Positions 1 through 53,542 of a stretch of 53,542 bases of DNA are shown here, one piece after another. The stretch is from contig JAGCNM010000026.1 in the NCBI GenBank assembly GCA_017645955.1, positions 1 through 53,542 of the forward strand, in the 5' to 3' direction. Under the pieces are notes generated by a model. The model did not search any database. It worked only from the letters and a program-made list of their open reading frames with translations, and was not told where the DNA came from. The first letter of the stretch is position 1; each line of letters starts with the position of its first letter. The stretch is from Candidatus Saccharimonadota bacterium (GTDB lineage: Bacteria > Patescibacteriota > Saccharimonadia > Saccharimonadales > Saccharimonadaceae). A program made the position numbers and the translations under genes.

Positions 1-23
1 CTAACCAGCTGAGCTACCGACCC
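1..23 (-). tRNA. partial tRNA (5' part only)
   Basis: The minus strand reads a typical tRNA 5' end: seven acceptor bases GGGTCGG, then TA, a D-stem start GCTC and a D-loop with GG. The gene runs off the window edge before the anticodon, so the amino acid cannot be named. It lies 10 bp downstream of tRNA-Val on the same strand and is probably co-transcribed with it. Confidence 0.75.
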
Positions 24-33
24 AAATTTTTAA

Positions 34-110
34 TGGTGGACGCTAGAGGAGTTGAACCTCTGACCTTGTCTACGTCAAAGACACGCTCTAGCCAACTGAG
101 CTAAGCGTCC
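34..110 (-). tRNA. tRNA-Val (anticodon GAC)
   Basis: The minus strand folds as a full cloverleaf: acceptor GGACGCT pairs with AGCGTCC, the D-arm is standard, the anticodon stem TGTCT/AGACA closes the loop TTGACGT (anticodon GAC), and the T-loop is canonical. The 3' CCA is encoded. An extended -10 box (TGATATAAT on the minus strand, 130-138) lies about 20 bp upstream and is the likely promoter. Confidence 0.93.
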
Positions 111-177
111 AAAAACAAATACAACTCCTATTATATCACAAATCTTCGAAAATCGATAAAAATCTCTGGATTCTTAC

Positions 178-1851
178 TTATGAGCGATACAGTAAAAAAC
201 CATCTAAATCAGTAACCGGGATATAAAGACCACTTTCTTTTACGGCCTTTTTAACCTTATCAATGCTATTATTGTCCGTCACGATATAATCAATTTCAGA
301 AGCCGGGATCCCAGTACGAATTCCACGATCATCCATATACCAGTATTCGTCATAATAATCCATATCATCCACTTCTCCATTTTTTATCACATTACCACCG
401 CCAAATCCGCATATCTCATACTTATCCTCGTCAAAAACAAGAGAGTCTTTATCATATTTCACAAATCTATCATCATTATGAAAAACTAGGAAAACATTCT
501 CCTCGGAGTTGTAAAGAGACCGCTCAGTAGTCCTGCCACCCATAGCGGAAAAAGCAGCCGCACTACTATCAAATATAGCACGCCGTAACCCCATAGGTTC
601 TTCTAAAACCATTGATACATCTGTATCTAGTGGCGTACAATCACTTTTTTCCCCAACCCCCAAATACTCTTTTGATAGAACGCCATTCTCTAGAACAAAC
701 GGCAAATAATCTGCTGAAACAACCGATTTTATTATGTCCCCCTTTTCGATTTGTCCAATTTTGCCATTCTTTAACAAATCTCGATGTCTAAAGAAAGAAT
801 TCATCCGACTATTCTCAATATAATCATACGCATCCGCTATGTTATTGATATTAAGTGGATAGCAAAAACTTCGAATAACTATATCGCTTAAACTGTTCGC
901 TTCGTCAACATTGTAATCATCATAAATAGTCCGAATCTCTTTTTTTACCTCAGATATTGACCTTCGCCCATAATCCTCGTATTTATTATGAAGTGAAGAG
1001 TCATAACTTTCTTTTTCACCACTCCTAGTCTGATAATGCATTGAATGTAGTTGCCTTACAAGAGTTTGAAAATCATTCAAATCTTTACCAGAATAAAACT
1101 TTCGAATCGGGTCATCGCTATCTGGCCAACACATAATCGCGCGCATCATGTAATCACCTCCAGACAACTTATCTAGAAAACGCTCAATATTTTTCCCACC
1201 TGATTCAAAAGCACATTTCAATAAATCCCTATAAATAATCTCCTCAGTATCATACTTAGCGCCATTCTTGCCTTCAACTTTTTCATCCTTAAAAATAGTT
1301 CTTCTTAAAAGCGGGCTCTGTATCCTTCGAGAATCAGTTCCAAACCCAGTCGACAAACTACGTCTGTCACCACTTTCGTCATGATTGAATTCAAGCGACA
1401 ATTGATCAATTGGGTGTTGAATCTTAAAAACCGCCATTTGTTTTGCAAAATTAGGAGTATCATTCTCGCCCATCATTAGGATAATTTTACGAACTTTATT
1501 CTCTGAAATATCGAGATTTAGTATAGCGTCCGTTAAAGCCATGCTTAACTGTTGCGTGTATTGTTCATCCGGACTAATAATTGAATCAGATAATGCATTA
1601 TATAAATCCATAAAGGCATTTATATAAAACCTTTGTTTATCATTAGAATCCTCTCTATTAAACCGATAGATTAAATAGCTACTAACTATTTCGCTTCTTT
1701 CTTCGTTGCTTAAACTTAAAAACTGTTGTTCTTCTTTTGATAATTCCGAGTATTCTTGACTTCCCAGTAAACCTAATTGGCCAAATCTTTTATTTCTTTC
1801 TTCAGCATTATTAAGCCAATCTAGATTTCCACCTTTTTCTGGATTATTCAT
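178..1851 (-). CDS. 557-aa protein of unknown function
   Basis: I do not recognise the family with certainty. The N-terminal two thirds are charged and probably helical, without signal peptide or membrane segment, so the protein is likely cytoplasmic. The last 200 residues form a more conserved-looking block: GDIIKSVV then DYLPFVLENGVLSKEYLG, then SDCTPLDTDVS, and near the end GIPASEIDYIV. The 'YL..iLenGvl..e.lg' pattern faintly recalls ADP-ribosyltransferase-type folds; that is a guess. The open frame extends six codons upstream, but those codons run through a TATAAT box (1858-1863), so I place the start at the ATG at 1851, 6 nt after that box (leaderless). It is divergent from the Fic/HD/kinase operon, about 60 bp between starts, which suggests a functional link. 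Confidence 0.7.
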   Translation of the reverse strand: MNNPEKGGNLDWLNNAEERNKRFGQLGLLGSQEYSELSKEEQQFLSLSNEERSEIVSSYLIYRFNREDSNDKQRFYINAFMDLYNALSDSIISPDEQYTQQLSMALTDAILNLDISENKVRKIILMMGENDTPNFAKQMAVFKIQHPIDQLSLEFNHDESGDRRSLSTGFGTDSRRIQSPLLRRTIFKDEKVEGKNGAKYDTEEIIYRDLLKCAFESGGKNIERFLDKLSGGDYMMRAIMCWPDSDDPIRKFYSGKDLNDFQTLVRQLHSMHYQTRSGEKESYDSSLHNKYEDYGRRSISEVKKEIRTIYDDYNVDEANSLSDIVIRSFCYPLNINNIADAYDYIENSRMNSFFRHRDLLKNGKIGQIEKGDIIKSVVSADYLPFVLENGVLSKEYLGVGEKSDCTPLDTDVSMVLEEPMGLRRAIFDSSAAAFSAMGGRTTERSLYNSEENVFLVFHNDDRFVKYDKDSLVFDEDKYEICGFGGGNVIKNGEVDDMDYYDEYWYMDDRGIRTGIPASEIDYIVTDNNSIDKVKKAVKESGLYIPVTDLDGFLLYRS

Positions 1852-1880
1852 AAGTACATTATATATCATTAAGAATATTA

Positions 1881-1889
1881 TGCTATAAT
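1881..1889 (+). promoter_or_regulatory. extended -10 promoter of the Fic operon
   Basis: TGCTATAAT matches the extended -10 consensus. It is followed by a leader of roughly 20 nt with a GGAAGG ribosome binding site before the ATG at 1915. No good -35 hexamer is visible. It lies about 20 bp from the opposing -10 box of the 557-aa gene, so the two promoters must compete for space. Confidence 0.7.
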
Positions 1890-1914
1890 GATATAAGATT
1901 GGAAGGTAAATACT

Positions 1915-2649
1915 ATGAACGAAATAATAGGAGGGGGCAACGGAAACAAAGAGACATTTTTTGATTCTCTTTCCTCCGTTGAATTTGCTGGCAATAATAT
2001 TTCAGTAGAAACTTATTTACAAGATGCTAACAGAAATCTATTAGCTATGTCTAGGACAGCGCGGGGTGTAGTGGATACTTCTGCTAGTGCGGAAAAAGCA
2101 AAGTCTATGACTGACATATCCGGAGAAACAGCAGCCGACTTGGCAAAACAGAATTTTGAAACCGCTATTCGGGAAGCTTATGATAAAAAAGAGAAAAATT
2201 TTGAATCCCCAGAAGACCTGAGGAGTTTTATTGAAGGCTTAGCAACGACCGTCAATTCTGGAATCGTAAAAGAAGGAAATCTAATTCGAACATCTGATTC
2301 AGAAAAATATCCATACGCCAGAATTGCCAATCTAGAAAACTATATGAACAAGTTCTACCAAGAGCTTTATGACCGTATTCAAAATCCCGAAGCAGACCCA
2401 ATCGAAGCAGCTGCCTTTGCAGAATTTGGAATAGACTTTGGTGGACATTTTTTTGCCGATGGTTGCGGAAAAACTGCAAAAATTGTTTCCAGTTATATAT
2501 TAATGCGACATAACCACAAGCTACCAGAATATAAAGGCGGAAGAGACGCTTATTACGCCAATCAGCTTCAGCAGATTGCTGGAGAAAACGAAGCCGCCGA
2601 CGAAGCCGGATATCAGAAATTCCTAAAGTATTACAGAGGACTGTTTTAA
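1915..2649 (+). CDS. Fic-fold protein with altered active-site motif
   Basis: This 244-aa protein carries a Fic signature near residue 185, reading HFFADGCGKTAK, followed by a helix and a LP..k..rdaYY stretch as in Fic enzymes. Fic proteins usually transfer AMP or another phosphate-containing group to hydroxyl side chains through HPFx(D/E)GNGRxxR. Here the catalytic His, the Phe, the metal-binding Asp and both glycines are kept, but Asn becomes Cys and both phosphate-binding Arg become Lys. Activity on another nucleotide, or reduced activity, is possible. No (S/T)xxxE(G/N) inhibitory helix is evident. It is the first gene of an operon with an HD hydrolase 10 bp downstream and a P-loop kinase. 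There is no signal peptide, so it probably acts in the cytoplasm. Confidence 0.75.
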   Translation: MNEIIGGGNGNKETFFDSLSSVEFAGNNISVETYLQDANRNLLAMSRTARGVVDTSASAEKAKSMTDISGETAADLAKQNFETAIREAYDKKEKNFESPEDLRSFIEGLATTVNSGIVKEGNLIRTSDSEKYPYARIANLENYMNKFYQELYDRIQNPEADPIEAAAFAEFGIDFGGHFFADGCGKTAKIVSSYILMRHNHKLPEYKGGRDAYYANQLQQIAGENEAADEAGYQKFLKYYRGLF

Positions 2650-2659
2650 GGAGTAAATT

Positions 2660-3241
2660 ATGGAAAATTTAGTAAAAGAATATCACAAAACACAATATAG
2701 AAATAAGAATAAAGTCCCCTACATCGAACATCTTATCGGTGTAAAATCCATTTTATCTTCGGTTTTAGAAATTACTGGCGAATGTACAGATGAGGTACTA
2801 TTGAAAGACATGCTAGATGCTGCACTCGGACATGACCTAATTGAAGACACCAACATCTCTAAGGAAGAAATCATAGAAACGAGTAGTGAGCGAGCTCTCC
2901 ATTTGATAGAAGAATTATCCAATCCAGTAGACGATGCTCATACTGATGAATACATGAAACAACTTGTTAACGCCTCCGAAGAAGCTAGAATCATTAAGTA
3001 TTGTGATTTGTTAGAAAACACCACTAGTGTCAGTTATGGTTTACAAGATTTAGGAATTGACTGGTTTTATAATTTTTATGAACCAATCCTTAAAAGAACT
3101 ACTGATAATCTCGCAAATACTAACTTTGTCAAATATCCCAAAACTGCAAACTTATTAATTACTACACTCAAGATATCAACAGATTTATTATATGAGAAAT
3201 TAAAACTATACGGAGAAGAAAATAGTGGAAAGACTAAATAA
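2660..3241 (+). CDS. RelA/SpoT-type HD-domain hydrolase
   Basis: This 193-aa single-domain protein has the HD-hydrolase layout of SpoT and small alarmone hydrolases: KVPYIEHLIGV (first metal His), AALGHDLIEDT (HD pair plus ED) and IIKYCDLLENT (the distal Asp). The family hydrolyses (p)ppGpp or related nucleotides using Mn2+. No synthetase or regulatory domain is attached, as in MESH1/SAH proteins. It starts 10 bp after the Fic gene behind an AAGGAG site, and its last 17 nt overlap the kinase gene, so the three are probably translated together. Whether its substrate is ppGpp or a product of the neighbouring enzymes cannot be told from sequence. Confidence 0.75.
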   Translation: MENLVKEYHKTQYRNKNKVPYIEHLIGVKSILSSVLEITGECTDEVLLKDMLDAALGHDLIEDTNISKEEIIETSSERALHLIEELSNPVDDAHTDEYMKQLVNASEEARIIKYCDLLENTTSVSYGLQDLGIDWFYNFYEPILKRTTDNLANTNFVKYPKTANLLITTLKISTDLLYEKLKLYGEENSGKTK

Positions 3242-4514
3242 TAGCGGCGAATCAAGCTCACCCGAATTAGCGAACAAATACAATACATTGAAGGAAGAAG
3301 TTCCTTTTATTGGTTTAATTCCGGAAGATTTAAAAGATATTCCGGAAAGCATTGCGAGAATATGCCTAAGACAACGTGAAACTATGAATTCCCCAATTAA
3401 CAAATATACGAATTCATACAATTTATATGCTATAGATGAAAAATTTCAAAATCCAGACGATTTCCCTCCAAAAGTCGAAGCAGGTAAAGCTATTCTCAAA
3501 AAGACTATTGATTCTCAAAGTTATTGGCAACCAGAAAGAGCTGAATTACAGAATTATGGAATTCAATGCCAATTTGAACACACCAAAGCTCTGTCAGAGA
3601 GTATGCGCGCCGCCGAACGCGAGCTTGGAATACCGGCTACTATTTACATATTATGTGGTGTTTCCGCAGCCGGAAAAACGACTGCCTGTAAAAAAGCAGA
3701 TTATCCAGGCATGATTTACAAAACAAAGCCAGACGGCAGCAGAGGAAACCCAATAGGACCATTAGCGACAGATAATTCGAAAGATTATTTATGGATGGCT
3801 GGCGGTAGCTGCGACCAAATACATGCGGAAAGCTCCATGATGATGAGAAAAATAGATACACTTTGGGCCGAGTATGTATCACAAAGAAACGGGGATTGTT
3901 CCGAGGTCCGAGACAAAACCTTCAGCGAAATAAAAGATATAGAAGAAATAATTCAAAATGCGCAAGAAACCGGACGCAGAATCTCCGACCTCGACATTGA
4001 TGTCCCATTTATTGTTTCAGCTGTCGGAGTAATGATGCGACAAAAAGGAAGCCACGAACCACATCCGGCATTCGATTATCTAAAAAGTAATTATGTGTCA
4101 ATGAAAGAAACTAGGTATACAAAATTGAAAAAAACCTATCCAGATTCTGGAATAGATATTTCCTATACTTTGAAGTGTTACGACTACATCAATGATCCAA
4201 AGGAAAGACAAAAGGAAGTCGCTCGCTACAAAAGAGACGAGAGTGGTAACCTCGTCCTAGAAATCATTGACACTGAGTTGTACGAACAGGCCATATTGGA
4301 GAATAAAGAATCTGAAACGAGATTCCTAGAGGAAGCCGATTCCGTCGGGAGTCAACTTGTAACTAGAGAGTTTATAGAGGATTACTGCAATAAATATCTT
4401 GACCCTAAAGATGAGGCTACAATAAAAGCAATAAAGAGTGGACTAGAAGCATACATAGATGATGATAATCTAAAAACGGTTGCTGAAATCCTTGATGAAA
4501 ACGCCAAAGCATAA
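3225..4514 (+). CDS. P-loop kinase, zeta-toxin-like
   Basis: This 429-aa protein has a Walker A motif GVSAAGKTT at about residues 144-152 after a hydrophobic strand (IYILC). About 55 residues further on, CDQIHAESSMMMRKI resembles the 'h.Ea..la..l' helix of zeta toxins and related sugar or nucleotide kinases. The C-terminal third is charged and unrecognised. Zeta-type kinases phosphorylate UDP-GlcNAc or other small metabolites; the substrate here is unknown. The start overlaps the HD gene by 17 nt, which indicates translational coupling. The frame ends 5 bp before the -35 box of the next gene. No epsilon-type antitoxin is recognisable nearby. Confidence 0.65.
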   Translation: MERLNNSGESSSPELANKYNTLKEEVPFIGLIPEDLKDIPESIARICLRQRETMNSPINKYTNSYNLYAIDEKFQNPDDFPPKVEAGKAILKKTIDSQSYWQPERAELQNYGIQCQFEHTKALSESMRAAERELGIPATIYILCGVSAAGKTTACKKADYPGMIYKTKPDGSRGNPIGPLATDNSKDYLWMAGGSCDQIHAESSMMMRKIDTLWAEYVSQRNGDCSEVRDKTFSEIKDIEEIIQNAQETGRRISDLDIDVPFIVSAVGVMMRQKGSHEPHPAFDYLKSNYVSMKETRYTKLKKTYPDSGIDISYTLKCYDYINDPKERQKEVARYKRDESGNLVLEIIDTELYEQAILENKESETRFLEEADSVGSQLVTREFIEDYCNKYLDPKDEATIKAIKSGLEAYIDDDNLKTVAEILDENAKA

Positions 4515-4519
4515 ACATA

Positions 4520-4548
4520 TTGACATTTTAGAACAAATATGATACAAT
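4520..4548 (+). promoter_or_regulatory. sigma-70 promoter of the 67-aa gene
   Basis: A perfect -35 TTGACA (4520-4525), a 17-bp spacer and a -10 TACAAT (4543-4548) lie directly behind the kinase stop codon. The transcript would begin around 4555 and carries a short inverted repeat (GCCCA/TGGGC, 4556-4568) just before the ribosome binding site. Confidence 0.85.
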
Positions 4549-4585
4549 TAAAGAAGCCCAGCTTGGGCCAAAGGAGGTAGAAAAA

Positions 4586-4789
4586 ATGGTTGAGGGTTTG
4601 GAAAAAGAGCCGTTTGACTATGAAAAGTTCGTAAAATACTATCTTCATGATAGGGGCGACGGTAAAATGCTTACCGGCGAAGAATCCGAGAGCGTAAAAG
4701 CTCAATATGAAAAAATGTATTACAGAACTAACGTCAAAACAATCGCCGAGTTCGGCGACTATTTGGACAAAATGGATGCTTCTTGCTAA
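4586..4789 (+). CDS. 67-aa orphan protein
   Basis: A strong ribosome binding site (AAGGAGGT, 4571-4578) sits 7 nt before the ATG, and the gene is bracketed by its own consensus promoter and a GC-rich terminator, so it is very likely real. The protein is acidic and hydrophilic, rich in Glu, Lys and Tyr, without membrane segment or cysteine motif. I do not recognise a family. Its position straight after the Fic/HD/kinase operon, with separate transcription, would fit a small regulator or antitoxin-type partner, but nothing in its sequence proves this. Confidence 0.7.
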   Translation: MVEGLEKEPFDYEKFVKYYLHDRGDGKMLTGEESESVKAQYEKMYYRTNVKTIAEFGDYLDKMDASC

Positions 4790-4828
4790 TCTCTTCTGAG
4801 ACCAGGCTAATAAGCCAATCACCACTTA

Positions 4829-4855
4829 CCGCCGGCATTGCCGGCGGCTTTTTTA
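4829..4855 (+). terminator. rho-independent terminator
   Basis: A perfect 7-bp stem CCGCCGG/CCGGCGG with a CATTG loop is followed by GC and a run of six T. It ends the 67-aa gene transcript. Confidence 0.9.
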
Positions 4856-4902
4856 TTTAATAAACTTCCCCTGTTATACTGTTAGAAAAAAGCATAACAG
4901 TA

Positions 4903-4931
4903 TTGACAAAAATAAGCATATGTGCTATAAT
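4903..4931 (+). promoter_or_regulatory. consensus promoter of the 126-aa gene
   Basis: -35 TTGACA (4903-4908), 17-bp spacer and -10 TATAAT (4926-4931) with an extended TGC: one of the best promoter matches in the window. An inverted repeat CTGTTAT/ATAACAG (about 4871-4900) lies just upstream and could be an operator. Confidence 0.9.
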
Positions 4932-4937
4932 ACAGAC

Positions 4938-5096
4938 ATAAATTGTCGAACGGGCAAAGAACATTCAAAAAGAGTGAATTGACATTTTCGCATTTCTATC
5001 TCGCAAAAAGTAAGTAATTCTAGTGGCAAAAAGCCTTAAATTACCAAAAGCTAGAACGCTTACTACTCTATTAAAGAGTACTATGGAGGTAAAGCA
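4938..5096 (+). other. long 5' leader of the 126-aa gene
   Basis: About 160 nt separate the predicted transcription start from the ATG at 5097, far longer than any other leader in the window. I find no open frame worth calling. A short hairpin (TACTCT ... AGAGTA, about 5064-5080) lies just before the GGAGG ribosome binding site. It could be a regulatory leader, but no known riboswitch consensus is recognisable. Confidence 0.45.
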
Positions 5097-5477
5097 ATGA
5101 GCAATCAGTACAATACGGCATGGCAAAAAACTGAGAGAGACAAAAGGTACAAAAGAACGCTTAACAACGCAGGTCGAACCACGTGGGTAAGAGAAGTGTC
5201 AAGATTAGAATGGGGCAAATCCTCGTGTACGGTATTTTACCGTGTAGGAAATTACGAATGCAAAAAGAACATTATTAAGGAGATTCGCAAATATGCTGGA
5301 AGACTGAACCAAGAGAAGAGAGATAAGATTTCGAAAGCAACCCCCGAATGCATCACGGTTATAAGAGATAATGAATTATGCTATATGCAAGGTTGTCCCT
5401 ATAACATGGGTATTCGCAGTTACTATTCACTCGATGAAAGAGAAATAAGAGAATGGGTAGCAGACGCTTTGTCATGA
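5097..5477 (+). CDS. 126-aa orphan protein
   Basis: The gene has a GGAGG ribosome binding site, a consensus promoter and a terminator of its own. The product is basic, soluble and contains four cysteines (about residues 44, 54, 85 and 95-100 region), two of them in LCYMQGCPYN. It starts with a Lys/Arg-rich stretch that might contact nucleic acid. I recognise no family. The strong promoter suggests high expression, and the long leader suggests post-transcriptional control. Confidence 0.7.
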   Translation: MSNQYNTAWQKTERDKRYKRTLNNAGRTTWVREVSRLEWGKSSCTVFYRVGNYECKKNIIKEIRKYAGRLNQEKRDKISKATPECITVIRDNELCYMQGCPYNMGIRSYYSLDEREIREWVADALS

Positions 5478-5491
5478 TTTACCCTTACATT

Positions 5492-5530
5492 ATCCTCCCC
5501 GGCCATGGGGGTACGCCGGAGAGGATTTTT
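5492..5530 (+). terminator. rho-independent terminator
   Basis: A 12-nt arm ATCCTCCCCGGC (5492-5503) pairs imperfectly with GCCGGAGAGGAT (5515-5526) around an 11-nt loop, followed by T5. It terminates the 126-aa gene before the convergent deoxyribosyltransferase-like gene. Confidence 0.8.
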
Positions 5531-5540
5531 AATTAATAGT

Positions 5541-5969
5541 CTACGAAGGATGTCGTATCGATAATTCTTTCACAATTTGCCTAAACGGCTCAATTAAATC
5601 TTCTGGCTTATCATAAAGAATAACTTTTGTTGCAAGATCCGCTATCGTGGTTGAAATATCGCTACCAGTTTTAGCGATTACAAAAATAGGCTTACCAATT
5701 GCGTAGCAATACCCAGCGTTAATTCCGAGTCCAACACCTTTTTCACTAAATTCAATAATATTGCAGTCACACTGTTTCATTGCAGGAAAAGCATAATCCG
5801 TCATTAAAGTCTTACCCTCTGGAATTTTTGCCTTTCCCCACTTTTCAACATCACGAACCATAACCGTAATACTAATCCCAGCTTTGTTCAAAGCTTTTTC
5901 TATCGCTTCGACTTTAACTCGGTCTTGATCCCCCTCGTGAAACTTTAATGCGAAAAAAGAATTAATCAT
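5541..5969 (-). CDS. nucleoside 2-deoxyribosyltransferase-like protein
   Basis: This 142-aa protein fits the nucleoside 2-deoxyribosyltransferase/TIR-like fold: an N-terminal strand (FFALKF), a central D-rich turn after helix 2 (KQCDCNIIEFSE) and GLGINAGYCYAIGKPIFVI, where a family member would keep E/N-x-G-x-A for the nucleoside site. The usual catalytic Glu (often GTAFELG) is replaced by GLGINAG, so activity is uncertain. The open frame continues 43 codons upstream into tRNA-Phe, which is not credible. The ATG at 5969 lies 6 nt after an extended -10 box (TGCTATAAT, minus strand 5976-5984), so I use that start. Confidence 0.65.
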   Translation of the reverse strand: MINSFFALKFHEGDQDRVKVEAIEKALNKAGISITVMVRDVEKWGKAKIPEGKTLMTDYAFPAMKQCDCNIIEFSEKGVGLGINAGYCYAIGKPIFVIAKTGSDISTTIADLATKVILYDKPEDLIEPFRQIVKELSIRHPS

Positions 5970-6065
5970 AAAAGCATTATAGCATAAATAATCAATACCG
6001 ATTGACACTAGGTTTCCGTGTATTTTTGAACAAAAAACCGCCCAGATGGCGGATTCTAACATGAA

Positions 6066-6141
6066 TGGTGGCGCCGACTGGACTTGAACCAGTGACACAA
6101 GGCTCTTCAGGCCTCTGCTCTACCAACTGAGCTACAGCGCC
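6066..6141 (-). tRNA. tRNA-Phe (anticodon GAA)
   Basis: Acceptor GGCGCTG pairs with CGGCGCC, the anticodon stem GAGGC/GCCTT closes loop CTGAAGA (anticodon GAA), and CCA is encoded. The extended -10 box on the minus strand (6153-6161) overlaps the divergent hisS promoter region. Confidence 0.95.
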
Positions 6142-6183
6142 ATGATTTCTACATTATATCATATCTATGCTATAATTAAAACT

Positions 6184-7518
6184 ATGAAAAAGATTAATAC
6201 ATCGCCAATTTCTGGAACCCAGGAACTGCTACCTGAAATCCAGAAATCTTTTGACAATTTAAAGACAAAAATCAATGATACCTATAATAGTCATGGCTTT
6301 TTCAATATCGAGACTCCGTCGATTGAACGAACTGAAATTCTTCTTGCTAAAGCTGGCGGTGATACCGAAAAACAAATCTACAAAGTCGTTAAAACTACCG
6401 AAGCCGAATCGGAAGCCGATCAGGCGCTTCGCTTCGACCATACCGTCCCGCTAGCCCGATACGTCATTGAACATGAAAGTAATCTTACCTTCCCTTTTAA
6501 AGTCTCACAAATCGGTCTCAACTTCCGTGGCGAACGTGCCCAAAAAGGACGTTTCCGCGAGTTCTATCAATGCGATATCGACATTATCGGGCGCGACAAC
6601 CTTCCCGTTGCTTACGACGCCGACGTCATCTCAACCTTACTTGACACTTTCTCGACTTTCGAACTAGAAACCCCCGTCCTTGCGCGCATTAGCAACCGAA
6701 AAATCCTTTCTGGCCTTTTAGAAGCCTTAAAACTTGAAGACCTATCTAAAGATATCTTCAGCATCATCGACCACTCCGAAAAAGTCACTCCCGAAAAAAC
6801 TAAACTCGACTTCGAAGAATTAAAGATTAAAAAAGAAGATATTAAAAAACTATTAAATTTTATCGAACTGAATGGCGAACGTTCTGAAGTTATTACGGCT
6901 CTTAATAATTTAGAAATCGAAAACGAAACCTTTAATGCTGGCGTCATGGAACTAGACCAAGTCCTCTATCTTCTCGAATCGTTAGGCTTAAAAGAAAACG
7001 CCATTGCTGACATGAAAATCGTTCGTGGCCTCGATTATTATACCGGAACCGTCTTCGAATTTATCCTACCTGAATACAAAAACATCGGCTCAGTTTGTGG
7101 CGGTGGACGCTACGAAAATTTAACTGGTTATTTCTCCGAGAAAGCTTTTCCTGGCGTTGGTGGCTCAATCGGCCTAACGCGACTCTTTTACGTTCTAAAT
7201 GAAAAAGGTCTTCTAAAAGAAGCTGATGAAAACAAAATCGACTACGCTGTAATCCCGGTTTCCGAACATGAATTTGATGAAGCTTTAAATGTTGCTAAAA
7301 AACTCCGTGAAAAAAAATATAGTACGACAACAGTCTTAACCGAGAAAAAACTTGGCGATAAAATGTCCTATGCCGCTAAAATCGCTAAACATGGTATCGT
7401 CATCGGCGAAGAAGAAATTGGCGGCAAAATCTTAAACGCGAAAAACTTTGAGACTGGCGAAATCAGCGAGATAAACATCGAAGTAATTTCTAACCCAGAA
7501 GACTTCTGGGCTAACTAA
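6184..7518 (+). CDS. hisS: histidyl-tRNA synthetase
   Basis: HisRS charges tRNA-His in the cytoplasm. The 444-aa protein has the class II motif 2 region (NFRGERAQKGRFREFYQCDI), the histidine-specific motif RGLDYYTGTVFEF, motif 3 (GGSIGLTRLF) and a C-terminal anticodon-binding domain. Length is normal. The open frame starts earlier, but the ATG at 6184 gives the canonical start MKKINTSPISGTQE and lies 7 nt after TATAAT (6171-6176, extended TGC), with no ribosome binding site, so it is predicted leaderless. The Erm-like methylase gene follows after 1 bp. Confidence 0.96.
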   Translation: MKKINTSPISGTQELLPEIQKSFDNLKTKINDTYNSHGFFNIETPSIERTEILLAKAGGDTEKQIYKVVKTTEAESEADQALRFDHTVPLARYVIEHESNLTFPFKVSQIGLNFRGERAQKGRFREFYQCDIDIIGRDNLPVAYDADVISTLLDTFSTFELETPVLARISNRKILSGLLEALKLEDLSKDIFSIIDHSEKVTPEKTKLDFEELKIKKEDIKKLLNFIELNGERSEVITALNNLEIENETFNAGVMELDQVLYLLESLGLKENAIADMKIVRGLDYYTGTVFEFILPEYKNIGSVCGGGRYENLTGYFSEKAFPGVGGSIGLTRLFYVLNEKGLLKEADENKIDYAVIPVSEHEFDEALNVAKKLREKKYSTTTVLTEKKLGDKMSYAAKIAKHGIVIGEEEIGGKILNAKNFETGEISEINIEVISNPEDFWAN

Positions 7519-7519
7519 C

Positions 7520-8071
7520 ATGCGCGACCCTCTCCTCTCCCAACACTTTTTAAAATCACCTAGGCTTGCTCTCATTTTAATCGGTCATTCTAATTTAAAA
7601 AAACGCGATACCGTAGTTGAGATTGGCGCCGGCTCCGGCGTAATCACGAGCGCCCTCGCTTATCGCGTAAAGAATGTCATCGCGATCGAGCCAGATAAAG
7701 CTACCGCAAAAAAACTTGAAGAGAACTTAAAGAAACGTAAAATCGAAAATGTCACTATAATTAAAAAAGATTTCCTAGATTACGAACTACCTAAAACTCC
7801 TTATAAAGTTTTCAGTAATCCTCCGTTCCACATCAGCTCAAAAATCATCCATAAATTAATCGAAGCCGACAACCCGCCAGAATCATTTTATTTGATCCTC
7901 CAAAAACAATTCGCTTTAAAACTGTTAAACACTGAGCGCCATTACACTTCGCAACTAGGACTACAACTTATCCAACAATATCAAACTAGAATCCGTCTCC
8001 CATTAAAACCAACCGACTTCACTCCGCCGCCAGCCGTCCCTACCGTTTTCTTTGAAGCAAAGAAAATCTAA
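7520..8071 (+). CDS. short Erm/KsgA-like rRNA adenine methyltransferase
   Basis: The 183-aa protein has the Rossmann SAM-binding motif VVEIGAGSGVITSAL, an acidic strand end IAIEPD, and catalytic motif IV as SNPPFHISS, where KsgA has NLPY and Erm N-I-P-Y/F. The end (DFTPPPAVPTVFF) matches the family's 'F.P.P.V.s' strand. KsgA and Erm proteins dimethylate adenines of 16S or 23S rRNA. This one stops right after the catalytic domain and lacks the C-terminal helical domain (about 60-80 residues shorter). It starts 1 bp after hisS and its stop overlaps the convergent ABC exporter stop. The shape suggests Erm-type, but the target is not certain. Confidence 0.8.
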   Translation: MRDPLLSQHFLKSPRLALILIGHSNLKKRDTVVEIGAGSGVITSALAYRVKNVIAIEPDKATAKKLEENLKKRKIENVTIIKKDFLDYELPKTPYKVFSNPPFHISSKIIHKLIEADNPPESFYLILQKQFALKLLNTERHYTSQLGLQLIQQYQTRIRLPLKPTDFTPPPAVPTVFFEAKKI

Positions 8072-9837
8072 CCTTTTAAAAACGCCCCACTCTGTCGAGA
8101 CCAAAGCTTCTTATACTCGCCATTTTGCGACAAAAGTTCCTTATGTGTCCCTTCTTGTACAATCTCACCATGATCTAAGACCACAATTTTATCAAGTCCA
8201 GCAATCGTTGAAAGACGGTGTGCAACGACAATCGAAGTTCTTCCCTTCATCAAATTCTTCAACGCACCCTGAATTAGCGCTTCCGATTCCGAATCTAAGG
8301 CCGAAGTTGCTTCGTCTAAAACTAATATCGGCGCATCTTTTAAAATTGCTCTCGCAATCGCAATCCTTTGTCTTTGCCCACCAGAAAGCTTAATTCCCCT
8401 TTCACCAACCAAAGTATCATATCCATTCGGCAAACCCTTAATAAACTCATCAGCATTAGCTAACTTAGCCGCCCTTAAAACCTCCTCACGCGTTGCGCCG
8501 ACCTTCCCATAGGCAATGTTTTCATAAATCGAACGATGGAAAAGCGAAGATTCTTGCGGCACATAAGCAATCGATTCCCTTAAACTTCTTTGTGTCACAT
8601 CTCGTATATCTTGACCATCAATCACAATCGCTCCGCCCGAAACATCATCAAATCGAAGCAACAATTTCGTTAATGTTGATTTCCCAGCCCCACTTACCCC
8701 GACCAGTCCAACACTTTGGCCCGCCGAAACATCTAAAGAAAAATCCTCAAACAAAGCTCGCTTTTGTTCATTATGTTTAAATGAAACATGTTTAAAACTT
8801 ATCTCTGCATGTTTTATTTTTAATGGTTTATCCGTTTTATCATCAACGATAAACGGCAAATCAAGTATCTTAACCATTTCTTTCGCATTCCCGAAAGAAT
8901 GATTCACTTTTCTTAGAATATGATTAATTGTCCAAACATTTGAGAGCAGCGAATTTGATAAAGAATACAAAAAGACTGTACTCGCAACTGTTAGCCCAAA
9001 CAAATTATGACTTAAAACAATTAATATTAAAACGCATGTAAACGTCACCATATTTACAGCATTCATCGCAAGATTACGCCAAAAAGAAACTTTTGCCATA
9101 TTAAACGTTGCTCTTTTTGTTCTTTCAGTCGCATTACTAAATCTCACACCCTCAAACCCTTCACGCGCATACGACTTCACTGAAACTTCATTTGTAATCG
9201 CATCCGCCAGTTGTCCAGTTTGTTTATTTTCCGCATCCGCTAAAGCTTCATCAACATTTCGTGTTTTATAATATGTTACAATTGCGACAAACATATAAAC
9301 TATAATATATACAGTTAAAATCAACGCAAATGGCGCACAAACAAGAAACGTTACCACAACGGAATAAAGTACCGTCAAAACAAGTGGAAATAAATCCCAA
9401 ATAAAATTAGATTTTAAATCGATAAAGGCATTTGGTAATTTATTCGCCGCACTAGTCAGCGACCCAGAAAAACGGTTACTATGAAAAGTCATTGACTGCC
9501 TTATTACCGCATCAAATGCTAATTTAGATAGGTATTCACCACATTTCGCATCGAGCGACCAATCTAGCCAATCGATTATCCGAATCACGAAAAGATTATT
9601 TACCGCCGCCGGAACAATTGTTAATAATAAAATCCCAATATAACTTTCAATCTCATATTCGCCATTTGAAATTTTCCCAAGTATTTCTGAAGTGCCATAT
9701 GGCACAACCACATTCGAAATCAAAATCCAAATCGGCACAAATAATAATACTAGTCCCGTTCGTAATTTATACTGCATCAAGGCTTTCCAGAAATAATGCA
9801 AAGTCCTTGAAGCTCCTCCTTCATTTTTCTTACGCAT
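8068..9837 (-). CDS. ABC exporter (fused membrane and ATPase domains)
   Basis: The 589-aa half-transporter has about six membrane helices (residues 25-330) followed by a nucleotide-binding domain: Walker A GVSGAGKST, Q-loop, signature LSGGQRQRIAIARA, Walker B ILVLDEATSALD and H-loop VAHRLST. It should work as a homodimer exporting lipids, peptides or drugs from the inner membrane; the substrate is unknown. A TGCTATAAT box lies about 11 nt before the ATG. The stop overlaps the convergent methylase stop by 3 bp. Confidence 0.92.
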   Translation of the reverse strand: MRKKNEGGASRTLHYFWKALMQYKLRTGLVLLFVPIWILISNVVVPYGTSEILGKISNGEYEIESYIGILLLTIVPAAVNNLFVIRIIDWLDWSLDAKCGEYLSKLAFDAVIRQSMTFHSNRFSGSLTSAANKLPNAFIDLKSNFIWDLFPLVLTVLYSVVVTFLVCAPFALILTVYIIVYMFVAIVTYYKTRNVDEALADAENKQTGQLADAITNEVSVKSYAREGFEGVRFSNATERTKRATFNMAKVSFWRNLAMNAVNMVTFTCVLILIVLSHNLFGLTVASTVFLYSLSNSLLSNVWTINHILRKVNHSFGNAKEMVKILDLPFIVDDKTDKPLKIKHAEISFKHVSFKHNEQKRALFEDFSLDVSAGQSVGLVGVSGAGKSTLTKLLLRFDDVSGGAIVIDGQDIRDVTQRSLRESIAYVPQESSLFHRSIYENIAYGKVGATREEVLRAAKLANADEFIKGLPNGYDTLVGERGIKLSGGQRQRIAIARAILKDAPILVLDEATSALDSESEALIQGALKNLMKGRTSIVVAHRLSTIAGLDKIVVLDHGEIVQEGTHKELLSQNGEYKKLWSRQSGAFLKG

Positions 9838-9918
9838 ATCTAAAAAACATTATAGCATTAAAGTAAACTATAATACAATAATTAAAAATAATTCTCTAAA
9901 AGTGGTATAATACTACTC

Positions 9919-11271
9919 ATGAGTAAATTAGAAGATATTGTTAGTTTATGTAAACGCCGCGGATTTATTTTCCCTGGCTCGGATGTTTATGGCGGCATGG
10001 CCGGAACCTGGGACTTTGGTCCGCTCGGCGTCATGCTTAAAAAAAATATAATGGATGCTTGGTGGCATTATTTCGTAGAAAAACGCGATGATATGTACGG
10101 TATCGACGCCGCAATTATCATGAACCCAAAAACCTGGGTCGCTTCCGGCCACGCCGCAACCTTTGCCGACCCGTTGGTAGAATGTAAAGAATGTAAATCT
10201 CGTTTCCGCGCCGACAAAATCGCCGACGGCATTACCGAATCAGTTACAACCGAAGAGTTTTTAGCTCTTCACGTTAAATGCCCAACTTGCGGAAAAGAAA
10301 ACTGGGGACCTATCCGAAAATTCAATATGATGTTCACTACTCATGTTGGCGCCGTCTTACCAGAAGACACAAAGGAAAATCCCGAATTAGCTGAAAAAAA
10401 TATCGCCTATTTACGTCCTGAAACCGCCCAAGGTATCTTCACGAATTATAAAAACGTCATAGATACTTTCTATCCTAGTCTTCCTTTCGGTTTAGCCCAA
10501 CAAGGTAAAGCCTTCAGAAACGAAATAAGCCCGCGTGATTTTATTCTTCGTGACCGCGAATGTTCCCAAATGGAAATAGAATACTTTGTTGCTCCGAATA
10601 CTTGGGAAGAAAATTTCGAAAAAATGCGCAAGGCTCAACATGATTTTCTCGAAAACGTAATCGGATTACCAGCAAAAAACATTCACGAACTCGAAGTTCC
10701 TAAAGAAGACCGCGCTCATTATTCTAAACGCACTATTGATTTTATGTTTGATTATCCCAACGGCGAAGAAGAATTAATGGGGCTCGCTTATCGTACAGAC
10801 TTTGATTTAAGTAACATTGAACGCGAATCTGGAAAATCAATGGAATACCGCGATAAAAATACGAAAGAAGTCTTTATCCCTCACGTCATTGAACCTTCAA
10901 TCGGCGTCGAGCGCTTATTCCTCGCTGTCCTTTCCAATGCCTATACTGAAGATGAAATCAATGGCGAAAAACGCACAGTCCTCAAATTGCCTCAATCATT
11001 AGCGCCATATCAATTCTGTGTTTCCCCGCTTCTTAAAAATAAGCCCGAGCTAGTCGAAAAAGCCCAACAAGTTTATCAAGCCTTAAAAGAAAAATACGGC
11101 AACGTTACCTGGGATGACTCAGGCAACATCGGTAAGCGCTATCGCAAACAAGACGAAATCGGTACGCCAAAATGCGTTGTCATAGATTTCGAAACTCTAG
11201 AAAACGATACTGTCACCATTCGCGACCGCGATACAACTGACCAAATCCGCAAAAGCATTTCCGAATTATAA
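9919..11271 (+). CDS. glyS: glycyl-tRNA synthetase, dimeric type
   Basis: The 450-aa protein is the homodimeric alpha2 (eukaryote/Gram-positive-type) GlyRS: N-terminal DVYGGMAGTWDFGPLG, a zinc-like CxxC pair (VECKEC and CPTC, residues about 80-120), motif 2 GKAFRNEISPRDFILRDREC, motif 3 IEPSIGVERLFLAVL and a C-terminal anticodon domain. No alpha/beta-type glyQ is present. TATAAT (9906-9911, extended TGG) ends 7 nt before the ATG, so the transcript is predicted leaderless. Confidence 0.96.
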   Translation: MSKLEDIVSLCKRRGFIFPGSDVYGGMAGTWDFGPLGVMLKKNIMDAWWHYFVEKRDDMYGIDAAIIMNPKTWVASGHAATFADPLVECKECKSRFRADKIADGITESVTTEEFLALHVKCPTCGKENWGPIRKFNMMFTTHVGAVLPEDTKENPELAEKNIAYLRPETAQGIFTNYKNVIDTFYPSLPFGLAQQGKAFRNEISPRDFILRDRECSQMEIEYFVAPNTWEENFEKMRKAQHDFLENVIGLPAKNIHELEVPKEDRAHYSKRTIDFMFDYPNGEEELMGLAYRTDFDLSNIERESGKSMEYRDKNTKEVFIPHVIEPSIGVERLFLAVLSNAYTEDEINGEKRTVLKLPQSLAPYQFCVSPLLKNKPELVEKAQQVYQALKEKYGNVTWDDSGNIGKRYRKQDEIGTPKCVVIDFETLENDTVTIRDRDTTDQIRKSISEL

Positions 11272-11310
11272 TTCTTGTGCTATAATATCTTACATAAAAA
11301 GGAGAATATT

Positions 11311-11871
11311 ATGACTGAAGAATCAAAAACCAACAAAAACCCAGTTATTGTCGCTTGTGCGTTAGTAGTCGCGGTAATACTAATTGTTGTTATAGCCATA
11401 GTAATGTTATCGAATAAAAAACTTGACGATTCTTTCTTTGTATCTGATGGAACGAAATATGTTCTAACCATGGAAGCCGACGATTTGCTCGGATTAGATA
11501 CTGATCAATACGTCCCGGAAAAAACCCATCTTGTTTACTTCTATTCCGGAGAGAAAGTCACCGATGCAAAAGTTTACTACGCTTACGAAAATGAAAAAGT
11601 CGCTAAAGAAGCAGCCGACTATATCAAAAAACAGAACGAAGACGAAAGTATTCGTGAAATTACAATTAACGGAAAATATGTCGTCATTAGCCCAGACAAA
11701 TCAGTCTATGAGGGTATGACAACCGAAGATGCTAAACAACAAGTCGAACTAATGGAATTACTCCAAAACATCGACCAACAAACTGGCGACGAAGATGAAG
11801 TAATGGAAGAAGAGGCTGAAGAAGAAACCGAAGAAGAAGTCGAAGAAGAAACCGTCGAAGAAGAAGAGTAA
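11311..11871 (+). CDS. single-pass membrane protein with acidic tail
   Basis: The 186-aa protein has a short charged N-terminus, one hydrophobic segment (about residues 12-33), a predicted outside domain of about 115 residues and a C-terminal tail of about 30 residues that is almost only Glu with Thr and Val. I recognise no family. The open frame begins 12 codons upstream across the promoter (TGCTATAAT, 11278-11286), so the start is placed at 11311 behind a GGAG ribosome binding site. The tail is encoded by repeated GAAGAAGAA-type codons that could slip. A strong terminator follows. Confidence 0.75.
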   Translation: MTEESKTNKNPVIVACALVVAVILIVVIAIVMLSNKKLDDSFFVSDGTKYVLTMEADDLLGLDTDQYVPEKTHLVYFYSGEKVTDAKVYYAYENEKVAKEAADYIKKQNEDESIREITINGKYVVISPDKSVYEGMTTEDAKQQVELMELLQNIDQQTGDEDEVMEEEAEEETEEEVEEETVEEEE

Positions 11872-11874
11872 ATA

Positions 11875-11907
11875 ATAAAAAACTAGCCCCGTGGGGCTAG
11901 TTTTTTT
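11875..11907. terminator. bidirectional terminator
   Basis: A perfect 8-bp stem CTAGCCCC/GGGGCTAG with a GT loop is flanked by A6 on the left and T7 on the right, so it can end both the rightward acidic-tail gene and the leftward ppa gene. Confidence 0.93.
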
Positions 11908-11916
11908 ATTGGCTTA

Positions 11917-12444
11917 TTATTTCTTATATCTTTCTATTGCAGCTTTGATTACTTCTTTCGCAGTATCAATACCTTCAAAGCTCTTAACCACAGTTGAACC
12001 TGGCTTCTTTAAATCTTTATAATGATTGAAATGATGTTCGATTTGCTTCAAAGTTTGCGCCGGCAAATCTTCCAGCTTCTCATAAGCATCACCATTATTA
12101 CGATCATCTGCCGGAACACAAATAATCTTATCATCAACTTCGCCATCATCAACAAACTTCATTACACCTAAAATCTTTGCCTTCATCCAAATACCAGTTG
12201 TTAGAGGCTGATCGGTAATCATTAAGACGTCTAGCTCATCGCCGTCTTCATCCAAGGTCTGCGGAATAAAACCATAATTGCATGGCTTTGCAAACGCCAT
12301 CGGCTCAACACGATCTAACATAAAGCAAGCATGTTTCCTATCCCATTCAATCTTATGGTTTGAACCAGTCGGAATTTCAATCACAACATTTAGTTCACCA
12401 TTTTCGTAATCCCCCGGCTCTAAGACTTTGTTAAAATCTGCCAT
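11917..12444 (-). CDS. ppa: inorganic pyrophosphatase
   Basis: The 175-aa family I pyrophosphatase hydrolyses PPi released by biosynthetic reactions. The active-site signature DEDGDELDVL (PROSITE D-[SGDN]-D-[PE]-[LIVMF]-D type) is present, as are FMLDRVEPMAFAKPCNYGFIP near the N-terminus and a C-terminal FNHYKDLK. Length is normal. It has a short leader with GGAG before the ATG and an extended -10 box (TGATATAAT), so it is one of the few housekeeping genes here with a Shine-Dalgarno leader. Confidence 0.96.
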   Translation of the reverse strand: MADFNKVLEPGDYENGELNVVIEIPTGSNHKIEWDRKHACFMLDRVEPMAFAKPCNYGFIPQTLDEDGDELDVLMITDQPLTTGIWMKAKILGVMKFVDDGEVDDKIICVPADDRNNGDAYEKLEDLPAQTLKQIEHHFNHYKDLKKPGSTVVKSFEGIDTAKEVIKAAIERYKK

Positions 12445-12476
12445 TTTTACTCCTTTTATTTTGTATCCTAATTATA

Positions 12477-13166
12477 TCACATCTTACTTGTAACGCGCGC
12501 CAACTCAAACACTCTACTAATTATCTCTTCATTCATTTTTATTTTCCTAATAATATTAAAACCATTTGTTATGATTAATCTTAAAACCTTAATTTCATCT
12601 TCACCAAACTCACCATTTTCATCCCTTTTAAAACATGCGCTCATCTGGTCCCAACTGTATCTCGTACCTATCTCCAATTTATTATCCTCAATATCTCTAT
12701 ATAAGTTTATCTCTTCACCCATCGCCCTATTAAGATTTAGTAAAAACCACGCTTCAACTAGTTTTGAATTATCTCCCGCATTTAGCGCAATTAAACTTTG
12801 TCCTAGTATATCAAAGTATTCTTCTGTCTCCGAACTCTCCGCCGCAATATTAATTTTCTTTAAAAACCCCGACGCGATTTCCATAGTATTCAAATCCTTT
12901 AAAATCTCTCCATAGAATCTAATCATTTTCGCGCTTGTTATAATCCCAAGTTCGCCTTTTCCTTTATGGATAGTAACATCAATTAATGAAAACACCTCAA
13001 TTCCGCCAGCCAATTTCGATTTTTCTCGCCTTACACCTTTAGCGATTGCGGAAACCTTTCCAGATGGCGTAATAATATTTAAAATCCTATCAGATTCACC
13101 ATAGTTCGTACGTTTAAGAACGTATCCAAACGTTCTTAAATAATTATTCGGCGTATTTCTCGACAT
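12477..13166 (-). CDS. recO: DNA repair protein RecO
   Basis: The 229-aa protein starts with the RecO OB-fold pattern: YVLKRTNYGESDRILNIIT, then GKVSAIAKGVRREKSKL, followed by a helical domain. RecO anneals DNA and helps load RecA in recombinational repair. The zinc-binding CxxC set found in many RecO proteins is not evident. The start overlaps the receiver gene by 23 bp, so it is translated as the third gene of the kinase/receiver operon. Confidence 0.85.
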   Translation of the reverse strand: MSRNTPNNYLRTFGYVLKRTNYGESDRILNIITPSGKVSAIAKGVRREKSKLAGGIEVFSLIDVTIHKGKGELGIITSAKMIRFYGEILKDLNTMEIASGFLKKINIAAESSETEEYFDILGQSLIALNAGDNSKLVEAWFLLNLNRAMGEEINLYRDIEDNKLEIGTRYSWDQMSACFKRDENGEFGEDEIKVLRLIITNGFNIIRKIKMNEEIISRVFELARVTSKM

Positions 13167-13491
13167 ATTCCCTTATCTCCTCCGGTTTCATCGTATCCTT
13201 ATTTAAAACACCAACCACTCCGTAACTATCTAAACCCTTACCGTTAAAATCTAGTGCAGAAACAATTACTACGGGTATTTTCCTAGTATCATCATAAGAA
13301 ACCAATTCATTTAAAAAAGTAAAACCATCCGGACCGTTTAAAAGAACGTCTAAGAAAATTAAATCCGGTAATTCACCATCCGATATTGCCGACATCGCTT
13401 CAATCGCGTCAGAAAAAATTTTAGCATCGCTTTTCGATGCCCTTTTTACACATTCTGCCATTATCTTGTCGTCATCAATTACAAAAATCAT
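13144..13491 (-). CDS. single-domain response regulator receiver
   Basis: The 115-aa protein is one CheY-like receiver domain: acidic pocket VIDDD at the N-terminus, phospho-acceptor LDV at about residue 48, the conserved Ser in VVSA and the conserved Lys in LNKDTM. No output domain is attached, so it must act through protein contact. It starts directly after the stop of the histidine kinase gene (zero spacing) and overlaps recO, which links its expression to both. Confidence 0.88.
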   Translation of the reverse strand: MIFVIDDDKIMAECVKRASKSDAKIFSDAIEAMSAISDGELPDLIFLDVLLNGPDGFTFLNELVSYDDTRKIPVVIVSALDFNGKGLDSYGVVGVLNKDTMKPEEIREYVEKYAE

Positions 13492-14172
13492 TTAAAACAA
13501 ACTCATCTGTTTAGATATTGGTAAACTTACATAAAAACTCGTCCCGTCGCGATGTCTAATCGCACCGACCTCAGCGTTCATGTATTTCGAAAATTTGGAG
13601 GCAATATAAAGCCCAAGTCCCGACGAACCCGGGCGCATCGCAATTGATGTTGGTTTTTTTAACCAACCTCTTCTAATTTCTTTCCAAACATCAATCGGTA
13701 AAGCCGGACCATAATCTCGAATTAACACTTTAACTCTCCCGCCGCTCTCCCTTACAACCAATTCCGACTTTGTCTCCTCGCTCGAATAATGCATCGCATT
13801 CAATAAGAAGTTATAAATAACGCTATATAGTAATTCACGATTTGCTGAAACTAAACGCGATCGATTCGAATATTTAATATATAAATCCCGATTATTAAAC
13901 CGAAACAGTAAACCAAGCTCCCTTGAAACTTCATCACAAACCTCACGAATCGCAACCGGCTCCATCTTAAATAGTCCATTCTCAAGCCGTCTTATTTTGG
14001 CCAAATCATTGACTTGCTTAATTGCTCTTTCAGAAACTTGTACCATCTCCGAGCGAATTTTTTCACCTTCAGGTTCCATCTCATCAAAAGACAATGCTAA
14101 CTGTCTTAGAACTGCAAGCGGGGCCTTTAGTTCATGCGCCGCAACCAAAATACCATCTACCTCACTCTCCAT
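13492..14172 (-). CDS. soluble sensor histidine kinase
   Basis: The 226-aa kinase starts almost at its H-box (AAHELKAPLA, His about residue 13) and has the N-box (NFLLNAMHYS), G1 (IRDYGPAL) and G2 (GSSGLGLYIASKF) motifs. There is no sensor domain and no membrane segment, so its signal must come from partner proteins or the cytoplasm. It is the first gene of an operon with a lone receiver and recO. A TGCTATAAT box ends 6 nt before the ATG: leaderless. Confidence 0.88.
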   Translation of the reverse strand: MESEVDGILVAAHELKAPLAVLRQLALSFDEMEPEGEKIRSEMVQVSERAIKQVNDLAKIRRLENGLFKMEPVAIREVCDEVSRELGLLFRFNNRDLYIKYSNRSRLVSANRELLYSVIYNFLLNAMHYSSEETKSELVVRESGGRVKVLIRDYGPALPIDVWKEIRRGWLKKPTSIAMRPGSSGLGLYIASKFSKYMNAEVGAIRHRDGTSFYVSLPISKQMSLF

Positions 14173-14192
14173 GCTACAATTATAGCACTTAT

Positions 14193-15017
14193 CTAGGCGT
14201 TAAAGACAACCGTTCCAAGTAATTTATCAAAATCAGCCGTAAATAGAACCGAATCGGTCTGCAAAATTACAGTTTTATCACGAATCTTAAATACTACAAT
14301 ATAGCCATTTAAATCTGTATTCGGAATAATACCGGTATAGCGATTCCCTATTATATTTTCATTTCTACCAAACGTCACAGATTGAACCGTCAACCCAGAG
14401 TTTTTTCTTTCCATAATTCTTGCGTAATCGGCCACCACGTCGTCAAAACTCGCATTTAGAATTGTCACCCTTAAAGCATTAATCGTATCAATTCCTACCG
14501 CATCGACTTGTTCCGGATTAAAGTACGCGTTGAAATCGCCACCCTTTTCCGCCGCCGCCGCTACATAAACACTCCAAGTACGCGGATATTCAAAAGATAG
14601 TTCACCATAATCGATCGGACCCGAGAAAGTCTTATAAGGATATTTCTCTCTTTCAAGAAACTCTGCTTCCATCTTTAGAGATTGTTCGTCTTTCGCTGCA
14701 GCTACCGCAACATCAATCTGACCTTGAACATCAGTTTGCACCTCATCGTATTGTAATCTCATCCAAATAAACAAGCCGATAAATGTTACCGCAACTAAAG
14801 AAACTACAATAATTGCAATCGTTTTTACTAAACCGGCAATATCCTTCTTTGGTTCAGGCGGAAGCTGAGCTTGTTGTACCATTGGCATTCCATTCGCCGT
14901 TGGTAATCCATCCGGCCCGATGCCTTGAAGAGAAGAAATTGATTGGACAGGCTGAGCAGGTTGAACTGGCTGAGCCGGTCCTGATGGTTGTACTTGAGGC
15001 ATTTGTCCACTATCCAT
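14193..15017 (-). CDS. membrane-anchored protein with Pro/Gln-rich N-terminus
   Basis: The 274-aa protein begins with a Pro/Gln/Val-rich cytoplasmic stretch containing PAQPVQ repeats (residues 10-50), then one membrane segment (about 65-88) and an extracytoplasmic domain of about 180 residues that looks compactly folded (beta-strand rich, YPRTWSVYV). I recognise no enzyme family; PsbP-like lipid or protein-binding domains have this general look. TGATATAAT ends 6 nt before the ATG (leaderless). Confidence 0.72.
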   Translation of the reverse strand: MDSGQMPQVQPSGPAQPVQPAQPVQSISSLQGIGPDGLPTANGMPMVQQAQLPPEPKKDIAGLVKTIAIIVVSLVAVTFIGLFIWMRLQYDEVQTDVQGQIDVAVAAAKDEQSLKMEAEFLEREKYPYKTFSGPIDYGELSFEYPRTWSVYVAAAAEKGGDFNAYFNPEQVDAVGIDTINALRVTILNASFDDVVADYARIMERKNSGLTVQSVTFGRNENIIGNRYTGIIPNTDLNGYIVVFKIRDKTVILQTDSVLFTADFDKLLGTVVFNA

Positions 15018-15034
15018 AAGAATATTATATCACA

Positions 15035-15229
15035 TTATTTATCAAATTTTTCTTTTAAAACTTCGATTCGATTTTTGAGTTCTTTTAAATCTTTTTCAAC
15101 ATCCTTAGCAAGCTTCGTTGCCTCTTCGTATTTAGTTATTGCTTCCTCTAGTTTAAAATCATCCGAATAAAACCATTCTACTCGCTTATCTAATTCTTCA
15201 ATTTTCTGATTTAAATTATTTTCGTTCAT
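15035..15229 (-). CDS. xseB: exodeoxyribonuclease VII small subunit
   Basis: This 64-aa protein is a single helical hairpin with the XseB pattern: KIEELDKRVEWF ... KLEEAITKYEEATKLAKDVEKDL. It forms the long coiled-coil stalk around XseA. The frame can start at a TTG at 15241, but I prefer the ATG at 15229, which overlaps xseA by 14 bp. It is the last gene of the operon. Confidence 0.9.
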   Translation of the reverse strand: MNENNLNQKIEELDKRVEWFYSDDFKLEEAITKYEEATKLAKDVEKDLKELKNRIEVLKEKFDK

Positions 15230-16304
15230 TAATTTCCTCAACTTTCGCTTTAATATCTTTATTAAATGTTGTAATTTTTACAACAGACCCTGGCGAAATC
15301 TTACCTGATATTATCGCATATCCTCGTTTCAATGTCGCTTCTGGGTTTAAAGCATCTAATATTTTTTGTTTCTGTATAATACTATCCAAGACCTCTTTTA
15401 TCTTACCCTCAATTTCTTGCATCGCACGCGTCAAGTTCTCACTATTCTCTTTTATCTGCTCGTCGATTTTTCGCATTATAACTATTCCAGCTTTATCGAC
15501 TTTTTCACAAACCATATCTAGCATTGCATTTTTATCCGGCGTGATTAGTTCAGCAAGATTTGAAGGCGTAGAAGCGCGAATATCTGCAGCAAGATCTGCC
15601 AATGACTCATCCACTTCATGCCCGATCCCAGTCGCAACTGGTATACGCGATGCCGCAATTGCCCTCACAAGCTCTTCGTCGTTAAAACAAGCTAAATCGT
15701 CTGCCGAGCCACCACCTCGAATCATTACGATCAGCTGCACCTCGCTCTTTTCATTAAAATACTTTAATGCTCTAATCATTTGATCTGGCGCATCTAGTCC
15801 CTGAACCTGCGTATGCGCCACTTGTACATCAAGCCCACCCCATCTTGCATTAATTATCTTAATAAAATCCGCATACCCAGCCGCCTGAGTTGAAGAAATA
15901 ACTCCAATTTTAGCCAAATTTTTTGGCAACTCTCTTTTCTTTTCTAAAGCGAACAGGCCTTCATCAGTTAATTTCTTTTTTAGAAGCTCATAAGCCTTTT
16001 TTAGGCTTCCCTCACCAACTGGTGTTACTGCTTGAACAGTAAACGAAAACTTACCCCATTTTGTAATCTTCGGAACCCCCCTCACAACAACCTTCATCCC
16101 GTCTTCAAGTGGTAATCGCATTTGAAATAAAGACATAAAACATGATACCGAAGATTCTTCATCCTTTATATCGAAAAATACCCATTTGCCTTGATTAACT
16201 TTAAAACTTGCTATTTCGCCCTCAATTAAAACACTAGAATATGCATAATCTAAAGTTTGATTGACAACGCTTATGAATTCGGTTGGTGTAAATTTATTCT
16301 CCAT
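15216..16304 (-). CDS. xseA: exodeoxyribonuclease VII large subunit
   Basis: The 362-aa protein has an N-terminal OB-fold (FTPTEFISVVNQTLD ... EGEIASFK) and the ExoVII catalytic domain with ARWGGLDVQV, IRGGGSADDL and PVATGIGHEVDESLAD. ExoVII degrades single-stranded DNA to oligonucleotides in repair. It is shorter than the E. coli protein because the coiled-coil region is reduced. It overlaps the flippase gene by 11 bp and xseB by 14 bp. Confidence 0.94.
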   Translation of the reverse strand: MENKFTPTEFISVVNQTLDYAYSSVLIEGEIASFKVNQGKWVFFDIKDEESSVSCFMSLFQMRLPLEDGMKVVVRGVPKITKWGKFSFTVQAVTPVGEGSLKKAYELLKKKLTDEGLFALEKKRELPKNLAKIGVISSTQAAGYADFIKIINARWGGLDVQVAHTQVQGLDAPDQMIRALKYFNEKSEVQLIVMIRGGGSADDLACFNDEELVRAIAASRIPVATGIGHEVDESLADLAADIRASTPSNLAELITPDKNAMLDMVCEKVDKAGIVIMRKIDEQIKENSENLTRAMQEIEGKIKEVLDSIIQKQKILDALNPEATLKRGYAIISGKISPGSVVKITTFNKDIKAKVEEINERK

Positions 16305-17340
16305 GCTTCCCCTTAATTGCTTTATAATATGGTACCGATCCCGACACGATCGTGAAAACTAAAGTAATAACGCGCGTCATTACCGTCACGATTGTTGCCG
16401 TCGGGAAATCAACTCCAAGCGCAATCATGACGCCAGCCATCCCGAGCTCATAAAGCCCATATGGTACAATTCCGTCAAACACTGATCCAATCGCCTCACC
16501 TACCATAATATATGGTAATAATTCTGGTCTTCCTAAAGATATCGCTACTAGCCAATAAGTCCCCACTTCACAAAAACTATACACTAATCCCCAAAAAGCC
16601 GGTTTTTTTAAATTCTTTTTATTCTCTCGTGCAGTTTTTACATTCTCATGAATATCGAAAAAATAGTTACTAACCTTTTCATAATGCATAATTCGCTTTC
16701 TTTTCCCGAAAGTCACAATTCTAATCAAAATATTAGTAAACTTATCAAACAGCCTAGAAAAAAAGTCAATTCGTTTTTTATTACTCGCGATATACACAAC
16801 AAACCATAAAAAGAAAAACACGCCAGTATTCATTAAAAGCGCTAATGGAATAATCCATTTTGCTTCCTCTGGTACTAAATTCAATAAGTATAAAATAATA
16901 ATCGCAACTAAAGCCTGTAAATAGTTAATCACTGTCGTGATTGCATAACGGAAAATATAAAGAAAACTTGCTTGTCCTGCCGAGACATTAAACTCGGACA
17001 ACCGATAAGTTAAAAAAGCAAGTCCCCCAATCCCTCCTGCCGGAACTGCATGATTAACAAAGTTAAGTTCTGTGGAAATACTTAATATATCTTTATTCGT
17101 AAATCCTCTAACATTTCTCTGGGCCTTTAAATACGAAAAAAATATTTGCCCACAAGCAAAATACATAAACAATTGTTCCGGTATCAATAGCAACAAAATA
17201 AGAACATTTGTATCTTTAAGATGATTAAGTGTTTCTAGTATATCCGGCCAATTATTATATATTACATACCCAACCAGTATAGCTGTCAAAACAATTAAAA
17301 ACGTCTTAAAAGAAGCTCCAAAACGCTTTTTCTTAGCCAT
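16294..17340 (-). CDS. flippase-like integral membrane protein (UPF0104/AglD-type)
   Basis: The 348-aa protein has about eight membrane helices and the pattern of the lysylphosphatidylglycerol-synthase membrane region family: NFVNHAVPAGGIGGLAFLTYRL near the middle and FDGIVPYGLYELGMAG near the end. Family members such as MprF N-termini and AglD move or modify lipids. No synthase domain is attached. The frame extends six codons upstream through the promoter; the ATG at 17340, 6 nt after TGCTATAAT (minus strand 17347-17355), is the likely leaderless start. It leads the xseA-xseB operon. Confidence 0.82.
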   Translation of the reverse strand: MAKKKRFGASFKTFLIVLTAILVGYVIYNNWPDILETLNHLKDTNVLILLLLIPEQLFMYFACGQIFFSYLKAQRNVRGFTNKDILSISTELNFVNHAVPAGGIGGLAFLTYRLSEFNVSAGQASFLYIFRYAITTVINYLQALVAIIILYLLNLVPEEAKWIIPLALLMNTGVFFFLWFVVYIASNKKRIDFFSRLFDKFTNILIRIVTFGKRKRIMHYEKVSNYFFDIHENVKTARENKKNLKKPAFWGLVYSFCEVGTYWLVAISLGRPELLPYIMVGEAIGSVFDGIVPYGLYELGMAGVMIALGVDFPTATIVTVMTRVITLVFTIVSGSVPYYKAIKGKHGE

Positions 17341-17356
17341 AAGAAAATTATAGCAC

Positions 17357-17382
17357 AAAAAAATAACCCCGAAGGGTTATTC
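17357..17382 (-). terminator. terminator after rpmA
   Basis: On the minus strand, AATAACCC and GGGTTATT pair around TTCG-type loop and are followed by T7. It ends the tyrS-methylase-rpmA transcript only a few bases before the promoter of the flippase gene. Confidence 0.88.
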
Positions 17383-17383
17383 T

Positions 17384-17656
17384 TTAGCGTACTTCAACGC
17401 GAATTCTCGGTAAAGATTTTCCCGAGAAATGACTCTTTTTAGTCTTCACAAACGTTACGACACCATCTTTAGCAGCATGAATCGTAAAATTACGTGACAT
17501 ATAAGTACCAGGACCAGCAATCTTAGTAGCACCAGTCTGACGTACTAAAACTTCACCGTTCTTAACCTTTTGGCCGCCAAAACGCTTAACGCCAAGGCGC
17601 TGACCAGCATTATTATGTACATTTTTGGCGGTACCGCCAGCTTTTACGTGTGACAT
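17384..17656 (-). CDS. rpmA: 50S ribosomal protein L27
   Basis: The 90-aa protein shows the L27 pattern: GGTAKNVHNNAGQRLGVKRFGGQ, then VLVRQTGATKIAGPG and a C-terminal FTIHAAKDGVVTF. L27 sits at the peptidyl-transferase centre. There is no cleavable N-terminal extension of the Firmicutes kind. The His/Lys-rich N-terminus differs from the usual AHKKG. rplU (L21) is not adjacent. The start overlaps the stop of the upstream methylase by 1 bp. Confidence 0.95.
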   Translation of the reverse strand: MSHVKAGGTAKNVHNNAGQRLGVKRFGGQKVKNGEVLVRQTGATKIAGPGTYMSRNFTIHAAKDGVVTFVKTKKSHFSGKSLPRIRVEVR

Positions 17657-18789
17657 TATTTCTTCCTTAAAATTATTATATCTCTCGCAACGATCTGATC
17701 GGGCCGATGATAAAGTAACCCCTCGCGCGATTTATTATTAACATTATACCCCAAATCTTTAATCTCGTCAAGAATATCTAGTCGTTCATAGGAATTATCT
17801 GGACGTAACCACGCAGGAACCGCAATTACGACTGGAGTATCTTTTTTTATCTGCCCAGCCAAATTCCTTAAAAATCCTAAAACGATACTACCGCACTCTT
17901 GTTTTTGTTCCCTTAGCTCTATGTCGCTCGGAATCCTTGAAAACGGCTTCCCAAGATACCCTTCACACGCCACCGCGTCAATCTTTTTTATCCATTTATA
18001 ATTCGTCGCATCACCAACATCTAAAACAAAGTTATTAAACTTGAAGTATTTTAAATTCTTCTCGCTGTATTCAACCATCCTTTCGCTTATATCCGTTCCA
18101 TACGCTTTATACCCCATCAAAAGCGCTTCTTGTAAAACCACTCCCGTACCACAAAACGGATCTAAAACCATAGAACCTTCATTTAACGGCCCACAAAGAT
18201 TAATTAAAACCTGCGCTAATTTCGGCGGTAACATTCCGACTTTCGCATCTCGTGCCGGTCTCGCCTGATCACGCTTCGCATAAGCGTCAATATCTTGCAC
18301 CCCAATCACACGATACCACTCATCCTCAACTTTAATAAGTTCAACTTTCTTCTCGTTCTTTCCTGATAAACCATTATGTAAAGACGTCGCCGTTGATAAA
18401 ACTGCATCCTTATTCTCGACTACCCGAACCGAACGCCCATGTCTCACTAAAATCTTTTTTAACTTCAAAGCCTCTATTGTTGCCGTTTTTTTGGATGCTC
18501 CTTTTGAATAATCACTCACCCCAATCGTAATCTTCCCTTCAGGTAGTTTCGCTAAGTAATCTAAAGGTTTTTCAATCAATTCGACAGCCAACTTAAGAAT
18601 CCCACCAAAACGCGATATATGGACGGGTGACGGAGCTGGGGGGTCCCCCGCCGCACGAAGGCGAAAGCCGAGTATGGTGGGGGAAACTGCGACGGCAGGA
18701 CCCGTCCAGAAATCAGCTTCCGGAAGCTGCGCGCTCAGTTCCGCTATTGATATTTCCGGCTGACGCCCTAAAACCGCTAAATATTTCAT
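17656..18789 (-). CDS. Trm11-type tRNA guanine-N2 methyltransferase-like protein
   Basis: The 377-aa protein has an N-terminal THUMP-like region and a C-terminal Rossmann methyltransferase: VLDPFCGTGVVLQEALLMG (SAM site), YGTDIS and a motif IV-like ACEGYLGKPF. This layout is that of archaeal/eukaryotic Trm11 and related N2-guanine tRNA methylases. Residues about 28-57 (Pro/Ala/Gly-rich, encoded by 18620-18708) look like an insertion into the THUMP-like part, because the flanks PEADF and ISRFGGILK would join naturally. The start overlaps the tyrS stop (ATGA). Confidence 0.78.
   Translation of the reverse strand: MKYLAVLGRQPEISIAELSAQLPEADFWTGPAVAVSPTILGFRLRAAGDPPAPSPVHISRFGGILKLAVELIEKPLDYLAKLPEGKITIGVSDYSKGASKKTATIEALKLKKILVRHGRSVRVVENKDAVLSTATSLHNGLSGKNEKKVELIKVEDEWYRVIGVQDIDAYAKRDQARPARDAKVGMLPPKLAQVLINLCGPLNEGSMVLDPFCGTGVVLQEALLMGYKAYGTDISERMVEYSEKNLKYFKFNNFVLDVGDATNYKWIKKIDAVACEGYLGKPFSRIPSDIELREQKQECGSIVLGFLRNLAGQIKKDTPVVIAVPAWLRPDNSYERLDILDEIKDLGYNVNNKSREGLLYHRPDQIVARDIIILRKK
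18620..18708. repeat. GC-rich palindromic insertion inside the methylase gene
   Basis: The element has 9-bp terminal inverted repeats TGGACGGGT/ACCCGTCCA. Inside, TCCCCCGCC pairs with GGTGGGGGA, and the centre has a GGC-GAAA-GCC hairpin with a GNRA loop, so the whole can fold as nested hairpins. It is visibly richer in G and C than the gene around it and adds about 30 residues in frame. Confidence 0.75.
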
Positions 18790-20021
18790 TTTACAATCAA
18801 AAACTTATTTTTACCTTTTTTAATAATCGCAGTTTGATTAAGCTCGATATCATCCGAAACTTTCACACCATTAATCGTTATCGCGCCTTGAGACATAAAT
18901 TCACGCGCTTTCTTCTTTGACTCCGCTAAGCCATAATCCACTAATGCATCGACAAGCATAATACCTTTTTTAGCAACTGGTAAATATTTAGCAAATTCTA
19001 ATATTTCATCTTCCGAAAACTCGCTAAAGTTAGTTTCCTTATTAAACAACATCGTAATCAAATTCTCGATTGCTTCCGCATTCTCGTGCCCATGCACTAC
19101 TTCCGTCACTCCGCGCGCTAAAGCTCTCTGCGCAATTCGTTTTTCCGGATGTTCAGAATGTTGTTTCAAAATATCTTCAATCGCCTCTTTATCATAAAGC
19201 GTATAAATTTTAATTAAGTATTCTACCGCCTCATCAGGTTGATTTAGCCAGAACTGATAAAAGTCGAAAATCGAAGTATAATTCCCACTACCATTATCTG
19301 ATGCGGCTAGCCAAATCGCATTTCCTTCTGACTTTCCAAACTTTCTTCCCGTCACTGGATCGATTACGAGTGGCGTAGACCAAACGTCCGCTTTTCCGTC
19401 CTCTAATCTCTTAATCAAATGAATCCCCGACGTACAGTTCCCATATTGATCTGCTCCGCAAAGCTGTAAATCAACTCCATAAGTGCGATATAGATGTAAG
19501 AAATCATAACCTTGAATTAACGTATAAGAAAACTCGGCATAAGAAATACCAGAACCGCCATCACCAATTCGATTTTGTACAAATTGACGATCGAGTAATT
19601 GCGTCATCGAAAATGCTTTTCCAACTTCGCGTAAGAAATCGAGATATTTCATATCACGGAACCAATTAAAATTATCCACCATCTTCACACTATCAGACTT
19701 CACAACTCGTTCAATCTGGGCTTTAATACAACTCTTATTGTGCTCAATCTCATCCAACGGTTTTAGCTCTCGTTCCCCATTTTCCTTCGGATCACCAATT
19801 TGCCCAGTTGCACCACCTACAAGAAGATAAGGCTCATAACCATGTCTTACAAAACATGCACACATCATAAGAGCCGCAAGATTCCCAATAGTTAATGAAT
19901 CGGCGCTCGGATCCGCACCCCAATAAAACTTTTTCGATTCCCTAGTGTCTAAATCTGCTGGATTTTCAATCGTCGTCTCCGCAGCGAAACCACGATATAT
20001 TAATTCTTCGGATAACTTCAT
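18786..20021 (-). CDS. tyrS: tyrosyl-tRNA synthetase
   Basis: The 411-aa class I synthetase has YWGADPSADSLTIGN (the HIGH-like motif is SLTIGN), the tyrosine pocket (QGYDFLHLYRTYGVDLQLCG ... DQYGN), KFGKSEG (KMSKS-like) and a C-terminal S4 RNA-binding domain (LAESKKKAREFMSQGAI). TGCTATAAT ends 6 nt before the ATG, giving a leaderless operon start for tyrS-methylase-rpmA. Confidence 0.96.
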   Translation of the reverse strand: MKLSEELIYRGFAAETTIENPADLDTRESKKFYWGADPSADSLTIGNLAALMMCACFVRHGYEPYLLVGGATGQIGDPKENGERELKPLDEIEHNKSCIKAQIERVVKSDSVKMVDNFNWFRDMKYLDFLREVGKAFSMTQLLDRQFVQNRIGDGGSGISYAEFSYTLIQGYDFLHLYRTYGVDLQLCGADQYGNCTSGIHLIKRLEDGKADVWSTPLVIDPVTGRKFGKSEGNAIWLAASDNGSGNYTSIFDFYQFWLNQPDEAVEYLIKIYTLYDKEAIEDILKQHSEHPEKRIAQRALARGVTEVVHGHENAEAIENLITMLFNKETNFSEFSEDEILEFAKYLPVAKKGIMLVDALVDYGLAESKKKAREFMSQGAITINGVKVSDDIELNQTAIIKKGKNKFLIVK

Positions 20022-20038
20022 AGATTAATTATAGCACA

Positions 20039-21556
20039 TCATCGCACCACACAACGCACAGATAGACCTTCACTACGACTTCCACCACCAGGAATATAAG
20101 CAGGATCATCTACTGCATCTAAATTATATGCATATGAACCATAATCTGTTACAGATGTCCAAGCCGAAGACCATCTACCAACACGAGTATCACCACCCTC
20201 CCCCGTGTATTGTCCACTAAGCGAGAAGTAAAGCGGTGATTCCCAGATATAAGGGTCATTCATTATCTCACTATCAGGATTATAGTTATATGCTCTGGCT
20301 AAATATCCGAATGAAGCTGGCGAATTAGTATTCCCGTTGCCCTTTGGTAACATCCAGCCAGCCGGGCAAATAGATTGGTTAGCGTCAGTATTAGCCACAG
20401 TATAACTACTAGTGTCGTTCATTGCAACTGCAGCACTCCAACTGTAATAATTGCCTATACTATAATGAGTATTAGTACCTTGGTTCATAGTATCTAAAGT
20501 CGGTGAGTCATTCCAACTATATACAACTCCATCCCAAATCTTATCACCAGGGTCATAAGACTGCTGGATATAATTCCCCGTTGAAGTATTGTCCCAAGTA
20601 TTGTCACCAGTCGCATATGTTGCTTTATCCGCAGTCCATTTAGCATCAGTATTAATTATCTCTCCATGCCCAATATCTGTATTATAATAAGTATAAAAAT
20701 CAGTATCAGTTACTATATCGTGGTCTAAATTCTGCGTCATCCAAACATTACCATCAGCTAATTTAGCAACAGTATAAGTTTTACCATCACGATTATCCTT
20801 TAAAGTATATTGCTGTTCTAAAGCCATAGAAGTAACTATGGCATCACGATTTTGACTCGCAAAATCCTGCATACATTTCACTTCGGCAATCGTAGTAGCA
20901 CTTGGGTTGCATGCCACCGGAGCAAAATGAGTTGCTGGATGCACCATCACATACTTCACTCGCCCATTATAATTTCCAGCTGGCTGGCTAGAAGTAATAA
21001 AAACTTGATAGGTCGAAGTAAAATTCGCGCCGACCGCATTCATACCAACATCAGTGTGAGCAGTTCTTTTAGCCACTAAAGTATAGTCGTCCGGGACCGT
21101 ATGCCAACTACCGAAACCGTTCTGTAGAGTAATCGGATAAGTCGCATTTGCATCAGTAGCTAGCTTCATCGCCCATTGTGAATTTCCGCTCGTACCAGTC
21201 CCGGTCGCAATATCATAAGTACTACCCACTACAGCGCTTGTTAAAACATTCTTCCCGTCCGTGTCGTCCGTAAACCCAATTGTATAAATCGCAAATCCTT
21301 CATTATCATTACAAAAGACTCTAAATGTTGTCTCTCCAATGTTTGTTTCAAATGTACCCGGGTTCACTGTCGCATTATGCGTATTCATCCCGGACCCGCT
21401 CATCGTACAAGAAACGTTGACCCTAATGCTTACAACATCAACTACATCATCCGCCGAAACTGAACGCGCAGTCAAACTAAAAAAAGACGCCAAAGTTAAA
21501 GCAATTAAAACTAAAGGCGCGGCTACTAAAAACCTATTTTTAAACATAACCTTCAT
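20039..21556 (-). CDS. secreted FISUMP-domain surface protein
   Basis: The 505-aa protein has a signal peptide (MKVMFKNRF then a hydrophobic stretch ending near SVSA), a beta-rich middle and a C-terminal FISUMP domain (Fibrobacter succinogenes major paralogous domain): DNRDGKTYTVAKLADGNVWM then TQNLDHD, CPAGWMLPKGNGN and a final SVRCV. FISUMP proteins are exported; their roles are unknown. No membrane anchor is visible at the C-terminus. A TGATATAAT box ends 8 nt before the ATG. Confidence 0.8.
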   Translation of the reverse strand: MKVMFKNRFLVAAPLVLIALTLASFFSLTARSVSADDVVDVVSIRVNVSCTMSGSGMNTHNATVNPGTFETNIGETTFRVFCNDNEGFAIYTIGFTDDTDGKNVLTSAVVGSTYDIATGTGTSGNSQWAMKLATDANATYPITLQNGFGSWHTVPDDYTLVAKRTAHTDVGMNAVGANFTSTYQVFITSSQPAGNYNGRVKYVMVHPATHFAPVACNPSATTIAEVKCMQDFASQNRDAIVTSMALEQQYTLKDNRDGKTYTVAKLADGNVWMTQNLDHDIVTDTDFYTYYNTDIGHGEIINTDAKWTADKATYATGDNTWDNTSTGNYIQQSYDPGDKIWDGVVYSWNDSPTLDTMNQGTNTHYSIGNYYSWSAAVAMNDTSSYTVANTDANQSICPAGWMLPKGNGNTNSPASFGYLARAYNYNPDSEIMNDPYIWESPLYFSLSGQYTGEGGDTRVGRWSSAWTSVTDYGSYAYNLDAVDDPAYIPGGGSRSEGLSVRCVVR

Positions 21557-21589
21557 ACATAACCATTATATCATGGTTTTAAAAAAGTA

Positions 21590-22018
21590 CTATATTTCAG
21601 CGCCTTTTCGAGCTTTATTCGCCCATTCATCAGCTAGTTCATTAAACTCTATTCCATCATGCCCTTTTTCCCAAACTAACTTAACTGGATATTTTATATA
21701 TAATTCATAGAGTTCTTTTACTAAATCTAAGTTTTTTATTTCACCATTTGCCTTTTTCCAGCCTCTAGCTTCCCATCCTGATGCCCATTTTGTTAAAACA
21801 TTAATCCAGAATTCCGAATCACTATGTATTTCACAACCTTCTTCGCCAGCGTATTTAATAGCGGCAATCATCGCGTTTCCTTCCATCCGAATATTTGTCG
21901 AATTTTTTTCGCGCCCTAAACAAACAGGAACTGCCTGATTATCCTTTATTTCTAAAACCGCAAATCCCCCCGGACCCGGGTTAGGGCTTGCGCTTCCATC
22001 AGTCCATAATATTTTCAT
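21590..22018 (-). CDS. rnhA: ribonuclease HI
   Basis: The 142-aa enzyme removes RNA from RNA-DNA hybrids. Catalytic residues appear as TDGSASPNPGPGG (Asp), MEGNAMIAAI (Glu), HSDSEFW (Asp) and ELADEWAN (Asp), with a basic handle region WEARGWKKANG. Length is normal. TGATATAAT ends 6 nt before the ATG (leaderless). Confidence 0.95.
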   Translation of the reverse strand: MKILWTDGSASPNPGPGGFAVLEIKDNQAVPVCLGREKNSTNIRMEGNAMIAAIKYAGEEGCEIHSDSEFWINVLTKWASGWEARGWKKANGEIKNLDLVKELYELYIKYPVKLVWEKGHDGIEFNELADEWANKARKGAEI

Positions 22019-22033
22019 ATCACCATTATATCA

Positions 22034-24025
22034 TTATTCAAAAATCGGCAAATCTTCCGGAAATGGATCAAAATCCTCATCCGTAAAATCTGCGTCATCC
22101 GTAAACCCATCTCCATCTTCATCTCGATACCCCGAAGAACCATATGGATTATATCCGAGCTCAATTAAAAATCTCGACGGGCTATTATAACTTCGATTTC
22201 CAAACGAAAACCGACTCGCCGCATAAGTTAAAAACAGCTTTCTCATCGCTCTCGTCATCCCAACATATGCCAATCTTCGCTCCTCTTCTAAATCTGATTC
22301 CGATTCTACCGCTCTTGAACTCGGAAAAAGCCCATCTTCCATTCCAACGATAAACACCACTGGAAATTCTAGACCTTTCGCCGCATGCAAAGTCATTAAA
22401 GTTACCGAATTTTTTTTCGACACCTCATCAGCGCTAGACATTAAACTCGCATCGGCCAAAAAATCCTCCATATTATCGTAAACCGATGCATTCGAGACTA
22501 ATACCTCAAGGTTATTCATTCTTTCTTCCGCACTTGGCGTTCCGTCATCCGTCAAAACCTTAAAATTAAAATATTCAACCACTCTTTTCACCGTTTCGCC
22601 CGAGTTTTCCCCTTCTGGAACGCTCTTCAAAAAATTCATCAATTTCTTTAACCCTTCCTTAGCCTTTCCTGCCTTCAAAACATCTACTAAATCCGAATTG
22701 AAAAAAGGTTTCTCGTCTTTCATAGAATCTATCGCTGATAATACCTTAGCTAGTGATGCCTCGCCAATCCCACTTAAAACATTCTTCACTACTCGCTCAA
22801 AGCTGACTTTATCTCGTTGATTTACTACTAGCTTTAAAATCGCCAAAACATCCTTTACTTCTTTTCGATCGTAAAATCTTACACCACCAATAATTTTATA
22901 AGGAATCGACATATTCATAAATGCTTTTTCAAAAGCATAAGACTGCGCATTAGTTCGATATAACACCGCAAAATTCGCATAATCCGGATAATTCTTACTT
23001 AGTTTTAAAATCGACAATGCAACAAAGTTTGCTTCTTCAGTTTCGTCGCGTAAACTCTCAATATCTACCGGTTCCCCATCCTCGCTTTCTGTAAACAAAG
23101 TCTTATCGGTTCGCGTTTTATTTTCATTAATTATTTTCTGAGATGCTTTCAAAATATTACCAGTCGAACGATAGTTCTGCTCAAGTTTTATTACTTTTGC
23201 TCCCGGAAAATCCTTCGAAAAATTCAAAATATTTGTAAAATCCGCGCCTCGCCAAGAATAAATCGACTGCCAATCATCACCAACTACACAAATGTTTCTT
23301 TCTTCATTTACTAATAGTTTCACAATATTATATTGAATTACGTTTGTATCCTGGTATTCATCAATTAAGATGTGTCGAAACTTCTTTTGCCATTTCTTCC
23401 GTATTTCTAAATGATCCCGAAATAGTTCTAATTCTTTCAATAATAAATCATCTAAATCAAGCGCTCCCGCTTTTATCTTTTCTACTTCATATCGAGCGAA
23501 AACTTGTGCAATTTTTTTCTGATTTGGATAATAAGCATTCGCCGCATATTCTTCTGGTCCGTTTCCCTGATTTTTTTCATTAGAAATAATTGACTGAATA
23601 GATTTCGGCTTTAAGTTTTTATTATCGGTCATTTTAAGCTCTCGCATAATCCGTCGAATTAAAGATATCTGATCATCTGTATCATAAATCACAAAATTCC
23701 GGTCTAGATTAATCGCTTCTGCTTCCTGACGTAATACTTTTACTGCAATCCCATGAAACGTCCCCATGTATGGCATGAATGAACGCGACGGAACTGTATT
23801 AAGTAATTTGGCCAGTCTTTCACGCATCTCGTTCGCCGCTTTATTAGTAAAAGTTACAGCTAGTATACTTGAAGGCTGAATACCATGCGCAATCAAATTA
23901 GCAATCCGATGTGTCAAAGTTTTTGTCTTTCCAGAACCCGCCCCCGCTAAAATCAACACTGGACCGCTTAAAGTCTCCACTGCTTCTTTTTGACGTTCGT
24001 TCAAACCATCAAATATTAAATCCAT
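22034..24025 (-). CDS. pcrA: UvrD/PcrA-type DNA helicase
   Basis: The 663-aa superfamily 1 helicase has motif I AGAGSGKTKTLTHR, motif II DEYQDTN, motif III GDDWQSIYSWRGAD, motif IV QNYRST, motif V TLHAAKGLEFPVVF and motif VI RRLAYVGMTRA. It unwinds DNA 3'-5' in repair and replication. The C-terminus is an acidic Asp/Glu/Phe-rich tail, possibly for partner binding. A GTG at 24028 could also start the frame, but the ATG at 24025 sits 6 nt after TGATATAAT, the same spacing as other leaderless genes here. Confidence 0.94.
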   Translation of the reverse strand: MDLIFDGLNERQKEAVETLSGPVLILAGAGSGKTKTLTHRIANLIAHGIQPSSILAVTFTNKAANEMRERLAKLLNTVPSRSFMPYMGTFHGIAVKVLRQEAEAINLDRNFVIYDTDDQISLIRRIMRELKMTDNKNLKPKSIQSIISNEKNQGNGPEEYAANAYYPNQKKIAQVFARYEVEKIKAGALDLDDLLLKELELFRDHLEIRKKWQKKFRHILIDEYQDTNVIQYNIVKLLVNEERNICVVGDDWQSIYSWRGADFTNILNFSKDFPGAKVIKLEQNYRSTGNILKASQKIINENKTRTDKTLFTESEDGEPVDIESLRDETEEANFVALSILKLSKNYPDYANFAVLYRTNAQSYAFEKAFMNMSIPYKIIGGVRFYDRKEVKDVLAILKLVVNQRDKVSFERVVKNVLSGIGEASLAKVLSAIDSMKDEKPFFNSDLVDVLKAGKAKEGLKKLMNFLKSVPEGENSGETVKRVVEYFNFKVLTDDGTPSAEERMNNLEVLVSNASVYDNMEDFLADASLMSSADEVSKKNSVTLMTLHAAKGLEFPVVFIVGMEDGLFPSSRAVESESDLEEERRLAYVGMTRAMRKLFLTYAASRFSFGNRSYNSPSRFLIELGYNPYGSSGYRDEDGDGFTDDADFTDEDFDPFPEDLPIFE

Positions 24026-24042
24026 CACCCTATTATATCAAA

Positions 24043-25593
24043 CTAAATACCAGTTAACGGCACAATATCCGCCCCAAGATGTCTCAGTCTTGCTGCGAAA
24101 TCCTGATAGCCTCTATTAATCGGATAAACATTACGAAGAATTGATTTTCCAGGCGCTGCAAGCATGCCTATTAGAACTACAACCGCCGGACGAAGCGCCT
24201 GAGGCGCGACTAATTCTGCTGGGCGAAAATTCGCCGGTCCCTCAATATACACACGATGTGCATCCAGTAACTCAACTTTAACGTTCAAGTTCGATAATTC
24301 TGTGATATAAACTGCACGGTTTTCAAATACCCAGTCATGTATTAGAGTTCGTCCCTCCGCCACCGCCGCAATTACCGAAAAGAATGGCAAATTATCAATA
24401 TTAAGCCCCGGAAATGGCATTGGATGAATCTTATCCTTTGGCGCAATTAATTTAGATTTTTTAATCGTAAGATCAGCCAGACGCGTTCTACCGTTAGTCG
24501 AAAGATACTCTGCTGATTTTTCAATCTTTGCATTCATACTCTTTAAAACTTCGAGTTCAATTTCCAAAAACTCAATCGGTGCTCGCGTTAAAGTAATTTC
24601 AGAATTAGTAACTAATCCCGCTGCTATAAAACTCATTGCTTCAATCGGATCTTCAGACAAATAATAATCCACGTCCATATCGAATTTTGACCTGCCCTCA
24701 ACTACTAATCTAGTTGTACCAATCCCAGAAATCTTCACTCCTAGTCTTTCCAAAAAGAAACACAAATCCTGTACCATATAGTTAGGAGAAGCTCCAACAA
24801 TCGTTGTTTTTCCTGGCGACATTGCCGCTGCCATTAAAACATTTTCCGTCACCGTATCGCCACGTTCTATTAAAACGATATACCTATCACGATACTTCTT
24901 TAAAGTATGTTGATCAATCTCAATTTCATAAAACCCGCTATTGCTCTCGGCATCAATCTTTAAACCAAACGATTCAAGCGCTTTAATATGTGGTTCAACC
25001 GTTCTTTTTCCTAACGAACAACCCCCGGCATACGGAATCCTAAATTTCTCATAACGGTGCAAAAGTGGACCTAAAAACATAATAATCGAACGCGTCCGCC
25101 TTGCTGCTTCAACATTCATCTCCTCTAATTTTAATTCGCGCGGTGATATAATTTCGAGGTCTCTATGACGATTTGTCCAGTGACATTTTACCCCAATCGA
25201 CTCTAAAACTTCAATAATTCTAAATACTTCCTCGATTCTTGCAATTTTATGTAAAACCGTCTTTCCCGTATTAAGTAAAGCCGCACAAAGCAGCCCAACC
25301 GCTGCATTTTTTGAAGTATTAATCGTTATTTCGCCCGACAATTCCTTACCCCCATGAATCTTAAAACTCTGCGAAACCGAATCATTAATAGAGAGAATCT
25401 GGTTTCCAAGCGCCTCAGACAGCTTTTTCACCATTTCAAGCGATATATTTTGCCCGCCTTTTTCAATTCGATGAATCGCTGACTGCGATGTTCCTACTGC
25501 TTTTGCCAATTCTTCCTGCGTCCACCCCTTTTCTACCCGCATCTGCTCAATCGTTTCACCAATTATTTCTTGATAAGACTTTTGCTTTTTCAT
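24043..25593 (-). CDS. murA: MurA with N-terminal XRE helix-turn-helix domain
   Basis: The 516-aa protein joins an XRE-type DNA-binding domain (residues about 8-65: KGWTQEELAKAVGTSQSAIH then RIEKG) to a full UDP-GlcNAc enolpyruvyltransferase (residues about 80-516). The enzyme starts peptidoglycan synthesis. Active-site features are kept: SKNAAV (Lys), GGCSLGKRTVEPH (the catalytic Cys, also the fosfomycin target), FPGLNIDNLP (Asp) and RPAVVVLIGML. The fusion could couple cell-wall precursor supply to transcription, perhaps of murA itself. TGATATAAT ends 7 nt before the ATG. Confidence 0.93.
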   Translation of the reverse strand: MKKQKSYQEIIGETIEQMRVEKGWTQEELAKAVGTSQSAIHRIEKGGQNISLEMVKKLSEALGNQILSINDSVSQSFKIHGGKELSGEITINTSKNAAVGLLCAALLNTGKTVLHKIARIEEVFRIIEVLESIGVKCHWTNRHRDLEIISPRELKLEEMNVEAARRTRSIIMFLGPLLHRYEKFRIPYAGGCSLGKRTVEPHIKALESFGLKIDAESNSGFYEIEIDQHTLKKYRDRYIVLIERGDTVTENVLMAAAMSPGKTTIVGASPNYMVQDLCFFLERLGVKISGIGTTRLVVEGRSKFDMDVDYYLSEDPIEAMSFIAAGLVTNSEITLTRAPIEFLEIELEVLKSMNAKIEKSAEYLSTNGRTRLADLTIKKSKLIAPKDKIHPMPFPGLNIDNLPFFSVIAAVAEGRTLIHDWVFENRAVYITELSNLNVKVELLDAHRVYIEGPANFRPAELVAPQALRPAVVVLIGMLAAPGKSILRNVYPINRGYQDFAARLRHLGADIVPLTGI

Positions 25594-25640
25594 GCAAATA
25601 ATTATATCACAAAATGAATAATTAATGTTATAATTGCATT

Positions 25641-26690
25641 ATGAAAACTATTAAAGACATTGATGTTAAAAATAAAAACGTTTTAGTCCGAGTCGACTAC
25701 AATGTGCCTTTAAAAAACGGAGAAGTTGAAAGCGATCTTCGTATACGCTCTAGTCTCCCTACTATAGAATACCTCCTTGAAAACGGCGCAAACAAAATCA
25801 TCCTCATTTCTCATCTCGGCCGACCCGAAGGAAAAGAAAAACCCGAATTCTCACTTTCTCCTGTAGTTAAAGCTCTCGAAAAACTCACACGTCAAAAAGT
25901 CGGTTTCTATCCGCTCCCAAAATCAAATGAAAAAATCTCAATTGAAGACGATTTGAAAATCGCTCTTCTTGAAAATCTACGCTTTAATCCAAGCGAAGAA
26001 GAAAACTCCGAAGAATTCATTAAAAACATTATCGAAGCCACGAACGCAGACCTTTATGTTCAAGACGGTTTCGCCGTCATCCACCGTGCCCACGCTTCGA
26101 CTGATGCCGTAAAAAAGTTTCTTCCTATCTATGCCGGATTGTTGCTCGAAAAAGAAATTGAAAATCTCGAAAAAGCTACGAAATCTCCCGAAAAGCCTAT
26201 CTTAGTTATCATTGGCGGCTCAAAAATCGAAGACAAAAAACCTCTCATTGAAAAGTTTCTACCTATCGCCGATAAAATTATCGTCGGCGGAAAAATTGCT
26301 GCCGATGGCTATAAACCCGACAACAAGAAAATTTACGTTGCCGAAGATTTCGACGAAAACGCTGCCGGCGCTAAACTTGATATCGGCCCACTCTCTACTG
26401 CTAAAATCGCCGAAGATATTAATAATTCAAAAACAATCATCTGGAACGGACTCCTCGGTTACGCCGAAGATCCAGCTTTTGCGACCTCCTCGATTATTAC
26501 CGCCGAAGTACTCGGCGATAAAGACGACGCAACAACTATCGTCTGTGGTGGCGATACAACCGGGTTTGTAGAGAACCTCGTTAAAACCCATCCAAAGCTA
26601 CACTATTCCCTCATCTCAACCGGCGGTGGTGCTGCGCTTGAATTCTTACTCGGCAAAAAGCTCCCCGGTTTAGAAGCCATAGAAAGCTAA
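25641..26690 (+). CDS. pgk: phosphoglycerate kinase
   Basis: PGK makes ATP from 1,3-bisphosphoglycerate in glycolysis. The 349-aa protein has VRVDYNVPLKNGEV, ISHLGRPEGK and the ATP-site GGDTTGFVE and STGGGAALEFL, but it is about 40 residues shorter than usual (390-400). TGTTATAAT ends 6 nt before the ATG (leaderless). Its 3' end overlaps the convergent pyk gene by 4 bp, so the two glycolytic genes share a tail-to-tail junction. Confidence 0.96.
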   Translation: MKTIKDIDVKNKNVLVRVDYNVPLKNGEVESDLRIRSSLPTIEYLLENGANKIILISHLGRPEGKEKPEFSLSPVVKALEKLTRQKVGFYPLPKSNEKISIEDDLKIALLENLRFNPSEEENSEEFIKNIIEATNADLYVQDGFAVIHRAHASTDAVKKFLPIYAGLLLEKEIENLEKATKSPEKPILVIIGGSKIEDKKPLIEKFLPIADKIIVGGKIAADGYKPDNKKIYVAEDFDENAAGAKLDIGPLSTAKIAEDINNSKTIIWNGLLGYAEDPAFATSSIITAEVLGDKDDATTIVCGGDTTGFVENLVKTHPKLHYSLISTGGGAALEFLLGKKLPGLEAIES

Positions 26691-28120
26691 ACCCATCTCA
26701 CTTTTATCGTGTCAGTTCCGACCTTATCCTTATCACCAGAAACAATTACAGCGACCAAATCCTTCTTTCCTTCTTCAGTCTTCAGATACCCCGATTCCTT
26801 TAATTCTCTCGCTAAATCATATCCAAAATCCTCAGAATACGTCCTCACAAACGCCGAATTTGCATAAATCAAAGCTAGTTGATTTGCGACTCGCGGATTC
26901 CTTGTTACCGAGACAATTGGCACATTTGGTCTTTCTGCAGCCATTGACATCGCTGTTGCTCCCGATGCAGTTTGACAAACAATTACATCTGCCTCAATCT
27001 TCTCCGCCATTCTCGCCGCCGCATTCGATATTGCATCATAAATTTCCGACGTTTCCCCAACCGGCAACTTAGAAATCGGCGCAATTCGCGAATGATTCTG
27101 AGTGTACAATATAACTTTTTTCATTTCTTTCACGGTCTCAACCGGATATTTCCCATTCGCCGTCTCGTCTGAAAGCATCACCACATCCGCACCTTGAACA
27201 ACCGCCGTCGCCACATCTGACACCTCTGCCCTCGTCGGCTCAAGATTATCTACCATCGAACTTAACATCTGTGTTGCAACAATACAAAGCTTCGCATGTT
27301 CACGACAAAGCGCGATTAGCCTTCTTTGAATAATCGGGACAACTTCCGCCCCAGCCTCAACCGCCATATCGCCACGCGCTACCATAATTCCATCAGAAGC
27401 TTTTACAATTTCCTCTAAATTCTCGTCACTCTCAATCGCCTTCTTAGTCTCAATCTTTGCAATTACTTTCGCAGTAGAACCATATGACAACAATAGCTGC
27501 TTTAACTTTAAAATATCACTTGCTCTTTGCACAAATGACAACGATACATAATCATAATCGCATCCTGCACCATATTCAATATCCGCCAAATCCTTCGGCG
27601 TCAAGATATCACCGCCAAAATCCGTGTCCGGAAGATTAAGACCTTTTCTCGACATAATAAAGCCATCATTTTCAACTCGAATCTTAATCGCAGTATCTGA
27701 AACAATTTCAATGATCTTGGCTTTAATTTTCCCATCAAACATTGAAATCGGCTCACCAACCTTCACCTTCTCAGCTAAGTTATATTGAACAGGAACAACT
27801 AAGCCTCCATCATGTTCAAATTCCATTGACTCTAATATCACCTCATCGCCAGCCTTTAAATCTAGATGATTATCTTTCAAGAAACCTAAACGAATCTTCG
27901 GTCCTTGCAAATCTTGCAAAATAGCAACCGAACGTCCTTTCTTTTCCGCCGCCTCTCGAATCCATTTTATCTGTTGGTCTCTTTCTTCATTTGAGCCATG
28001 TGAACAATTTAACCGGCAACCATTCGCACCAGCCATAATGATTTCTTCAATTTTTTCCGCCGTATTTGTTGCCGGCCCAATCGTTGCTAAAATTTTTGTT
28101 CGTTTAAAAAGCTTGCTCAT
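26687..28120 (-). CDS. pyk: pyruvate kinase
   Basis: The 477-aa enzyme makes ATP and pyruvate from phosphoenolpyruvate. Signatures: TIGPATNT and GANGCRLNCSHG at the N-terminus, QDLQGPKIRLG, the active-site Lys in KVIAKIETKKAIES, MVARGDMAVEAG and TQMLSSM. The C-terminal allosteric domain is present. The start codon follows a TGGTAATAT box by 7 nt; the divergent 142-aa gene has the same box, so the two promoters are mirror images. Confidence 0.96.
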   Translation of the reverse strand: MSKLFKRTKILATIGPATNTAEKIEEIIMAGANGCRLNCSHGSNEERDQQIKWIREAAEKKGRSVAILQDLQGPKIRLGFLKDNHLDLKAGDEVILESMEFEHDGGLVVPVQYNLAEKVKVGEPISMFDGKIKAKIIEIVSDTAIKIRVENDGFIMSRKGLNLPDTDFGGDILTPKDLADIEYGAGCDYDYVSLSFVQRASDILKLKQLLLSYGSTAKVIAKIETKKAIESDENLEEIVKASDGIMVARGDMAVEAGAEVVPIIQRRLIALCREHAKLCIVATQMLSSMVDNLEPTRAEVSDVATAVVQGADVVMLSDETANGKYPVETVKEMKKVILYTQNHSRIAPISKLPVGETSEIYDAISNAAARMAEKIEADVIVCQTASGATAMSMAAERPNVPIVSVTRNPRVANQLALIYANSAFVRTYSEDFGYDLARELKESGYLKTEEGKKDLVAVIVSGDKDKVGTDTIKVRWV

Positions 28121-28165
28121 ATTATATATATTACCATAAGTTCTTTTCTATGGTAATATAAGAAT

Positions 28166-28594
28166 ATGAAAACTAATCGAAAAAAGAAAAAACCCTTATC
28201 ATTAGTTCAAAAAGTAATTATTGGCATTATTATTGCTACATCACTCCTTGTAGTCTTTTATATAGTTTTCGCCTCGCTCAATTCATCCGAAAGAATTACT
28301 AAGTCAAAAATTTCCGAATTAGCTTCAAACTATTACGAAAACTATTTATACGAAGAAATGAATAATACCAGCAACAAAAAACCTTCCGAAACTTTAAAAG
28401 AATATGAAAAAATCGGTCTTTCGATTGTTTATCTCCGCCAGCTCCTTTACTATAAAGGTCAAACTGACACCGAAACAGTTAATTATCTTCTCGAACATTG
28501 CGACGAAAATAAAACAACTATTAAGTATTACCCCGAACCGCCTTTTACGAAAACTTCCTATCGCACCGAATACGTCTATTCTTGCGATTTTTAA
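28166..28594 (+). CDS. 142-aa membrane-anchored protein
   Basis: The protein has a very basic start (KTNRKKKKPLS), one membrane segment (residues about 16-38) and an extracytoplasmic domain of about 100 residues with two cysteines (HCDEN and the C-terminal SCDF) that could form a disulfide. I recognise no family. TGGTAATAT ends 6 nt before the ATG. Confidence 0.65.
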   Translation: MKTNRKKKKPLSLVQKVIIGIIIATSLLVVFYIVFASLNSSERITKSKISELASNYYENYLYEEMNNTSNKKPSETLKEYEKIGLSIVYLRQLLYYKGQTDTETVNYLLEHCDENKTTIKYYPEPPFTKTSYRTEYVYSCDF

Positions 28595-28610
28595 CTTTAT
28601 TTGTTATAAT
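28582..28610 (+). promoter_or_regulatory. promoter of tRNA-Glu
   Basis: -35 TTGCGA (28582-28587), 17-bp spacer, -10 TATAAT (28605-28610). The -35 overlaps the 3' end of the upstream gene; transcription should begin about 14 nt before the tRNA. Confidence 0.75.
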
Positions 28611-28630
28611 AGTCCTACGATCAAAGATTT

Positions 28631-28705
28631 GGTCTCGTAGTATAGCGGTTAGTACATCGGGTTTTCATCCCGACAATGCGGGTTCGACTCCCGCCGAGAT
28701 CACCA
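28631..28705 (+). tRNA. tRNA-Glu (anticodon TTC)
   Basis: Acceptor GGTCTCG pairs with CGAGATC (one G-U), the anticodon stem TCGGG/CCCGA closes loop TTTTCAT (anticodon TTC) and CCA is encoded. The last 18 bases are repeated twice downstream. Confidence 0.95.
28688..28705 (+). repeat. tRNA-Glu 3'-end core, copy 1 (in the gene)
   Basis: The 18 bases CTCCCGCCGAGATCACCA are the T-stem/acceptor/CCA end of tRNA-Glu. A near-perfect hairpin (28701-28742) begins at the CCA and resembles a terminator. Confidence 0.9.
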
Positions 28706-28765
28706 ATAAAAAGAAGCCACTTGTGGCTTGTTTTTATTGGTGACGAGAAGGGAGTGACGAAGTCT

Positions 28766-28783
28766 CTCCCGCCGAGATCACCA
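28766..28783 (+). repeat. tRNA-Glu 3'-end core, copy 2
   Basis: The same 18 bases recur exactly, again followed by an A-rich/T-rich hairpin (AAGTCCC/GGGCCTT core) that looks like a terminator. No tRNA body precedes it. Confidence 0.9.
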
Positions 28784-28949
28784 GAAAAATAAAGAAGTCC
28801 CAAAGGGCCTTATTTGTTTTTCTGATACTTGGCGAGAATTGAACCCGCAGGGTTCGCTCGTGGTAGGAGCCGAGTAATAATCCAGAACTTGTTCTGGATT
28901 ATTCGAGGCGACGCCCCACGAATTGATTTGTGCTTTAGCACAAATCAAA

Positions 28950-28967
28950 CTCCCGCCGAGATCACCA
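28950..28967 (+). repeat. tRNA-Glu 3'-end core, copy 3
   Basis: A third exact copy, followed by GACTC/GAGTC hairpin and T-rich sequence. Between copies 2 and 3 lie three perfect hairpins: GAACCC/GGGTTC (about 28840), AATAATCCAGAAC/GTTCTGGATTATT (about 28877-28904) and TTGATTTGTGCT/AGCACAAATCAA (about 28923-28948). The 28706-29001 interval has no credible gene. Confidence 0.9.
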
Positions 28968-29001
28968 GAATTAAAAAAGACTCCGAAAGAGTCTTATTTT
29001 A

Positions 29002-31047
29002 TTATCTATTATGATCCACTTTTAATAGTTCACTAAGATTTGGGCAATCTTTCTCGCATAAATACTTTGTCCAATAACGATATAAGAACGTAATTACCAT
29101 TTCTCTCGTACAAGAAGCATCCGGATTAAATTTATTATTCCCAACACCAGTCGTTAGAGGTATTTCTCCATTCAAATCATTCGCCGCCCAATAAACAGCA
29201 TCGTAATACCAAACCGATTTATCTTTTACATCATCAAATTCATAAAAATCATTATTACTTACAATCTTATCAACCGAAGGACTACCATTTAAACGATACA
29301 GCATCGTAATAAAGTCAGCTCGCGTAATGTTCGTCTCCGGCGAGAAAACTCCATCCGGTGCAACATAATTATCTAAAGAAGAAGCATAAGCATAATCAAC
29401 TGCTTCAGTAGAACAATCGCTCACCCCATTTGTTACGCCAGCTTTATAAGCCCATCTAACCGCCGATGCGTATGCTTTCTTCGGATTCACATCTTTAAAA
29501 CAAGTTCTAATATTTAATGTTCTTGTAGCCTGACGAGAAGCATCTAATTCTAGGCTATTTGTACCGGCACCAACCGTATCCCCAGGACGCCCCATCATAC
29601 GCCAAATTAAAGTCACAGCATCCGCTCTATCCGTTGGAGTTTTAACCCCAAACGTCTTCCCATAAGTATAATTATCACTTGCCGGCAAACTCTCAACATC
29701 AACTGCAACTTCAGCCAAACCATTTCCCTCCGCCCATAACAACGCATCGTAATAATATTCATTCGGCTCCGCATCAACGAATGCTGACTTCTTTACATCC
29801 GCACCCCATCCAGTAAAATCGATGTTCCTCGACTCATCCGAAAAATGAACATTTCGTTCCGTACAAACTTCATAACCAGTTGATTGTTTATAGCACCCAA
29901 CTTCACTACTGATATTCGTAAAGACCGAATCATTTGACCTCATGCCACCATAATTCCAAGTGTTATTTCGAGATACGCTATTCACTACTTTAAAATTCCC
30001 ACTAGTTGCAAGATAGCGATTAGGTAAAAATCTATTTTGATGCTCATAAAAGAACCCAAATAACCCATTTCCTTCTGCCACAGAATCAACAATCTCAAAG
30101 CTTTCACTATTTCTAAACCCAGTCCCAATGCCAAACCCAGATCCACCACCTTCATCTTGTTTCCCCTTCACTCCTTTTCCATTTCCAATCGCCCGCGAAT
30201 GATATACCCCACTCTTTCCAATAGGCGCATCAACTCCTATTCCAGTCCCATCCGTATTTTTTACTGTAATATTATGCCATGTACATGAATCAAACAAATT
30301 ATACATAAATCCCTTACCTCCAGTATCATAAACCCGTCCTTGCGTCTCCTTACTATCAATCACAAAATCATAATAATGATTATTACGAAGATAAGTCACA
30401 TCCCCATAAGGAGATTGGCTAAAGGCTTCGTAATCATTAAAGAAAAACATATCTAAACCGCCAACTACATTCGTAAATTCCGACAATTCACTATAAGGTT
30501 TTAAAACTGTCTGATGCGAGTTTATTTCAGTCCCCGCTCCAACTAGCGTTACATTATCATAAGGTTTAATAACATGACGATCAACTTTTAAACTACCATC
30601 CGCCATATAATAATGCCCGCTCACAAAATAAAAAGTCCCTTCCGGTAAAACAATAGTCGCTTTACCATTTATTTGCGACGAGCACATAATAAGCTGTTGT
30701 AAAAACCAAGTATTATAAAGCATCGCATCTCGTTCTGATTCACTAGGCCCCCTCCCTCCATTATCAGGACTCACAACATCAAAACCATCTATTAAAGCAT
30801 TCACCATCTCAGTCATCTGACTACAATCTTTTTCCTTATTGACATTATCTAATTCTGCAAACTGTTTTAATCGTATTCTCGCATCAGATGACGCAAATTC
30901 GTCAATATTCATCCTTTTTACAGAAATTACTCTACCGTCTACTTTCTTTCCATCAAAATCTCTTGCGCTAACATTATTAACACTAAAAAAAGAAACGAGC
31001 GCGAGCATTATTATAGAAGCTCGAACTAAACTTTTATGAATACTCAT
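29002..31047 (-). CDS. SLH-domain surface protein with beta-helix region
   Basis: The 681-aa protein has a signal peptide (cleavage near NVSA), a right-handed beta-helix-like region (residues about 130-420, many N/G-rich turns such as NITVKNTDGTGIGV) of the pectate-lyase-like kind, and three S-layer homology repeats at the C-terminus (around TPTDRADAVTLIWRMMG, ITRADFITMLYRLNG and CTREMVITFLYRYW). SLH repeats bind pyruvylated cell-wall polymers. The beta-helix may bind or cut polysaccharide; catalytic residues are not evident. TGTTATAAT ends 8 nt before the ATG. Confidence 0.85.
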   Translation of the reverse strand: MSIHKSLVRASIIMLALVSFFSVNNVSARDFDGKKVDGRVISVKRMNIDEFASSDARIRLKQFAELDNVNKEKDCSQMTEMVNALIDGFDVVSPDNGGRGPSESERDAMLYNTWFLQQLIMCSSQINGKATIVLPEGTFYFVSGHYYMADGSLKVDRHVIKPYDNVTLVGAGTEINSHQTVLKPYSELSEFTNVVGGLDMFFFNDYEAFSQSPYGDVTYLRNNHYYDFVIDSKETQGRVYDTGGKGFMYNLFDSCTWHNITVKNTDGTGIGVDAPIGKSGVYHSRAIGNGKGVKGKQDEGGGSGFGIGTGFRNSESFEIVDSVAEGNGLFGFFYEHQNRFLPNRYLATSGNFKVVNSVSRNNTWNYGGMRSNDSVFTNISSEVGCYKQSTGYEVCTERNVHFSDESRNIDFTGWGADVKKSAFVDAEPNEYYYDALLWAEGNGLAEVAVDVESLPASDNYTYGKTFGVKTPTDRADAVTLIWRMMGRPGDTVGAGTNSLELDASRQATRTLNIRTCFKDVNPKKAYASAVRWAYKAGVTNGVSDCSTEAVDYAYASSLDNYVAPDGVFSPETNITRADFITMLYRLNGSPSVDKIVSNNDFYEFDDVKDKSVWYYDAVYWAANDLNGEIPLTTGVGNNKFNPDASCTREMVITFLYRYWTKYLCEKDCPNLSELLKVDHNR

Positions 31048-31103
31048 ATAAATATATTATAACAAGCATAAAAAAACCACAAGTTCTATGATACAATTAA
31101 ACC

Positions 31104-31580
31104 ATGCAAGATAATGAATTATATCAACAAGTAACACCTCCATCATCAAAAAAGAGTCTATTTACTATCATCATCGGCATTACACTAGCAGTTATTCTGA
31201 TAGCTGTTGGTCTTCTTTCATATTTTAACTATCATACTAAAACCGAATCTGGAAAAACCGTTTCAGAACTAGAATCAGAACTCGCTAGCCTTAACACGGA
31301 TATTGAAGAATTATCTAAAACTGAATCTGAAACTTTCTATAAAAATGGCTTCTCGGAATCTTACTTTGAATCCGCCGATAAAGTTGGCCAACTTAAAATC
31401 AAAGCTCTAGACCTAGAAGACTCAATCGAAAGCTTAAAAGAACAAGATACTAAAAAAACAATCCTTAACACTAATGCTCTTTGGTCCTTTATTGCAAGTT
31501 TTATTGTAATTATTATTACTATTGTTCTTAGTATATTACTTCGCTCGCATCACGATTCCGCGAATCAGATGATTCAGTAG
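31104..31580 (+). CDS. two-helix membrane protein with coiled coil
   Basis: The 158-aa protein has membrane segments near residues 20-42 and 120-145, with a heptad-like acidic stretch between (SELESELASLNTDIEEL and LKIKALDLEDSIESL) predicted outside the cell. No family recognised. TGATACAAT ends 6 nt before the ATG. Its last 53 bp overlap the convergent pilin-like gene. Confidence 0.65.
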   Translation: MQDNELYQQVTPPSSKKSLFTIIIGITLAVILIAVGLLSYFNYHTKTESGKTVSELESELASLNTDIEELSKTESETFYKNGFSESYFESADKVGQLKIKALDLEDSIESLKEQDTKKTILNTNALWSFIASFIVIIITIVLSILLRSHHDSANQMIQ

Positions 31581-32043
31581 CCGGAGTTTCGCTAGAACTA
31601 CTAGGCGTTGATGATGCCGGTGATGTTGACGAGCTCGAAGATGAAGAAGACGATGTTCCACCCGAACAGAAGGTTCCCCCTGGTGACAAAAAATTCGCTA
31701 AAGCCGCCATTACAGCATAAAGCGCTAATCCAATCACGATATGAAACATTCGCCTTTTAGCTTTTCTAACCTTTTCTTCATTCCCACCCGCAGTTAAATA
31801 TTGAACCCCGACAATCGTAATACCAATCACCCCAAGAATTCCAACTCCAATTATCAGAATATCCCTAATTAAATCTAAAACATGACATATTCCGCCACCT
31901 TTATGGTCGTCCTCACATTGAAGAATCACGGTATCCACGCCACCACAACTATTTGTCGCAAAACATTCCCGCGCTAGGCTCAAACTTAAACCAAAAGCTA
32001 AAACCCCAATTACTAAAACTATAAAAAACTTGCGTTTATTCAT
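31528..32043 (-). CDS. VirB2/TrbC-like pilin subunit
   Basis: The 171-aa protein has a signal-like N-terminus, then LIRDILIIGVGILGVIGI, a loop VQYLTAGGNEEKVRKAKRR and a second membrane helix (HIVIGLALYAVMAALA). This two-helix layout with a basic A-G-N-E-x-K-V loop is typical of VirB2/TrbC-type proteins in CPR bacteria, which form type IV secretion pili. The C-terminus is a Ser/Thr/Pro-rich tail. No VirB4, VirB6 or VirD4 gene is in the window. The start codon overlaps the stop of the upstream surface-protein gene (ATGA), so the two are coupled. Confidence 0.75.
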   Translation of the reverse strand: MNKRKFFIVLVIGVLAFGLSLSLARECFATNSCGGVDTVILQCEDDHKGGGICHVLDLIRDILIIGVGILGVIGITIVGVQYLTAGGNEEKVRKAKRRMFHIVIGLALYAVMAALANFLSPGGTFCSGGTSSSSSSSSSTSPASSTPSSSSETPATESSDSRNRDASEVIY

Positions 32044-33701
32044 CTGCCACTTCCAAACATGCAACGAACAGGCATAGATATATCTAAATTACTTTCAGAA
32101 TTAGTTACACTAAGACGAGAACCAATACCAGCATAATATACTTTTCCAAATCCACCATACGTAGAAGTCCATAAATACATTATGTCTCCCCGATTCTGTG
32201 GAGGGTTCTGATAATCCGTATTATATATGCCAGACAAAACTAATGCAAACGGACTACTAATATTGCCTACAGAATTCGAATAAGCACTATAAAGACTCTT
32301 GAACTCACCAGAAGAAGAGCTTCCAGTAGGTATGTGCCAACCAGCTGGACAAATATCGCCCCCATAATCATACAACGTATCCGGAACATCAACTTCGCCA
32401 CCATAACCAAAACAATATGTACCCGCACTCGCAGTACACGAATCATAATAAATACCTGTTTTTCCATTGTTCACACCATAATGAACAGTTGTTGTGTCTT
32501 TATAACTTTTTATAATATGGGCATTGTTGGGACTTGCACTGCCAACCGCCACCGCCGCAGTCGTATGTGGGCTAGTACAACCCGTCGTACGCCCAAGCAA
32601 ACAATCTAGACTTTCATCATCCGCATTAGTATTTGTCGCATCTATATTTGCAGCAACGCTAGAATCGGTCGGGTCAAGCATTAAGTTGTCCAACATCCAA
32701 CAATTCCCGTCTGCTAGTTTAGCTACCGAATATTCTGACCCGTCACGCGAATCTTTTACAGTATACGCCTGGCCAGTAGGAAGCGTCGAAGGACAAGAAT
32801 CAATATCTTGTAAGTATTCAGTATTTGCAATAGTTTTCGGCGGTTGCCACCAAATTGCATAAAGTGTAATACTATTCCCCGGAGTAGTAAGATTAGTCAC
32901 CGAATCTTCATCATTATAACTAGTTCCAGTGCCATCCTGCGCAGTATTCCATTCCTTAAACTCATAATTTGTTGGCGGAGTATAGCTCATTGTTGATAAA
33001 CTAATCGGCGTATCCTTATAAGCCTCTTGCGGCGTCATCGTGCCAGTACCATTAAGTGACGAACCAGTCGAAGTGCTAGTTGGATTAAATACAATCGTAT
33101 AAGGCATACAGTTTTCAGCCATAGTCAAATAATAAACAACCGCACCATCATTATGATTGCTATCTTCAATCATTTTATATGTACCTGGATCAATAGTTTC
33201 CGTAATGGTTGCACCATAATAAATCGAGAAAGAATCTGAAATATCTGTAGCACTTGGTGAAGCTAATTCAGTAACAATATTAGCCTTAGGACTACTAGAC
33301 GTCGGGACCGGAGAAAAAACACTAGCAGTAGTCGGAGTAACAGAACGATTAAAATAGTATCCCCATATATTAGTTGCATTATTTAATACAGTTAAACCAT
33401 CTGCTGGTGATAAAAACTTCCCAGAAGAATTATGGCTACTATCACCACTTAAGTATAAGTTATTGTCATTTACTGAAGCACCAATCGATAAATTGTAACC
33501 ATAACGACAAGTTGTGCTAACGGTAATTTGATCTTCATTAATCGATACTCCCTTACCATTGTTGCCTAAAACAACATCAATCGTCTGGGGGCCGCCAGTA
33601 GTCATAGTTAAAGAATAGTTATCAGCAAAAACATCCTGCGCGTAAACGCTGGCTAATGCGATAATTAATAACGATACTAAAAAATATATTTGTTTTGACA
33701 T
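32040..33701 (-). CDS. secreted InlB-repeat/FISUMP surface protein
   Basis: The 553-aa protein has a signal peptide ending near ASVYAQ, a beta-rich N-terminal half, one InlB/Listeria-Bacteroides repeat (YEFKEWNTAQDGTG then ITLYAIW) and a C-terminal FISUMP domain (DSRDGSEYSVAKLADGNCWM ... CPAGWHIPTGS). It is the second FISUMP protein of the window. It is translationally coupled to the VirB2-like pilin. Its leader carries GTATGAC as in the two paralogous surface genes at 47107-50228. Confidence 0.8.
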   Translation of the reverse strand: MSKQIYFLVSLLIIALASVYAQDVFADNYSLTMTTGGPQTIDVVLGNNGKGVSINEDQITVSTTCRYGYNLSIGASVNDNNLYLSGDSSHNSSGKFLSPADGLTVLNNATNIWGYYFNRSVTPTTASVFSPVPTSSSPKANIVTELASPSATDISDSFSIYYGATITETIDPGTYKMIEDSNHNDGAVVYYLTMAENCMPYTIVFNPTSTSTGSSLNGTGTMTPQEAYKDTPISLSTMSYTPPTNYEFKEWNTAQDGTGTSYNDEDSVTNLTTPGNSITLYAIWWQPPKTIANTEYLQDIDSCPSTLPTGQAYTVKDSRDGSEYSVAKLADGNCWMLDNLMLDPTDSSVAANIDATNTNADDESLDCLLGRTTGCTSPHTTAAVAVGSASPNNAHIIKSYKDTTTVHYGVNNGKTGIYYDSCTASAGTYCFGYGGEVDVPDTLYDYGGDICPAGWHIPTGSSSSGEFKSLYSAYSNSVGNISSPFALVLSGIYNTDYQNPPQNRGDIMYLWTSTYGGFGKVYYAGIGSRLSVTNSESNLDISMPVRCMFGSGR

Positions 33702-33762
33702 TTTTGTATGACCTTATGTCACACATAATAATATCATAAGCAATATTATTTAGCAAGCATTA

Positions 33763-36908
<3,146 letters not shown>

Positions 36909-36928
<20 letters not shown>

Positions 36929-37787
36929 TCTCTAATCTTTCTATTCTCTTCTCAATTGGCGGATGCGATGAAAATAAATTACTAATAAAACCTTTTCTTA
37001 GTGGATTATTAATATACATCGCTTCAGTTGCAACGTTTTGACTCTTCATTGGTTGCGAATGTGATTGTAATTTTTTTAGAGCGTCGATCATTCCTTCTGG
37101 GTATCTAGTAATATTTACCGCAGACGCATCGGCAAGATATTCTCGTTGCCTAGAAACTGCCATTTGTGCAATGCTAGCTAAAAGCGGAGATAATACAGCG
37201 ACAATTAATAATAAAACATAACCTACTGGACTTCCTTCATCATTCCTTCTTCTATCACCATAAAACATCATCCGAAAAGCTAAATCAGATATTACGCCAA
37301 CTACACAAACTAATCCAAAAACAATCATCGATACTCTAATATCATAGTTCTTAACATGCGACATCTCATGCGCCATCACTGCCGTTATTTCTTTATCATT
37401 CATGATATCCAGTAACCCAGTTGTAGCCGCAACCGATGCATGTTGCGGATCGCGTCCAGTCGCAAAAGCATTTGGCGCCTTATCCTCAATCATATAGACC
37501 TTCGGCATCGGCAAACCAGTTGTAATCGAAAGATTCTCCACTATATTATATAGTCTAGGATTCTCTTTCTTTGTTATTTCCTTTGCGCCAGTCATCGCCA
37601 TCGCAAGCGAACTCGACGCATAATATTGAATAACAGCATAAATAATTGCGACAATAACCGTCCAGAATGCAATCCAAACGTCATTGTAAACCCATGCAAA
37701 TATTGCCGCAATTATACCAACCATCAAAACAAATCCGAAAATAATAAACACTGTTCGACGTTTATTCTCCGCAATTTGTTTATACAT
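36909..37787 (-). CDS. htpX: HtpX-type membrane zinc metalloprotease
   Basis: The 292-aa M48 protease has two N-terminal membrane helices, the zinc site HEMSH (VMAHEMSHVKNYD), the third ligand region REYLADASAV and two more hydrophobic segments. HtpX degrades misfolded membrane proteins. It follows lemA after 9 bp, a classical pairing. Confidence 0.94.
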
Positions 37788-37796
37788 TTTTCTAAA

Positions 37797-38375
37797 TTAA
37801 AACTTTACGTCTGGCGCCTTTTCAATCGCCGCTTTCTCAGCTTCAGGAACTTCAAAGTAATCGCGCTTCTTAAAGTGACCAATTATATTGTTTACGAGAT
37901 TTGTTGGGAAAGTTTTAATCTTTGTATTAAGATCTTTTGCCCCAGCATTATAAAATCTACGTGCAGCTTGAATCTTGTCTTCAACATCTTGAAGTTGTCC
38001 TTGTAACTTCAAAAAGTTTTCATTCGATTTAAGTTCTGGATAAGCTTCCGCAATTGCAAAAAGTTTACCTAAAGCACCTTGCATTTCTTTTTCAGCTTCT
38101 GCTGCCTGCTTTACAGTTTTCGCACCCATTGCAGCAGTTCGAGCTTCGGTTACCATCTGGAAAGTTTCTTTTTCATGCTTCGCATAACCCTTAACCGTTT
38201 CAACAACGTTCGGGATTAAATCTGCACGATACTTGAGCTGTACTGTAATATCAGACCAAGCCTCGTTCACCCTTTCGTCTAATTTTACTAAACTGTTATA
38301 AATACCAGCGATAAACGACACGATGAAAACAATCACCACGACTATCACTAGTAATATAATTCCCCATGTTGGCAT
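37797..38375 (-). CDS. lemA: LemA family protein
   Basis: The 192-aa protein has one N-terminal membrane helix and the LemA helical bundle: YNSLVKLDERVNEAWSDI then QLKYRADLIPNVVETVKGYA, and NDIIGHFKKRDYFE-like end. Function is unknown in general; it accompanies HtpX in many bacteria. It has an AAGGAG ribosome binding site and TGCTATAAT promoter with a short leader. Confidence 0.93.
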   Translation of the reverse strand: MPTWGIILLVIVVVIVFIVSFIAGIYNSLVKLDERVNEAWSDITVQLKYRADLIPNVVETVKGYAKHEKETFQMVTEARTAAMGAKTVKQAAEAEKEMQGALGKLFAIAEAYPELKSNENFLKLQGQLQDVEDKIQAARRFYNAGAKDLNTKIKTFPTNLVNNIIGHFKKRDYFEVPEAEKAAIEKAPDVKF

Positions 38376-38457
38376 TATATTCTCCTTTTAATTTATATAA
38401 CCATTATAGCATGTTTTTTCCGCAAAAAACAAAAACTATGATATAATAATAGTAGTT

Positions 38458-38534
38458 GCGAGCGTAGCTCAGTTGTTTAGAGCGCTTCCTTGCCAAGGAA
38501 GAGGTCGAGAGTTAGAGTCTCTTCGCTCGCACCA
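38458..38534 (+). tRNA. tRNA-Gly (anticodon GCC) with U19/A56
   Basis: Acceptor GCGAGCG pairs with CGCTCGC, the anticodon stem CTTCC/GGAAG closes loop TTGCCAA (anticodon GCC) and CCA is encoded. The D-loop reads AGTTGTTTA, so position 19 is T instead of G, and the T-loop reads TTAGAGT, so position 56 is A instead of C. The universal G19-C56 tertiary pair is thus replaced by U19-A56. A TGATATAAT box lies at 38439-38447. Confidence 0.93.
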
Positions 38535-38540
38535 CTCATT

Positions 38541-38563
38541 TCGGCTCCAGATAGCCGATTTTT
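38541..38563 (+). terminator. terminator after tRNA-Gly
   Basis: TCGGCT/AGCCGA stem with a CCAGAT loop followed by T5. Confidence 0.85.
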
Positions 38564-38655
38564 GTTGGCTAACTATTACGAAATACTTGACAATGCTATT
38601 GAAATGATATAACATAAGCATTATAAAAGGTCATTAAACAGGAAAAACAAAAACC

Positions 38656-41607
38656 ATGAAATTCGGTGCGCAAAAAAGCCGCAATCATAAGAAAACTATT
38701 TTTGTTCCGGTTGTAGCGTCTATACTTGCGCTATCAATTTTCGGAATCATAAAATCCAACAATCAAATCTGGGCAGACCACACAAACATGACCAGACTTC
38801 AGTTTAGTGAAGCCCTCTTTTGCCAACGTGTTTCTCAAGCGGTTAACGATAGCCTAGGTAACGGCATGGCTGACGGTAGTGACTGTGTTAACCGTAATTT
38901 ATATGTCTCAACGGCCAATATCGGCAATATCCAAACTCTAAATATCGTTCCCCCAGAAGGCGGATTCGGCAATTTCGATTGGGATTCACAAGACATCAGT
39001 ATCAACGGCGAATGGGTCACCGTTTTTTCTAATCTCAAATCACTGTCTATCAATAATATGCCAGTAGAGGACATTTCCCCTCTTAGACGACTAACCGGAG
39101 ACCTAACATATATAGATTTATCTAATAATCGCATTAACAACGCCGCACCACTAGAATCCGTAAAAGACACTCTAGTTTATCTAGACCTTTCTGGTAATCC
39201 AATCTACGAAGGATTTCACGAGTTGAGCGAATTCACTAAGCTAACTACTCTCAAATTAGCAAATACAGGATTGAGTGGTTTTGAAGAATTGTTCATCCCG
39301 GCCGAACCAATCTATGATGAAGAAACCGGAGAACCTATAGGCCCAATTGAGACAAGCTCAAATTTGGCTAAAGTTCTCACGACTTTCGATATTAGCGAGA
39401 ACGAAAGTATGTCAAGCGACAAAGAAGAAAAAGACAAAGAGAATGTATGTACAGGAAGCCTAACCAGTCTTTCAAACTATGCAGACGAACTAGTAATTAC
39501 AACACTTTACGCTAATAACGACAATCTCAACTCAGACGATTTAATATGTATATCCGATCTTAATAGTTTAACTACACTTGATATTAGTCATAATCATATC
39601 GATGATTTTAGTTCAATCAGGGATAAATCATTTACATCATTAACCGCCGATTCTCAAAGCTTCATTCGTACCACAGAAAGTCTTGATTACAATCCCATCC
39701 CGCAAATCTTCACACAAGCCGGAATAGCAAATTATTTCACCAGCACTCCAAGCGCATCGAACACGGCAGTATCCTTAAATGCGCTCGAAAAAAATAACGC
39801 ACAATTCTATAATTCAAATGTCCGCTTCATTAATGCCGCAATCGCCGCAGAAAGCAATGAACACCCTCAACCGGCGACAATCACCATTCCAAGCGGCACA
39901 GGTGTCTTCGAAAATTCGAAATTAGAAGTCTTCTTTACTGGACAAGTAGTTACCTTCAATGATACAAATTTGTGTAATAGAATCTACAACCAAGGTTCAA
40001 GCGGATATGCCTTCATTGACGCCGACGGGAATAGTGTTTGGTCATTAGAAGACAACGATCCGGTCGTATTAACAAACGCCTGCAATACAACAAAACAGAT
40101 CGCACTTGTTAATAACGGTTCAAGTATATTCGCTCGTTTATCACTAGATAGCATCAATAACGGCGCAGTCGTCGATTTGACTGGTCTTGAAGAATTCAAT
40201 AATCTAGAAGTATTATCGTTACAAAATAATAATTTATCAAATATTAGGACGCTTGAAAGTATTAGTAATTTAAGACAACTCTGGTTAAATAACAACAATC
40301 TAGGCAACGATGACTGGCCAGTCCTAACAGATTTTCTTACAAACCTAGACATCCTTTATTTAAACAATAACCACATGAGCGAAATCTCAGATGAAATAGG
40401 CAACTTATATCGTTTAGCGAATCTCTACTTGGTAAACAACGGCATCAGCGATGTCACTCCATTAGCCCACGCTACCACTCTTTCGGTTCTAGATTTAAGC
40501 GAAAACAGCGGTATCAGCGACTTCTCTGGCATGGCCCAACAAGACATTGCTTGTAACCCGTCAATTCTAAAAATCGAAAACGCCGGAATTACTCAAATAC
40601 CTAGCGCCAACACCATAGCAAACGGCTTCTCAAACTTAACCTCTCTAAACTTAAATGGCAACGAAATCACGAATGGTACTATCGCTAATTTAGCTAGCGC
40701 TCCGAGATTAGACGAATTATATCTAAGTAATAACCAAATTACTAATACTTCTGAATTTGGCCAAATCACAAACCTTAAAAAGCTGTTCCTAGACAACAAC
40801 CAGATTACAAATACAAACGGCCTAACATCCTTAACTAAACTCGCCGAATTACACCTCGGCAATAATCAAATCGACAATATCACAGGAATCAATACTCTTC
40901 CTGCGCTAGCCACTTTAGATATAACAAACCAAACCCTAACCGGAACAATAGAAGATGCTGAAGAACCATACAATCTTCCAACCGTCTTCTCGCAAGCTAA
41001 AACGTTAAGTTTCCCGAAAGTTAGCGGATTCCAATCAATTAGTAATTATACCGTCACAAACGGAACCGTCGATTACGACGAAATGACCGCAACAATAACA
41101 GATACATCAGATCCAATGGTTATCACAATTCCAGACGGCGGACTCACAGGAACGAAAATTACTCTTACCTATGAAGAAGGAGAAATAACCTTTGCCGGAA
41201 CCATAACCGACAATACATCGTCAAACACAGTTATCACAGCAACTTCATCAAATAGTTTCACGATTGAAAGCGACAAAGCCTGCATTGTATTATGGCGACA
41301 AAACAATAGTTCGACTTATAACCGACTAGCTTCAACCGTAGTCCCAGGAAACAATAATATGCGCGAATACACATTAGATAACGCTGCTGGAAAAGAAATC
41401 ATCGTTTCATATGCTGGAGATATTAATGGAGACGGTAGTGTCAACGTTCGCGACGCAAGGAAAGTTGTTAACTCGATTATTGGAAGAGACTCTTTATCTA
41501 ACCTTGAAGCAATCATTGCCGACGTAGACGGCAAAGGTAGCGTCAATATTAGAGACGCAAGAGCGATTATTAATAATATCATGGGTAAAGCCGAAATCAA
41601 TTGGTAA
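38656..41607 (+). CDS. secreted leucine-rich-repeat protein with C-terminal dockerin
   Basis: The 983-aa protein has an N-terminal membrane/signal segment (residues about 14-35), two blocks of SDS22-like leucine-rich repeats (about 120-330 and 520-760; e.g. LYLNNNHMSEIS, LFLDNNQITNTNGL), a beta-rich linker and a type I dockerin at 925-983. The dockerin has two calcium loops: DINGDGSVNVRD (all ligands kept) and DVDGKGSVNIRD (fifth ligand D to K). LRR proteins bind other proteins; dockerins dock into cohesins. The next gene encodes a cohesin-like, sortase-signal protein 15 bp downstream, so the two probably assemble on the cell surface. The leader has an AGGA site and carries AAGGTCAT as in other surface genes. 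Confidence 0.88.
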   Translation: MKFGAQKSRNHKKTIFVPVVASILALSIFGIIKSNNQIWADHTNMTRLQFSEALFCQRVSQAVNDSLGNGMADGSDCVNRNLYVSTANIGNIQTLNIVPPEGGFGNFDWDSQDISINGEWVTVFSNLKSLSINNMPVEDISPLRRLTGDLTYIDLSNNRINNAAPLESVKDTLVYLDLSGNPIYEGFHELSEFTKLTTLKLANTGLSGFEELFIPAEPIYDEETGEPIGPIETSSNLAKVLTTFDISENESMSSDKEEKDKENVCTGSLTSLSNYADELVITTLYANNDNLNSDDLICISDLNSLTTLDISHNHIDDFSSIRDKSFTSLTADSQSFIRTTESLDYNPIPQIFTQAGIANYFTSTPSASNTAVSLNALEKNNAQFYNSNVRFINAAIAAESNEHPQPATITIPSGTGVFENSKLEVFFTGQVVTFNDTNLCNRIYNQGSSGYAFIDADGNSVWSLEDNDPVVLTNACNTTKQIALVNNGSSIFARLSLDSINNGAVVDLTGLEEFNNLEVLSLQNNNLSNIRTLESISNLRQLWLNNNNLGNDDWPVLTDFLTNLDILYLNNNHMSEISDEIGNLYRLANLYLVNNGISDVTPLAHATTLSVLDLSENSGISDFSGMAQQDIACNPSILKIENAGITQIPSANTIANGFSNLTSLNLNGNEITNGTIANLASAPRLDELYLSNNQITNTSEFGQITNLKKLFLDNNQITNTNGLTSLTKLAELHLGNNQIDNITGINTLPALATLDITNQTLTGTIEDAEEPYNLPTVFSQAKTLSFPKVSGFQSISNYTVTNGTVDYDEMTATITDTSDPMVITIPDGGLTGTKITLTYEEGEITFAGTITDNTSSNTVITATSSNSFTIESDKACIVLWRQNNSSTYNRLASTVVPGNNNMREYTLDNAAGKEIIVSYAGDINGDGSVNVRDARKVVNSIIGRDSLSNLEAIIADVDGKGSVNIRDARAIINNIMGKAEINW

Positions 41608-41622
41608 AAGAAAGGACAAAAA

Positions 41623-42471
41623 ATGAAATCAAACACCCATAAAACACAAATACTAAAAAGGACCTGCCTCGCTATGTCAGGAGCGCTATTCTTGGCTGGA
41701 AGCATTGGTACAACATACCAGTTCACGCAAGCAAGCGCAGCTCAATATAGCACAACTGGAGATAGCGTAACTCTCGACGGCGAAAATGATGGCTCCGCAA
41801 CAGTCGTACTAAAAACTTCCGTAGCAAGAACCTATGTTGCAATCCAAGGTACCTGGTCATTACACGAAGAAGTCGAAACTAACGCAACCCAAACCAATTA
41901 TCTAACCCTAACCGGAATGAAACGTGGCGGAACAACAGCGATGTCTTTCGGCGCAACTAACGGTACTGGCGCATGGACACCAGAAGATGGCAACGGCATG
42001 GCTGTCGCAGCTAACGGAGCGGTTATCTCGGCAACTTACACAGTCGATAAAGATACCCCAGCTGGTACTTATACAATTTCCTTCTCCGAAGGTCTCTTTA
42101 CATACGACATAAACAATGAAGACGTAGACGAGGCTGACGAAATCGCATCAGACGCAACAATCACAGTCACAAGATCCGACAACAACGGCGGCAATAATGG
42201 CGACGACAATGGCGGCAACAACGGTAACACCGGTGGCGATAACGGCGAAACCGGCGACGATAACGGGGCAAATCCGACGACAACCGACGGTGATTCTGAA
42301 GATGACGACGATAGCGGTTTAGGTGTACCTAATACTGGTAAAATCACTGGCGAAAACAATGGCGCAAACGCAACTATTCTTTCTATTGCTTCATTTGCCG
42401 CCGCAGCTGTTCTACTCGTAATTGGGTTACAAACTAAAGGACATAAAAAAGTAAATTTCGATAAGCAATAA
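41623..42471 (+). CDS. cohesin-like surface protein with VPNTG sorting signal
   Basis: The 282-aa protein has a signal peptide (cleavage near ASA), a beta-sandwich of about 140 residues whose second half (GAVISATYTVDKDTPAGTYT, then ISFSEGLF) resembles cohesin domains, a Gly/Asn/Asp-rich linker (about 185-235), the motif VPNTG, a membrane helix (about 252-270) and a basic tail. That order is the sortase sorting signal of wall-anchored proteins. Next to a dockerin protein, a scaffold role is likely. AAAGGA precedes the ATG; the upstream gene stops 15 bp before. The cohesin call rests on pattern and context. Confidence 0.7.
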   Translation: MKSNTHKTQILKRTCLAMSGALFLAGSIGTTYQFTQASAAQYSTTGDSVTLDGENDGSATVVLKTSVARTYVAIQGTWSLHEEVETNATQTNYLTLTGMKRGGTTAMSFGATNGTGAWTPEDGNGMAVAANGAVISATYTVDKDTPAGTYTISFSEGLFTYDINNEDVDEADEIASDATITVTRSDNNGGNNGDDNGGNNGNTGGDNGETGDDNGANPTTTDGDSEDDDDSGLGVPNTGKITGENNGANATILSIASFAAAAVLLVIGLQTKGHKKVNFDKQ

Positions 42472-42473
42472 AA

Positions 42474-43463
42474 ATGGATTTCATACTGCAAGCTATACTC
42501 CTAATCGTCGGATTCTTCATCCTTATTAAAGGTGCCGACTGGTTAGTAGATGGAGCCTCCTCGGCAGCCTCGAACTTTAAAGTCCCGAAACAATTAATTG
42601 GTTTAACCATCGTCGCTTTTGGGACTAGCGCTCCAGAGCTTGCAGTTTCTTTTGCCTCACTAATTTCTGGGAAAACTGACGTCTTAATCGCTACGGTAAT
42701 CGGTAGTAACGTCTTAAACGCTCTTCTTCTTATCGGACTTGCGGCCCTCGTTAGCCCTCCAATTAAAATTAAACGCACAACAATCTCTAAAGAGTTACCG
42801 CTTCTCCTACTAATCTCCGCATCAATGATTACTCTTCTTTTAGATTCTGGTATTACGGCTTTCGAAGAGAATACCTTTTCGCGTAGCGACGCGATTATTT
42901 GTTTGTTATTATTCGCAGTCTTCTTATACTACATTATTAATATTATCCGTAAAAGCCGAAATTCTAAAAAAGAATTCGAAAAACCAAAATATAAACTTGG
43001 TAAGTCCTTATTATTTGTTTTCCTCGGCCTAGCTGGTGTTATTGCCGGCGGTGAATTAGTCGTTTATGCCGCTACCACAATCGCCACAGGCATTGGCGTA
43101 TCTGATCGTATCATCGCCCTTACTATCATTAACTTCGGCACAGCTCTTCCCGAAATCGTCACCACCATTACAGCCGCAAAACGAAAAGAAAGTGAACTCC
43201 TCGTCGGTAGCCTCGTTGGTAGCAATATCTTTAATATTTGTATCGTCCTCGGCTTACCAGTCGCTATCTTCGGTACAATTCCGGTCGCTAACTTTAGTCT
43301 CGTCGATCTCATGATGCCAATCGTCTCCTCGGCGGTCCTTTGGTGGGTATCAAGACGCGGTAGTCATGGCCGCGATGGTAAAATATTGCGTTATGAAGGC
43401 TTAATCATGCTTCTCGTCTTCCTAGCTTACTACAGCTATATAATATATGGAGCATTCAATTGA
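42474..43463 (+). CDS. CaCA-family Na+/Ca2+ exchanger-like protein
   Basis: The 329-aa protein has about ten membrane helices and two alpha repeats: GTSAPELAVSFASL ... GSNVLNALLLIG and NFGTALPEIVTTI ... GSNIFNICIVLG, with the ion-binding Glu in each. It exchanges Ca2+ for Na+ or H+ (YrbG-type). It starts 2 bp after the cohesin-like gene and overlaps the EamA gene by 4 bp. Confidence 0.93.
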   Translation: MDFILQAILLIVGFFILIKGADWLVDGASSAASNFKVPKQLIGLTIVAFGTSAPELAVSFASLISGKTDVLIATVIGSNVLNALLLIGLAALVSPPIKIKRTTISKELPLLLLISASMITLLLDSGITAFEENTFSRSDAIICLLLFAVFLYYIINIIRKSRNSKKEFEKPKYKLGKSLLFVFLGLAGVIAGGELVVYAATTIATGIGVSDRIIALTIINFGTALPEIVTTITAAKRKESELLVGSLVGSNIFNICIVLGLPVAIFGTIPVANFSLVDLMMPIVSSAVLWWVSRRGSHGRDGKILRYEGLIMLLVFLAYYSYIIYGAFN

Positions 43464-44383
43464 ATTGGTTAGCTTTCGTAGCAATTGCAGTCTTACTCGA
43501 TTCAATTCGTATTTATATCGATAACTACGCTTCGGATGAATTCTTTAAAGGAAAGGGTGCTGTTTCTCAAAAGCTCTTTTATGGCTACGTCTTTATTGTA
43601 GTCGGACTAGTTTTATTAATTATTACAGGTTTTAATCCTTTCGCATCAGATCTCACAGCCATCGGTCTTCTATTGTTGTCTGGCTTCCTTGGCAGTATCT
43701 CCGGGATTCCCTACTACCGCGCTCTCGAAATCGAAAATTCGACTAATATTGGTATTTTTATCCAACTTGCCCCAGTTTTTTATTTAATACTCGGCTGGCT
43801 TTTTCTCGGCGAAACAATTTCTGGCCTTCAATTGATCGCCTTTTTCATCATCCTAGCCGCCCCCCTCTTAATTCTCTTTACAACCAAAAAGCGCAGTAGA
43901 AAAGTTAAAATTCGCGCCATCACCTTTGCTCTCATCTATGTCATAATCGCCGTCATTAGTAACCTTATCTTTGTCAGAGCGAATACTAAAGGACTTGGTT
44001 TTGTTAATGAGATAGCCATCATGTTTGTAGCAAAAGGTATTACTAACCTTCTAATCATCTATGTTCATCCAAAATGGCGAAAGAGATTCTACACTGTTCT
44101 AAATTCCAGTAAAAAGAAAGTCTTGAAGCCATTAATTGCAAACTCCATAGTTGGTTTAGCTAAAGATTTTGCTTATCGTAGCGCCCTTATTGCCGCTCCG
44201 GCAGTCGCGCTAGCCTCCGCCGCTTCCGATTCCGCCGAACCAATCGTCATTTTCTTCCTCGGTATCGTCTTGACATTAATCTGGCCGAAATTTGGCCGTG
44301 AAAAACTTAATCGAAAAACCGTCATTGTTCATCTCGCCGCAACGTTACTTATTGTTGTCGGTGTTATTCTGCTTCAATTCTAA
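43460..44383 (+). CDS. EamA/DMT-family transporter
   Basis: The 307-aa protein has about ten membrane helices arranged as two EamA halves (…PYYRALEIENSTNIGIFI and a later SAEPIVIFFLGIVLTL). The start codon is TTG, overlapping the upstream stop (TTGA). Substrate unknown. Confidence 0.8.
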   Translation: MNWLAFVAIAVLLDSIRIYIDNYASDEFFKGKGAVSQKLFYGYVFIVVGLVLLIITGFNPFASDLTAIGLLLLSGFLGSISGIPYYRALEIENSTNIGIFIQLAPVFYLILGWLFLGETISGLQLIAFFIILAAPLLILFTTKKRSRKVKIRAITFALIYVIIAVISNLIFVRANTKGLGFVNEIAIMFVAKGITNLLIIYVHPKWRKRFYTVLNSSKKKVLKPLIANSIVGLAKDFAYRSALIAAPAVALASAASDSAEPIVIFFLGIVLTLIWPKFGREKLNRKTVIVHLAATLLIVVGVILLQF

Positions 44384-44408
44384 AAACCATGTTATAATAA
44401 GAAAAGGT

Positions 44409-44482
44409 GGTGCTTTGGCGGAGTGGTTACGCAGCGGTCTGCAAAACCGCGTACACCGGTTCAATTCCGGTAGGCACCTCCA
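44409..44482 (+). tRNA. tRNA-Cys (anticodon GCA)
   Basis: Acceptor GGTGCTT pairs with AGGCACC, anticodon stem GCGGT/ACCGC closes CTGCAAA (anticodon GCA), discriminator T and encoded CCA. TGTTATAAT lies at 44390-44398. Confidence 0.94.
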
Positions 44483-44489
44483 TTTTTTA

Positions 44490-45455
44490 TTAGAGAAGAG
44501 GTTTCTTGACTTTAGAAAGCTTATCCGCCTTTTTAATTAAAGCCTTTATTTTATAAGCCGCTTCTTCCTCATCCTTAATCGTATATTTTTCCTTTTCCCT
44601 CATCAAATCGCCATAAAAACCTGTTCCCTTTGCAGCTTTCCAAAACAGTTCGCCACAATTAACATCATCGTGATACCACGGTTTCTTCGACAAATTAAAA
44701 TGAAGTAGTTTCGCTCCATCAGGATCTTCACCTTCAGGCTGTAAATTCCATTTTTTATCCAGTTTCATAATACGACCCTTTAATATCACATTAAGATAAT
44801 CTTGATCTGGAGCTACTAAATCGGCGTCTTCCTTGATTAAATCTGTCATACGCGAAATGTAATGAAGCTTTCTTAACCTTTTTAAATCCATCAAGAGAAC
44901 ACCAGAATTAACGTAATCCGTATGCGATACCCCAAGCGCATTCTCAACATATCTTACAAACTCTGGCACCATCGCCACCTTAGGATCAACTCTCGCCGCC
45001 ACAACATTATCACCAAGCTCAATATCATAAAGCTCGCCAATATCACCCATCAAAATAGTATCACTATCTACGTAAATCCCCTTATCATACGGTAAAAACA
45101 AACGCGCAATAAACGCCCGATAATAATATACCGCATTCGCAAAAAAATCACCCGAACCGCTTCGTTTTGCGCAGTATCTAACGATAATTTGCATATAAAG
45201 ATTAAACTTCATCTTATGAAATTCAATCGCTACATTTTTTGTCACCATATTACGCAGTCGCCAACGATTGGCTAAGCTAAGCCTATCATACATTATGATG
45301 ACCCTATAATACCTTTTTGGATTTGCATTCTTCATTAAAGAGTTAATTGAAGCGGCTGCGTACTTTGCATAATCGTTCGTAATTGTATAAAAAACCGGCA
45401 CAACCTTTGTTCTAAATTTCTTCAGCGGGTTTACACCCGAATTAAATATACTCAT
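44490..45455 (-). CDS. glycosyltransferase family 8 protein (321 aa)
   Basis: GT8 enzymes transfer sugars with retention using a DxD-bound metal. Here YVDSDTILMGDIGELY carries the DxD, YVNSGVLLMDL is the acceptor-site strand, and FNLSKKPWY is the conserved K-P-W end motif. It is the last gene of the run surface protein-GT8-acyltransferase-GT8, overlapping its neighbour by 1 bp. Likely role: glycosylation of a lipid or of the surface protein. Confidence 0.85.
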   Translation of the reverse strand: MSIFNSGVNPLKKFRTKVVPVFYTITNDYAKYAAASINSLMKNANPKRYYRVIIMYDRLSLANRWRLRNMVTKNVAIEFHKMKFNLYMQIIVRYCAKRSGSGDFFANAVYYYRAFIARLFLPYDKGIYVDSDTILMGDIGELYDIELGDNVVAARVDPKVAMVPEFVRYVENALGVSHTDYVNSGVLLMDLKRLRKLHYISRMTDLIKEDADLVAPDQDYLNVILKGRIMKLDKKWNLQPEGEDPDGAKLLHFNLSKKPWYHDDVNCGELFWKAAKGTGFYGDLMREKEKYTIKDEEEAAYKIKALIKKADKLSKVKKPLL

Positions 45456-46282
45456 TAATCGGCTTTCTTTATATACTTGAAATATTCGTAAGAATTCTTC
45501 TTACTATATTTTACCATGGATTCATAAGCCTTTTTAGCTAGCTCTGCTCGATTCTCCGCTTCAGTCTTATTTTCATCCGGGAAAAACGGACCATCAACAT
45601 AAACATCCATCCTCGGCAAATCACCGTGCTTCTTATCTTTTCTTTTATGATATGTTGTTGTCATTGTAAAAATCGGCAAATTGTTACGCACTGCATACTT
45701 AAACGATTTGTCGCCAGCCGGAAACTTTCTAGCTTTTGTTGCATAAGGCCAAACATGCGCCTCCGGATATACCACTAAAACATTTTTTTGTTTTAATCTT
45801 TTATCGACCGCTTCATTAAAAGCCTGTTTCTCTTCTTTTGATTTCCCGAGCGGTAACGCCCCGATATACGGTAAGTATTTTCCAATTCCAGGAACCTTCA
45901 AATTAACCGGACTAATAATCGTAAAAATCCGCCTATCCGCCGCTAACGCCGGACCAAATACATCATGAAACGGATTTGTGTGATTTGCATAAATCACGTA
46001 GCCCTTTCTTTTAGCTTCTTTTAGTTTTTCTCGCCCATAAAACTTCGCTTGCCAAAAACCGCGCTCATAAAATTGCCCATATAACTTAAAACCCCGAAAC
46101 AAAACCGCCGACCATAGTTTCTTAAACGGATTCTTAAAAATAAACTCATAACCTTCTGGCAGCCCAACTTCTACTTTCTTTTCCTGTTCATCAGTTTTTA
46201 TCGGATCGTCTTCCTCTGACTCATAATAAAAAACCCGCTCTTCTTTCGGTATATCTTCTGGATAAATCGATGCTTTTGCCAT
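45455..46282 (-). CDS. PlsC-type acyltransferase
   Basis: The 275-aa protein has a 1-acylglycerol-3-phosphate acyltransferase core: YANHTNPFHD, LPYIGALPLGKSKEE, and YPEAHVWPY where PlsC has FPEGTRS. The acyltransferase motif is H-x5-D rather than H-x4-D, and EGTR is replaced by EAHVWP, so it belongs to a divergent subfamily. Membrane anchors are weak. It overlaps both GT8 genes by 1 bp. Confidence 0.82.
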   Translation of the reverse strand: MAKASIYPEDIPKEERVFYYESEEDDPIKTDEQEKKVEVGLPEGYEFIFKNPFKKLWSAVLFRGFKLYGQFYERGFWQAKFYGREKLKEAKRKGYVIYANHTNPFHDVFGPALAADRRIFTIISPVNLKVPGIGKYLPYIGALPLGKSKEEKQAFNEAVDKRLKQKNVLVVYPEAHVWPYATKARKFPAGDKSFKYAVRNNLPIFTMTTTYHKRKDKKHGDLPRMDVYVDGPFFPDENKTEAENRAELAKKAYESMVKYSKKNSYEYFKYIKKAD

Positions 46283-47103
46283 TATAAATTCTCTTTCAAT
46301 CTACTGTATTCATTAAGTATATCATCGTATTCAGTTATTTTTAATACATCATGTATCTTGTCAATTTCAAACGGTTTCACTTTCTGGACTCTAAAATACG
46401 GCCAAAACTTAAAATTGTTTGAAAAATGATGCAATACTGTATCTTCACGCGGTCGTTCCTCTTGTTCGTTAAACTTTCTCTCAACCAACTTTCGTTTCTC
46501 AATCGACTTATTAAGTGCCGCTTGGTCCGCAAGCATCATCCACCTTTTTTGACATAATAAAACTGCCCGCTCAAACATCTTACTCTTTAAACATTCCGCC
46601 ATATTAAATAGCATCACACCCGAATTCATATAATCCTGTTTAAATAAACCATGGTAATGATACCATCTTCGCCCATAAATATCTAAAACTCCCGCTGCCT
46701 CGATTCCGTTTAATTCCATCTCATAAAAACCACTCAAATTCCCCCGACAAACTACATCATAATCAAGATAAAGCACTTTATCTAGCTTACTTATTTCAGG
46801 AATCTTATCAATGTATAACCGAAGCATTGAACAAGGTGTAAAATATGAACCCATGTTTTTCTTCGGCAAATTCGCCGTAAACACTTCCGTCGCATCAATC
46901 AGCTTCACGAAATTCTTGGCGTTAGTTTTTTTGACTAACTCATCTAAATATTTAGCAGATTCATTTTTAAAGGCTACAGTATCTTCGTAGTTAATTGTCA
47001 AAATATAGAAATGTAAAATGTTTTTATTGTGTTTCAAAATCGACAGAATCGAGACTAACACTCCTTTTTTTATTCCATCATCTCCACAATATAAAATATT
47101 CAT
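46282..47103 (-). CDS. glycosyltransferase family 8 protein (273 aa)
   Basis: A second GT8 enzyme: MNILYCGDDG at the start, YLDYDVVCRGNL with the DxD, and DYMNSGVMLFNMAE. The K-P-W end motif is replaced by a FKFWPYFRVQK region. It starts 3 bp after the surface-protein gene on the same strand. Confidence 0.85.
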   Translation of the reverse strand: MNILYCGDDGIKKGVLVSILSILKHNKNILHFYILTINYEDTVAFKNESAKYLDELVKKTNAKNFVKLIDATEVFTANLPKKNMGSYFTPCSMLRLYIDKIPEISKLDKVLYLDYDVVCRGNLSGFYEMELNGIEAAGVLDIYGRRWYHYHGLFKQDYMNSGVMLFNMAECLKSKMFERAVLLCQKRWMMLADQAALNKSIEKRKLVERKFNEQEERPREDTVLHHFSNNFKFWPYFRVQKVKPFEIDKIHDVLKITEYDDILNEYSRLKENL

Positions 47104-47106
47104 ATC

Positions 47107-48594
47107 TTATTCGTCATACGCCAACGGCACATTATCACTCCATACAGCATAAAGCTTTATTTCCATGCCGTGCTCAAGCAAACTATATGGTATGTGCTGA
47201 TTATAATAATATGTCGGATTTGTCGCTAAAGGGTTTTCTGACCAGCCTAAAAAGGATAATTCGTCATTAGGATGCTCAAAACTATATTGAGTTATATCGT
47301 CCATCGGACTAAAATAATCTTCTTCAACTTCATCGAAGTAATACCTTATAGAAACCGATGTAGCCGTATCCCCACATTCACCACCTCTTGCGACAGAACA
47401 AATTTTTATAAAATATCCGCCATTAGCATCATAGGTTATCGTAAAGTAATCTACTACATATCCAACAATCGATACAATATCCCCAGACAATTCTTCACCA
47501 AGCCCGTCATTCAATAAATCAAGTAACTCTTCCTCTTCGTGTACCATCAATCCAGAATCCCCTATATACCACGCATCACTATATAATGACTGTCCAGCTG
47601 AGACAACCGGCTCTTTATACTTACCTGCTACTCTTCTCCATTCGCAGTCATTGCCGACCTTTCTTCCTCCCTTTTCTTGATCTATACTGTCCTCACAAAC
47701 CGGCGCATAACCAACTGCATTGTATCGTATTGTTCTTTCTTCATCAAAGAAGATGTCATCACCGCTATAAACAAATGTTACTTCCGGCTCAACCAGATTA
47801 GCAACAGCTAAATAATTAACCGTCGAACCCTCGTAAGCACCATATGGCAAATCAGGAGTCACATATACACCATAATAGAAAGTCAGCTTATCGTTTTCCG
47901 GGGTCGGTTCTTGTCTTGATCGAAATTCTAAAGCATCATCAGAAGAAGTAGGAAGACCATACCAAACAGCAGATTTTTTATCCTGCGGTTTTTCTACCGC
48001 AAAACCCCAAGTATTTTCGTCCAATAAACGACCTTCTAGGTTTTCTTCCGAAAATGGTATACTTTTAATCATTCCATTAGCTTTCTGGTTAACTAAATTT
48101 GGTTCATCAGCATACACAAATAGGCTATATCCACCTGCAGTCGAAGATTTTATTGTCACGTCACTACTTACATAAGAAAACACATCCTTATCGTCAAGTT
48201 CAACCGCAATGTTAATATCGGTTGTTGAGATAGTTAACGTATTATCAAAAAAGTCTTCTATTCCCTCAGCGGAAACTTCATCTTTTTGTTCAATAGAATT
48301 ATCAACAATTAATCCAGCAGCACCACACAGAATAAGTAAGGCAATAATTCCAAAAACCGTACGTTTTTTCATACCAATACGAAAAGTTTTATTCTTCTCA
48401 AAAATTCGGTGATCTTTCTTTTTCTTCATCGCCGCAATCACAATCCCAAGAATTATTATTAATAGTGCGGCGGCCCCTAATCCAATCGCCCCCATTTCAT
48501 ATAGTGAAAGCTCGCCCATTCTAGCGCCGCCCGTATTTGGCACTAAAATAGAAGAATCCGGCTCCACTATGTTCACGGTAACATGACTATCCAT
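47107..48594 (-). CDS. surface protein paralog A with N-terminal VPNTG segment
   Basis: The 495-aa protein begins with 24 residues ending in ILVPNTGG, followed by a membrane helix (about 32-56), KKKKDHR and a second helix (about 76-95), then a beta-rich outside domain and an InlB-type repeat at the end (LSFLGWSENP ... EIKLYAVW). VPNTG-helix-Lys is the layout of a C-terminal sortase signal, but here it stands at the N-terminus. The second helix, preceded by MKKRT, looks like an original signal peptide. It is paralogous to the next gene (about half identical by eye beyond the first 24 residues, which are identical). A GAAAGG site precedes the ATG. Confidence 0.8.
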   Translation of the reverse strand: MDSHVTVNIVEPDSSILVPNTGGARMGELSLYEMGAIGLGAAALLIIILGIVIAAMKKKKDHRIFEKNKTFRIGMKKRTVFGIIALLILCGAAGLIVDNSIEQKDEVSAEGIEDFFDNTLTISTTDINIAVELDDKDVFSYVSSDVTIKSSTAGGYSLFVYADEPNLVNQKANGMIKSIPFSEENLEGRLLDENTWGFAVEKPQDKKSAVWYGLPTSSDDALEFRSRQEPTPENDKLTFYYGVYVTPDLPYGAYEGSTVNYLAVANLVEPEVTFVYSGDDIFFDEERTIRYNAVGYAPVCEDSIDQEKGGRKVGNDCEWRRVAGKYKEPVVSAGQSLYSDAWYIGDSGLMVHEEEELLDLLNDGLGEELSGDIVSIVGYVVDYFTITYDANGGYFIKICSVARGGECGDTATSVSIRYYFDEVEEDYFSPMDDITQYSFEHPNDELSFLGWSENPLATNPTYYYNQHIPYSLLEHGMEIKLYAVWSDNVPLAYDE

Positions 48595-48676
48595 TTTTGT
48601 TTTACCTTTCTATTTTTGTGTATGACAATATACAATATATAATATATCACACATTTTTAAAAAGGTCAAGCTTATT
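48523..48676. repeat. 154-bp direct repeat, copy A
   Basis: Covers the promoter, leader and first 24 codons of paralog A. It matches copy B (50157-50310) at 153 of 154 positions by eye; the one difference is at about 48571. Confidence 0.95.
48641..48669 (-). promoter_or_regulatory. promoter of surface paralog A
   Basis: On the minus strand: -35 TTGACC, 17-bp spacer, -10 TATATT, then an imperfect palindrome GTATATTGTCATAC near the start of the leader. It starts 10 bp from the stop of paralog B. Confidence 0.85.
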
Positions 48677-48686
48677 GTTATACGCC

Positions 48687-50228
48687 TCATTGATTAATAA
48701 CATTATTATACCCCCAAATAGCATAAAGCTTGATTTCTTCACCCTTCAATAGTTCACTAGTCGGGATGCTATCTCTCTCTTCATACATCGGATATTGCGC
48801 ATTCGGTTCAGTCGACCAGCCTAAAAATCTCATACTATCATGGCTAAAATCATAATATTCTGACAAGCTAAGTTCAGCGGGGTTATATACATCATATTTT
48901 ACCGACAAGGTCGAAAACGTTTCCTCTTCACACTCCATATCTATAATCTCTCTGGTTTTTAAGTTTTTCTCCTGACCATGGTCACACCTTCTAATAAATC
49001 TTCCACCATTCGCATCAAATGTAATTGTGAAATAGTCTACTACCTCACCAAAAACCCCATAAGATCCATCTAAAACATAGTCATCTTCTAAAGCGGCATT
49101 TAGAATGTTCAATAATTCTTCTTCGCCTCGACCAATCCAAAATTCGTTACCAATATTCCATCTGTCATTAAGGAGTGTTTGACCTTCACCCATAATTGGA
49201 TCTTTATACTTCCCAGCTACCTTCATCCAGCTACAACCGCTATAGTCGTTCATAATCTCTGTCTCGTCGTCACATATCAAAGAAAAACCAACCGCGTTTT
49301 CTGTTTGAGTTCTACCTTCATCAAAGTAAACATTATCACCATAGTAATAGAACACTGCCTCTGGTTCAACAAAGTTAGCAATCGCCACATAAGTAATTGT
49401 CGACCCTTCATAAGTCCCATGCGGCAAATCTGGCGTCACATATGTACCAAAATATATCGTCGTAGTGTCATTTGCTTCAGTCGCTTCATCATAATGGATT
49501 TCATACGCGTTTTCCATAGAAGTTGGCAACCCAACCCAATAAGTCGAATCCTTTCCTTCGGCTGTCGGTTTTATATCCGTAATACCCCAAGTATTATCTG
49601 TCAACCTAAAGTTCTCAAAATCATCAGCTCCGCTCTCAGCCAATAACTCACCAGAATCCGTTACCGCTGGTAAACCTTTAATCTTATCGCCAGTTTTCTC
49701 ATTAGTCAAATCGACTTCATCCGCATACATATATATAGTGTACCCGCCTAGTGTCGAAGAAGTCACCTTAATATCACTTTGAGCATAAGCAAACACAGCC
49801 TCATCTTCAAGTTCCACGTTTAGATTGACGTCAGACACAGAAATAGTTATTGTATTATCAAAAAGGGTTGAAGGACCAGGAGTGTCTCTATTATCCCCCT
49901 CGTCCGCAAATACTTCTCCTCTTTGTTCAGCCATTTTCGTCGCACTAAACCCAAATGCACCACAAAGAACAGCCAAGACAATTACCCCAAAAATCAAACG
50001 CCTCTTATTACTTACTTTAAAATTCTTATTAGTATCAAATACTCTATGATTATTCTTTTTTATAGCTACGGTTATCGCAGCAACCATTACTAGCGCCGCC
50101 ACAATCAACCCCACGCCTAGAACACCAGTTTCATAGCTAGATAATCCGCCCACTTCAGCGCCGCCCGTATTTGGCACTAAAATAGAAGAATCCGGCTCCA
50201 CTATATTCACGGTAACATGACTATCCAT
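48687..50228 (-). CDS. surface protein paralog B with N-terminal VPNTG segment
   Basis: The 513-aa paralog of the downstream gene shares the first 24 residues, the two N-terminal helices (about 32-56 and 78-95), the beta-rich body (FDNTITISVSDVNLNVELED; YVTPDLPHGTYEGSTI) and the final InlB-type repeat (MRFLGWSTEP ... EIKLYAIW). Function unknown; adhesion is the obvious guess. It has its own copy of the promoter module and may be transcribed separately from paralog A. Confidence 0.8.
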   Translation of the reverse strand: MDSHVTVNIVEPDSSILVPNTGGAEVGGLSSYETGVLGVGLIVAALVMVAAITVAIKKNNHRVFDTNKNFKVSNKRRLIFGVIVLAVLCGAFGFSATKMAEQRGEVFADEGDNRDTPGPSTLFDNTITISVSDVNLNVELEDEAVFAYAQSDIKVTSSTLGGYTIYMYADEVDLTNEKTGDKIKGLPAVTDSGELLAESGADDFENFRLTDNTWGITDIKPTAEGKDSTYWVGLPTSMENAYEIHYDEATEANDTTTIYFGTYVTPDLPHGTYEGSTITYVAIANFVEPEAVFYYYGDNVYFDEGRTQTENAVGFSLICDDETEIMNDYSGCSWMKVAGKYKDPIMGEGQTLLNDRWNIGNEFWIGRGEEELLNILNAALEDDYVLDGSYGVFGEVVDYFTITFDANGGRFIRRCDHGQEKNLKTREIIDMECEEETFSTLSVKYDVYNPAELSLSEYYDFSHDSMRFLGWSTEPNAQYPMYEERDSIPTSELLKGEEIKLYAIWGYNNVINQ

Positions 50229-50310
50229 TTTTGTTTTACCTTTCTATTTTTGTGTATGACAATATACAATATATAATATATCACACATTTTTAAAAAGGT
50301 CAAGCTTATT
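50157..50310. repeat. 154-bp direct repeat, copy B
   Basis: Same module as copy A. Its outer edge is exactly adjacent to the stop codon of the YolD-like gene (50311), so the module was inserted or copied right up to the neighbouring gene. Confidence 0.95.
50275..50303 (-). promoter_or_regulatory. promoter of surface paralog B
   Basis: -35 TTGACC, 17-bp spacer, -10 TATATT on the minus strand, identical to that of paralog A, with the same GTATATTGTCATAC palindrome in the leader. Confidence 0.85.
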
Positions 50311-50508
50311 TTATAGAACATCGATATCTGTTTTTATAATTCGTCTACTTCTCAGTTCTGCAAATTTCGCCGTTCGCCTTATCGCATCTCCATGTCCAGC
50401 TAGCGCCGCGTATGGCGCGAATTGCCCCGCTCTCATTTCTCGAGACATCCGCGGATGATTCTTTGGCTCATAATGCGGATGATTAATAATCTCTTCGTAC
50501 TTTTTCAT
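50311..50508 (-). CDS. YolD-like protein
   Basis: The 65-aa protein has HPRMSREMRAGQFAPYAAL then GHGDAI, the signature of small YolD-like proteins found beside Y-family polymerase genes in Gram-positive bacteria. It overlaps dinB by 4 bp (ATGA), so it is coupled to it and may modulate the polymerase. Confidence 0.82.
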   Translation of the reverse strand: MKKYEEIINHPHYEPKNHPRMSREMRAGQFAPYAALAGHGDAIRRTAKFAELRSRRIIKTDIDVL

Positions 50509-51854
50509 TTTCGGTGTCCTCCGATTTGCGCATTCCTTTCTCGCCCTGTTGCGCCCTCTTCAAAATTAATACCTTTCAAAATCGCGTTTCTACCATATCG
50601 CCTTTTAATTTTTAAAATCGCCTCGTTCGCCCGTTTCTCTTTTTTTAAATCTTTCGTTTCCTCATTAAACAACGAAAGCTGTCTTGAACTTTTTTCAAAA
50701 TCTTTTTCTCTCACTACGTGATTTACGTCAATATTAATTCTTCGCACTAACAATTCCGGATTAACTTGTTTTTTAAAAATTTCTGTTACTGCTCTCACAA
50801 TCTCGCTCGTAGACGCACTCGCAGTTTTTAAGTTATAAGTTCCATGCGCATGTTTCGGTACCAGTCGTCCATAAAAATCCAGCTTCACTTCACCATTATA
50901 TCCAGCTAAACTTGATTTATCATAACCGACCGTTAATACCACTTGATCCGTCACTAAACCTTTTCTAAGCAAACTTAATCCAACTTCTTCCGCCATTTCT
51001 TTCGCTACCACTAAAGCCTTGTTAAAACTGTAGGGCTCTTTTAAAACTTGTCCCGACGAAAATGAATTAGTTTTTGGTTTATATTTCTGAATGTCCGATA
51101 TTTCGCATGGTTCCCACCCCCACGCATGATCAATCAAAAGCTCCGCATTTACTCCAAACATCTTATACAAATAATCTTCATCTTTCTCTGAACAAAGCGC
51201 AATATCTCCCATCGTATAAAGCCCTGCACTTTCTAATCTCTTCGCGTATCCTTTTCCCACTCGCCAAAAATCAATTAGTGGTTTATGGTCCCAAAGCTCG
51301 CGTCGATAGCTCATTTCATCTAACTCAGCAATCCGAACCCCATCTTTGTCAGGCTTCGCCTTCTTCGCCACAATATCCATCGCCACCTTCGCAAGATACA
51401 TATTCGTTCCAACTCCCACTGTCGCCGTCACGCCAGTTTCTTTTAATACTTCCTTCACAATCTTCGTTGCAAGTTCCCGCGCCGTACATTTATAGTTCTT
51501 TAAATACGGCGTTGCATCAATAAAAACTTCATCAATCGAATAAACATGCATATCTTCTTCAGCAATATAACGTAGATATATATTATATATACGTGTACTA
51601 TAACTGATATAATATGCCATCCTCGGCATCGCAATAATAAAGTCTTTTGCTTTTTGTTTTACTTCATACAATCTCGCCCGTCCTGGAATCCCTAAAGCTT
51701 TCAGTGCCGGCGACACCGCAAGACAAATCGTCTTGTCTGTTCGCGTTTCATCCGCAACTACTAACCTTGCCGTCAGGGGGTCTAAGCCTCTTTCCACACA
51801 TTCTACCGAGGCATAAAAAGACTTCAAATCAATTGCAATATAAACCTTCCCCAT
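50505..51854 (-). CDS. dinB: Y-family DNA polymerase (DinB/UmuC type)
   Basis: The 449-aa translesion polymerase starts YIAIDLKSFYASVE (metal Asp), has YSIDEVFIDATPYL (second Asp/Glu pair), the helix-hairpin-helix region and a little-finger domain. The C-terminus has QLSLFNE, a beta-clamp-binding motif. The frame runs upstream into tRNA-Leu; the ATG at 51854 fits the family start. It may be transcribed by read-through from tRNA-Leu, 10 bp upstream. Confidence 0.93.
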   Translation of the reverse strand: MGKVYIAIDLKSFYASVECVERGLDPLTARLVVADETRTDKTICLAVSPALKALGIPGRARLYEVKQKAKDFIIAMPRMAYYISYSTRIYNIYLRYIAEEDMHVYSIDEVFIDATPYLKNYKCTARELATKIVKEVLKETGVTATVGVGTNMYLAKVAMDIVAKKAKPDKDGVRIAELDEMSYRRELWDHKPLIDFWRVGKGYAKRLESAGLYTMGDIALCSEKDEDYLYKMFGVNAELLIDHAWGWEPCEISDIQKYKPKTNSFSSGQVLKEPYSFNKALVVAKEMAEEVGLSLLRKGLVTDQVVLTVGYDKSSLAGYNGEVKLDFYGRLVPKHAHGTYNLKTASASTSEIVRAVTEIFKKQVNPELLVRRINIDVNHVVREKDFEKSSRQLSLFNEETKDLKKEKRANEAILKIKRRYGRNAILKGINFEEGATGRERNAQIGGHRK

Positions 51855-51863
51855 ATACAAAAA

Positions 51864-51948
51864 TGGTGCTCGGAGCGGGAATCGAACCCGCACGGATTTC
51901 TCCATTCGATTTTAAGTCGAACGCGTATACCAGTTCCGCCATCCGAGC
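51864..51948 (-). tRNA. tRNA-Leu (anticodon TAA)
   Basis: Acceptor GCTCGGA pairs with TCCGAGC, anticodon stem TTCGA/TCGAA closes CTTAAAA (anticodon TAA), a long variable arm is present as in class II tRNAs, and CCA is encoded. No intron. TGGTATAAT lies just upstream (minus strand, 51957-51965). Confidence 0.95.
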
Positions 51949-51970
51949 ACTCTATTATTATACCATAATT

Positions 51971-52459
51971 CTAGTATTTTATAACAAAGAAATACAAGAC
52001 AGCATAAACGACAGTCGCAACCAAAGTAATAACTGCCATCATAATCGCACTCTTATTTTTCGATTCCTTTATCGCCCCATATTTATAACTAAACCACAAA
52101 GAAACAATAGCCATAACTGGCGCAATGCAAATCATCACTAAACCAATCATCGAAATAATCGTCATTAGTACCCCTAAAAGCGCTGCAGCCCCGCCGGACA
52201 TAGGTAAAATATGTGACATACTCTTCAAAAGAATACCGAAAAAGATAAACCCAACACTAAAATCTGCTGCTCTTTCGGCGCTTCTTGAGATTTGGCCAAA
52301 ATCCCGGCTAAATCCATGGATTTTTCTATTTTCCGGCTCTAAAAACGCCAAATTAACTCTAGATTCTTCATTATTTTCTAACGCCTTAACTGCCTTCATT
52401 CTCTCAGCTTCAATCCGCTTCGATTTTTCCCACTCTAATTCAGTCTCTTTATCTGCCAT
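51971..52459 (-). CDS. membrane protein (162 aa)
   Basis: The protein has a charged cytoplasmic N-terminus (residues 1-60, Glu/Lys/Arg-rich) and three or four membrane helices (about 68-160, Gly/Met/Ile-rich). No family recognised. It starts 2 bp after the TrxB-like gene, so it is probably in its operon. Confidence 0.65.
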   Translation of the reverse strand: MADKETELEWEKSKRIEAERMKAVKALENNEESRVNLAFLEPENRKIHGFSRDFGQISRSAERAADFSVGFIFFGILLKSMSHILPMSGGAAALLGVLMTIISMIGLVMICIAPVMAIVSLWFSYKYGAIKESKNKSAIMMAVITLVATVVYAVLYFFVIKY

Positions 52460-52461
52460 TT

Positions 52462-53223
52462 TTAATCCAAATATTTTATTGCCGCTTCCGCCGCTATCGC
52501 ACCATCACTAGCTGCCGTAACTAGCTGACGAATCTCTTTCGTCCTGCAATCCCCTGCCACGAATACTCCCGAACAAGAAGTCTTACAATCTTCGTTCGCC
52601 ACTACATAACCTTTGGAATCTAGTTCAACCAAATCTTTAAACAGCCCCGTACTCGGCACTCTCCCAATCGCGACGAAAACCGCCTCCGCTTCTTCCGGAA
52701 TCGGCTCGTCATGATGTATATGATAAACCTTCGAACAAATCCCTTCCAAATACTTTATTTCATCCTTCGCTGTATTTCCACTCCCGACAACGACTACCGG
52801 TTTTCCTTTATAAAGCGCCCCGTCACACGTCGCACAATAAGAAATCGGCCTACTTCCAGCATATCCTGTCTGTAATTCGCTCAGCTTTCTCGGCTCCGCC
52901 CCAACCGCTATTATTACCGCTCGTGTTTCATACTCTTCCTCATCTGAAACTACCGTGAATAAATCGCTATTTTTGCTAACATTCACGACCTCCTCAAATC
53001 TAACTTCTGCACCTAAATCAACCGCTTGTTCATAAATCCCCTTCATCAAATCCGCGCCTGAAGTCTTATAGCTTCCCGGCCAGTTTTCAACACAAAGCGT
53101 GTTAATAATCTGCCCGCCCTTTGCCTTTCCTTCTAAAACTAAAACTTTTTTATTAGCTCGCGCAAGATAAATCCCAGCTGTTAGCCCAGCCATCCCTGCG
53201 CCGACAATAATCGTATCGTACAT
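52462..53223 (-). CDS. trxB: shortened thioredoxin-reductase-like flavoprotein
   Basis: The 253-aa protein has the FAD site VGAGMAGLTAGIYLARA, the redox CATC motif (CATCDGALY), and the FAD-binding end GVFVAGDC ... QLVTAASDGAIAA. Thioredoxin reductase is normally about 310-320 aa. Here about 50 residues of the NAD(P)H domain are missing: the first loop GSGNTA is kept, but the HRRxxxR NADPH-phosphate motif and the following strands are replaced by HHDEPIPEEA. It may take electrons from a donor other than NADPH. It is followed by the 162-aa membrane protein and preceded 7 bp by the RNase J gene. Confidence 0.85.
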   Translation of the reverse strand: MYDTIIVGAGMAGLTAGIYLARANKKVLVLEGKAKGGQIINTLCVENWPGSYKTSGADLMKGIYEQAVDLGAEVRFEEVVNVSKNSDLFTVVSDEEEYETRAVIIAVGAEPRKLSELQTGYAGSRPISYCATCDGALYKGKPVVVVGSGNTAKDEIKYLEGICSKVYHIHHDEPIPEEAEAVFVAIGRVPSTGLFKDLVELDSKGYVVANEDCKTSCSGVFVAGDCRTKEIRQLVTAASDGAIAAEAAIKYLD

Positions 53224-53230
53224 ATTTTTA

Positions 53231-53542
53231 TTATACCTTATTAATCACCGGAATTACAATCGGCGTATGTCCCGTCGCATCAAATAATATATGTGTAATA
53301 TCTTCTTTTATTTCTTCTTTTAAGACTTTCATTTCCGGATCGGTCGAAATTGATTTGTCGGTTTTTTGGCGAAGATAATGGCGAATTTTTCCGATTAATT
53401 CTTCCGAATTATCTAGATAAATAAATGCTCTAAAAACAATATCCGGCGTTTTCATTAAGTGTCCAGTTTTCTTATTTAGAGTTAAAACAATAACGAAAAT
53501 CCCTTCACGCGAAATATGAATACGGTCTTTAATAACTGCTTC
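53231..53542 (-). CDS. rnj: ribonuclease J, C-terminal part (runs off window)
   Basis: The open frame continues to the window edge without a start. The visible 103 residues match the RNase J C-terminus: ISREGIFVIVLTLNKKTG, then PDIVFRAFIYLDNSEEL and a final TGHTPIVIPVI. RNase J is an endo/5'-exonuclease of mRNA decay and rRNA processing. The metallo-beta-lactamase catalytic part lies outside the window. Confidence 0.85.
   Translation of the reverse strand, partial: EAVIKDRIHISREGIFVIVLTLNKKTGHLMKTPDIVFRAFIYLDNSEELIGKIRHYLRQKTDKSISTDPEMKVLKEEIKEDITHILFDATGHTPIVIPVINKV

Follow-up and report, generated by a model that had tools for sequence, protein, structure and literature searches.

What kind of sequence is the strong hairpin that lies, in frame, within a methylase gene of a Candidatus Saccharimonadota bacterium, and how could it have come to be there? 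The window, as we call the whole stretch of 53,542 nucleotides analysed here, contains at positions 18620–18708 an 89-nt nested hairpin, a self-complementary element of about 90 letters that we assign to family A. Its + strand folds with −52.7 kcal/mol (z −5.5; 0 of 200 shuffles were equally good), no other 100-nt stretch of the window is as stable, and its GC content is 67%, compared to a window mean of 39%. A preliminary description, made from sequence alone, had reported 9-bp inverted ends, an inner GGC-GAAA-GCC hairpin and an outlying base composition, all of which held, and had proposed a check of RNA structure, which when run gave the strong + strand fold.

The element and its host gene

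The element is built of three nested stems closed by a tip. Between P1, the outermost, and P2 lies an asymmetric internal loop (GA versus GCAGG), and P2 is separated from P3 by a G-rich loop. All coordinates refer to the + strand. The arms of P1, TGGACGGGT (18620–18628) and ACCCGTCCA (18700–18708), are exact over 9 bp and show covariation within the family. The conserved core is made up of two halves, GGGTGACG (18625–18632) and CGGCAGGACCC (18693–18703), in which A at 18630 faces G at 18695; this mismatch is exchanged between A.G and G.A within the family. The 5' side of P2 (18631–18636) is partnered by 18689–18694. A GGGGGG run (18638–18643) precedes the 5' side of P3, CCCCCGCC (18645–18652), whose partner is GGTGGGGG (18676–18683), and the tip hairpin GGC-GAAA-GCC (GGCGAAAGCC) occupies 18660–18669.

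The host gene (17656–18789, − strand) encodes a 377-aa TIGR01177-like (tRNA G10 methylase-like) methyltransferase, whose orthologues are present in 59 of 60 genus genomes. Its reading frame is open through the element, which has its core oriented antisense to the gene and encodes residues 28–57. The claim that about 30 residues had been added with the frame intact was thus confirmed. These residues were found in the window's own gene alone among 30 aligned orthologues, so that the case that would have refuted the preliminary description, conservation of the 30 residues in relatives at the protein level, does not apply. Its statement that a THUMP-like domain is interrupted was not supported, since Pfam, NCBIfam and PDB matches are restricted to the methyltransferase part, from about residue 167 onward. 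The only other carrier known is G003, in whose genome the same methylase loop holds a different family A copy with another inner sequence. Because the loop adjacent to the insert varies in length among orthologues, the empty site in the methylase is less exact than those in YchF or LigA described below.

In an AlphaFold2 model, the inserted residues form the portion of the N-terminal region that is predicted only weakly (pLDDT about 65–69, compared to 89.5 overall). The model also places a strand within the insert, at window positions 18658–18675 (residues 39–44), and a native strand appears to be absent there. By this prediction, the insert may have taken the place of native sequence.

Copies of family A and their reading frames

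Family A is dispersed, with some species carrying it and others lacking it. The genome of the window (G000) holds six clear copies, the others lying on contigs C1 (two), C3, C5 and C12. In a 36-genome genus set the carriers were the window's genome and 16 of the 35 others, with up to 14 copies per genome. Within a phylum sample, family A was found in at least 21 of 313 genera, with just 11 candidates scored per genome, and 86 distinct copies were gathered in the phylum. Two models were used, R1 being a sequence profile and R2 a profile with the correct pair columns. One weak match (C46:6604, E 0.77) was dropped as a family A copy, being topoisomerase sequence. When 84,980 species genomes were scanned with a pattern, at least 119 stretches were returned; since about 58 chance matches were estimated in the 257 Gb scanned, matches were counted only if P1 and P2 were both paired. 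Such matches came from Saccharibacteria, Roizmanbacteria, Uhrbacteria, Kerfeldbacteria, Omnitrophota and Deltaproteobacteria, and from single bins of other groups, some of which may reflect contamination. No structured family A copy was found in viral contigs.

The search of the whole genome and its relatives that the preliminary description had proposed thus revealed a repeat dispersed through the genome, the genus and the phylum. Its remark that no such family was known in Patescibacteria met no contrary description in the open-access literature that we searched, which excludes most subscription papers. As far as that literature shows, family A is new by sequence, without a comparison having been made to the sequences of Rickettsia palindromic elements (RPEs). 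The recurrence of the element also bears on the view that the insert is an ordinary variable protein loop or an assembly artefact. The length of the methylase loop does differ between orthologues; however, copies of this DNA element are also present in other genes, on both strands and in many independent genomes, and we regard this explanation as all but excluded.

A mechanical test for ORFs placed 39 of the 75 candidates (including C46, later discarded) in frame within long ORFs. The host genes of genic copies encode IleRS, LeuRS, PheT, TyrRS, PriA, TopA, exonuclease I, Obg, YchF, UvrB, MnmA, QueA, TypA and FemAB; they are mainly housekeeping genes, and in other bacteria many are essential. 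Genic copies lie in both orientations relative to the gene, five of the six frames are open and used, and no conserved peptide is shared among them. The core contains a TGA that closes one sense frame. Only two genic copies use that frame, those in QueA of G003 and G006, and both read TGG, with the partner changed from G to A as well. Since the core TGA is read as TGG wherever it is in frame, the copies appear to be translated and not spliced. From the open frames and the TGA to TGG change we infer that translation very probably turns the insert into a passenger peptide or spare loop.

An empty site is also seen in YchF: once 27 codons had been taken out, the remainder could be aligned end to end, across its 329 residues, with about 80 genomes, and the net length of the insert preserves the frame. 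These data bear on an intron-like or bypassed insert, one that is cut out of the transcript or that the ribosome passes over. Mitochondrial byp elements are GC-rich hairpins in essential genes that the ribosome skips, and the copies described here resemble them as GC-rich hairpins within essential genes. However, the frame in use is open in the genic copies, the QueA copies combine a TGA to TGG change with a change of the partner, and the net length in YchF keeps the frame, all of which makes this explanation very unlikely. In G004 and G006, an element begins at a MiaA-like start codon (G004:C10:17917, L053, ATGACGGGT; G006:C10:11847, L055, ATGGCGGGT), and the element itself seems to provide this codon.

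Arm pairing, further families and shared sites

Pairing was counted in the 86 copies, which had been taken without a pairing filter; counts from sequences pre-filtered for pairing were excluded as proof. At P1 positions 2–5 beyond GGGT/ACCC, 300 of 344 positions were Watson–Crick paired compared to 141.5 in shuffles, while G.T occurred 5 times compared to 45. G.U thus made up 5 of the 44 pairing failures, which is not above the one in six expected at random. Some copies had been found by R2, which rewards pairing and could have inflated these counts, and related copies are not independent. The mismatch in the internal loop was A/G in 69 copies, G/A in 13, G/G in two and A/A in two (p 1e-11 for the exchange). 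In two pairs of copies, each pair within one genome, the insides were identical and the arms were different yet still paired. We conclude that what is conserved is a hairpin at the DNA level, with a fixed core, a purine–purine mismatch and locus-specific arms that are almost perfectly Watson–Crick. Since the outer stem varies by locus but remains Watson–Crick with almost no G.T, pairing is kept at the level of DNA, and replication template switching is the likely means by which it is maintained. Published work credits template switching with homogenising the arms of inverted repeats and inverting spacers (PMC8604942), and with the capacity to make and maintain hairpins (PMC8794818).

A structured RNA, either a cis-regulatory or a processed element whose transcript fold is under selection, would be another way to account for a conserved hairpin. 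The strong + strand fold, the conserved internal loops and the position of several copies directly upstream of TATAAT-like sequences speak for it. However, there was no Rfam match at the gathering threshold or at E 10, copies occur in both orientations relative to genes, and G.U is not favoured among pairing failures, whereas RNA helices tolerate G.U. The lack of G.T enrichment among departures in P1 therefore argues against RNA selection, and we consider this alternative very unlikely.

The preliminary description had also pointed to two similar palindromes in the window, which was partly correct: both are real, but they belong to two other, unrelated families. The first (family B, 35248–35350, z −8.8) lies inside ligA (33763–35835, − strand), and the second (family C, 36786–36901, z −5.8) lies near the 5' end of a membrane-protein gene (35816–36928, − strand). 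Both families are multi-copy in the genome: within a family the cores are alike, whereas the long arms are particular to each locus. For family C, some eight further genome sites carry all or part of the core, with locus-specific arms. Elsewhere in the window, a series of strong hairpins (28640–28960) is found downstream of a tRNA (28631–28702), with repeated pieces like the tRNA 3' end (CCGCCGAGATCACCA).

LigA relatives lack residues 165–191, approximately. In gene orientation, the family B palindrome has a right arm that belongs to LigA itself and a left arm that is extra, an inverted copy. Among 13 species with a palindromic insert in LigA, the left arm resembles the right arm of its own gene far more closely than those of other species (mean score 17.4 for own and 7.4 for others, 15 filled sites, permutation p < 5e-5), and two non-palindromic inserts show no such match. 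This arm-tracking test was run on families other than A; in family A no more than 4–5 bp of the arm are variable. One possible origin of the arms, hinted at by LigA, is the inverted copying of a native flank. At this same site, G000 and its relative G010 differ in their cores, which are of family B in the former and family C-like in the latter, while the arms on either side are similar. The ligA of G067 (L372) is empty but for a small perfect palindrome at the insertion site, AACTTCGGA-gcc-TTCCGAAGTT, which could be an excision scar.

Insertion sites are shared in other genes too. In YchF, the residue concerned carries a longer insert in about a dozen genomes; two of these inserts proved to be a different palindrome (G477) and a low-complexity segment (G021). 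In QueA, ExoI, IleRS, Obg, UvrB and FemAB, the same or nearly the same residues are filled across species with different inner sequence, and shared sites in ExoI and Obg sometimes hold copies in opposite orientation. It is likely that a few tolerated protein loops are reused by several unrelated palindrome families. Inheritance of an insert followed by replacement of its inside remains possible and is not excluded. Two single loci may be added as observations: in YchF of G005 (L066), two element-like pieces are seemingly stacked at one site, and MnmA is occupied, at or near the loop that follows ATGHYA, by a family C-related element in G000:C40:22422 (L352) and by family A elsewhere (L230, L064).

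Movement and comparison with known systems

The best reading of these results, to which we give a probability of roughly 0.78, is that family A is a small mobile palindromic DNA element that acts in the manner of RPEs. Family A is mobile in the evolutionary sense; the mode of movement is the least supported step, and no copy was seen in the act of transposing. Searches for Y1 transposases and reverse transcriptases, which did not extend to DDE transposases, revealed no encoded mobiliser. Reverse transcriptase was absent in carriers G000, G003, G004, G025, G028, G032, G035 and G043, and its presence does not track the element, which speaks against mobilisation by a retroelement (group II intron, DGR or retron). 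Target-site duplications showed no excess over shuffled flanks, although short or degenerate ones could escape. SbcD, which together with SbcC cuts hairpins, was detected in 0 of 60 genomes of the same genus or order, with the control search positive in 13 of 14. Since SbcD is absent from non-carriers too, its absence may permit the element but does not explain it.

We infer that the active form of the mobile palindrome would be a folded single strand, on the lagging strand or in a cruciform. Template switching between the arms during replication would keep them complementary and could flip the inside. Cells without the hairpin nuclease SbcCD would tolerate the element, and strong selection in a gene-dense genome would spare only those insertions that are in frame and compatible with a loop. 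A bolder reading, which we offer only as a possibility, is that these are transposase-free mobile palindromes that spread and persist through replication template switching. The hairpin core would move and, on arrival, one target flank would be copied in inverted form to give locus-specific arms; the arms would later be homogenised, and insides flipped or swapped between families at one site, with all steps taking place in lineages without SbcCD.

Two known types of mobile element were compared to family A. REPs and the CGTC- and GTAG-tagged palindromes are likewise dispersed DNA hairpins with imperfect pairing and conserved unpaired bases, and are sometimes intragenic (PMC3733652). A REP-type element mobilised by a genome-encoded RAYT or IS200-IS605 Y1 transposase is nevertheless very unlikely. 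REPs are 20–40 bp hairpins with a terminal GTAG or CGTC tag, the GTAG types being linked to RAYT (PMC3733652), whereas family A measures 80–100 bp. In the 60-genome set, moreover, a Y1 transposase domain is encoded by ten relatives that lack the element but by none of the 18 carriers. A classical MITE, on whose fixed terminal inverted repeats a DDE transposase would act, is also improbable on evidence that does not cover DDE transposases. Bacterial MITEs (Correia/NEMIS, ERIC, RUP; PMC2229807) are also small and non-autonomous with inverted ends, and the size and non-coding nature of family A would be compatible with them. MITEs, however, have fixed terminal repeats and usually a target duplication; the arms of family A vary by locus with compensation, and no excess of target-site duplications was found.

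Palindromes that code for protein are also known from mitochondria of Nematomorpha, where the arms evolve in concert and template switching has been proposed (PMC6649704). The inverted repeats within protein genes and the concerted arms are common to both; in Nematomorpha, both arms encode conserved protein and there is no dispersed core repeat.

The preliminary description had named the RPEs as a precedent, and this is supported, as similar behaviour in a separate family. RPEs measure 105–146 bp and occur both between genes and in frame within conserved protein genes (Ogata 2000; PMC2229807), and they are said to lose repeat identity over time (PMC6649704). Both are dispersed palindromes of about 100 bp, in frame in conserved genes and absent from orthologues, with a translated passenger peptide (only inferred here) and an unknown mover. 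So far, descriptions of in-frame palindromes in essential genes have come mainly from Rickettsia and Wolbachia. The present data show them to be widespread among reduced bacteria, most of them uncultured, with several unrelated families sharing protein loops. This makes testable the movement of DNA without an obvious enzyme, template switching in coding DNA and the origin of new protein segments, and it warns that such segments should be annotated as insertions, not domains. Family A differs from RPEs in its organisms, in its fixed GA-mismatch core, in its paired, locus-specific arms, and in sharing loops and spanning several phyla.
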